A DNA stretch of 34,323 nt from Clostridia bacterium. Its GTDB lineage: Bacteria > Bacillota > Clostridia > Oscillospirales > CAG-272. The DNA is taken from positions 1-34,323 of the forward strand of contig JAFYOX010000096.1 in assembly GCA_017547755.1 (NCBI GenBank), in the 5' to 3' direction. The notes beneath the pieces are model-generated. The model did no database searches. It was not told the DNA's origin and was given only the letters and a program-made list of their open reading frames with translations. A program made the position numbers and the translations under genes. Shown here piece by piece: positions 1 to 34,323 of the stretch. Numbering within the stretch: the first letter of the stretch is position 1; every line of letters starts with the position of its first letter.

Positions 1-23
1 ACCTGTGTCGGATTGCTTCGGGA

Positions 24-105
24 TGGGGGAAGGTGGATTCGAACCACCGAAGGCGGTGCCAGCAGATTTACAGTCTGTCCCCTTTGGCCACTCGGGAATT
101 CCCCC
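24..105 (-). tRNA. tRNA-Tyr (anticodon GTA)
   Basis: Reading the minus strand gives a 7-bp acceptor stem (GGGGGAA with TTCCCCC), a long variable arm typical of tRNA-Tyr, a T-arm with GGTTCGAATCC and an anticodon loop ACTGTAAAT with anticodon GTA. The discriminator base is A, at position 24. CCA is not encoded. It is 3 nt downstream of tRNA-Thr and is probably co-transcribed with it. Confidence 0.95.
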
Positions 106-108
106 TGG

Positions 109-180
109 AGCTGGTGATCGGAGTCGAACCAACAACCTGCTGATTACAAATCAGCTGCTCTGCCATTGAGCCACACCAGC
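109..180 (-). tRNA. tRNA-Thr (anticodon TGT)
   Basis: On the minus strand GCTGGTG pairs with CACCAGC as the acceptor stem. The D-arm, an anticodon stem CTGAT/ATCAG with loop TTTGTAA (anticodon TGT, Thr) and a GGTTCGACTCC T-arm are all visible. It is the first gene of the tRNA pair, about 75 nt downstream of the promoter at 254-282. Confidence 0.95.
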
Positions 181-253
181 ATATTATACAATTTTCAAGT
201 CCTTTTCCGCCAGGTATTTGTTGCTTTTAACCTGTCTTCTTCAGGACGTTGTT

Positions 254-282
254 ATTATACCACAGCAGGCTCGTTTTGTCAA
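254..282 (-). promoter_or_regulatory. Promoter of the tRNA-Thr/Tyr unit
   Basis: On the minus strand TTGACA (277-282) and TATAAT (254-259) are separated by exactly 17 bp, with TGG before the -10 (extended -10). It points at the tRNA pair. The rest of the 181-483 gap shows only the weak signals ahead of the solute-binding protein gene: a TATAAT at 431-436 without a good -35. Confidence 0.88.
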
Positions 283-483
283 TACTTTTCCGAAAGTTTT
301 TGGTCTTTGCAGGATATCCCGGCACCCGGGACCGGCGGAAACAAAAGAAAAAAACTGGATATTTTCCGAAAAAACCGCAAAAACATGGCATCCCGGCGGA
401 GTTGTTCATATCGTGTTCACAAAAATGTTCTATAATACCGTACAGCTACATAACGAATATAAATCGAGAAAGGATTTATCACA

Positions 484-1977
484 ATGAAGAAAAAACTGAT
501 GAGCGCGATCCTTGCCGCTCTGATGCTCGCTTCCTCCGCAGCGATGTTCTCCTGCTCCGACGCAGGCACATCGGAAGAAGCAAACACGGACACCGCCGCT
601 CCGTCCGCATCCGAAGAAATCGTCGAAGAAGCCGAACCCGAAACCGAAGAGATCAAGCCCGACCTTCCGGCAGACCTCTCCTTCTCCGGTTCCACCTTCA
701 CCTTCGGTGTTGTTGACAACGCAAATGCGCGCAACTTCCTCGTTATGGAAGAACTGACCGGCGAAGCTCTGAACGACGCTCAGTACTCCGTCATCGAAAC
801 CGCGCAGGAAGAACTCGACATCACCATCTCCCAGCACGTTCTGACCACCGGTTATCCGGCGGCAGGCAGCCTGACTCCCCTGATCGCGGCGGGCGACGAT
901 ACCATTCAGGTAGCGAACGTTTTCTGCGTTGACACCACCACCCTTCTGACCGGCGGTCAGATCCTCGGCTACAAGGATGTTCCCTATATCGACCTTGACA
1001 AGCCCTACTGGGACAAGAGCGTCAACAACGAACTCATGCTCGGTGATATGCGTTACGCCGCAATCGGTGACCTCTCCATCTCCACGCATGACCTGACCTA
1101 CATCCTTCTCTTCAACAAGCAGTCCATCATCGACTTCGGTATGGAAAACCCGTATGACCTCGTCACCGACGGCAAGTGGACCGTGGACGCGATGGCAGCA
1201 ATGATGGAAGGTGCGACCATGGATGCCAACGGCGACGGTGCATGGACCCGTGACGACAAGTACGGTTACGCCGCTCACTCCAAGATGACTCTCCCGAGCT
1301 TCTGGATCGGTGCAGGCTTCCAGACCATCGCACTGGACGACGCCGGTGCTCCTCAGCTCCACATCGGCGACGAACAGTTTATAAACTTCTTCGAAAAGGT
1401 CTTCCAGATCACCTACGACAACGGATCCAAATACAATGGTTCTGACCGTGACGCCGGCAACGACGTTCCGAACGCCTCCCGCGAACTGTTCCAGGAAGGC
1501 AAAATCCTCTTCATGGACTGCTCCATGTTCTGGGTCGGCGCACTCCGCGACATGGAAACCGACTTCGGTATCATCCCCTATCCGAAGCTTGACGAATCCC
1601 AGGCAGACTATCACGCACGCGTAAGCTACTACATGCCTCCGGTACTTCCCGCAACCATCAAGAACATGGAACTGGTCGGCGCGGTTCTCGAACTGACCAA
1701 CTACCTCGCAAAGAAGGAAGTTACCCCCGCATACTATGACATCGCCCTCAAGGGTAAGGTTTCCCGTGACGAAGAAAGTGTTGCAATGCTCGACCTCATC
1801 TTCGCTAACCGCGTGATCGACCTCGGTGACACCCTGTTCTGTTCCCTCGTCCGCGACAACTTCATGGCATCCATGTACGCGAACAACCAGCGCGACCTCG
1901 TTTCCACCTACACCAAGCAGCAGAAGGTCCTTGCAAAGAATATCGATAAGGTTATGGACCTTGTAGTTGCCCCGTAA
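484..1977 (+). CDS. Extracellular solute-binding lipoprotein of an ABC transporter
   Basis: A 497-residue protein beginning with a type II signal peptide: basic MKKK, a hydrophobic stretch (about residues 7-20) and a lipobox ending MFSC with Cys24. It would therefore be anchored to the outer face of the membrane. A Glu/Asp/Thr/Ser/Pro-rich linker (about 25-60) follows, then a body resembling the family 1 sugar-binding proteins, with an EF-hand-like acidic loop DANGDGAWTRDD near residue 245. The start is supported by GAAAGGA upstream of the ATG. No permease or ATPase gene lies nearby, so it is an orphan binding protein in this window; the ligand cannot be told from sequence, and carbohydrate is a guess from the family. 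A strong terminator follows at 2001-2035. Confidence 0.85.
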   Translation: MKKKLMSAILAALMLASSAAMFSCSDAGTSEEANTDTAAPSASEEIVEEAEPETEEIKPDLPADLSFSGSTFTFGVVDNANARNFLVMEELTGEALNDAQYSVIETAQEELDITISQHVLTTGYPAAGSLTPLIAAGDDTIQVANVFCVDTTTLLTGGQILGYKDVPYIDLDKPYWDKSVNNELMLGDMRYAAIGDLSISTHDLTYILLFNKQSIIDFGMENPYDLVTDGKWTVDAMAAMMEGATMDANGDGAWTRDDKYGYAAHSKMTLPSFWIGAGFQTIALDDAGAPQLHIGDEQFINFFEKVFQITYDNGSKYNGSDRDAGNDVPNASRELFQEGKILFMDCSMFWVGALRDMETDFGIIPYPKLDESQADYHARVSYYMPPVLPATIKNMELVGAVLELTNYLAKKEVTPAYYDIALKGKVSRDEESVAMLDLIFANRVIDLGDTLFCSLVRDNFMASMYANNQRDLVSTYTKQQKVLAKNIDKVMDLVVAP

Positions 1978-2000
1978 ATACAGCAATTTCCAGTTTCTTA

Positions 2001-2035
2001 CCGCGGAAACTCTCCGGAGTTTCCGCGGATTTTTT
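2001..2035 (+). terminator. Rho-independent terminator of the solute-binding protein gene
   Basis: A perfect 12-bp stem (2001-2012 with 2017-2028) closed by a TCCG tetraloop and followed by ATTTTTT. It starts 24 nt after the stop codon. Confidence 0.93.
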
Positions 2036-2184
2036 GTGTTCCGAAATTTTTTGTACATATTATAATTGTTTTCTGTATAAACCCGTTTACGATTCGTTGA
2101 ACAAGGCTCTTGAAATTCCGCCCGGCGGAGAGTATAATTGAGGAACTTGCGAAATTTCAAAATACTGTTAAGAATAGAGGCGTT

Positions 2185-3468
2185 ATGATTATGCAGACCC
2201 TGCTTGCTCTTTCCATTGCGATGCTTGCCGGACTGATGATGTCCAGACTCACAAAAATCTGGAATCTCCCCGCTGTCACCGCATATCTTGTTGCCGGCAT
2301 CCTGATCGGACCGTACTGTCTCGGACAGCTCGGCATCCCCGGACTCGGCTTTATCTCCCACGAGGACGTTACCTCGTACTCCATCATTTCCGAAGCGGCG
2401 CTCGGCTTTATCGCAGTTGCGATGGGGAACGAATTCCGTGTTTCCGAACTGAAGCACATCGGCCGCAAGGCGATCGTGATCGCCATCTTCCAGGCAGTGG
2501 TCGCAACGATCTTCGTTGACGCTGCACTCATCACGCTTCACTTTATCATGCCCGAAAAGCTCCCGCTGTCCTGCGCGATCACGCTCGGTGCAGTGGCTAC
2601 CGCGACCGCTCCTGCGGCGACCCTCATGGTCGTCAAGCAGTACAAGGCGGAAGGTCCTCTCACGAAGATGCTCCTTCCCGTCGTTGCACTCGACGACGTT
2701 GTCGGTCTGATCGTGTTTGCGATCTCCTTCGGTATCGCAAAGGCGATCGAACAGGGCTCCATCGACATGATCTCCGTTCTCGTGAACCCCATCGTGGAAG
2801 TTATCGCGTCCCTGACGCTCGGTGCGCTCATCGGTCTGCTCTTCCACTTCACGGAAGAATTCTTCCACTCCCGCAGCAAGCGTATGACGATCTCTGTCAC
2901 CTACGTCTTCCTTGCGGTTGCGCTGTCCATGACCGAGTTCCACCTCGGCCCGGTGACCGTGGAATTCTCTTCCCTTCTCGTCTGCATGATGATGGGTACC
3001 ATCTTCTGCAACCTCTGTGACTTCTCCGAAGAACTCATGGACCGTATGGACCGCTGGACCGGCCCGATCATGGTTCTGTTCTTCGTCATCAGCGGCGCTG
3101 ACCTCGAATTCTCCGTCTTCAGCGACTGGGCGATCATCCTTGCCGGCGTGATCTACATCATCTTCCGTTCCGCAGGTAAGATCATCGGTGCGAACATCTC
3201 CGCAAAGATGGTAAATACAGAACCGACTATCCAGAAGTACCTCGGCGTCACGCTCCTTCCGCAGGCAGGCGTTGCACTCGGTATGTCCCTGACCGCAATG
3301 TCCCTCGGCGAACCCGGCATCATCATCCGCAGCGTTGCCCTCTTTGCCGTTCTGATCTATGAACTTGTCGGTCCTCTCATGACCCGTATCGCGCTCGAAA
3401 AGGCCGGTGAAATCACCGAAAAGCCGATTCCCGCCCGCATGCAGGCAAAGATCGACGCCAAGAAGTAA
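2185..3468 (+). CDS. CPA2-family cation:proton antiporter (Kef/NapA type), membrane domain only
   Basis: About 427 residues, almost entirely transmembrane, with roughly 12 segments. The N-terminal part has the CPA2 pattern WNLPAVTAYLVAGILIGP. The unwound-helix region reads ATATAPAATLMV (about residues 138-149), and the following helix carries ALDDVVGLIV with adjacent Asp170-Asp171. In characterised CPA2 proteins a DD pair in this helix goes with electrogenic Na+/H+ exchange. No cytoplasmic RCK/TrkA nucleotide-binding domain follows, so it is unlike full-length KefB/KefC. The frame is open upstream to 2110, but AGAGG at 2176-2180 favours ATG 2185 or ATG 2191; spacing is 4 or 10 nt, so the start is slightly uncertain. 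It is monocistronic. The ion specificity is inference. Confidence 0.88.
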   Translation: MIMQTLLALSIAMLAGLMMSRLTKIWNLPAVTAYLVAGILIGPYCLGQLGIPGLGFISHEDVTSYSIISEAALGFIAVAMGNEFRVSELKHIGRKAIVIAIFQAVVATIFVDAALITLHFIMPEKLPLSCAITLGAVATATAPAATLMVVKQYKAEGPLTKMLLPVVALDDVVGLIVFAISFGIAKAIEQGSIDMISVLVNPIVEVIASLTLGALIGLLFHFTEEFFHSRSKRMTISVTYVFLAVALSMTEFHLGPVTVEFSSLLVCMMMGTIFCNLCDFSEELMDRMDRWTGPIMVLFFVISGADLEFSVFSDWAIILAGVIYIIFRSAGKIIGANISAKMVNTEPTIQKYLGVTLLPQAGVALGMSLTAMSLGEPGIIIRSVALFAVLIYELVGPLMTRIALEKAGEITEKPIPARMQAKIDAKK

Positions 3469-3523
3469 GATAAATACTTTTCGTCACACCCTTTCCAAAA
3501 ACCTTTGAACTGGGTGGATAAAC

Positions 3524-3567
3524 AAAGTACCGTGCAGGTTGTGAGTAAATCTGCACGGTACTTTTGT
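3524..3567. terminator. Bidirectional terminator between convergent antiporter and merR genes
   Basis: A perfect 14-bp stem (3524-3537 with 3551-3564) around a 13-nt loop. The plus strand ends with CTTTTGTTT. On the minus strand the hairpin abuts the stop codon of the MerR-family gene and ends with CTTTGTTT, so both convergent units probably stop here. Confidence 0.85.
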
Positions 3568-3568
3568 T

Positions 3569-4363
3569 TCAGAAAATTCCGATGAGGCTGATGCGGTAGG
3601 AGATGTCTTTGGTGAAGTTGGACGCCCAGATGATCGTGGCCCATTCATTCGCATAATCTCCGAGACGACGGCTGACTTCCTCGACGGTGTCCAGATCGAC
3701 GTCCGGGGACAGTTCCATGAGGATTACGACACATTCTGCCTCTTTGAGTTCTTCTGCGGAGGCATACAGGCGTTCCGCTTCATCCGGAAGGGTTTCCTTG
3801 CTTTCGGCAACGGTTTCGCGGTACAGAATCGGACGGTTTTTGTCCGTCGGGGCGGGGAGGTCGGAAAAATCAAGGTTGATGTATCCCGGCATACTGAAGA
3901 TTTCCTCAAGCATCCGGCAGCACGGCTTCATGACGGACGCGCTGCACGGGTAGGTGATATAGCGGTTTCCGTCGTCGAGGGTGATTTCGTTCTTTTCGGG
4001 ATAACGGTGGATCATAACGTTCGGGTGTGTGGTATCGGTCATTTTTTCTCTCTCCTCATAAATTTCGATCATTTTCCGGCAGTTTTTGTACGATTCCAGC
4101 AGAGCCTGTTCCTTTTCGCGGAGCTGACGGAGGACGGTTCCGGTATCCGCGTCGAGAAAATGGCTGCGGATCTCTTCCAGCGTGAAGCCGACTTCCTTCA
4201 GTTCGACGATGCGGTTATACTGCTCGATCTGTGCGCGGCTGTAGTAGCGGTAGCCGTTGTCGGGATGGATGTACTCGGCCTTCAGAACGCCGATATTATC
4301 GTAAAAACGGAGGGTCTTTTCGGAGGTATTGCAGAGTTTGGCGAATTCCCGGATTTTCAGCAT
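3569..4363 (-). CDS. MerR-family transcriptional regulator with unassigned effector domain
   Basis: A 264-residue protein. Residues 1-70 form a winged helix typical of MerR (MLKIREFAKLCNTSEKTLRF, then the NGYRYYS wing). A probable dimerisation helix follows (about 75-115, rich in Glu/Lys/Arg), then a C-terminal domain of about 145 residues with TYPCSASVMKPCC and several Cys residues that I cannot assign to a known ligand-binding family. The ATG at 4363 is chosen over upstream codons because GAGG lies 8 nt before it. Its own promoter has the 19-bp spacer and internal dyad expected of MerR-type control, so autoregulation is likely. No obvious target operon is adjacent except the divergent symporter at 4608, which may be regulated by it (inference). 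Confidence 0.87.
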   Translation of the reverse strand: MLKIREFAKLCNTSEKTLRFYDNIGVLKAEYIHPDNGYRYYSRAQIEQYNRIVELKEVGFTLEEIRSHFLDADTGTVLRQLREKEQALLESYKNCRKMIEIYEEREKMTDTTHPNVMIHRYPEKNEITLDDGNRYITYPCSASVMKPCCRMLEEIFSMPGYINLDFSDLPAPTDKNRPILYRETVAESKETLPDEAERLYASAEELKEAECVVILMELSPDVDLDTVEEVSRRLGDYANEWATIIWASNFTKDISYRISLIGIF

Positions 4364-4394
4364 AACGTTTTCCTCGTTTGTTCGTTCTGTACGT

Positions 4395-4425
4395 AGTATA
4401 ACATTCCCCATTGGGGGAAAGTCAA
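4395..4425 (-). promoter_or_regulatory. MerR-type promoter with 19-bp spacer and operator dyad
   Basis: On the minus strand TTGACT (4420-4425) and TATACT (4395-4400) are separated by 19 bp. The spacer contains a perfect dyad, TTCCCC-4-GGGGAA (4404-4419). MerR-family activators are known to act on such over-long spacers by untwisting the DNA, so this is very likely the binding site of the adjacent regulator. Confidence 0.85.
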
Positions 4426-4494
4426 GGGGGTGGAAGAAATTTGTCAGGAAAAATGACAGATTTTTGGATTTCAGAGGAAAATCAGTTTGTTCTA

Positions 4495-4523
4495 TTGATT
4501 ATCGGGAAAAGGTATGGTAAAAT
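4495..4523 (+). promoter_or_regulatory. Promoter of the NSS symporter gene
   Basis: TTGATT (4495-4500), a 17-bp spacer and TAAAAT (4518-4523). It lies about 85 nt before the ATG at 4608. Confidence 0.65.
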
Positions 4524-4607
4524 AATACGAATTCTTAATGGATATTACAAAAAATGTAGAATACAGCTTTTTAATATTCAAATTCAAATGAAAGAAAGGA
4601 TTTCCCC

Positions 4608-5978
4608 ATGAATCAGCGTGAAAAATTCTCGTCGCGTCTCGGTTTCATCCTGATCTCGGCGGGCTGTGCCATCGGTCTTGGCAACGTATACCGCTTCCCG
4701 ATCATCACCGGCGCGTACGGCGGTGCGATGTTCGTACTGGTTTACATCGCGTTCCTCATTCTTCTCGGGATCCCGGTCATGACGGCGGAACTGTCCGTCG
4801 GCCGTGCGAGCCAGAGAAGTATCGCATCCTCCTTTGACGTCCTCGAAAAGAAAGGCCAGAAATGGCACTTCATGAAGTACCTCGGCATTGCCGGCAACTA
4901 CCTCCTCATGATGTTCTACACGACCATCTGCGGCTGGATGTTCATGTACTTCCTGAAGTATCTGACCGGCTCCATCATGTCCGCGCAGGGCGGCGACGCT
5001 CTCGGCGGTGTGTTCGTATCCATGATCACGAATACTCCTCTCAACATCGTTGCGACCTTTGCGGTAATTCTTCTCTGCTTCGGCGTATGTTCTCTCGGTC
5101 TCCAGAAGGGCGTAGAACGCATCACGAAGGTAATGATGGTTGCGCTTCTCGTTCTCCTGATCGGTCTTGCAGTCTACTCCTGCACGCTTGACAATGCGGC
5201 GGAAGGTCTGAAGTTCTATCTGATCCCCTCGGTTTCCAACATGATGGAATCCGGCATCATGACGGTTATCTCCGCAGCAATGGGCCAGGCGTTCTTCACG
5301 CTCAGCGTGGGCATCGGCTCCATTGCGATCTTCGGCAGCTACATCGGCAAGGACCGCAGCCTTCTCGGCGAAACCTTCACGATCATCGGTCTGGACACGT
5401 TCGTTGCCCTGATGGCAGGTCTGATCGTATTCCCGGCATGCTTCACCTACAACAACGGTGTGACCGCAGACGCGGGCAGCGTCGGTGCAGGCTTCCTCTT
5501 CACTACCCTGTCCAGCATCTTCAACGCAATGCCCGGCGGCCGCATCATCGGTACGCTGTTCTTCCTGTTCATGATTTTTGCGGCGCTTTCTACCGTTATC
5601 GCCGTATTTGAAAACATCATGTCCTTCTGGCTCGAACTGACCAAGCTGAACCGTCTCCAGGTAGCGGTCATCAACATCGTTCTCGTGATGATCCTCTCCC
5701 TGCCGTGCATCTTCAGCCTGAACCTCTGGGATCACATCCTCATCCTCGGCAAGAGCATCATGGACTTCGAAGACTATGCGGTCTCGAACGTTCTTCTTCC
5801 GGTCGGCAGCCTCTTCTACGTTCTCTTCTGCACGCAGAAATTCGGCTGGGGCTGGGACAACTTCATCGCGGAAGCCAACGCCGGCAACGGTCTGAAGGTT
5901 CCGAAGTGGATCCGTCCGTATGCTACGTTCGTTCTTCCCATAATCATCGCGGTAGTTCTGATTATGTCTGCGTTCTGA
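4608..5978 (+). CDS. Sodium-dependent transporter, neurotransmitter:sodium symporter (NSS/SNF) family
   Basis: A 456-residue polytopic membrane protein. The first helix carries the family hallmark with GLGNVYRFP (about residues 22-31), the unwound segment that binds substrate and Na+ in LeuT-fold proteins. The rest fits the 11-12 helix NSS topology, and the length is normal for bacterial members such as LeuT or MhsT. It probably imports an amino acid with Na+; the substrate cannot be read from the sequence. The start ATG follows GAAAGGA. It is monocistronic, flanked by a promoter at 4495-4523 and hairpins at 6003-6039 and 6102-6139. The antiporter at 2185 could help maintain the Na+ gradient it uses (inference). 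Confidence 0.93.
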   Translation: MNQREKFSSRLGFILISAGCAIGLGNVYRFPIITGAYGGAMFVLVYIAFLILLGIPVMTAELSVGRASQRSIASSFDVLEKKGQKWHFMKYLGIAGNYLLMMFYTTICGWMFMYFLKYLTGSIMSAQGGDALGGVFVSMITNTPLNIVATFAVILLCFGVCSLGLQKGVERITKVMMVALLVLLIGLAVYSCTLDNAAEGLKFYLIPSVSNMMESGIMTVISAAMGQAFFTLSVGIGSIAIFGSYIGKDRSLLGETFTIIGLDTFVALMAGLIVFPACFTYNNGVTADAGSVGAGFLFTTLSSIFNAMPGGRIIGTLFFLFMIFAALSTVIAVFENIMSFWLELTKLNRLQVAVINIVLVMILSLPCIFSLNLWDHILILGKSIMDFEDYAVSNVLLPVGSLFYVLFCTQKFGWGWDNFIAEANAGNGLKVPKWIRPYATFVLPIIIAVVLIMSAF

Positions 5979-6002
5979 GTTATCAAATATCGTTTGTTTT
6001 TC

Positions 6003-6039
6003 TTGAGGGGAACCTTTTCAGAGGAAAGGTTCCCCTCAA
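6003..6039. repeat. Long intergenic hairpin of the GGGGAA...TTCCCC type
   Basis: A perfect 15-bp stem (6003-6017 with 6025-6039) with a 7-nt loop. It sits 24 nt after the symporter stop and lacks a good T-run on either strand. It resembles the other long hairpins with GGGGAA...TTCCCC ends at 25813-25850 and 31697-31726. Confidence 0.6.
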
Positions 6040-6101
6040 AATCTCTTTGGACTGTTATAGCCGGCTTGCGAAACCGACATCCGGACTTTCCTATTGAAAA
6101 A

Positions 6102-6139
6102 GGGATGACTTTCCCACAGGAAGTCATCCCGGTTTTTTT
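6102..6139. terminator. Bidirectional terminator between the symporter and the convergent membrane-protein gene
   Basis: GGGATGACTT (6102-6111) pairs with AAGTCATCCC (6121-6130). The plus strand continues GGTTTTTTTG; on the minus strand the hairpin is followed by TTTTTCAATA. The right arm includes the stop codon of the minus-strand gene (6124-6126). Confidence 0.88.
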
Positions 6140-6735
6140 GTTTTGCCGAGGCTGGTGAAATAGGTGCGCATGGCTTCGTCCGGCTCGATGAAGATCCCGG
6201 CATAGCGGTTTCCGTCGACGAAGACGAGCGCCAGCGCCTCGTCGAGACCGAGGGTCACTGTATAATCATAAAAAACGTAGCCGTCCGCCTGATATTGTTC
6301 GCGGATGGTCTTTTTGTCCGCACGCATTTTTTTGACCGGGATCACCGCGGCAAGATCGGCGATGGAAAGAACGCATTCCGCCGCACCGGCACGGCTGCCC
6401 TGCGAACGGATCACGACAAAATCGAGCATTTCCGGCGGAAGATGCGTGACGCCGAGCGGAGATACGTTCCCGGCGAACGCGGTTTCCATACCGTTTTCGG
6501 AAATATCGGACCTCGGACGGACGAGGTAGACGAAATGAGTCATCTGAAACCGCACGGCAAGGAAAACAGCCGCGACAACAGCGGCGACGGTCACGAGCTG
6601 AAAGAGTGCGCCTCCGACGGCGATGCCGTTTGCACTACATACGATCGGGACGGCGTAGGAAATTCCGCCGGACACAAGGAGTGCGGCGATGACTGCCGTT
6701 ACACGGGGGTTTTTCTGGGATGGCGTACAACGCAT
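6124..6735 (-). CDS. Hypothetical protein with two transmembrane segments
   Basis: A 203-residue protein of unknown function. After a short basic N-terminus there are two hydrophobic segments (about residues 13-36 and 41-62), then a soluble domain of about 140 residues that is probably cytoplasmic. The arrangement resembles PH-like/YcxB-type small membrane proteins, but I see no diagnostic motif. The ATG at 6735 is favoured because AAAGAGG lies 8 nt upstream; an in-frame TTG at 6753 is less likely. The region upstream holds the large repeat element (6841-7301), and no clean promoter is visible. Confidence 0.7.
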   Translation of the reverse strand: MRCTPSQKNPRVTAVIAALLVSGGISYAVPIVCSANGIAVGGALFQLVTVAAVVAAVFLAVRFQMTHFVYLVRPRSDISENGMETAFAGNVSPLGVTHLPPEMLDFVVIRSQGSRAGAAECVLSIADLAAVIPVKKMRADKKTIREQYQADGYVFYDYTVTLGLDEALALVFVDGNRYAGIFIEPDEAMRTYFTSLGKTKKPG

Positions 6736-6782
6736 GGGGGGTACCTCTTTCAAGTAAAGAATTGCAAACTTTCTGTGTGGAA

Positions 6783-6797
6783 CCGACCTTCGGTCGG
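6783..6797. repeat. Outer flank hairpin shared by both copies of the structured element
   Basis: CCGAC-CTTCG-GTCGG lies outside the terminal repeat of copy A. The homology to copy B continues through 6811-6840 up to the terminal repeat. The matching hairpin in copy B is CCGAC-TGAAG-GTCGG at 30281-30295. Confidence 0.7.
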
Positions 6798-6840
6798 AAA
6801 GGATGAAAAACTCCCTGGCGGTCGTTTTTCTTGGATTAAT

Positions 6841-7301
6841 GTCCTGCGCGGACGGCGCATAAGAGGTCTCCGGCGCGAGACCTCTTATGAATCTCCCGCG
6901 CTGGGAGACCCATAGGGTCTCCGGAAGCCCTTCGGGCGGATTGTTATCGTTCAGCTGTGGGGTGGAGAATACGAACGAGACGCTTATACCGTCCGTATGG
7001 GAAGTTGATTCTGGCTGACCGCCGGGGGCTAAGGGTGGCGTTTGCCGCTATATCTGAAGATAACCTTCACCGCTTTATCTGAAGGTAACGTCCACCGCTG
7101 TTTGTACTGAACGTACGCTTTGGACAGCTTTGCACCCAACTCCGTCACTTCCGAACGGTCTGCTGCATGAAAACCGCTGTCTGTCCGAGCGCTCAAGCGC
7201 GAGTCCCACATACGCAGGAGAATCCAAGGGGGAACCCCCTTGGTCGAGGTGATTCACAAGAGGGCATCGACATGCCCTCTTGTGCGCCGTCCGCGCAGGA
7301 C
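6841..7301 (+). mobile_element. MITE-like structured repeat element, copy A
   Basis: A 461-bp non-coding segment bounded by 26-bp terminal inverted repeats (6841-6866 and 7276-7301, one mismatch), each starting GTCC-TGCGC-GGAC, itself a small hairpin. Just inside lie perfect 13-bp hairpins at 6858-6889 (loop CGGCGC) and 7255-7284 (loop CGAC). Further internal hairpins are at 6904-6922, 6927-6937, 7189-7200 and 7224-7243. About 400 bp is clearly homologous, in reverse complement, to 29844-30236; the block around 7170-7243 is almost identical. Overlapping open frames here differ between the copies and do not look like protein. No transposase is present, so movement would need a factor in trans (inference). 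It separates the rpmF terminator from the gene at 6124-6735. Confidence 0.85.
7040..7115 (+). repeat. Tandem imperfect repeats inside copy A
   Basis: Units of about 28 bp built on CACCGCTTTATCTGAAG followed by a TAAC/TAACG tail occur close to three times (7047 onward, 7070 onward, 7094 onward). Copy B contains only about two units in the corresponding place (about 30050-30095), so the number varies between copies. Confidence 0.65.
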
Positions 7302-7401
7302 AAAGTCCGGTCTGCACTCGCAGACGCCAAACAGACCCCGCCGTCCGCTTGCGGACATCTCACGCTGTCCGCAGGACATCTTCCGCCGTCCGCAGGACAT
7401 T
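7285..7401 (+). repeat. Array of small GTCCGC/GGAC hairpins at the end of copy A
   Basis: Four spaced units match the end of the terminal repeat: CGCCGTCCGCGCAGGAC (7285-7301), CGCCGTCCGCTTGCGGAC (7339-7356), GCTGTCCGCAGGACAT (7364-7379) and GCCGTCCGCAGGACAT (7385-7400). Each can fold GTCC against GGAC. They look like decayed or amplified terminal repeats outside the element. Confidence 0.7.
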
Positions 7402-7407
7402 TTCCCC

Positions 7408-7448
7408 ATAAAAAAGCGCATCCGTGTTATCATAAAGATAGCACGGAT
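7408..7448 (-). terminator. Terminator of rpmF
   Basis: On the minus strand a 12-bp stem (7437-7448 with 7420-7431, one G-T pair) with a 5-nt loop is followed by GCGCTTTTTT. It begins 7 nt after the rpmF stop codon. Confidence 0.88.
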
Positions 7449-7454
7449 TCTATG

Positions 7455-7643
7455 TTACGCTTCTTCAGTTGTCTTGATGATCTGCTTGCCATCGTAGTAG
7501 CCGCATGCCTTGCAAACACGGTGAGCAACGTTGTATTCGCCGCAGTGAGAGCACTTAACCATGCCGGGCATTTCGAGCTTCCATACGTTGGAACGTCTCT
7601 TGTCGCGTCTTGCTTTGGATGTTTTTCTCTTCGGTACAGCCAT
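7455..7643 (-). CDS. rpmF: 50S ribosomal protein L32
   Basis: A 62-residue protein that starts [19 protein letters not shown], the hallmark of L32, and carries the zinc-ribbon cysteines CSHC (about 35-38) and CKAC (about 48-51), so it is the zinc-binding form. The ATG is preceded by GAGGAGG at 6 nt; the in-frame extension upstream is not part of the protein. It is the second gene after yceD, 63 nt downstream, and also has its own promoter (7695-7723) inside the 3' end of yceD. Confidence 0.97.
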
Positions 7644-7694
7644 GATGAACCTCCTCAACTATAATCAGGTTTGCTGTTTTGCGCAGTACACTTA

Positions 7695-7723
7695 ATTATA
7701 CCACAGTCAATCGGGATTTTCAA
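7695..7723 (-). promoter_or_regulatory. Internal promoter for rpmF
   Basis: On the minus strand TTGAAA (7718-7723), a 17-bp spacer and TATAAT (7695-7700) with TGG before it (extended -10). The -35 lies within the last codons of yceD, allowing rpmF to be made separately. Confidence 0.82.
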
Positions 7724-8267
7724 GTAGTTTTTGTAAAATTGCAAGCCTCGGATCAATTTCTTTTTTGTCCTTACAGCCACAGTCGCCGTCCGCAAGCCGG
7801 TGACCGCACTTCGGGCAAAGTCCGGGACAGTCTTCGCTGCAAAGAACGAAGGACGGAAGCTCCAGGGAAATCTCTTCCATGATGTCCGCGTCCGGAATGA
7901 TCTTTGCTTCGTTGACGTAAAGGACGTCGTCAAGTTCGCCGTCCCATTCCCCGTCTTCATCAAACGAATTGTTCGACGCGATCTTCTCGGTCAGAACCAT
8001 CCGCTCGAAATCGAATTCGAGAGTTTCACGCACCTCGTCCAGACATCTCGCACAGGCCGTAACGTAGCTTACCGTTATAACCGCGCGGAAGGTCATGCAG
8101 CCGAGGGTGTCGGTGATGCTGCCGCAGACCGAAATGCCGTCGTCCGGGATCGAAATATCGTCCGGCAGAAGCACGCATTCGGCGTCGGTGTGGCGCGGGT
8201 CAAAGCGGTATGCGAAGTCGATCCGGTCGAGACGTCGGTTCATCAGTTCGCAAATGTCGATTTTCAT
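7707..8267 (-). CDS. yceD: YceD/DUF177-family protein, probable 23S rRNA accumulation factor
   Basis: A 186-residue protein with the family C-terminus: ISLELPSFVLCSEDCPGLCP, then CGHRLADGDCGC, which looks metal-binding, and DPRLAILQKLL. An upstream CARCLDE motif (about residue 72) is also typical. In other bacteria this family is linked to large-subunit rRNA accumulation and is regularly next to rpmF, as here. The ATG follows GGAGG at 8 nt. Transcription starts from a near-perfect promoter at 8320-8348. Confidence 0.92.
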   Translation of the reverse strand: MKIDICELMNRRLDRIDFAYRFDPRHTDAECVLLPDDISIPDDGISVCGSITDTLGCMTFRAVITVSYVTACARCLDEVRETLEFDFERMVLTEKIASNNSFDEDGEWDGELDDVLYVNEAKIIPDADIMEEISLELPSFVLCSEDCPGLCPKCGHRLADGDCGCKDKKEIDPRLAILQKLLENPD

Positions 8268-8319
8268 GCGTCAGACCTCCAATATCAGCTTATCAGCATA
8301 AAATTCCACGGTAGTCAAT

Positions 8320-8348
8320 ATTATAATCGACCGCTCGTGTTTTGTCAA
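8320..8348 (-). promoter_or_regulatory. Promoter of yceD-rpmF
   Basis: On the minus strand perfect TTGACA (8343-8348) and TATAAT (8320-8325) with a 17-bp spacer, about 50 nt before the start codon of yceD. Confidence 0.92.
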
Positions 8349-8401
8349 TCTTTATTTTCACCATTTTTCCGTGTTTTTTTGCACACTTTCTGTACTTTAT
8401 A

Positions 8402-8430
8402 TTGAATTATTCAAATATTGTTGCTATAAT
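8402..8430 (+). promoter_or_regulatory. Promoter of the hypothetical gene at 8472
   Basis: TTGAAT (8402-8407), 17 bp, TATAAT (8425-8430). The start codon follows about 40 nt later. Confidence 0.8.
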
Positions 8431-8471
8431 AAAGAATCATATCGGAATTTAACGGAGCGAAATAACAAAGA

Positions 8472-9035
8472 ATGGTAAAAATAATCAAACAGATCGCCAC
8501 GGCGATCCTGTTCATCATCTGCGGGATGTTCATTTTCCGCTGCTGCATGGTCGCGGACAAGTCGGTCTTCGATGAACTTTCCGCAACCGACACCCTCGTC
8601 ACCGCGTACGCGGACGGCGATTTTGCCGTGAAGACCGTCAAGGTTGAAAAGGAGATCGCGGACGACGGCTATTTCTCGGCGTATGCGTTCTACTTCATCC
8701 CCGAAACGGGCGAAGTGCAGGTGACCGTGCGCTGGAACGACAGCGTTTACGGGTACACCGACATGACGGAAGGGCATGAATACGTCTTCCACCTCCTCAA
8801 CGAAGCGACCGGCGAGACCTTCCCGCTGACAACGCTGGAAGCGAAGAAGCGAGCGATCTACAACTACCGCAAGCTCACGGCGTCCGCGGTGAACCTCGGC
8901 GATGCGGATACGCTCACCGTGGTCATGGAACTGCGCGACGGTTTTGAAAGCACACAGGTCGTCCGCTACGGCGAACAGCCGCTTGAAGACTACAAGCTCT
9001 CCGGCGGCGACAAAAAGACCCTCGGCGGAAACTGA
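8472..9035 (+). CDS. Membrane-anchored hypothetical protein
   Basis: A 187-residue protein. An N-terminal hydrophobic segment (about residues 8-25, ending FIFRCC) would anchor it, with the remaining ~160 residues probably outside. The soluble part looks beta-rich (alternating patterns such as EVQVTVRWNDS) and may be immunoglobulin-like, but no known domain is recognised. The ribosome site is poor: GGAG is 14 nt before the ATG, so low expression or a different start is possible. It is monocistronic with its own promoter and terminator. Confidence 0.75.
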   Translation: MVKIIKQIATAILFIICGMFIFRCCMVADKSVFDELSATDTLVTAYADGDFAVKTVKVEKEIADDGYFSAYAFYFIPETGEVQVTVRWNDSVYGYTDMTEGHEYVFHLLNEATGETFPLTTLEAKKRAIYNYRKLTASAVNLGDADTLTVVMELRDGFESTQVVRYGEQPLEDYKLSGGDKKTLGGN

Positions 9036-9075
9036 CGGCAGTTTTCCGATAATCGAATATTCTGCGATATGCCGA

Positions 9076-9106
9076 CCCTGCGGATTTCCGCGGGGTTTTG
9101 CTTTTC
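9076..9106 (+). terminator. Terminator after the anchored hypothetical gene
   Basis: An 8-bp GC-rich stem (9076-9083 with 9088-9095, one T-G pair), loop ATTT, followed by TTTTGCTTTT. Confidence 0.85.
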
Positions 9107-9151
9107 CAAAAAACTCAACTTCGGGTTTGTTTTTTCTCATAAAACAGGGTA

Positions 9152-9180
9152 TGGTCAAAACGGGATTTCACCGGTATAAT
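9152..9180 (+). promoter_or_regulatory. Probable promoter of the XRE regulator
   Basis: TATAAT at 9175-9180 with a weak -35 TGGTCA (9152-9157) at 17 bp. Confidence 0.5.
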
Positions 9181-9242
9181 AGAGTCGTAAGCTTACAGAG
9201 AACGAAAAAACATGAAATAACCTACAGAAAAGGAGAAAAATT

Positions 9243-10256
9243 ATGACAATCGGTGAAACCATCCGTAAAATGCGGCGCGCACGCGACATCACACAGGAGG
9301 AACTTGCGGAACTGCTCCACATCACTCCGCAGGCAGTAAGCAGATGGGAGACGGACGCAACGACGCCGGATGTGGGCAGTCTGATGGGACTTGCGAGAAT
9401 TTTCGACTGTACCACGGACGAGCTGCTCGGAATGAACACGATCAAAAAAGAAGACCGGATCAAATATTACAAAAATCTCATCGGCAAAGCCTACAGCAGC
9501 GGAAATCCGAACGGTGATGACGTCATCGCCATCTACCGTGATGCCCTGCGGGAATATCCGAACGATTTTGAGCTGATGCACCGTTTTTCCATCGACCTGT
9601 TTTACTTTTCAAATTATTATGAAGAAAGCGATCCTGAAAAGCACGACGTCATGATGAACGAGTCCATCACCCTGCTTGAATACATCGTCGGACACTGCAC
9701 CGACAGCATGATCCTTGCCGATTCCTGCCGTCAGCTCCATAGCCACCTGCGTCTTATGGACAGAGCGGAAGAAGCGAAAAAATATCTCAGTTATTTTTCT
9801 ACCATCGGCAGTAGCCGCGAAGTAATCGAATTTGAAGTCGGGAATCAATGGAAAGAAGAAAACCTGATTTTCCAGCTTGTATATAATCTCAGGTTTTACA
9901 ATGCCCTGCGTCTTCATGACAAGAAAAAGTCTCCCAAGCAGCAGGTGAAAATCGCACATCAGCTGGAAGGACTTTACGACGCTTTTGACCTGAAGGGAGA
10001 ACATACCCTTTATACTCCGCTTGCATGGGCATACGCGGGAACCGGAGACGCGGAAAAAACACTGTTCAATCTCCGCCTTGCCGCACTTGCCGCCGCAGAA
10101 CAGGATAATCCGGAAAGCAAATATGCAAAATCCGTAATCCGGAACAGTCCCAAGGACAACCGTGACGAAGTTGCCGAAGAACTTTCCGACTCCCGCTACG
10201 ACTTCGTCCGCAATACGCCCGAATTTGACGAAATCCTTCAGATCATCGCAAAATAA
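9243..10256 (+). CDS. XRE-family regulator with long helical C-terminal domain
   Basis: A 337-residue protein. Residues 3-62 are a Cro/C1-type helix-turn-helix (ITQEELAELLHITPQAVSRW, then the typical LARIFDCTTDELLGM end). The remaining ~270 residues are helical, Leu/Ala/Glu/Tyr-rich and TPR-like in character, as in peptide-responsive or scaffolding XRE regulators, but I cannot name the family. AAGGAG lies 7 nt before the ATG. It directly precedes the ABC exporter promoter (gap 111 bp), so it may control that exporter (inference from position only). Confidence 0.85.
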   Translation: MTIGETIRKMRRARDITQEELAELLHITPQAVSRWETDATTPDVGSLMGLARIFDCTTDELLGMNTIKKEDRIKYYKNLIGKAYSSGNPNGDDVIAIYRDALREYPNDFELMHRFSIDLFYFSNYYEESDPEKHDVMMNESITLLEYIVGHCTDSMILADSCRQLHSHLRLMDRAEEAKKYLSYFSTIGSSREVIEFEVGNQWKEENLIFQLVYNLRFYNALRLHDKKKSPKQQVKIAHQLEGLYDAFDLKGEHTLYTPLAWAYAGTGDAEKTLFNLRLAALAAAEQDNPESKYAKSVIRNSPKDNRDEVAEELSDSRYDFVRNTPEFDEILQIIAK

Positions 10257-10290
10257 TAATTTCTAACCTCCCTTAAATTCTCCCGCTTCC

Positions 10291-10319
10291 TTGCAGTACC
10301 TCCGGAAATGTGCTATAAT
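10291..10319 (+). promoter_or_regulatory. Promoter of the ABC exporter operon
   Basis: TTGCAG (10291-10296), 17 bp, TATAAT (10314-10319), 48 nt before the GTG start. Confidence 0.75.
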
Positions 10320-10367
10320 TAAAAAAATACAAGTTTTTTGTAATAATTCATCACCGGAGGCACTGCT

Positions 10368-12089
10368 GTGAAGCACATCCTGTCCTACATCCGTCCGTTT
10401 GCCGGGAAGATGATGATCGGATTCTCCATCAAGTTCATCGGCACCATCATGGACTTGTTCCTGCCGATGCTCCTTTCGATCATCCTCGACGACATCGTCC
10501 CGACGGGCGACAAACGGGCGATCTTCCTCTGCGGCGGACTCATGGTCGTCTGCTCCGTGATTGCCATCCTCGGCAACATCGGCGCAAACCGCATGGCCGC
10601 ACGCGTTGCCCGCGACACCACGGAAAAGATCCGCAACGACCTCTTCCGCCGGATCTCCTACCTCTCCGCACGTCAGCTTGACGAATTCACCGTTCCCTCG
10701 CTCGAAAGCCGGCTGACGTCCGACACGTACAACATCCACCAGATGGTCGGGATGTTCCAGCGTCTCGGCGTACGTGCCCCGCTTCTCTTAATCGGCGGCA
10801 TCATCGTCGCGGCGTCTCTCGAACCCGTGCTGACGCTCGTTCTCGTCGCCATTCTTCCCTTCATCAGCTTTTTCGTCTACTTCATCTCCCGGCGCGGGAT
10901 TCCGCTGTACACCAACCAGCAGACCGAGACCGACAACATGACCCGCGTTGTCCGTGAAAACGCGCAGGGTGTGCGCATCATCAAGGCGCTCTGCAAGGAA
11001 GGCGCGGAAAAAGAACGCTTCGACAACGCCAACCTCGCGCTCAACCGCGCGGAAAAGAAGGCGGCGTTCAACATGGCTCTCACCAGCCCGCTCATGAACC
11101 TCTTCATGAACGCCGGACTTGTGGCGGTCATCATCGTCGGCGCGTACCGCGTCAACATCGGTGCGTCCGGTGCGGGTGCGATCATCGCGTTCATGTCCTA
11201 CTTCACCATCATCCTCACCGCGATGATGAGCGTCACCCGTATGTTCATCATGGCGTCGAAGGGCATCGCGTCCGCGAACCGCATCGGTGAAGTCCTCGAC
11301 ACTCCGCAGGATATGACTGCTGACCAGTCCTTCGCCGGAACGAAGGGCGGTCACAAGATTGAATTCGATCACGTCAGTTTCTCCTACAACGGCGTGAAGA
11401 ACAACCTCTCCGACATCAGCTTCACTCTGGAAAAGGGACAGACTCTCGGCATCATCGGCCCGACCGGTGCCGGCAAGACCACGCTCATCGCCCTGCTCAT
11501 GCGGCAGTATGACGTGACCGAAGGTTCTGTCCGTATCGACGGCGTGGACGTCCGTGCCATGGACCGCGCGGATATTTCGAAGAAATTCGGCGCCGCGTTC
11601 CAGAACGACTTTCTCTTTGCCGACACCATCCGCTCGAACATCGATTTCGGACGCGGTCTGACCGATGAGCAGATCATGACCGCCGCGCATCACGCACAGG
11701 CGGCACCGTTCATCGCCGAAAAGGAAGGCGGCCTCGACTTCGAACTGACCATCAAGGGCGCAAACCTCTCCGGCGGTCAGAAACAGCGTGTCATTCTCAG
11801 CCGTGCGCTGGCCGGAATGCCCGAGATCCTCGTCCTCGACGACAGCTCGAGCGCGCTCGACTACGCGACCGACGCGAGACTCCGTCAGGCGCTCCGCGAC
11901 AATTACGACGGCAACACCACGTCCGTGATCGTGGCACAGCGCGTTTCTTCGATCAAACATGCCGACCTCATCCTTGTACTGGAGGACGGCAGAATTACCG
12001 GCAGCGGCACGCACGAGGAACTCCTCGAAAACTGCCCGCTCTACCGCGAAATCAGCGATTCTCAGATGGGAGGTGCTCTGCTTGAATAG
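10368..12089 (+). CDS. Heterodimeric ABC exporter subunit with degenerate ATPase site
   Basis: A 573-residue half-transporter: six-helix membrane domain (about 1-310) and an ATPase domain (about 330-573). Walker A GPTGAGKTT (364-372) and the LSGGQ signature (468-472) are canonical. The residue after Walker B is Asp492 where the catalytic Glu is expected (VLDDSSSALD), and the switch His is Gln524 (IVAQRVSS). This is the pattern of the degenerate partner in exporters such as TM287/288, BmrCD and LmrCD. GTG is the start, with GGAGG 7 nt upstream. The partner gene overlaps its stop codon. The likely role is export of drugs, peptides or lipids; the substrate is unknown. Confidence 0.93.
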   Translation: MKHILSYIRPFAGKMMIGFSIKFIGTIMDLFLPMLLSIILDDIVPTGDKRAIFLCGGLMVVCSVIAILGNIGANRMAARVARDTTEKIRNDLFRRISYLSARQLDEFTVPSLESRLTSDTYNIHQMVGMFQRLGVRAPLLLIGGIIVAASLEPVLTLVLVAILPFISFFVYFISRRGIPLYTNQQTETDNMTRVVRENAQGVRIIKALCKEGAEKERFDNANLALNRAEKKAAFNMALTSPLMNLFMNAGLVAVIIVGAYRVNIGASGAGAIIAFMSYFTIILTAMMSVTRMFIMASKGIASANRIGEVLDTPQDMTADQSFAGTKGGHKIEFDHVSFSYNGVKNNLSDISFTLEKGQTLGIIGPTGAGKTTLIALLMRQYDVTEGSVRIDGVDVRAMDRADISKKFGAAFQNDFLFADTIRSNIDFGRGLTDEQIMTAAHHAQAAPFIAEKEGGLDFELTIKGANLSGGQKQRVILSRALAGMPEILVLDDSSSALDYATDARLRQALRDNYDGNTTSVIVAQRVSSIKHADLILVLEDGRITGSGTHEELLENCPLYREISDSQMGGALLE

Positions 12090-13890
12090 AGGCGGTCCGA
12101 AAGTTGCCAGACCCGAAGACGTCGTCGTCGGCAACGTCAGCAAGAAAAAACTGAAAGTTCTCCTGAGGCTCGGCAGATACATGATCCACGCCAAGTGGGG
12201 CTACCTCGCCGCGCTCGCGATTTCGATCCTATCGAATCTTCTCTCCCTCATCGGTCCGAAGCTGTCCGGCTATGCCATTGACGCGATCGGCATCGAAGCG
12301 GGAAAGGTCAATTTTGAAGCCGTATTCTTCTACTGTACCCTCATGCTCATCGCGTACATGGTCTCCAGCCTGACCGCGTACGGCTTACAGCTCGTGATGA
12401 TCAACCTCTCGCGCGGCATCGTCCGCCGGATGCGTGAGGACATCTTCGCAAAACTCATGAAGATGAAGGTCGAATACTTCGACAAAAACCAGACGGGCGA
12501 CATCATCTCCCGTATTTCCTACGACATCGACACGATCAACGCGACCCTCTCGAACGACCTCGTCCAGATCGCGGCGAGCCTTGTCACCGTCATCGGCTCG
12601 CTCATCATGATGCTGTCGATCTCCCCGATGCTCTGTCTCGTCTTCGCGGTGACCGTTCCGCTGTCGATCCTGACCAGCTCCAAGATGGCGAACACCTTCC
12701 GTCCCCTGTTCCGCGCACGTTCCGGGAAGCTCGGCGAACTGAACGGCTACGCGGAAGAATGTCTCTCCGGACAGAAGACCGTCCGCGCATACAGCGCGGA
12801 AGAAACGATGGTCTCCCGCTTTGCCCTGCGCAACAAGACCGCCGCGGATGCGTATTTCAAGACCGACTACTACGGCACCATGGTCGGCCCGACGGTCAAC
12901 TTCATCAACAACATCTCGCTGACGCTCGTGTCGGTGTTCGGTTCCCTGCTGTACCTCGCGGGCGGCATCTCGATCGGGAATGTCTCCTCGTTCGTGCTCT
13001 ACTCGCGCAAGTTCAGCGGCCCGATCAACGAAACGGCGAACATCATCAACGAACTCCAGTCGGCGGCTGCCGCCGCGGAACGTGTTTTCCGTCTTCTTGA
13101 CGAAGAGGAAGAACTTCCGGACGATGCGGACGCGGTCGAGCTCGGCGTACAGATCCCCGTCAGGGGACAGGTCGACGCGGAACACGTGGATTTCGGCTAT
13201 TCGAAGGACAAGCAGATCATCCACGATCTGTCGATGAACATCAAGCCCGGCATGACGGCGGCGATCGTCGGTCCGACGGGCGCCGGAAAAACGACGATCA
13301 TCAACCTGCTGATGCGTTTTTACGACGTGGACGGCGGTGCGGTGAAGCTCGAAGACACGGACATCCGCCACGCGGTTCGTTCGTCGGTACGCCGGTCGTA
13401 CACGATGGTCCTGCAGGACACCTGGCTGTTCAGCGGCACGATCGCGGACAACATCGCCTACGGTTCGACCCGTGAAGTCAGCCGTGAGGAAATCGAAAAA
13501 GCCGCACGTGCGGCAGGGATCCACTCGTTCATCGAAGGGCTTCCGCACGGCTACGACACGATCCTGACCGACGAAGGCGTCAACATCTCGAAGGGGCAGA
13601 AGCAGCTTCTCACCATCGCCCGCGCGATGATCTCGAACGCGCCGGTGCTGATCCTCGACGAAGCGACGTCGAACGTCGACAGCATGACGGAAATGCGCAT
13701 CCAGACGGCGATGAGCGAACTGATGGAAGGACGTACGTCCTTCGTCATCGCGCACCGTCTCTCGACCGTCAAGACGGCGGACGTGATCTTCGTTCTGAAA
13801 GACGGCCGCGTCATCGAACACGGCTCGCACGACGAACTCATGGATCAGAAGGGCTTCTATTACTCCCTCCACTCCGCACAGTTTGCGTAA
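12082..13890 (+). CDS. Heterodimeric ABC exporter subunit with canonical Walker motifs
   Basis: A 602-residue half-transporter with a membrane domain (about 40-330) and ATPase domain (about 360-600). Walker A GPTGAGKT (397-404), catalytic Glu527 (LILDEATSNVD) and switch His558 (VIAHRLS) are intact, but the signature is ISKGQ (502-506) rather than LSGGQ. Combined with the first subunit this gives one working site (its Walker motifs with LSGGQ of the partner) and one degenerate site. I place the start at TTG 12082: GGGAGG lies 8 nt before it and the eight-base overlap with the previous stop implies translational coupling. The frame is open further upstream, but that part only shadows the first gene. 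Confidence 0.92.
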   Translation: MNRGGPKVARPEDVVVGNVSKKKLKVLLRLGRYMIHAKWGYLAALAISILSNLLSLIGPKLSGYAIDAIGIEAGKVNFEAVFFYCTLMLIAYMVSSLTAYGLQLVMINLSRGIVRRMREDIFAKLMKMKVEYFDKNQTGDIISRISYDIDTINATLSNDLVQIAASLVTVIGSLIMMLSISPMLCLVFAVTVPLSILTSSKMANTFRPLFRARSGKLGELNGYAEECLSGQKTVRAYSAEETMVSRFALRNKTAADAYFKTDYYGTMVGPTVNFINNISLTLVSVFGSLLYLAGGISIGNVSSFVLYSRKFSGPINETANIINELQSAAAAAERVFRLLDEEEELPDDADAVELGVQIPVRGQVDAEHVDFGYSKDKQIIHDLSMNIKPGMTAAIVGPTGAGKTTIINLLMRFYDVDGGAVKLEDTDIRHAVRSSVRRSYTMVLQDTWLFSGTIADNIAYGSTREVSREEIEKAARAAGIHSFIEGLPHGYDTILTDEGVNISKGQKQLLTIARAMISNAPVLILDEATSNVDSMTEMRIQTAMSELMEGRTSFVIAHRLSTVKTADVIFVLKDGRVIEHGSHDELMDQKGFYYSLHSAQFA

Positions 13891-13914
13891 TGGTTTAGAG
13901 CGAAAAGTGAATAG

Positions 13915-13967
13915 CTAAGGCTGAACTTTATGTCTGTTTACAGACGTAAGGTTCAGCCTTGGTTTTA
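13915..13967 (+). terminator. Terminator of the ABC exporter operon
   Basis: A 20-bp stem with two wobble pairs (13917-13936 with 13941-13960), loop TTTA, followed by GGTTTTAT. The toxin gene converges on it from the other side. Confidence 0.87.
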
Positions 13968-13969
13968 TA

Positions 13970-14296
13970 TTAATGGATATTCGATGAATCCCCGAACAGA
14001 ATTTTGATGTAATCGCGTCTGCCGTAGAGAATCCTTACGATAAAAACATCATCATTCTCCACATAATAGAATGCGAAATAGCTGCCGCAAACAAGAAATC
14101 GGTAATGCGTGTCGATATTTACAACAGAAGACAGCGGAGTACCGATGAACGGCTGAGTTTCCAGCATACGAATGTTTTTCAGAATCTTTTTCAGTGTGTT
14201 TTCCGCAGCAGCCGGACTGTCAAGTTCTTCGGTGATATATTGCTTGATGTCCATGAGGTCTTTTTTGGATTCGTGAGAAAAATTCAGTTTAGTCAC
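13970..14296 (-). CDS. RelE/ParE-type toxin
   Basis: A 108-residue protein resembling the RelE/ParE fold: an N-terminal helical hairpin (KKDLMDIKQYITEEL, about residues 11-25), then strands ending YRFLVCGSYFAFYYVEND and VRILYGRRDYIKILF, the usual C-terminal Arg-rich signature. Such toxins cleave mRNA at the ribosome or poison gyrase; the subtype is not certain. GTG is the likely start, overlapping the antitoxin stop (GTGACTAA) as in coupled toxin-antitoxin operons. It lies at the end of the operon, facing the ABC exporter terminator. Confidence 0.87.
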   Translation of the reverse strand: MTKLNFSHESKKDLMDIKQYITEELDSPAAAENTLKKILKNIRMLETQPFIGTPLSSVVNIDTHYRFLVCGSYFAFYYVENDDVFIVRILYGRRDYIKILFGDSSNIH

Positions 14297-14543
14297 CGCT
14301 GATACCGAGACCGGCTTCGATATCTTCCAGACTGAGCCAGCCCTTTTCCTTACCGCTTTTTTCACCTTTCGCAAGTTCGGACAGCAGTTTGATGGTTGCG
14401 TGTGTCCGTTCGTATTCTTCCATATCTACGATCGCATATCTTCCACGTCCGTTTTTTGTCAGGAATACAGGTTCACCGACAGCAATGTCGCGCAGGACTT
14501 CATTGTAATTCCGTAAATCCGATACAGGCTTAATGTTAGGCAT
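14289..14543 (-). CDS. Phd/YefM-type antitoxin
   Basis: An 84-residue protein whose N-terminus (IKPVSDLRNYNEVLRDI, then GEPVFLTKNGRGRYAIVDMEEYE) is the standard Phd/YefM DNA-binding and dimerisation region. The acidic tail would bind the toxin. AAAGGAG precedes the ATG at 8 nt. It overlaps the toxin gene by eight bases and is expected to repress its own promoter together with the toxin. Confidence 0.92.
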   Translation of the reverse strand: MPNIKPVSDLRNYNEVLRDIAVGEPVFLTKNGRGRYAIVDMEEYERTHATIKLLSELAKGEKSGKEKGWLSLEDIEAGLGISGD

Positions 14544-14572
14544 AAGTTCAGCTCCTTTCCTTAGCTGTAATT

Positions 14573-14601
14573 ATTGTATCACAATTCTTCGTAAAATTCA
14601 A
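14573..14601 (-). promoter_or_regulatory. Promoter and operator of the toxin-antitoxin operon
   Basis: On the minus strand TTGAAT (14596-14601), 17 bp, TACAAT (14573-14578). A short dyad, ATTGT-ATC-ACAAT (14573-14585), covers the -10 and is a candidate antitoxin operator. Confidence 0.75.
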
Positions 14602-14646
14602 CAGCGCATACAAATGTTTTCAGAATAAAATTATCGCACACGGCTA

Positions 14647-14877
14647 TTAAATCACTCTCGAATACGGGCGCGGGTCGTCGGTCATTTCGAGGATGTAGTC
14701 GATCGAGGTGTTGTACAGCTTTGCAAGTTTGCGAAGCAGAGGCGTAGGAATATCACGTTCTCCCTGCTCATATCGCAAATATTGTCTTCGCTGGATTCCG
14801 AGGTAATCTGCTACCTGCTGCTGAATCATATCATGATCTTCCCTTAAATCCCGCATCCTGCGATAATAATAGTCCAT
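14647..14877 (-). CDS. Small XRE-family repressor
   Basis: A 76-residue protein that is little more than a Cro/C1 helix-turn-helix: DMIQQQVADYLGIQRRQYLR (about 16-35) followed by LLRKLAKLYNTSIDYIL. The ATG at 14877 is chosen because GGGAG lies 5 nt before it; the frame continues upstream to 14913, but that stretch overlaps the opposing promoter. It is divergent from the gene at 14980, and a perfect dyad lies between them, so it probably controls that gene. A -10-like TATAAT for this gene lies at 14912-14917 without a good -35. Confidence 0.85.
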   Translation of the reverse strand: MDYYYRRMRDLREDHDMIQQQVADYLGIQRRQYLRYEQGERDIPTPLLRKLAKLYNTSIDYILEMTDDPRPYSRVI

Positions 14878-14906
14878 ATCTTCTCCCGCAATATTTTCAT
14901 TTATTA

Positions 14907-14935
14907 TTGACATTATAGTATAAATTGTGTATAAT
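14907..14935 (+). promoter_or_regulatory. Consensus promoter of the small gene at 14980
   Basis: Perfect TTGACA (14907-14912) and TATAAT (14930-14935) with a 17-bp spacer. Such a strong promoter next to a repressor gene usually needs tight control. Confidence 0.92.
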
Positions 14936-14942
14936 ACCCCTC

Positions 14943-14966
14943 GATAGAGACCAATCGGTCTCTATC
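14943..14966. promoter_or_regulatory. Perfect dyad at the transcription start, probable operator
   Basis: GATAGAGACC (14943-14952) and GGTCTCTATC (14957-14966) form a perfect 10-bp inverted repeat around AATC. It begins about 7 nt after the -10, so it covers the start site and could also form an RNA hairpin 1 nt before the AAGGAGG ribosome site. Confidence 0.75.
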
Positions 14967-14979
14967 CAAGGAGGTAAAA

Positions 14980-15252
14980 ATGAAAATACTTGAAGATCTC
15001 TACTACAGTCCCGAAATTTACGAATCCCTGCAGTCCCCTGCCTTCCGGAAAGAAATCCGTGAAATCGACCGAATCCTCAGCCCTCTCTATAACAAGCTGT
15101 ACGATACCCTGACCGATTCCCAGAAAGAACTGTTCAACAAAGTCGAACATCTTTTCAACGAACGAACCTGTGCGGAAGAACGCCATGCCTTTCTCAACGG
15201 CTTCCGTCTCGCAGCGCACATCTTCGCGGAATCCCTCACAGACGAAACATAA
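14980..15252 (+). CDS. Small helical protein, DUF6809-like
   Basis: A 90-residue, mostly helical, charged protein. The pattern LTDSQKELFNKVEHLFNE followed by FLNGFRLAAHIFAE resembles a family of small clostridial proteins (I recall DUF6809), often seen near phage-type repressors; function unknown. AAGGAGG is 5 nt before the ATG. It is driven by a consensus promoter with an operator-like dyad, divergent from the XRE gene, and ends at a terminator. Confidence 0.75.
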   Translation: MKILEDLYYSPEIYESLQSPAFRKEIREIDRILSPLYNKLYDTLTDSQKELFNKVEHLFNERTCAEERHAFLNGFRLAAHIFAESLTDET

Positions 15253-15255
15253 AAA

Positions 15256-15290
15256 TCACCCGGAGTCTATCAAAACTCCGGGTGAACTTT
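15256..15290. terminator. Bidirectional terminator between the small gene and lacZ
   Basis: A perfect 11-bp stem (15256-15266 with 15275-15285). The minus strand, serving lacZ, continues with TTTTTATG; the plus strand has only ACTTTATT. Confidence 0.85.
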
Positions 15291-15316
15291 ATTCTGTAAA
15301 CAGCTATCCGCTGTTC

Positions 15317-18379
<3,063 letters not shown>

Positions 18380-18401
18380 TCAGCAAATTTTTCTATGGTA
18401 C

Positions 18402-18430
18402 ATTATAACATAAATCGATAGAAAGAACAA
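18402..18430 (-). promoter_or_regulatory. Promoter of lacZ
   Basis: On the minus strand TATAAT (18402-18407) with TTGTTC (18425-18430) at 17 bp. The -10 is perfect and the -35 weak, leaving room for an activator. Confidence 0.6.
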
Positions 18431-18437
18431 GAGGAAA

Positions 18438-18466
18438 CGCCGGAAATTATAAAATAACCTCCGGCG
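18438..18466 (-). terminator. Weak terminator after the fucosidase gene
   Basis: On the minus strand CGCCGGA (18466-18460) pairs with TCCGGCG (18444-18438) across a 15-nt AT-rich loop, followed by TTTCCTCTT. The poor T-run may allow read-through into lacZ. Confidence 0.55.
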
Positions 18467-18493
18467 AATTTATAAATATTGAATTTTTCTCCG

Positions 18494-19729
18494 TCATTTT
18501 TCCGACAGCTGACGCAGGACTTCGTCCATGTCCGCAGGGGCAAATTCCAGCCGCAGGACGATCACCTCGTCCGTCAGACGGTTCACGGGAATCCCCGAAA
18601 TCCGCAGATATTCCGGCCGGACCGCCGCATTTCCGCCGAAAAACGACGGCAGATATTCCACGGACGCCCGGACATCTTCACCGGTATTCAGCACCGATGC
18701 ACGCACCGGCTTCACCGTCAGCGGACGCATCCGGACCGCCGAACTCTGCGGCACCGCCGGAAGATGCACGTACAGGCAGTTCTCTTTCCGCGTCATGCCG
18801 TACGGGATGTCCTTATGGTACACGAATTCCGCATCCAGATAGCTTTCGCGGACTTTTTTATACCAGTTTCCGACCGCGCGGACCGATTCCTCCGCTTCCG
18901 CGGGAAAACTGCCGTCCGGCATCGGTCCCGCGTTGAGGAGATAATTACCGCCCCTGGTCATGATCCGGTCCACCGATTCCATGAGAAAACGGTGCGAATA
19001 ATAATCTTCGTCCGCACGGTACCCCCACGCCTGCACGCCGACCGACTGGCACGCTTCCGTCCGTCCCGCAAACGGTTCGGTCGGGACGGTACGTTCGGGC
19101 GTACTGTAGTCACCTTTTGAATACCCGCGGTCATTGATGAGGATCCCCGGCTGAAGGCTGCGGACGTATTCGTTGACCGATTCGTCCGTTTCCGCCGGAT
19201 CGTCCGGCGGAATATCCCAGAACAGCGCATCGATCTTCCCGTAGTTCGTAAGAAGTTCGCCGATCTGCGCTTTCAGATACTCTTTGTAGCGCTTTTCGTC
19301 CGGCGTATCGCCGGGATTCGGACCCGGCAGACGGTGGTGCCGTCCGTCGTTGACCGACACCGGACAATGCCAGTCGGGCAGCGAATAGTACAGCGCCAGC
19401 TTCATGCCGGTCTTCGCACAGCCGTCCGCCAGTTCACGCACGAGATCCCGTCCCGTGTACCGCGTGACGGAATAATCAGTATACGCGGTGTCCCACAGAC
19501 AGAATCCGTCGTGGTGCTTCGCCGTAAAGCAGACGTAGGTCATGCCGGCATCCCGGGCAAGGGACAGCCATCGGTCCGTGCAGTCCGGGACAGGCAGGAA
19601 TTTTTCCGCATAGCGGACGTATTCCTCTTTCGGAATGCCGCGCCGCCACTGCTCCTGCTCATGCCATCCGCCGACGGAATAGATGCCGTAATGCAGGAAA
19701 AGACCGAACCGGTCGTCACGAAACAGCAT
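18494..19729 (-). CDS. Alpha-L-fucosidase, glycoside hydrolase family 29
   Basis: A 411-residue enzyme whose N-terminus RFGLFLHYGIYSVGGWHEQ and TYVCFTAKHHDGFCLWD (about 64-80) are hallmarks of GH29. The nucleophile is probably Asp172 in IDALFWDIPPDD, where the family has Asp at the end of the equivalent strand. No signal peptide is seen, so it acts inside the cell. It removes terminal fucose, for example from mucin or milk-type glycans. The ATG has GGAGG 6 nt upstream. It lies 18 nt after the methyltransferase gene, so the YerC-like gene, the methyltransferase and this gene form one operon; lacZ next door fits joint use of fucosylated galactosides (inference). Confidence 0.93.
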   Translation of the reverse strand: MLFRDDRFGLFLHYGIYSVGGWHEQEQWRRGIPKEEYVRYAEKFLPVPDCTDRWLSLARDAGMTYVCFTAKHHDGFCLWDTAYTDYSVTRYTGRDLVRELADGCAKTGMKLALYYSLPDWHCPVSVNDGRHHRLPGPNPGDTPDEKRYKEYLKAQIGELLTNYGKIDALFWDIPPDDPAETDESVNEYVRSLQPGILINDRGYSKGDYSTPERTVPTEPFAGRTEACQSVGVQAWGYRADEDYYSHRFLMESVDRIMTRGGNYLLNAGPMPDGSFPAEAEESVRAVGNWYKKVRESYLDAEFVYHKDIPYGMTRKENCLYVHLPAVPQSSAVRMRPLTVKPVRASVLNTGEDVRASVEYLPSFFGGNAAVRPEYLRISGIPVNRLTDEVIVLRLEFAPADMDEVLRQLSEK

Positions 19730-19747
19730 AGCAGACCTCCGTTTCCG

Positions 19748-20509
19748 TCAGGCTTTCTTTCTTGCCGTGATATACCAGCGTCCGCAGGTGTCGTCCGGAA
19801 CCGCAAAATCGTATCCCGCGGAGACGTTCACAAACTCCAGACCGCAGGATTCCAGCGCATTTTTGATCGAACGGAGTCCGTAGGCACGTTCGCGTTCCTC
19901 ACCGTCCGTACGTTCCCAGGTGCCGTCTTCGTTTTCCTCGTACACGGTGAGGCAGAAGGTGACAAGGTCGCCTTTTTTGTTGAGACGGTTCCGCCAGCAG
20001 CACATGACGCCGTCGTCCTCGAGGATATAGTCGCGGTCGGCGTAGGTGGTCCTGAATTTATAGGGAGTATTCAGGTCGAACATAAAAAGTCCGCCCGGAT
20101 TGAGATAATTCGCGACAAGCGAGAAGCACGCCAGAAGATCTTCGCGGTCGGTCAGGTGATTGATCCCGTCGAGACAGCAGACAATGTGATCCACGGTGCC
20201 GTACAGTTCGAACGAGCACATATCGCCGCAGAGGAAGAGGATCCTGTCAAGTCCTTCGTCCCGCGCACGTGCGTCGGCTTCCGCAAGCATATCTTCGGAA
20301 AGGTCAAGCGCGGTCATGTCGTAGCCGCGCTTGGCAAGCTCGATCGTCATCGTTCCCGTGCCGCAGCCGAGATCGAGAACGGACGCACCGGGCGTTTTTG
20401 TCCCAAACCGTTCGATACAGGCTTCCAGAAAATCCGCCCATGCGGCGTAATCCACGGTATCGTTGAGCCGGTCATAGACCGGTGCAAGTGCGCTGTATCC
20501 GTCAGCCAT
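19748..20509 (-). CDS. Class I SAM-dependent methyltransferase
   Basis: A 253-residue protein with motif I VLDLGCGTGTMTIELA (about residues 44-59), the acidic strand-2 end ALDLSEDMLAEA, and a post-motif LNPGGLFMFDLNT. The N-terminus YSALAPVYDRLND matches small-molecule methyltransferases of the Methyltransf_11/25 type. The substrate is unknown. The start ATG overlaps the end of the upstream regulator by eight bases, with GGAGGG 8 nt before it, indicating translational coupling. Confidence 0.92.
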   Translation of the reverse strand: MADGYSALAPVYDRLNDTVDYAAWADFLEACIERFGTKTPGASVLDLGCGTGTMTIELAKRGYDMTALDLSEDMLAEADARARDEGLDRILFLCGDMCSFELYGTVDHIVCCLDGINHLTDREDLLACFSLVANYLNPGGLFMFDLNTPYKFRTTYADRDYILEDDGVMCCWRNRLNKKGDLVTFCLTVYEENEDGTWERTDGEERERAYGLRSIKNALESCGLEFVNVSAGYDFAVPDDTCGRWYITARKKA

Positions 20510-20846
20510 TGTCCATACCCTCCGTTTTTCCGTCCATTTTCACCGGAGGTTCCACACCCGTTTCGTCCAGACGGCGCAGAACTTCGCTGTATCCGTCGCT
20601 GCCGTACTTCAGACAGCGGTTGATCCGGCTGATGGTGGCGGTGCTCAGCCCGGTCTTTTCGGTAATTTCGGTATAGACACGGTTTTCGGCAAGCATTTTT
20701 GCCCCGCACATCCGTTTCGCCATCTCCGATACTTCCTTGATGGTACACAAATCGTCAAAAAAATTGTAGCAGTCGTCGAGCGACTGAAGGGAAAGGATCG
20801 CCTGAAAGAGATAATCCTTCATTTCATCCCGTTTCTGATGCGCCAT
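20502..20846 (-). CDS. TrpR/YerC-family DNA-binding protein
   Basis: A 114-residue protein. The core DDLCTIKEVSEMAKRMCGAKMLAENRVYTEI and the TGLSTATISRINRCLKYGSDGY recognition helix match the YerC/YecD group of Trp-repressor-like proteins common in Firmicutes. It is the first gene of the operon with the methyltransferase and fucosidase and may regulate it. The ATG is 4 nt after GGAGG. Its ligand, if any, is unknown. Confidence 0.92.
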   Translation of the reverse strand: MAHQKRDEMKDYLFQAILSLQSLDDCYNFFDDLCTIKEVSEMAKRMCGAKMLAENRVYTEITEKTGLSTATISRINRCLKYGSDGYSEVLRRLDETGVEPPVKMDGKTEGMDNG

Positions 20847-20893
20847 AATTCCTCCGTTGGCGGATGGTTTCCGACCGTTGTATTTGTTGTTCT

Positions 20894-20922
20894 ATTATAC
20901 CGTATCAATTTAATAAAGTAAA
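20894..20922 (-). promoter_or_regulatory. Promoter of the YerC-like gene, methyltransferase and fucosidase operon
   Basis: On the minus strand TTTACT (20917-20922), 17 bp, TATAAT (20894-20899), about 45 nt before the first start codon. Confidence 0.75.
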
Positions 20923-20951
20923 GTGCGAAAGGAGAAATTGTGCCGGAAAAC

Positions 20952-20983
20952 AAAAAAAGTCCCTGCGGGGGATTCCGCAGGGA
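20952..20983 (-). terminator. Terminator of rplS
   Basis: On the minus strand a 9-bp GC-rich stem (20975-20983 with 20960-20968) is followed by CTTTTTTTG. It begins 21 nt after the rplS stop. Confidence 0.92.
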
Positions 20984-21004
20984 AATTTTCTGTGCAGTTT
21001 CGAA

Positions 21005-21352
21005 TTACTTTTCGATGAGTTCCTTAACCTTGGAGCTCTTACCAACTCTGTCGCGGAGGTAGTACAGCTTCGCACGGCGAACCTTACCGTGACGGATAAC
21101 TTCAACCTTAGCTACGTTGGGAGAGTAGAGCGGGAAGGTCTTTTCTACGCCTACGCCGTATGCTACACGACGAACAGTAAAGGTGGAGCCAACGCCGCCG
21201 TTGTGTCTTGCGATTACGGTGCCTTCAAAAAGCTGGATTCTTTCGCGAGCGCCTTCCTTGATCTTGTTGTGAACGCGGATGGTGTCACCTACGTTGAACT
21301 GATGGGGGCATTCGCCGAGCTGCTCATTTGCAAAAATTTCGAGCTTGTTCAT
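21005..21352 (-). CDS. rplS: 50S ribosomal protein L19
   Basis: A 115-residue protein, the normal L19 length, with [20 protein letters not shown] (residues 20-39), [16 protein letters not shown] and [10 protein letters not shown]-type C-terminus (here [20 protein letters not shown]). The ATG at 21352 is supported by GGAG 9 nt upstream; an in-frame TTG five codons earlier overlaps that ribosome site and is rejected. It is monocistronic, with a good promoter, a structured leader and a strong terminator; the usual rimM-trmD neighbours are not here. Confidence 0.97.
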
Positions 21353-21404
21353 TTTTTCTTTCTCCAATTTCTCAATTTCTGAATTTCAGAACGTTCGTGC
21401 GGAG

Positions 21405-21460
21405 CTTCGCAGAGGACCGTTCCCGCTGTGCAGGTACTTTTTCCCTTGGCACATGCGAAG
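21405..21460 (-). ncRNA. Structured leader of rplS, possible L19-type autoregulatory leader
   Basis: On the minus strand CTTCGCA (21460-21454) pairs with TGCGAAG (21411-21405), enclosing TGTGC/GCACA (21453-21449 with 21431-21427) and a single-stranded purine-rich part. L19 leaders are known in Firmicutes, but I cannot confirm the consensus from memory. A caution: the start site expected from the promoter (about 21457) would remove two or three bases of the outer stem. Confidence 0.45.
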
Positions 21461-21463
21461 GTT

Positions 21464-21492
21464 ATTATACCACACGTCCTCCGGTTTGGCAA
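21464..21492 (-). promoter_or_regulatory. Promoter of rplS
   Basis: On the minus strand TTGCCA (21487-21492), 17 bp, TATAAT (21464-21469) with TGG before the -10. Confidence 0.88.
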
Positions 21493-21630
21493 GCCCTTTC
21501 CGGAAAATATTTTCTGATTATTTTTGATTTTTGCTCAAATTTACAATTTATTTACATTTAAAATTATTGTAACATTATTCTGCGTAATTTGTAAATTGCG
21601 CTGAATCGTTCCGATAAATTCATTTTCTTC

Positions 21631-21659
21631 TTGACTTTCCTTCTATTCCGTGATATAAT
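21631..21659 (+). promoter_or_regulatory. Promoter of rpoBC
   Basis: TTGACT (21631-21636), 17 bp, TATAAT (21654-21659). The distance to the rpoB start is about 200 nt, which leaves a long structured leader. Its presence shows rpoBC is not read through from an rplKAJL operon. Confidence 0.9.
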
Positions 21660-21670
21660 CGTATACTGAT

Positions 21671-21744
21671 ATAGCCTCGCCATAACGGCGTTTGCTATGT
21701 TTTCATACATTATAATATATGGTTTTTGCCGGAAATATCCCGGC
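21671..21744 (+). other. First hairpins of the rpoB leader
   Basis: Two short hairpins follow the start site: ATAGC/GCTAT with inner CGCC/GGCG (21671-21697) and GCCGG/CCGGC (21728-21744). Neither has a terminator T-run. Confidence 0.5.
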
Positions 21745-21794
21745 GGAACCGATTTACCCGAAACGAAAATCCGAAACCTATTAAAAAGTTTTTG

Positions 21795-21847
21795 AGGAAG
21801 GAGCCGGAACGACTTTTTCAGCTAAGTCCCCCGGTGCAGTCCTTCCT
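21795..21847 (+). ncRNA. Three-part hairpin in the rpoB leader
   Basis: AGGAAGGA (21795-21802) pairs perfectly with TCCTTCCT (21840-21847). Inside, GCCGG (21803-21807) pairs with CCGGT (21831-21835), and GACTT (21811-21815) pairs with AAGTC (21824-21828), closing an 8-nt loop. Small asymmetric internal loops (AAC against CC; GCAG bulge) separate the stems. It ends 5 nt before the real GGAG ribosome site (21853-21856). The asymmetric loops could be a protein site for feedback control, or the stem an RNase III site (both inference). Confidence 0.65.
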
Positions 21848-21866
21848 AGAATGGAGTGATAGCTCG

Positions 21867-24800
21867 ATGGTTAAACCTCAAAGAGTAGGAAAGAACGTTC
21901 GAATGAGCTTCTCCAAGATCGATGAGCCTCTGCAGATGCCCAACCTCATCGAAATTCAGAAGGAGTCATTCAACTGGTTTCTTGAAAAGGGACTTATGGA
22001 AGTCCTCGAAGATGTTTCCCCTATTACGGACTACTCCGGCAACCTGTTCATCGACTTTGTCGGTTATTCGCTTGATTCCAAGCCGAAGTACCCGGTCGAA
22101 GAATGCAAGGAACGCGACGTAAACTACGCCGCTCCCCTCAAGGTGGACGTCCGTCTCACCAACAAGCTCACCGGTGAAGTAAAACAGTCCTCCATCTTCA
22201 TGGGCGACTTCCCGCTCATGACCGAAAAGGGTACCTTTGTCATCAACGGTGCGGAACGAGTTATCGTCTCCCAGATCGTCCGTTCCCCGGGCATCTATTA
22301 CGACAGCACCATTGACAAGTCCGGTAAGCGTCTCTATACCGCAACCGTAATTCCTTACCGCGGCGCATGGCTGGAATACGAAACCGACGCAAACGACGTT
22401 TACTACGTCCGCATCGACAAGAACCGCAAGCTGCCCGTTACCATCCTTATCCGTGCGCTCGGCATCCAGACCCGCGAAGAAATCGAAGAAGTCTTCGGCA
22501 GCGAAGTCAAGCTCCTCAACACCCTCGAAAAGGATACCTGCGAAGCAAAGGCGATCGAAAACAAGTCCTCCATCCGTGACGAAGCTCTCAAGGAAATCTA
22601 CACCAAGCTCCGTCCGGGCGAACCTGCGATCGTTGAATCCGCGGAAATCCTCATGAACGGTCTCTTCTTCGACCCCAAGCGCTACGACCTCTACCCGGTC
22701 GGCCGCCACAAGTACGACAAGAAGCTCGCACTCGGTCAGAGACTCTCCGGCTGCAAGCTCTCCCGTCCGGTCGTCAGCCCGATCACCGGTGAAATCCTCT
22801 GCGAAGACGCGTTCGAAAACGGCCGTGTCCTCACCGTGGACGAAGCACTCGAAATCGAACGCGCCGGCGTATGCGAAGTATACCTCGAACTCGAAGATTC
22901 CACCGAAATCAAGGTATTCTCCAACGGCGCAGTTGACCCGGTATACATCCTCGGCTATGACCTCGTGGATTCCGGCGTTGCCGAAAAGTGCCGTCTTGAC
23001 GTCCTTCTCGACATCATGAACAACTGCGGCGGCGACGAAGACGCCATCCGCAGGGAAGCAAAGCGCCGCCTCGCGGAACTCTGCCCCAAGCACATCACCC
23101 GTGAAGATATCCTTTCCTCGATCAACTACCTGCTCGCTCTGTCCCACGACATCGGCACCACCGACGACATCGACCACCTCGGCAACCGTCGTCTGCGTTC
23201 CGTCGGCGAACTCCTGCAGAATCAGCTCCGCATCGGTCTCGCACGTATGGACAAGATCGTCAAGGAAAGAATGAATATCCAGGACAACGAATCGCTGTCC
23301 CCCCAGACCCTCATCAACATCCGTCCCGTTGTTACCGCGATCCGTGAATTCTTCGGAAGCTCCCCGCTTTCCCAGTTCATGGACCAGAACAACCCCCTCG
23401 CGGAACTGACCCACAAACGTCGTCTTTCCGCACTCGGCCCCGGCGGTCTTTCCCGTGACCGTGCATCCTTCGAAGTCCGTGACGTTCACTACACGCACTA
23501 CGGAAGAATGTGCCCGATCGAAACGCCTGAAGGTCCGAACATCGGTCTTATCTCCTACCTCGCAACCTACGCGAAGATCTCCAAGTACGGCTTCATCGAA
23601 GCTCCGTACCGCAAGGTCGTTCACGAAACCATGGAAGACGGTACCGTCCGTCACCGTGTTACCGGCGAAATCGAATACATGACCGCAGACATCGAAGACA
23701 ACCACATCGTTGCTCAGGCAAACGAACCTCTCGACGATGACGGATGCTTCAAGAATGCGAAGGTCGTTGCAAGAAGCCGCGCGGAAATCCTTGAAGTGGA
23801 ACCTGCCAAGATCACCCTCATGGACGTTTCCCCAAAGATGGTCGTTTCCGTTGCTACCGCAATGATCCCCTTCCTTGAAAACGATGACAACTCCCGCGCA
23901 CTCATGGGTTCGAACATGCAGAAGCAGGCTGTGCCGCTCCTTACCACCGACTCCCCGATCGTCGGCACCGGTATGGAATACAAGGCTGCCGTAGACTCCG
24001 GCGTTGTCGTTGTCTGCGAAAACAGCGGCTGGGCGGAAAGCGTTACCGCGGACGAAATCGTGGTTCACTGCGATGACGGCCACAAGGACACCTACCGTCT
24101 CATCAAGTTCAAGAGATCCAACCAGGGTACCTGCGTAAACCAGAGACCCATTATCAATCAGGGTGACCGCGTCGAAGCCGGCCAGATCATTGCCGACGGT
24201 CCTTCCACCTCCGACGGTGAAATCGCTCTCGGTAAGAATGCCCTCATCGGCTTCATGACCTGGGAAGGTTACAACTACGAAGACGCCGTTCTTCTGAACG
24301 AACGCCTCGTACGCGACGACGTTTACACCTCCATCCACATCGAAGAATACTCTCACGAAGCGCGTGACACCAAGCTCGGTCCGGAAGAAATCACCCGTGA
24401 AATCCCGAACGTCGGTGACGACGCACTCAAGGACCTCGACGCGAACGGTATCATCAAGAAGGGTACCGAAGTACGCGCGGGCGATATCCTCGTCGGTAAG
24501 GTTACCCCGAAGGGTGAAACCGAACTGACCGCGGAAGAACGCCTGCTCCGTGCCATCTTCGGCGAAAAGGCACGCGAAGTAAGAGACACCTCTCTCCGCG
24601 TTCCGCACGGCGAAAACGGTACGATCGTAGACGTCAAGGTATTCACCAGAGAAGCAGGCGACGAACTTCCTCCGGGAGTCAACAAGGTCGTCCGTGTTTA
24701 TATCGCACAGAAGCGTAAGATCTCCGTCGGCGACAAGATGGCAGGCCGTCACGGTAACAAGGGTGTCGTATCCCGCATCCTCCCGCCGGAAGACATGCCG

Positions 24801-25799
24801 TTCCTGCCCGATGGCACTCCGCTTGACATCGTGCTCAACCCGCTGGGCGTTCCGTCCCGAATGAACATCGGTCAGGTACTTGAAGTTCACCTCGGTATCG
24901 CGGCTAAGAAGCTCGGCTGGAAGATCATGACCCCCGTATTCGACGGCGCAACCGAAGCGGACATCTCCGAATGTCTCAAGCTCGCCGGTATGGACCGTCT
25001 CGTTCTCCCGAACGAAAACGTTACCGGTAAAAACCTCTTCGAAGAATCCTTCGACGCTGCAACCGGCATGCGCGACCTCCGTCCGATCACCGGCGAAGAA
25101 CGCGAAGACGCTGCTCACCTCGAAGAACTCCGCAGAGAAGGCAAGCTCCGCGTTGTGGACGGCAAGACCATCCTCTACGACGGACGTACCGGTGTTCCGT
25201 TTGACAACCCGGTTACGGTCGGTATCATGTACTACCTCAAGCTCCACCACCTCGTTGACGATAAGATCCATGCACGTTCCACCGGTCCTTACTCCCTCGT
25301 TACGCAGCAGCCTCTCGGCGGTAAAGCGCAGTTCGGCGGTCAGAGATTCGGGGAAATGGAAGTATGGGCACTCGAAGCATACGGTGCAGCTTACACTCTT
25401 CAGGAAATCCTTACTGTCAAGTCTGACGATACCATCGGCCGTGTAAAGACCTACGAAGCGATCGTCAAGGGTCAGAATATCCCGACTCCGGGCGTTCCGG
25501 AAGCATTCAAGGTTCTTGTCAAGGAACTTCAGTCCCTCGCTCTCGACATCCGTGTCCTCGGCGAAGACGGCGAAGAAATCGAACTCGCTTCCATCGGCGA
25601 TGACGATATCCCGAGCCCGAACATCGTTTCCGACGGCAACGACATCAGCGAAGAAGACGTCGGCACCGCAGTCGAAACCGACGATATGTACAACTCCTTC
25701 CAGGATGAAACCTTCGATGACGAAGAACCCGACGACAGCATGATGTTCGCCTTCGAAAGCGGAGAACGTTCCTTCGACGATACCGACGATTTCGAATAA
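21867..25799 (+). CDS. rpoB: DNA-directed RNA polymerase subunit beta
   Basis: A 1310-residue subunit starting [20 protein letters not shown], the clostridial-type N-terminus. The rifampicin region is [20 protein letters not shown] followed by [14 protein letters not shown] (about 496-529). [11 protein letters not shown] (about 552-562) and [20 protein letters not shown] (about 958) are intact. ATG 21867 is chosen because of GGAG 10 nt before it and the family start; the frame is open for another 47 codons upstream, but that is the structured leader. The last ~80 residues form a very acidic tail. Pro500 and Tyr564 differ from the E. coli Gln510 and Ser574. It is the first gene of the rpoBC operon; rplJ-rplL are not upstream. 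Confidence 0.98.
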
Positions 25800-25812
25800 G
25801 ATAACTTTTTTC

Positions 25813-25850
25813 ACGGGGAAGAAACTTTTTGAAAAAAGTTTCTCCCCCGT
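25813..25850 (+). repeat. Long hairpin between rpoB and rpoC
   Basis: ACGGGG/CCCCGT and AGAAACTTTT/AAAAGTTTCT form a 6+10 bp stem with a single A/C mismatch and a 4-nt loop. It sits 13 nt after the rpoB stop and is followed by the C-rich ATCCCCCACTTC rather than a T-run, so it is probably an attenuating, processing or protective structure rather than a full terminator. Confidence 0.65.
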
Positions 25851-25954
25851 ATCCCCCACTTCAAAAACTTTTATACTGAACAGACAGATAAAGTCCGTGC
25901 AGATCTATGTATCCCCGATATTACAGGTTTTTGAATTTCCGATAACTGCTCCTC

Positions 25955-25978
25955 TGTAAGGCTGCAACAAACCTTACA
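25955..25978 (+). other. Small hairpin before rpoC
   Basis: TGTAAGG (25955-25961) pairs with CCTTACA (25972-25978), 31 nt before the rpoC start codon. No good promoter was found in the 210-nt spacer. Confidence 0.5.
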
Positions 25979-26009
25979 ATTTAAATATATATAGAGAAGG
26001 ATACTGTCA

Positions 26010-29000
26010 ATGGAACGCAATGTATTTGATTCTATTAAAATCGGTTTAGCGTCTCCGGAAATGATTTCGAGTTGGTCCTGCGGCGAAGTCAAAAAGCCCG
26101 AAACGATCAACTACCGTACCCTCAAGGCAGAGCGCGACGGTCTTTTCTGCGAGAGAATCTTTGGTCCCACCAAGGACTGGGAATGTCTCTGCGGAAAGTA
26201 CAAGCGTCAGAGATACAAGGGTAAGGTCTGCGAAAAGTGCGGCGTCATGGTAACCCAGAAAAAGGTGCGCCGTGAACGTATGGGTCAGATCACCCTCGCA
26301 GCTCCCGTTTCCCACATCTGGTATTTCCGTGCCATCCCGTCCCGTATGGGTCTGCTTCTCGACATTTCACCGAGACTTCTCGAAAAAGTTTTATATTTTG
26401 CCGCATACATCGTCATTGACGAAGGCAATACAAACCTCAAGAAGTACGAACTTCTCACCGAAAAGGAATACCGCGACGCATACGAAAAGTACGGCTCCGA
26501 CTTCCGAGTCGGCATGGGCGCGCAGGCGATCCGCGAACTGCTCGAAGAACTCGACATCGAAGTTCTCGCAGAACAGCTCAAGGCTGAACTTGCAACCGCA
26601 TCCGGTCAGAAGAAGATCCGCATCATCAAGCGTCTCGAAGTTGTGGAAGCTTTCCGCAAGTCCAAGAACCGTCCCGAATGGATGATCCTCGACGTTGTTC
26701 CGGTCATTCCGCCGGAAATCCGTCCGATGGTACAGCTCGACGGCGGACGCTTCGCATCCTCCGACCTCAACGATCTCTATCGTCGTGTTATCAACCGCAA
26801 CAACCGTCTGAAGCGCCTCATGGAACTCCACGCACCGGACATCATCGTCCGCAACGAAAAGCGTATGCTCCAGGAAGCGGTCGACGCTCTCATTGACAAC
26901 GGCCGCCGCGGCAAGCCCGTTACCGGCCCGTCCAACCGCCCGCTCAAGTCTCTGTCCGAAATGCTCCGCGGTAAGCAGGGTCGTTTCCGTCAGAACCTTC
27001 TCGGTAAGCGAGTTGACTATTCCGGCCGTTCCGTTATCGTTGTCGGTCCGGACCTCAAGATCTACCAGTGCGGTCTGCCGAAGGAAATGGCACTCGAACT
27101 CTTCAAGCCCTTCGTTATGAAGAGACTCGTTGAAACCGGCAAGGCTGCCAACATCAAGGAAGCAAAGAAGAAAGTCGAAAAGGTTCACACCGACGTCTGG
27201 GACTCCCTCGAAAACGTTATCAAGTCCCACCCCGTTCTTCTGAACCGTGCACCTACCCTGCACCGTCTGTCCATTCAGGCGTTCGAACCCGTCCTCGTCG
27301 AAGGTAAGGCGATCAAGCTGCACCCGCTCGTATGTAAGGCGTTCAACGCGGACTTCGACGGCGACCAGATGCCGGTACACGTTCCGCTTTCCGCTGAAGC
27401 ACAGGCAGAAGCACGCTTCCTCATGCTCTCCGCAAACAACCTCCTGAAGCCGGTTGACGGCCGTGCTATTGCAACTCCGTCTCAGGACATGGTCCTCGGC
27501 TCCTTCTATCTTACCATCGACAAGGCAGGCGAACCCGGTGATACCGGTGACCCGGAACACCTCAAGTGCTACCGCGACTTCGACGAAGCCGTTATGGCAT
27601 ACGAAAACGGTCTCCTCGGCCTCCATGCTCCCATCGAAATCCGTATGACCAAGGTCATCGACGGTGTGGAACAGACCGGACGTGTCAAGGGTACCCTCGG
27701 CCGCTTCATCTTCAACCGTGCGATCCCGCAGGACCTCGGTTACGTTGACCGCAGCAAGCCGGAAAACGCATTCAAGCTCGAAGTTGACTTCGTCACCAGC
27801 TCCGGCAAGCTCTCCGATATCGTTGACCGTTGTATCCGTACTCACGGTTTCGCTGTAACTTCCGCCGTTCTCGACGAAATCAAGGCAATGGGTTATAAGT
27901 ACTCCACCAGAGGCTCGATCTCCATCTCCGTTGCCGACATGACCATCCCGCCGGAAAAGTACACCCTTATCGCACAGGCCGAAAAGGACGTAGAAAAGAT
28001 CCGCAAGCTGTTCAACCGCGGTGAACTTACCGAAGAAGAACGCTACGCAAGCGTTGTCAAGCGCTGGGAAAAGACCACCGACGACGTTATCGCGGCTCTC
28101 CAGGCAAACTTCGACCGTTACAACTCCATCAAGATGATGGCAGACTCCGGTGCTCGAGGCTCCATGACCCAGATGCGTCAGCTCGCAGGTATGCGAGGCC
28201 TCATGTTCGCAACCAACGGCCGTACCATTGAAATCCCGGTTAAGTCCAACTTCCGTGAAGGTCTTTCCATTCTCGAATACTTCATGGCAGCAAAGGGTGC
28301 GCGTAAGTCCCTGTCCGACACCGCACTTAAGACTGCCGACTCCGGTTACCTTACCCGTCGTCTCGTAGACGTTGCGCAGGATGTTATCATCCGCGAACAG
28401 GACTGCGGCGCGGTTCACGGTATCTGGGTCTCCGACATCAAGATCGACGGACAGGTCGTAGAACCCCTGAAGGACCGTCTCATCGGACGTTATCCGATCG
28501 GCGACATCTGCGATCCCGCAACCGGCGAACTGATTGCCGAAGACAACATGATGCTCGACGAAGCGACCGCAAAGCGCATCGTTGCAGCCGGCATTGAACG
28601 TGTTCACATCCGCACCGTTCTTCAGTGCCGTTCCCGCTACGGTGTCTGCGCACACTGCTACGGTTCCGACCTTGCAAACGACCGTCCGGTCAACGTCGGC
28701 GAATCCGTCGGTACCATCGCAGCACAGTCCATCGGTGAACCTGGTACCCAGCTTACGATGCGTACCTTCCATACCGGTGGTGTCGCAGCGGCAAACATCA
28801 CGCAGGGTCTTCCGCGAGTTGAAGAACTCTTCGAAGCGCGTAAGCCGAAGAAGACCGCAATGATCGCGGAATGTTCCGGTACTGTTACCATCACTGCCGT
28901 CAAGAAGACGCACAACATTACCATCACTCCCGACGACGGCGGCGAAGAAATCATCTATCAGATTCCGTTCGGCACGAACATTGTTGTGGATGACGGCGTA

Positions 29001-29789
29001 CATGTTGCGCCCGGCACGGCACTGACCGAAGGGGACAAGTGCCCGGCGGACATTCTCCGCGTCAACGGCATCGATGAAGTCTACGACTATATCCTTCTCG
29101 AAGTACAGAAAGTATACCGCAGCCAGGGTATCAACATCAACGACAAGCACATCGAAGTTATCGCACGTCAGATGACCCGTATGACCAAGATCACCGATCA
29201 GGGCGACACTCCGCTTCTGTCCGGCGCAACGGTCAACCTCGGCGAATTCTACGCCGAAAACGAGGAAATCGACCGCCGCATTGCTGCAGGTGAAATCGAA
29301 CTGCGCAAGGCGGAAGGCGAACCGGTGCTTCTCGGTATCACGAAGGCATCCCTTCTCACCGAATCCTTCCTGTCCGCCGCATCCTTCCAGGAAACCACCA
29401 AGGTTCTTACGGAAGCTGCGATCAAGGGCAAGATCGACCATCTCCGCGCACTCAAGGAAAACGTACTCATCGGTCGTCTGATCCCTGCCGGTACCGGTAT
29501 GGACTGCTACCGTAAGATCGACGTTGAACGTACGCGTCCGATGGAATCTCCGCTTTACAACATGGATCTGACCGACCTTGAAATCGAAGATGCCAAGGCA
29601 GTGATCCGCGGTACGGAAGAAGAAGACGAAGAATTCGAAATCACCCGCGACGAAGAATTCGATCTCGACGCAATTCCCGCCGATGACGAAGAATTCGACC
29701 CCGAATTTGACGACGGTTCCAGTGATTTTGATGATGACGAACCCACCGACGAAGATTTCGAAGCTGCGCTGAAGGATCTTGAAGACTAA
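26010..29789 (+). CDS. rpoC: DNA-directed RNA polymerase subunit beta'
   Basis: A 1259-residue subunit. Zinc site 1 is [20 protein letters not shown] (about residues 50-69). The catalytic loop NADFDGDQM has Asp448, Asp450 and Asp452. The bridge-helix region [16 protein letters not shown] and zinc site 2 (QDCG, then [16 protein letters not shown]) are intact. The last ~59 residues are a highly acidic tail unrelated to the catalytic core, which makes it slightly longer than usual. GAAGGA lies 8 nt before the ATG. It is transcribed with rpoB across a 210-nt structured spacer and ends at a strong terminator, so the str operon downstream is separate. Confidence 0.98.
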
Positions 29790-29814
29790 ACTTCACGTTT
29801 AATTTATAAGGAAG

Positions 29815-29841
29815 AAAAAAGCACCGTTCCGGTGCTTTTTT
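29815..29841 (+). terminator. Terminator of rpoBC
   Basis: An AAAAAAGCACC stem (29815-29825) pairs with GGTGCTTTTTT (29831-29841) around a short loop, 25 nt after the rpoC stop. The A-tract makes it potentially bidirectional. Confidence 0.93.
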
Positions 29842-29843
29842 CG

Positions 29844-30236
29844 ATTAATGCCACTGCGCGTGGCGGCGCCTAAGAGGACTCGTCGGAGTCCTCTTAGGAA
29901 TCTCCACGACCAAGGGGGTTCCCCCTTGGATTCTCCTGCGTATGTGGGACTCGCGCTTGAGCGCTCGGACAGACAGCGGTTTTCACGCGGCTGACCGTTC
30001 GGAAATTACGGAGTTGGGTGCAGACTTGTCCAAATCGCACGTTCAGTAGAAACAGCGGTGAAGGGTATCTTCAGATAAAGCGGTGAACGTTCCCCCCCAG
30101 CCCCCGGCGGTCAGCCAGAATCAACTTCCCATACGGACAGTATATCCGTCTCGTTTGTATTCTCCACCCTACAACTGCAATACAATGTCCGCCCGAAGGG
30201 CTTCCGGATACCTCTTATGCGCCGTCCGCGCAGGAC
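29844..30236 (-). mobile_element. MITE-like structured repeat element, copy B (inverted relative to copy A)
   Basis: About 393 bp of the rpoC-rpsL gap is the reverse complement of copy A. Its right terminal repeat (30211-30236) is identical over 26 bp to the left one of copy A. Its left end (29850-29877) has diverged, but keeps the small hairpin as GCCAC-TGCGC-GTGGC. The subterminal hairpin at 29869-29898 is a perfect 13-bp stem with loop GTCG (CGAC in copy A orientation). The hairpin CCAAGGGGG/CCCCCTTGG is at 29910-29929. Homology continues outside the right terminal repeat to about 30298. Compared with copy A it lacks a 6870-6922-like hairpin block and one internal tandem unit. It has no coding capacity that is conserved between the copies. 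Confidence 0.85.
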
Positions 30237-30447
30237 ATAAAATCCAAGAAAAACGACCGCAGGGAGTTTTTCCACCTTCCCGACTGAAGGTCGGCTCCCC
30301 CAAATGAAGTTTTTTCCTTCCTTTATATAAAGGAATCCCCCGAACGATTCCCGTCGTTTTATGTCTGAAAAAATCTCTAATATTTTTCCGAATTCAGAAT
30401 GATTCTTGTGCAAGTGGGAGAAACTGAATTACATCATTTTTAACCGC

Positions 30448-30476
30448 TTGACAAACAGGAAATCGGATGCTATAAT
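30448..30476 (+). promoter_or_regulatory. Promoter of the str operon
   Basis: Perfect TTGACA (30448-30453) and TATAAT (30471-30476) at 17 bp. The ~100-nt leader that follows contains a CCGGG...CCCGG hairpin near 30521-30538. The stretch 30299-30447 shows nothing else that I can support. Confidence 0.93.
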
Positions 30477-30579
30477 ATCGGCGTACGCGATTTTCGGGTA
30501 CTTTTGATATGCCTGCAGCCCGGGAAAATTTCCCCGGTTGTAATATAAACATTTATTACTTCAGAAAAGGAGGACAATC

Positions 30580-30993
30580 ATGCCTACATTTAACCAGCTC
30601 GTTAAGCAGGGCAGACAGGACAAGACTTACAAATCTAAGTCTCCGGTTCTTCAGCAGGGCTTCAACACTCTCAAGAATCGTCCCACCGACCAGAGCTCTC
30701 CTCAGAAGCGCGGCGTTTGCACCAAGGTTACTACGATGGGCCCGAAGAAGCCGAACTCCGCTCTCCGTAAAATCGCCAGAGTAAGACTTACCAACGGTAT
30801 GGAAGCTACCACTTACATTCCGGGTATCGGTCACAACCTTCAGGAACACTCTGTAGTTCTTATCCGCGGCGGCCGTGTTCGTGACCTTCCTGGTGTACGT
30901 TACCACATCATCCGTGGTACCCTCGATGCTCAGGGTGTTGCAAACCGCAAGCAGTCCAGATCCAAGTACGGCGCAAAGAGAGCTAAGAAGTAA
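30580..30993 (+). CDS. rpsL: 30S ribosomal protein S12
   Basis: A 137-residue decoding-centre protein with [20 protein letters not shown] (51-70) and [18 protein letters not shown] (82-99). Lys56-Lys57 correspond to the E. coli Lys42-Lys43 pair. The second streptomycin-linked lysine (Lys88 in the usual numbering, in [11 protein letters not shown]) is Arg101 here: [11 protein letters not shown]. The Thr usually before PKKPN is Gly54. AAGGAGG is 6 nt before the ATG. It is the first gene of the str operon; the L7Ae-like gene often found before it in Firmicutes is missing. Confidence 0.98.
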
Positions 30994-31187
30994 TTCTTAC
31001 TCCCCCGTACAGCCCCGCACATTTTTATCTTTCACTCGATCGTTCGTTTGTGTAAAGTCCACCATATAAAGTAATAAATGTTTATATGACCGACTTAACA
31101 AGTTAATCAAAAAATTAACTTGGCACGAGCGGGAATCATTCTCGAGTACCTATGAATTCATAAATTTAATGAAGGAGGGAAGTTACT

Positions 31188-31658
31188 GTGTCTAGAAGAG
31201 GTCAGATTTCTAAAAGAGACGTCCTGCCGGATCCGCTTTACAATTCCAAGCTCGTTACCAAGCTTGTAAACAACGTAATGCTCGACGGTAAGAAGGGCGT
31301 TGCTCAGAAGATCGTATACGACGCATTTGCAGAAGTAGAAGCTAAGGTTGGTCAGAATGCTCTCGAAGTATTCGCTGAAGCTCTCGAAAACATCATGCCC
31401 GTTCTTGAAGTTAAGGCTCGCCGTGTCGGTGGTTCCAACTACCAGGTTCCGATGGAAGTTCGTCCCGAACGCCGTCAGACTCTCGGTCTCCGCTGGATCG
31501 TAGCATATGCACGTACCAGAGGTGAACGCACCATGGCAGAACGCCTTGCTGCAGAAATCATGGACGCGAAGAACAATGCCGGCGGTGCATTCAAGCGTAA
31601 GGAAGAAATGCACAGAATGGCAGAAGCCAACAAGGCATTCGCACACTTCAAGTATTAA
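31188..31658 (+). CDS. rpsG: 30S ribosomal protein S7
   Basis: A 156-residue protein starting with [20 protein letters not shown] and including [20 protein letters not shown] (about 77-96), both standard for S7, a primary 16S rRNA binder of the 30S head. GTG is the start, with GGAGGG 8 nt before it. The 194-nt gap from rpsL is long for this operon and contains an AT-rich hairpin (AAGTTAAT/ATTAACTT around 31100) and CGAG/CTCG near 31126-31144; whether S7 binds there is open. Confidence 0.97.
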
Positions 31659-31696
31659 TTTACTTGTTTTATTGAGAATCGAATATCAGGTTCTCC

Positions 31697-31726
31697 GGGG
31701 AAAATTTTTTCACAAAAGTTTTCCCC
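31697..31726 (+). repeat. Long hairpin between rpsG and fusA
   Basis: GGGGAAAA (31697-31704) pairs with TTTTCCCC (31719-31726) and the stem extends to 13 bp with one wobble. It is followed by ATCCTTTACCCC, as in the rpoB-rpoC hairpin, so it belongs to the same family of intergenic structures. Confidence 0.65.
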
Positions 31727-31812
31727 ATCCTTTACCCCAAACCCCACAAAAACGTAATCTCGCGAACCCGACAGCAGTACCGTTTATAATTTAAGGAGTT
31801 TAGAATAATACT

Positions 31813-33891
31813 ATGGCAAGAGAATATTCACTTGAACGTACTAGAAATATCGGCATCATGGCTCACATCGACGCCGGTAAGACTACTACGACTGAGCGTA
31901 TTCTTTTCTATACCGGTAAGACCCATAAGCTCGGCGAAACCCACGACGGTTCCGCGACTATGGACTGGATGGAACAGGAACAGGAAAGAGGTATCACCAT
32001 TACCTCCGCTGCTACCACCTGCTTCTGGAAAGATACGCGTATCAATATTATTGACACCCCCGGCCACGTTGACTTCACTGTAGAAGTAGAACGTTCCCTC
32101 AGAGTTCTTGACGGTTCTGTCACTGTATTCTGTGCAAAGGGCGGCGTTGAACCGCAGTCCGAAACCGTATGGAGACAGGCTACCAAGTACGGCGTTCCGA
32201 GAATGGCTTATGTCAATAAGATGGACATCATGGGCGCTAACTTCTATCATGTTCTTGACATGATGAAGGAACGTCTGAAGGCGAACGCTGTTCCGATCCA
32301 GCTTCCGATCGGTGCAGAAGACAGCTTCCGCGGTATCATCGACCTTATGACCATGGAAGCCGATGTCTACTACGATGACCTCGGCAAGGACATGCGTGTT
32401 GAACCCATTCCGGCAGATATGCTCGAAAAGGCTCAGGAATACCATGACGCTATGGTTGAAGCAATCGCTGAAACCGATGACGAACTCATCGAAAAGTTCC
32501 TCGAAGGCGAAGAAATCTCCATCGAAGAACTCAAGACCGCGCTCCGTAAGGCTACCATCGAAAACAAGATCGTACCCGTTGTCTGCGGTACTTCTTATAA
32601 GAATAAGGGCGTTCAGAAGCTCCTTGACGCTGTCATCGACTTCATGCCCTCCCCGATTGACATCCCTGCAATCAAGGGTATCAACCCCGTTACCGAACAG
32701 GAAGAAGAACGTCCGGCTTCCGATGACGAACCGTTCGCAGCTCTTGCATTCAAGATCATGACCGACCCGTTCGTTGGTAAGCTCTGCTTCTTCCGTGTTT
32801 ACTCCGGTAAGATCGAAACCGGCGCTACCGCTTACAACCCTGCTAAGCGCGCCCGTGAACGTTTCGGCCGTATCCTCCAGATGCACGCAAATGACCGTAA
32901 GGATATCGACGTATGCTACTCCGGCGATATCGCTGCTGTAGTAAGCGTTAAGAGCACCACCACCGGTGACACCTTCTGTGATGAAAAGAATCCTATCATT
33001 CTTGAATCCATGGAATTCCCGGAACCGGTTATCCGCGTTGCTATCGAACCCAAGACCAAGGCCGGTGAAGAAAAGATGGGCATTGCTCTTGCGAAGCTCG
33101 CTGAAGAAGACCCGACCTTCCGTACCTCCACTGACGAAGAAACCGGTCAGACCATCATCGCTGGTATGGGTGAACTTCACCTCGAAATCATCGTTGACCG
33201 TCTCCTCCGTGAATTCAAGGTCGAAGCAAACGTTGGTCAGCCCCGCGTTGCTTACAAGGAAACCATCCGCAAGGGTGCAGACTCCGACCTCAAGTATGCT
33301 CGTCAGTCCGGTGGTAAGGGTCAGTACGGTCACGTTAAGATCCACATCGAACCCAACGAACCCGGTGCAGGCTTCCTGTTCGAAAATACCGTTGTCGGCG
33401 GCGCTATTCCGAAGGAATACATCCCCGCAATCGAAGACGGTATCAAGAGCGCTCTCAACAACGGTGTTCTCGCTGGTTACAACGTAGTTGACGTCAAGGT
33501 TAACCTCTATGACGGTTCCTACCACGAAGTCGACTCTTCCGAAATGGCGTTCAAGATCGCAGGCTCCATGGCATTCAAGGATGCTATGCAGAAGGCTGAC
33601 CCGGTTCTCACCGAACCGATCATGAAGGTCGTTGTTATCACTCCCGAAGATTACATGGGCGACGTTATCGGCGGCATCAACCAGAGACGCGGCCAGGTTA
33701 ACTCCATGGACCAGGTATTCGGTGCATACCAGATCAATGCATTCGTTCCGCTCTCCGAAATGTTCGGTTATGCGACTGCTCTCCGTTCCTGCACGCAGGG
33801 CCGCGGTCAGTACTCCATGGAACCCGACCACTTCGCAGAAGTTCCGAAGAGCATCCGTGACACCATTCAGAGCAAGAAGGCAGGCAACTAA
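31813..33891 (+). CDS. fusA: Elongation factor G
   Basis: A 692-residue translational GTPase. G1 is [13 protein letters not shown] (about 17-29), switch [17 protein letters not shown] (about 82), and G4 NKMD (about 136). Domain IV has the typical [11 protein letters not shown] and domain [19 protein letters not shown]. Length is normal. The start ATG is clear from the family N-terminus, but the only good ribosome site, AAGGAG, is 14 nt away, unusually far for such a highly expressed gene. It catalyses ribosome translocation. Confidence 0.98.
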
Positions 33892-33928
33892 GCCTCCCTT
33901 CTCTCCCTGAAATCGTTGTATTGCATAA

Positions 33929-33967
33929 ATTTTTGAGAAAAGTTTACAAAATGCTTTTCTCAAAAAT
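33929..33967 (+). terminator. Hairpin between fusA and tuf
   Basis: ATTTTTGAGAAAAG (33929-33942) pairs with CTTTTCTCAAAAAT (33954-33967), a perfect 14-bp AT-rich stem with an 11-nt loop. A following TGCTTTTCCCC gives weak termination or attenuation before the tuf promoter. Confidence 0.7.
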
Positions 33968-33979
33968 ATGCTTTTCCCC

Positions 33980-34008
33980 TTTACAAACCCATAAAAATAT
34001 TATATAAT
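33980..34008 (+). promoter_or_regulatory. Promoter of tuf
   Basis: TTTACA (33980-33985), 17 bp, TATAAT (34003-34008), about 33 nt before the ATG. It allows extra EF-Tu synthesis beyond the str operon transcript. Confidence 0.82.
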
Positions 34009-34041
34009 AGTATCAACCTTAAATTTAGGAGGATTACACCA

Positions 34042-34323
34042 ATGGCTAAGGCACATTTTGACCGTACCAAGCCCCACGTAAATATTGGTACGATTGGTCA
34101 CGTTGACCACGGTAAGACTACCACCACTGCAGCTATCACCAAGACTCTCGGTCTCGCAAACGGTAACGTTGAATTCATGGCATACGACCAGATCGACAAC
34201 GCACCCGAAGAAAAGGCTCGTGGTATCACAATCAACACCAGACACGTTGAATACGAAACTGGCGCTCGTCACTACGCACACGTTGACTGCCCTGGTCACG
34301 CTGACTATGTTAAGAACATGATC
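34042..34323 (+). CDS. tuf: Elongation factor Tu (5' part, cut by the window end)
   Basis: The first 94 residues of EF-Tu, starting [20 protein letters not shown], with G1 GHVDHGKTT (19-27), the switch region [15 protein letters not shown] and switch [21 protein letters not shown] precedes the ATG. It delivers aminoacyl-tRNA to the ribosome. The frame remains open at the last base. Confidence 0.98.

Follow-up and report, generated by a model that had tools for sequence, protein, structure and literature searches.

The two inverted elements in the window, i.e., the whole analysed stretch of 34,323 nucleotides, are members of a family of non-coding repeats that lie between genes across the genus. 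We consider it probable (roughly 60%) that copies of this family recombine with or replace one another in place, that its origin was mobile and that those of its terminator-like edges which fold well act as terminators or insulators. The copies occupy the same intergenic positions in sister species, and from about the outer hairpin H1 inwards they are species-specific and alike within each genome. We read them as repeats of a BOX/BIME-like kind that evolve in concert while their places between genes stay fixed.

The window copies and the plan of the element

Copy A (6841-7302) and copy B (29844-30238) align in inverted orientation on opposite strands. The two inverted, near-identical copies of the original prediction proved real, with four common blocks at 81-90% complementarity (228 nt at 88%, 84 nt at 90%, 95 nt at 81% and 34 nt at 82%), and its terminal inverted repeats of about 26 bp were recovered as a 27-nt repeat (96%; 81-107 against 517-543 of the copy A query) in a BLAST search of the own genome. 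Both copies lie where they had first been placed, but their likeness extends beyond the ends noted then, on one side per copy (to 6779 in A and to 30298 in B), and covers two outer hairpins, H1 and H2, that had been overlooked. The features of the window are as follows.

6783..6797, + strand: outer hairpin H1 of copy A (CCGACC-TTC-GGTCGG), from the alignment
6799..6830, + strand: hairpin H2 of copy A with A- and T-tract, terminator-like, with a two-base internal mismatch, from the pattern
6841..6853, + strand: left end hairpin H3 of copy A (GTCC-TGCGC-GGAC), from alignment and covariation
6858..6889, + strand: left end hairpin H4 of copy A (CATAAGAGG..CCTCTTATG), from predicted stems and covariation
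6904..6922, + strand: hairpin H5 of copy A (GGAGACCC..GGGTCTCC), from predicted stems
6904..7071, + strand: half-module type 4 of copy A, limits being the cut used for half-module clustering
7072..7238, - strand: half-module type 0 of copy A, inverted, common with sister species G004, limits from the clustering cut
7255..7284, - strand: right end hairpin H4' of copy A, from covariance-model matches
7289..7301, - strand: right end hairpin H3' of copy A, from covariance-model matches
7343..7399, + strand: three H3-like repeats GTCCGC..GGACA right of copy A
7455..7643, - strand: rpmF (ribosomal protein L32), neighbour of copy A
26010..29789, + strand: rpoC, neighbour of copy B
29808..29842, + strand: H2 of copy B on the rpoC side, a strong terminator-like hairpin (z of the stretch -4.6)
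29850..29864, + strand: end hairpin H3 of copy B (GCCAC-TGCGC-GTGGC)
29869..29898, + strand: end hairpin H4 of copy B (CCTAAGAGG..CCTCTTAGG)
29914..30173, no strand assigned: half-modules of copy B, type 0 on the rpoC side and type 4 on the rpsL side, clustering-cut limits
30224..30236, - strand: end hairpin H3' of copy B, rpsL side
30248..30278, - strand: H2' of copy B, rpsL side (H1' plus H2', z -0.25)
30280..30294, - strand: outer hairpin H1' of copy B
30448..30476, + strand: promoter-like TTGACA-17-TATAAT, upstream of rpsL and downstream of copy B

The plan of the element was drawn from 27 aligned rows, comprising the two window copies and 25 further loci of the own genome. Inwards from either side it reads H1, AAGG with 2-3 further bases, H2, H3, H4 and the core, followed by the mirror image; the full element is thus a large imperfect palindrome, in which two half-modules, different in most copies, stand inverted between common hairpin ends. 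H1 is a short hairpin whose letters vary between copies while its arms match in many of them, its loop being often of TTCG type on the inward-reading strand, and H2 carries an A-tract ahead and a T-tract behind. H3 is GTCC-TGCGC-GGAC, with variants such as GCCAC-TGCGC-GTGGC, and H4 is CACAAGAGG..CCTCTTGTG with variants. Some copies lack H1-H2 on one side, copy A among them; on its right side three GTCCGC..GGACA repeats are present instead, an H3-like triplet (7343-7399) that occupies the place of the outer hairpins. In copy B, the inner end hairpin H4 is missing on the rpsL side.

The H2 pattern occurs three times in the window against 0 in 100 shuffles. Across the genus it was counted 47 times in the own genome and 61 and 72 times in two sisters, with at most one occurrence in each of the other 22 genomes. 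In several H2 hairpins the two arms seem to be of different types (CTCCC or CGCCC on one, GGTCG on the other), as though recombined; examples are window 6799-6830 and, in the own genome, 38560-38760 of contig C62 (L076). The mean GC content of the element is.576,.544 and.584 in the three species, and that of the window is.530.

Copy number and distribution

BLAST with copy A returned 87 pieces in the own genome (G000), which together with the folding of copy A (z -9.2) excludes chance. This genome, that of a gut bacterium, is 74.8% complete in 117 contigs, and all genomes compared are draft assemblies. Two-ended elements and single ends, as detected by an end-module profile in fetched loci, number 25 and 20 in G000, 30 and 9 in G004, and 27 and 15 in G013; several single ends sit at contig ends, and the 20 of G000 are single or contig-cut. 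The many copies per genome that had been supposed are therefore there. Lengths are characteristic of each species (420-460 nt for 19 of 25 elements in G000, 364-411 nt for 30 of 30 in G004 and 333-347 nt for 20 of 27 in G013), and the longest two-ended element found measures 711 nt (G018).

Further copies in relatives were found by covariance search, with end modules in 15 of 25 genus genomes. An end-module covariance model (R1) was built from 26 ends taken from 11 of these 25 genomes, so that matches in those 11 arise partly by construction. At E up to 0.01 it detected 73 ends in G000, 31-103 in 11 other genus genomes and 8-16 in another three; the remaining 10 had none. In a family-level covariance search, 5 of 246 genomes matched, in 2 of 71 genera, the sample, searched with strict filters, including 6 or more of the 25 genus genomes but falling short of the full set. 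Among named contigs, 16 stretches contain the exact 21-base end motif. They come from four assemblies of metagenomes (RGIG1778 from goat caecum, RGIG6935 from sheep rumen, and SIG618 and RUG12898), and their labels are Clostridia, Oscillospiraceae or uncultured Ruminococcus. Phage and plasmid records gave no element match, and IMG/VR no exact 21-base end motif.

Several loci depart from the common pattern. Among the matches listed for G011, G012 and G020, many end modules have identical scores and lie near contig ends, in G012 above all; these probably represent recent copies, nearly identical, at which the assembly broke. G003 (L267:1514-2078, an element of about 565 nt) and G012 (L257:809-1150) carry other cores between the same ends, with common stretches of their own starting near GTGCGTACC and no Rfam match on related loci. 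In G007 (L094, C35:17400-19900), elements succeed each other, separated by a terminator-like spacer.

Positions are shared between sister species

Flanks were compared at 126 sites with an element end in three species (G000, G004 and G013). Of 86 flank-linked site pairs, 32 were dropped for any inconsistent flank match and 54 were consistent, 36 of them on both flanks (16 between G000 and G004, 10 between G000 and G013 and 10 between G004 and G013). As these 36 two-flank positions are occupied in two of three sister species, they look old. The flanking DNA is 85.0, 86.5 and 84.9% identical over 33, 28 and 25 kb. Both window copies sit at sites occupied in all three species, the counterparts of copy A in G004 and G013 having one detected end.

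The rpoC-rpsL interval holds an element in G000 (copy B), G004 and G013, whose AAGG begins 18, 21 and 20 nt past the rpoC stop, respectively. Empty sites were sought and found here: in eight relatives (G001, G007, G008, G014, G015, G018, G021 and G022) the interval is free of the element and consists of a plain terminator, identified by eye, a promoter-like site and the rpsL start. In a ninth relative, G002, the sequence compared ends at the start codon, and the remaining loci have another gene order or are cut.

Reduced forms occur as well. At one site where G000 and G013 carry an element, G004 is reduced to a single H2 between both outer flanks, which are 89-95% identical to theirs. At another, G000 carries a 130-nt short form and G013 a lone H2, with a match on both flanks; a full G004 element adjoins the same gene as the G013 lone H2, with one flank agreeing. 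Such lone H2 and short forms may be deletions between similar end hairpins, or landing sites. Two half-elements of G000, L063 (C62:77847 onwards) and L070 (C75:40416 onwards), consist of one half-module alone and are cut at about the same inner point (GACCGCCGGGG).

Cores and half-modules are rewritten by species

The original prediction had overlooked the build from two halves and the species-specific rewriting at fixed positions. Core identity within genomes averages.66,.81 and.81. Between species, cores at shared sites were about as alike as random cross-species pairs, at.448 versus.445 (11 pairs),.066 versus.049 (6 pairs) and.030 versus.040 (7 pairs), 5 of the 24 pairs resting on one flank. 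In 1000 draws of random partners, the likeness of the true pairs was equalled or exceeded 153, 388 and 453 times; end gaps were free in the comparison of means and penalised in the draws.

A profile of site-specific likeness over 38 orthologous ends, which set identity at shared sites against random identity, located the transition. As a positive control, the stretch 120-200 nt outside the ends gave.715 at shared sites versus.545 at random, followed by.661 versus.524 at 70-120 nt outside,.561 versus.509 in H1,.730 versus.692 in H2,.828 versus.804 in H3,.644 versus.649 in H4 and.551 versus.555 further inwards. Likeness tied to the site drops away at H1. A few ends retain more of it: an identity of at least.8 was reached in H1-H2 by 4 of the 38 ends (random 2.5%), and in H3-H4 by 7 of the 38 (random 11.5%).

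Halves were clustered reading inwards, and one clustering method gave five main types. Types 0+1 make up 29 of 30 elements in G004, 0+4 make up 22 of 25 in G000 and 2+3 make up 26 of 27 in G013; one half-module thus differs between sisters at nearly all sites, and type 4 was found, among the three species compared, in G000 only. One G000 copy (contig C43) is 0+1 like those of G004, and its core is most like that of its G004 ortholog (.75; type-0 half.79). On the simplest reading of these sequences, 0+1 would be the older arrangement, and type 4 would have taken the place of type 1 at nearly all sites of the G000 lineage, with the direction of change deduced. At 10 shared sites (one pair with single flank support), the type-0 half common to both species was on matching sides five times and on opposite sides five times, from which orientation is apparently not kept and appears random at shared sites.

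We infer that the most likely mechanism is recombination between copies through their shared palindromic ends and arms. Copies within a genome would recombine with or replace one another via the common palindromic ends, by gene conversion or by an end-guided exchange acting on DNA hairpins; the route might run through ends and arms, perhaps with the help of a hairpin-specific enzyme. The family may have originated as a mobile repeat that depended on a trans-acting enzyme, and may still spread slowly in that way. Among the draft assemblies no strain was found in mid-conversion, and the C43 relic is a single copy.

A stronger version, which we hold as a tentative possibility, is cassette replacement, in which fixed hairpin docking sites would have half-modules exchanged either way round at dozens of loci by an undescribed hairpin-specific enzyme. 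If true, each species would rewrite its whole set of elements.

Target duplications and candidate enzymes

MITEs such as Correia, RUP and Nezha are known, and one account describes MITEs as AT-rich (PMC3049150). The element resembles them in being short, folded, non-coding and multi-copy with terminal inverted repeats, and differs in its GC content (.544-.584), in the absence of a target duplication and in that no partner transposase was found in the loci read. At the H3 boundary, the longest direct repeat averaged 4.18 nt versus 4.13 in re-paired flanks (82 elements), and at the outer boundary 3.90 versus 3.80 (52 elements with both H2 found). Target duplications, a sign to be looked for in a MITE-like family, were therefore absent at either possible boundary, and a plain MITE is not shown. 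As had been remarked for the window, no transposase is visible: none sharing the ends turned up in the loci read, the genomes being draft and incomplete.

Genus-wide, neither RAYT (REP-associated tyrosine transposase) nor reverse transcriptase nor IS110 co-occurs with the elements in a comparison of 12 element-rich with 10 element-free genomes, which excluded the three that have 8-16 end hits. RAYT occurs in 5 of 12 versus 3 of 10 and is absent from G013, and was rejected as a partner. Reverse transcriptase (3 of 12 versus 6 of 10) and IS110 (2 of 12 versus 5 of 10) were rejected too, neither having a positive association. A 1.9-kb pair of ends in G009, considered as an autonomous element, resolved into two elements around a kinase-like gene (from its translation), and the 711-nt element of G018 has no open frame of at least 60 aa wholly inside.

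An ordinary MITE, mobilised by a transposase in trans, would have to owe its shared positions to strong site preference and to repeated independent insertion in each species rather than to inheritance. Species-specific cores, random orientation at shared sites (5/10) and the identical-score ends near contig ends among the matches listed for G011, G012 and G020, which suggest recent spread, would all fit, as would the inverted repeats and the many non-coding copies. We nevertheless regard it as unlikely, as it is opposed by the missing target duplications at both boundaries, by flanks near a 2:1:1 ratio of tandem, convergent and divergent genes with no common target, and by the start of AAGG 18, 21 and 20 nt past the rpoC stop in three species.

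Neighbouring genes and terminator-like edges

By an ORF-based call, the genes flanking 82 elements are tandem in 41 cases, convergent in 17, divergent in 17 and undecided in 7. These orientations are as random placing would give, and a preference for convergent genes was not found (17/82). The H1-H2 hairpins point inwards. Immediately beyond the ends of some copies, promoter-like sites begin, as judged by eye and, for copy B, by a scan; sites similar to that at 30448..30476 are present in relatives without the element. Against shuffles, the H1-H2 stretches of the window reached z -4.6 on the rpoC side of copy B, -0.66 in copy A and -0.25 on the rpsL side of copy B. As only one of the three beats shuffles, a terminator function cannot hold equally for all copies.

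The hairpins that fold well may act as terminators or insulators between neighbouring transcripts, and with such a role the positions would be tolerable and perhaps kept. Insulation between neighbouring transcripts is a natural guess from these sequences.

Efar repeats of Enterococcus faecalis are small modular repeats of about 170 bp that act as bidirectional terminators; we know of no half-module swap in them. The element, likewise modular, has A/T-flanked hairpins of uneven folding strength, which might act in a similar way. A 163-bp family of E. faecalis, Efa-1, has also been named; we do not equate it with Efar. If the element were a host-selected terminator or insulator module of the Efar kind, it would be immobile and its turnover would be hairpin-by-hairpin recombination only. 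We think this quite improbable: inward terminator-like hairpins, shared positions and promoter-like sites outside some copies agree with it, but it leaves the large species-specific cores unexplained, eight relatives do without the element at rpoC, and two of the three H1-H2 stretches in the window fold poorly.

Coding capacity and folding as RNA or DNA

The lengths of 25, 30 and 27 elements of the three species spread over all three frames, and the longest open stretch shifts frame between copies, which bears out that the element is non-coding, with no conserved reading frame. Folded either as RNA (z -9.2) or as DNA (z -8.6), copy A is far more stable than its shuffles, so that folding alone cannot separate the two; for copy B the signal is weaker (z -3.9). 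In the stems of the end module, 45 cells have both sides changed versus 11.9 in shuffles, and one-sided cells number 0. Column pair 31/46 is unpaired in 15 of 26 sequences, many of these having A-C there, equivalent to G-T on the opposite strand.

Mismatches of the G-T and A-C kinds were counted in stems predicted on both strands. On the alignment strand their ratio is 51:30 in G000 (p 0.026) and 121:105 and 58:50 in the other two species, summing to 230:185 (p 0.03). Wobble pairs are close to symmetric, as DNA palindromes predict, and the slight lean leaves RNA open. A promoter scan found no match inside copy A, and inside copy B one weak 9/12 match of the sort that shuffles yield. Rfam at curated thresholds reported two tRNAs in the window and nothing over the element, and a search of 12 element loci with E up to 5 gave no match that was not far under its family cut-off. 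In keeping with the first impression of no described family, none of Rfam is recognised. A group II intron, suggested by GTGCG in the cores of two relatives, received no support from Rfam and was rejected.

Of the initial choice between a MITE-like and a structured-RNA family, the non-coding, hairpin-rich and MITE-like character with terminal inverted repeats and many copies stood, and target duplications and a positive sign of a transcribed RNA did not appear; for the latter, the promoter scan covered both window copies and the wobble was near strand-symmetric. That each copy is the gene of a transcribed structured RNA closed by a stem, the family evolving in concert as rRNA genes do, seems to us improbable as well. 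The folding of copy A, the covarying end stems, the TTCG-type loops in many H1, the slight G-T excess and the weak promoter-like match within copy B lean towards it; a convincing internal promoter is, however, absent in both window copies, H1-H2 point inwards, wobble is symmetric in two of three species, and the half-modules are mostly unalignable between sisters and have no Rfam match.

Relation to known repeat families

Repeats scattered over bacterial genomes tend to be taken either for slow transposons or for fixed relics. In this family the positions persist, and sequence, half-module and apparently orientation differ genome-wide between sisters whose flanks are about 85% identical. Since positions are kept and content is rewritten, the concerted evolution of dispersed repeats, and the enzyme behind it, become directly testable; repeats of such kind cannot be dated from their own sequence. 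Our searches of open-access literature brought up no description of the element family or of the rewriting pattern.

By analogy, the element would work most like BOX, BIMEs/REPINs and Efar, and the tests made do not show it to be a member of any of them; it is filed among the modular intergenic palindromic repeats as a new variant. REPINs are several times shorter than the element, and gene conversion was reportedly raised for REPs in a 1988 review. In an account of Streptococcus repeats, BOX elements are modular hairpin-forming intergenic repeats whose size varies by module, and about half of the small-repeat insertions are present in all sequenced strains (PMC3049150). The element shares with BOX, as described there, interchangeable modules, intergenic placing and shared insertion sites. 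Compared by description only, BOX differs in being boxA-boxB(n)-boxC with tandem boxB, whereas the element has two inverted half-modules, hairpin ends and terminator-like edges. With REPINs/BIMEs and their RAYTs, as treated in two accounts (PMC3116915, PMC3733652), it shares inverted palindrome pairs and compensatory changes, but it has neither the GTAG tag nor a matching RAYT. CGTC stands beside H3' in some copies and changes along with the stem in others.

That the elements are REPIN-like repeats moved by a RAYT is very improbable: the palindrome pairs, intergenic placing, compensatory changes and a RAYT-like gene in the own genome would suit it, but this gene is flanked by GTAG-type palindromes instead of element ends, and RAYT occurrence does not follow the elements among the genomes compared. 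The gene, L223:1459-1959 on the minus strand of G000 contig C89, encodes 166 aa and matches the NCBIfam REP-associated tyrosine transposase at 68.9 bits, below the cut-off of 80. It has its own GTAG-type palindromes at 1286-1416 (GTAGGGGCGATTCACGAATCGCCC plus mirror), and these are a separate REPIN-like family in the own genome.
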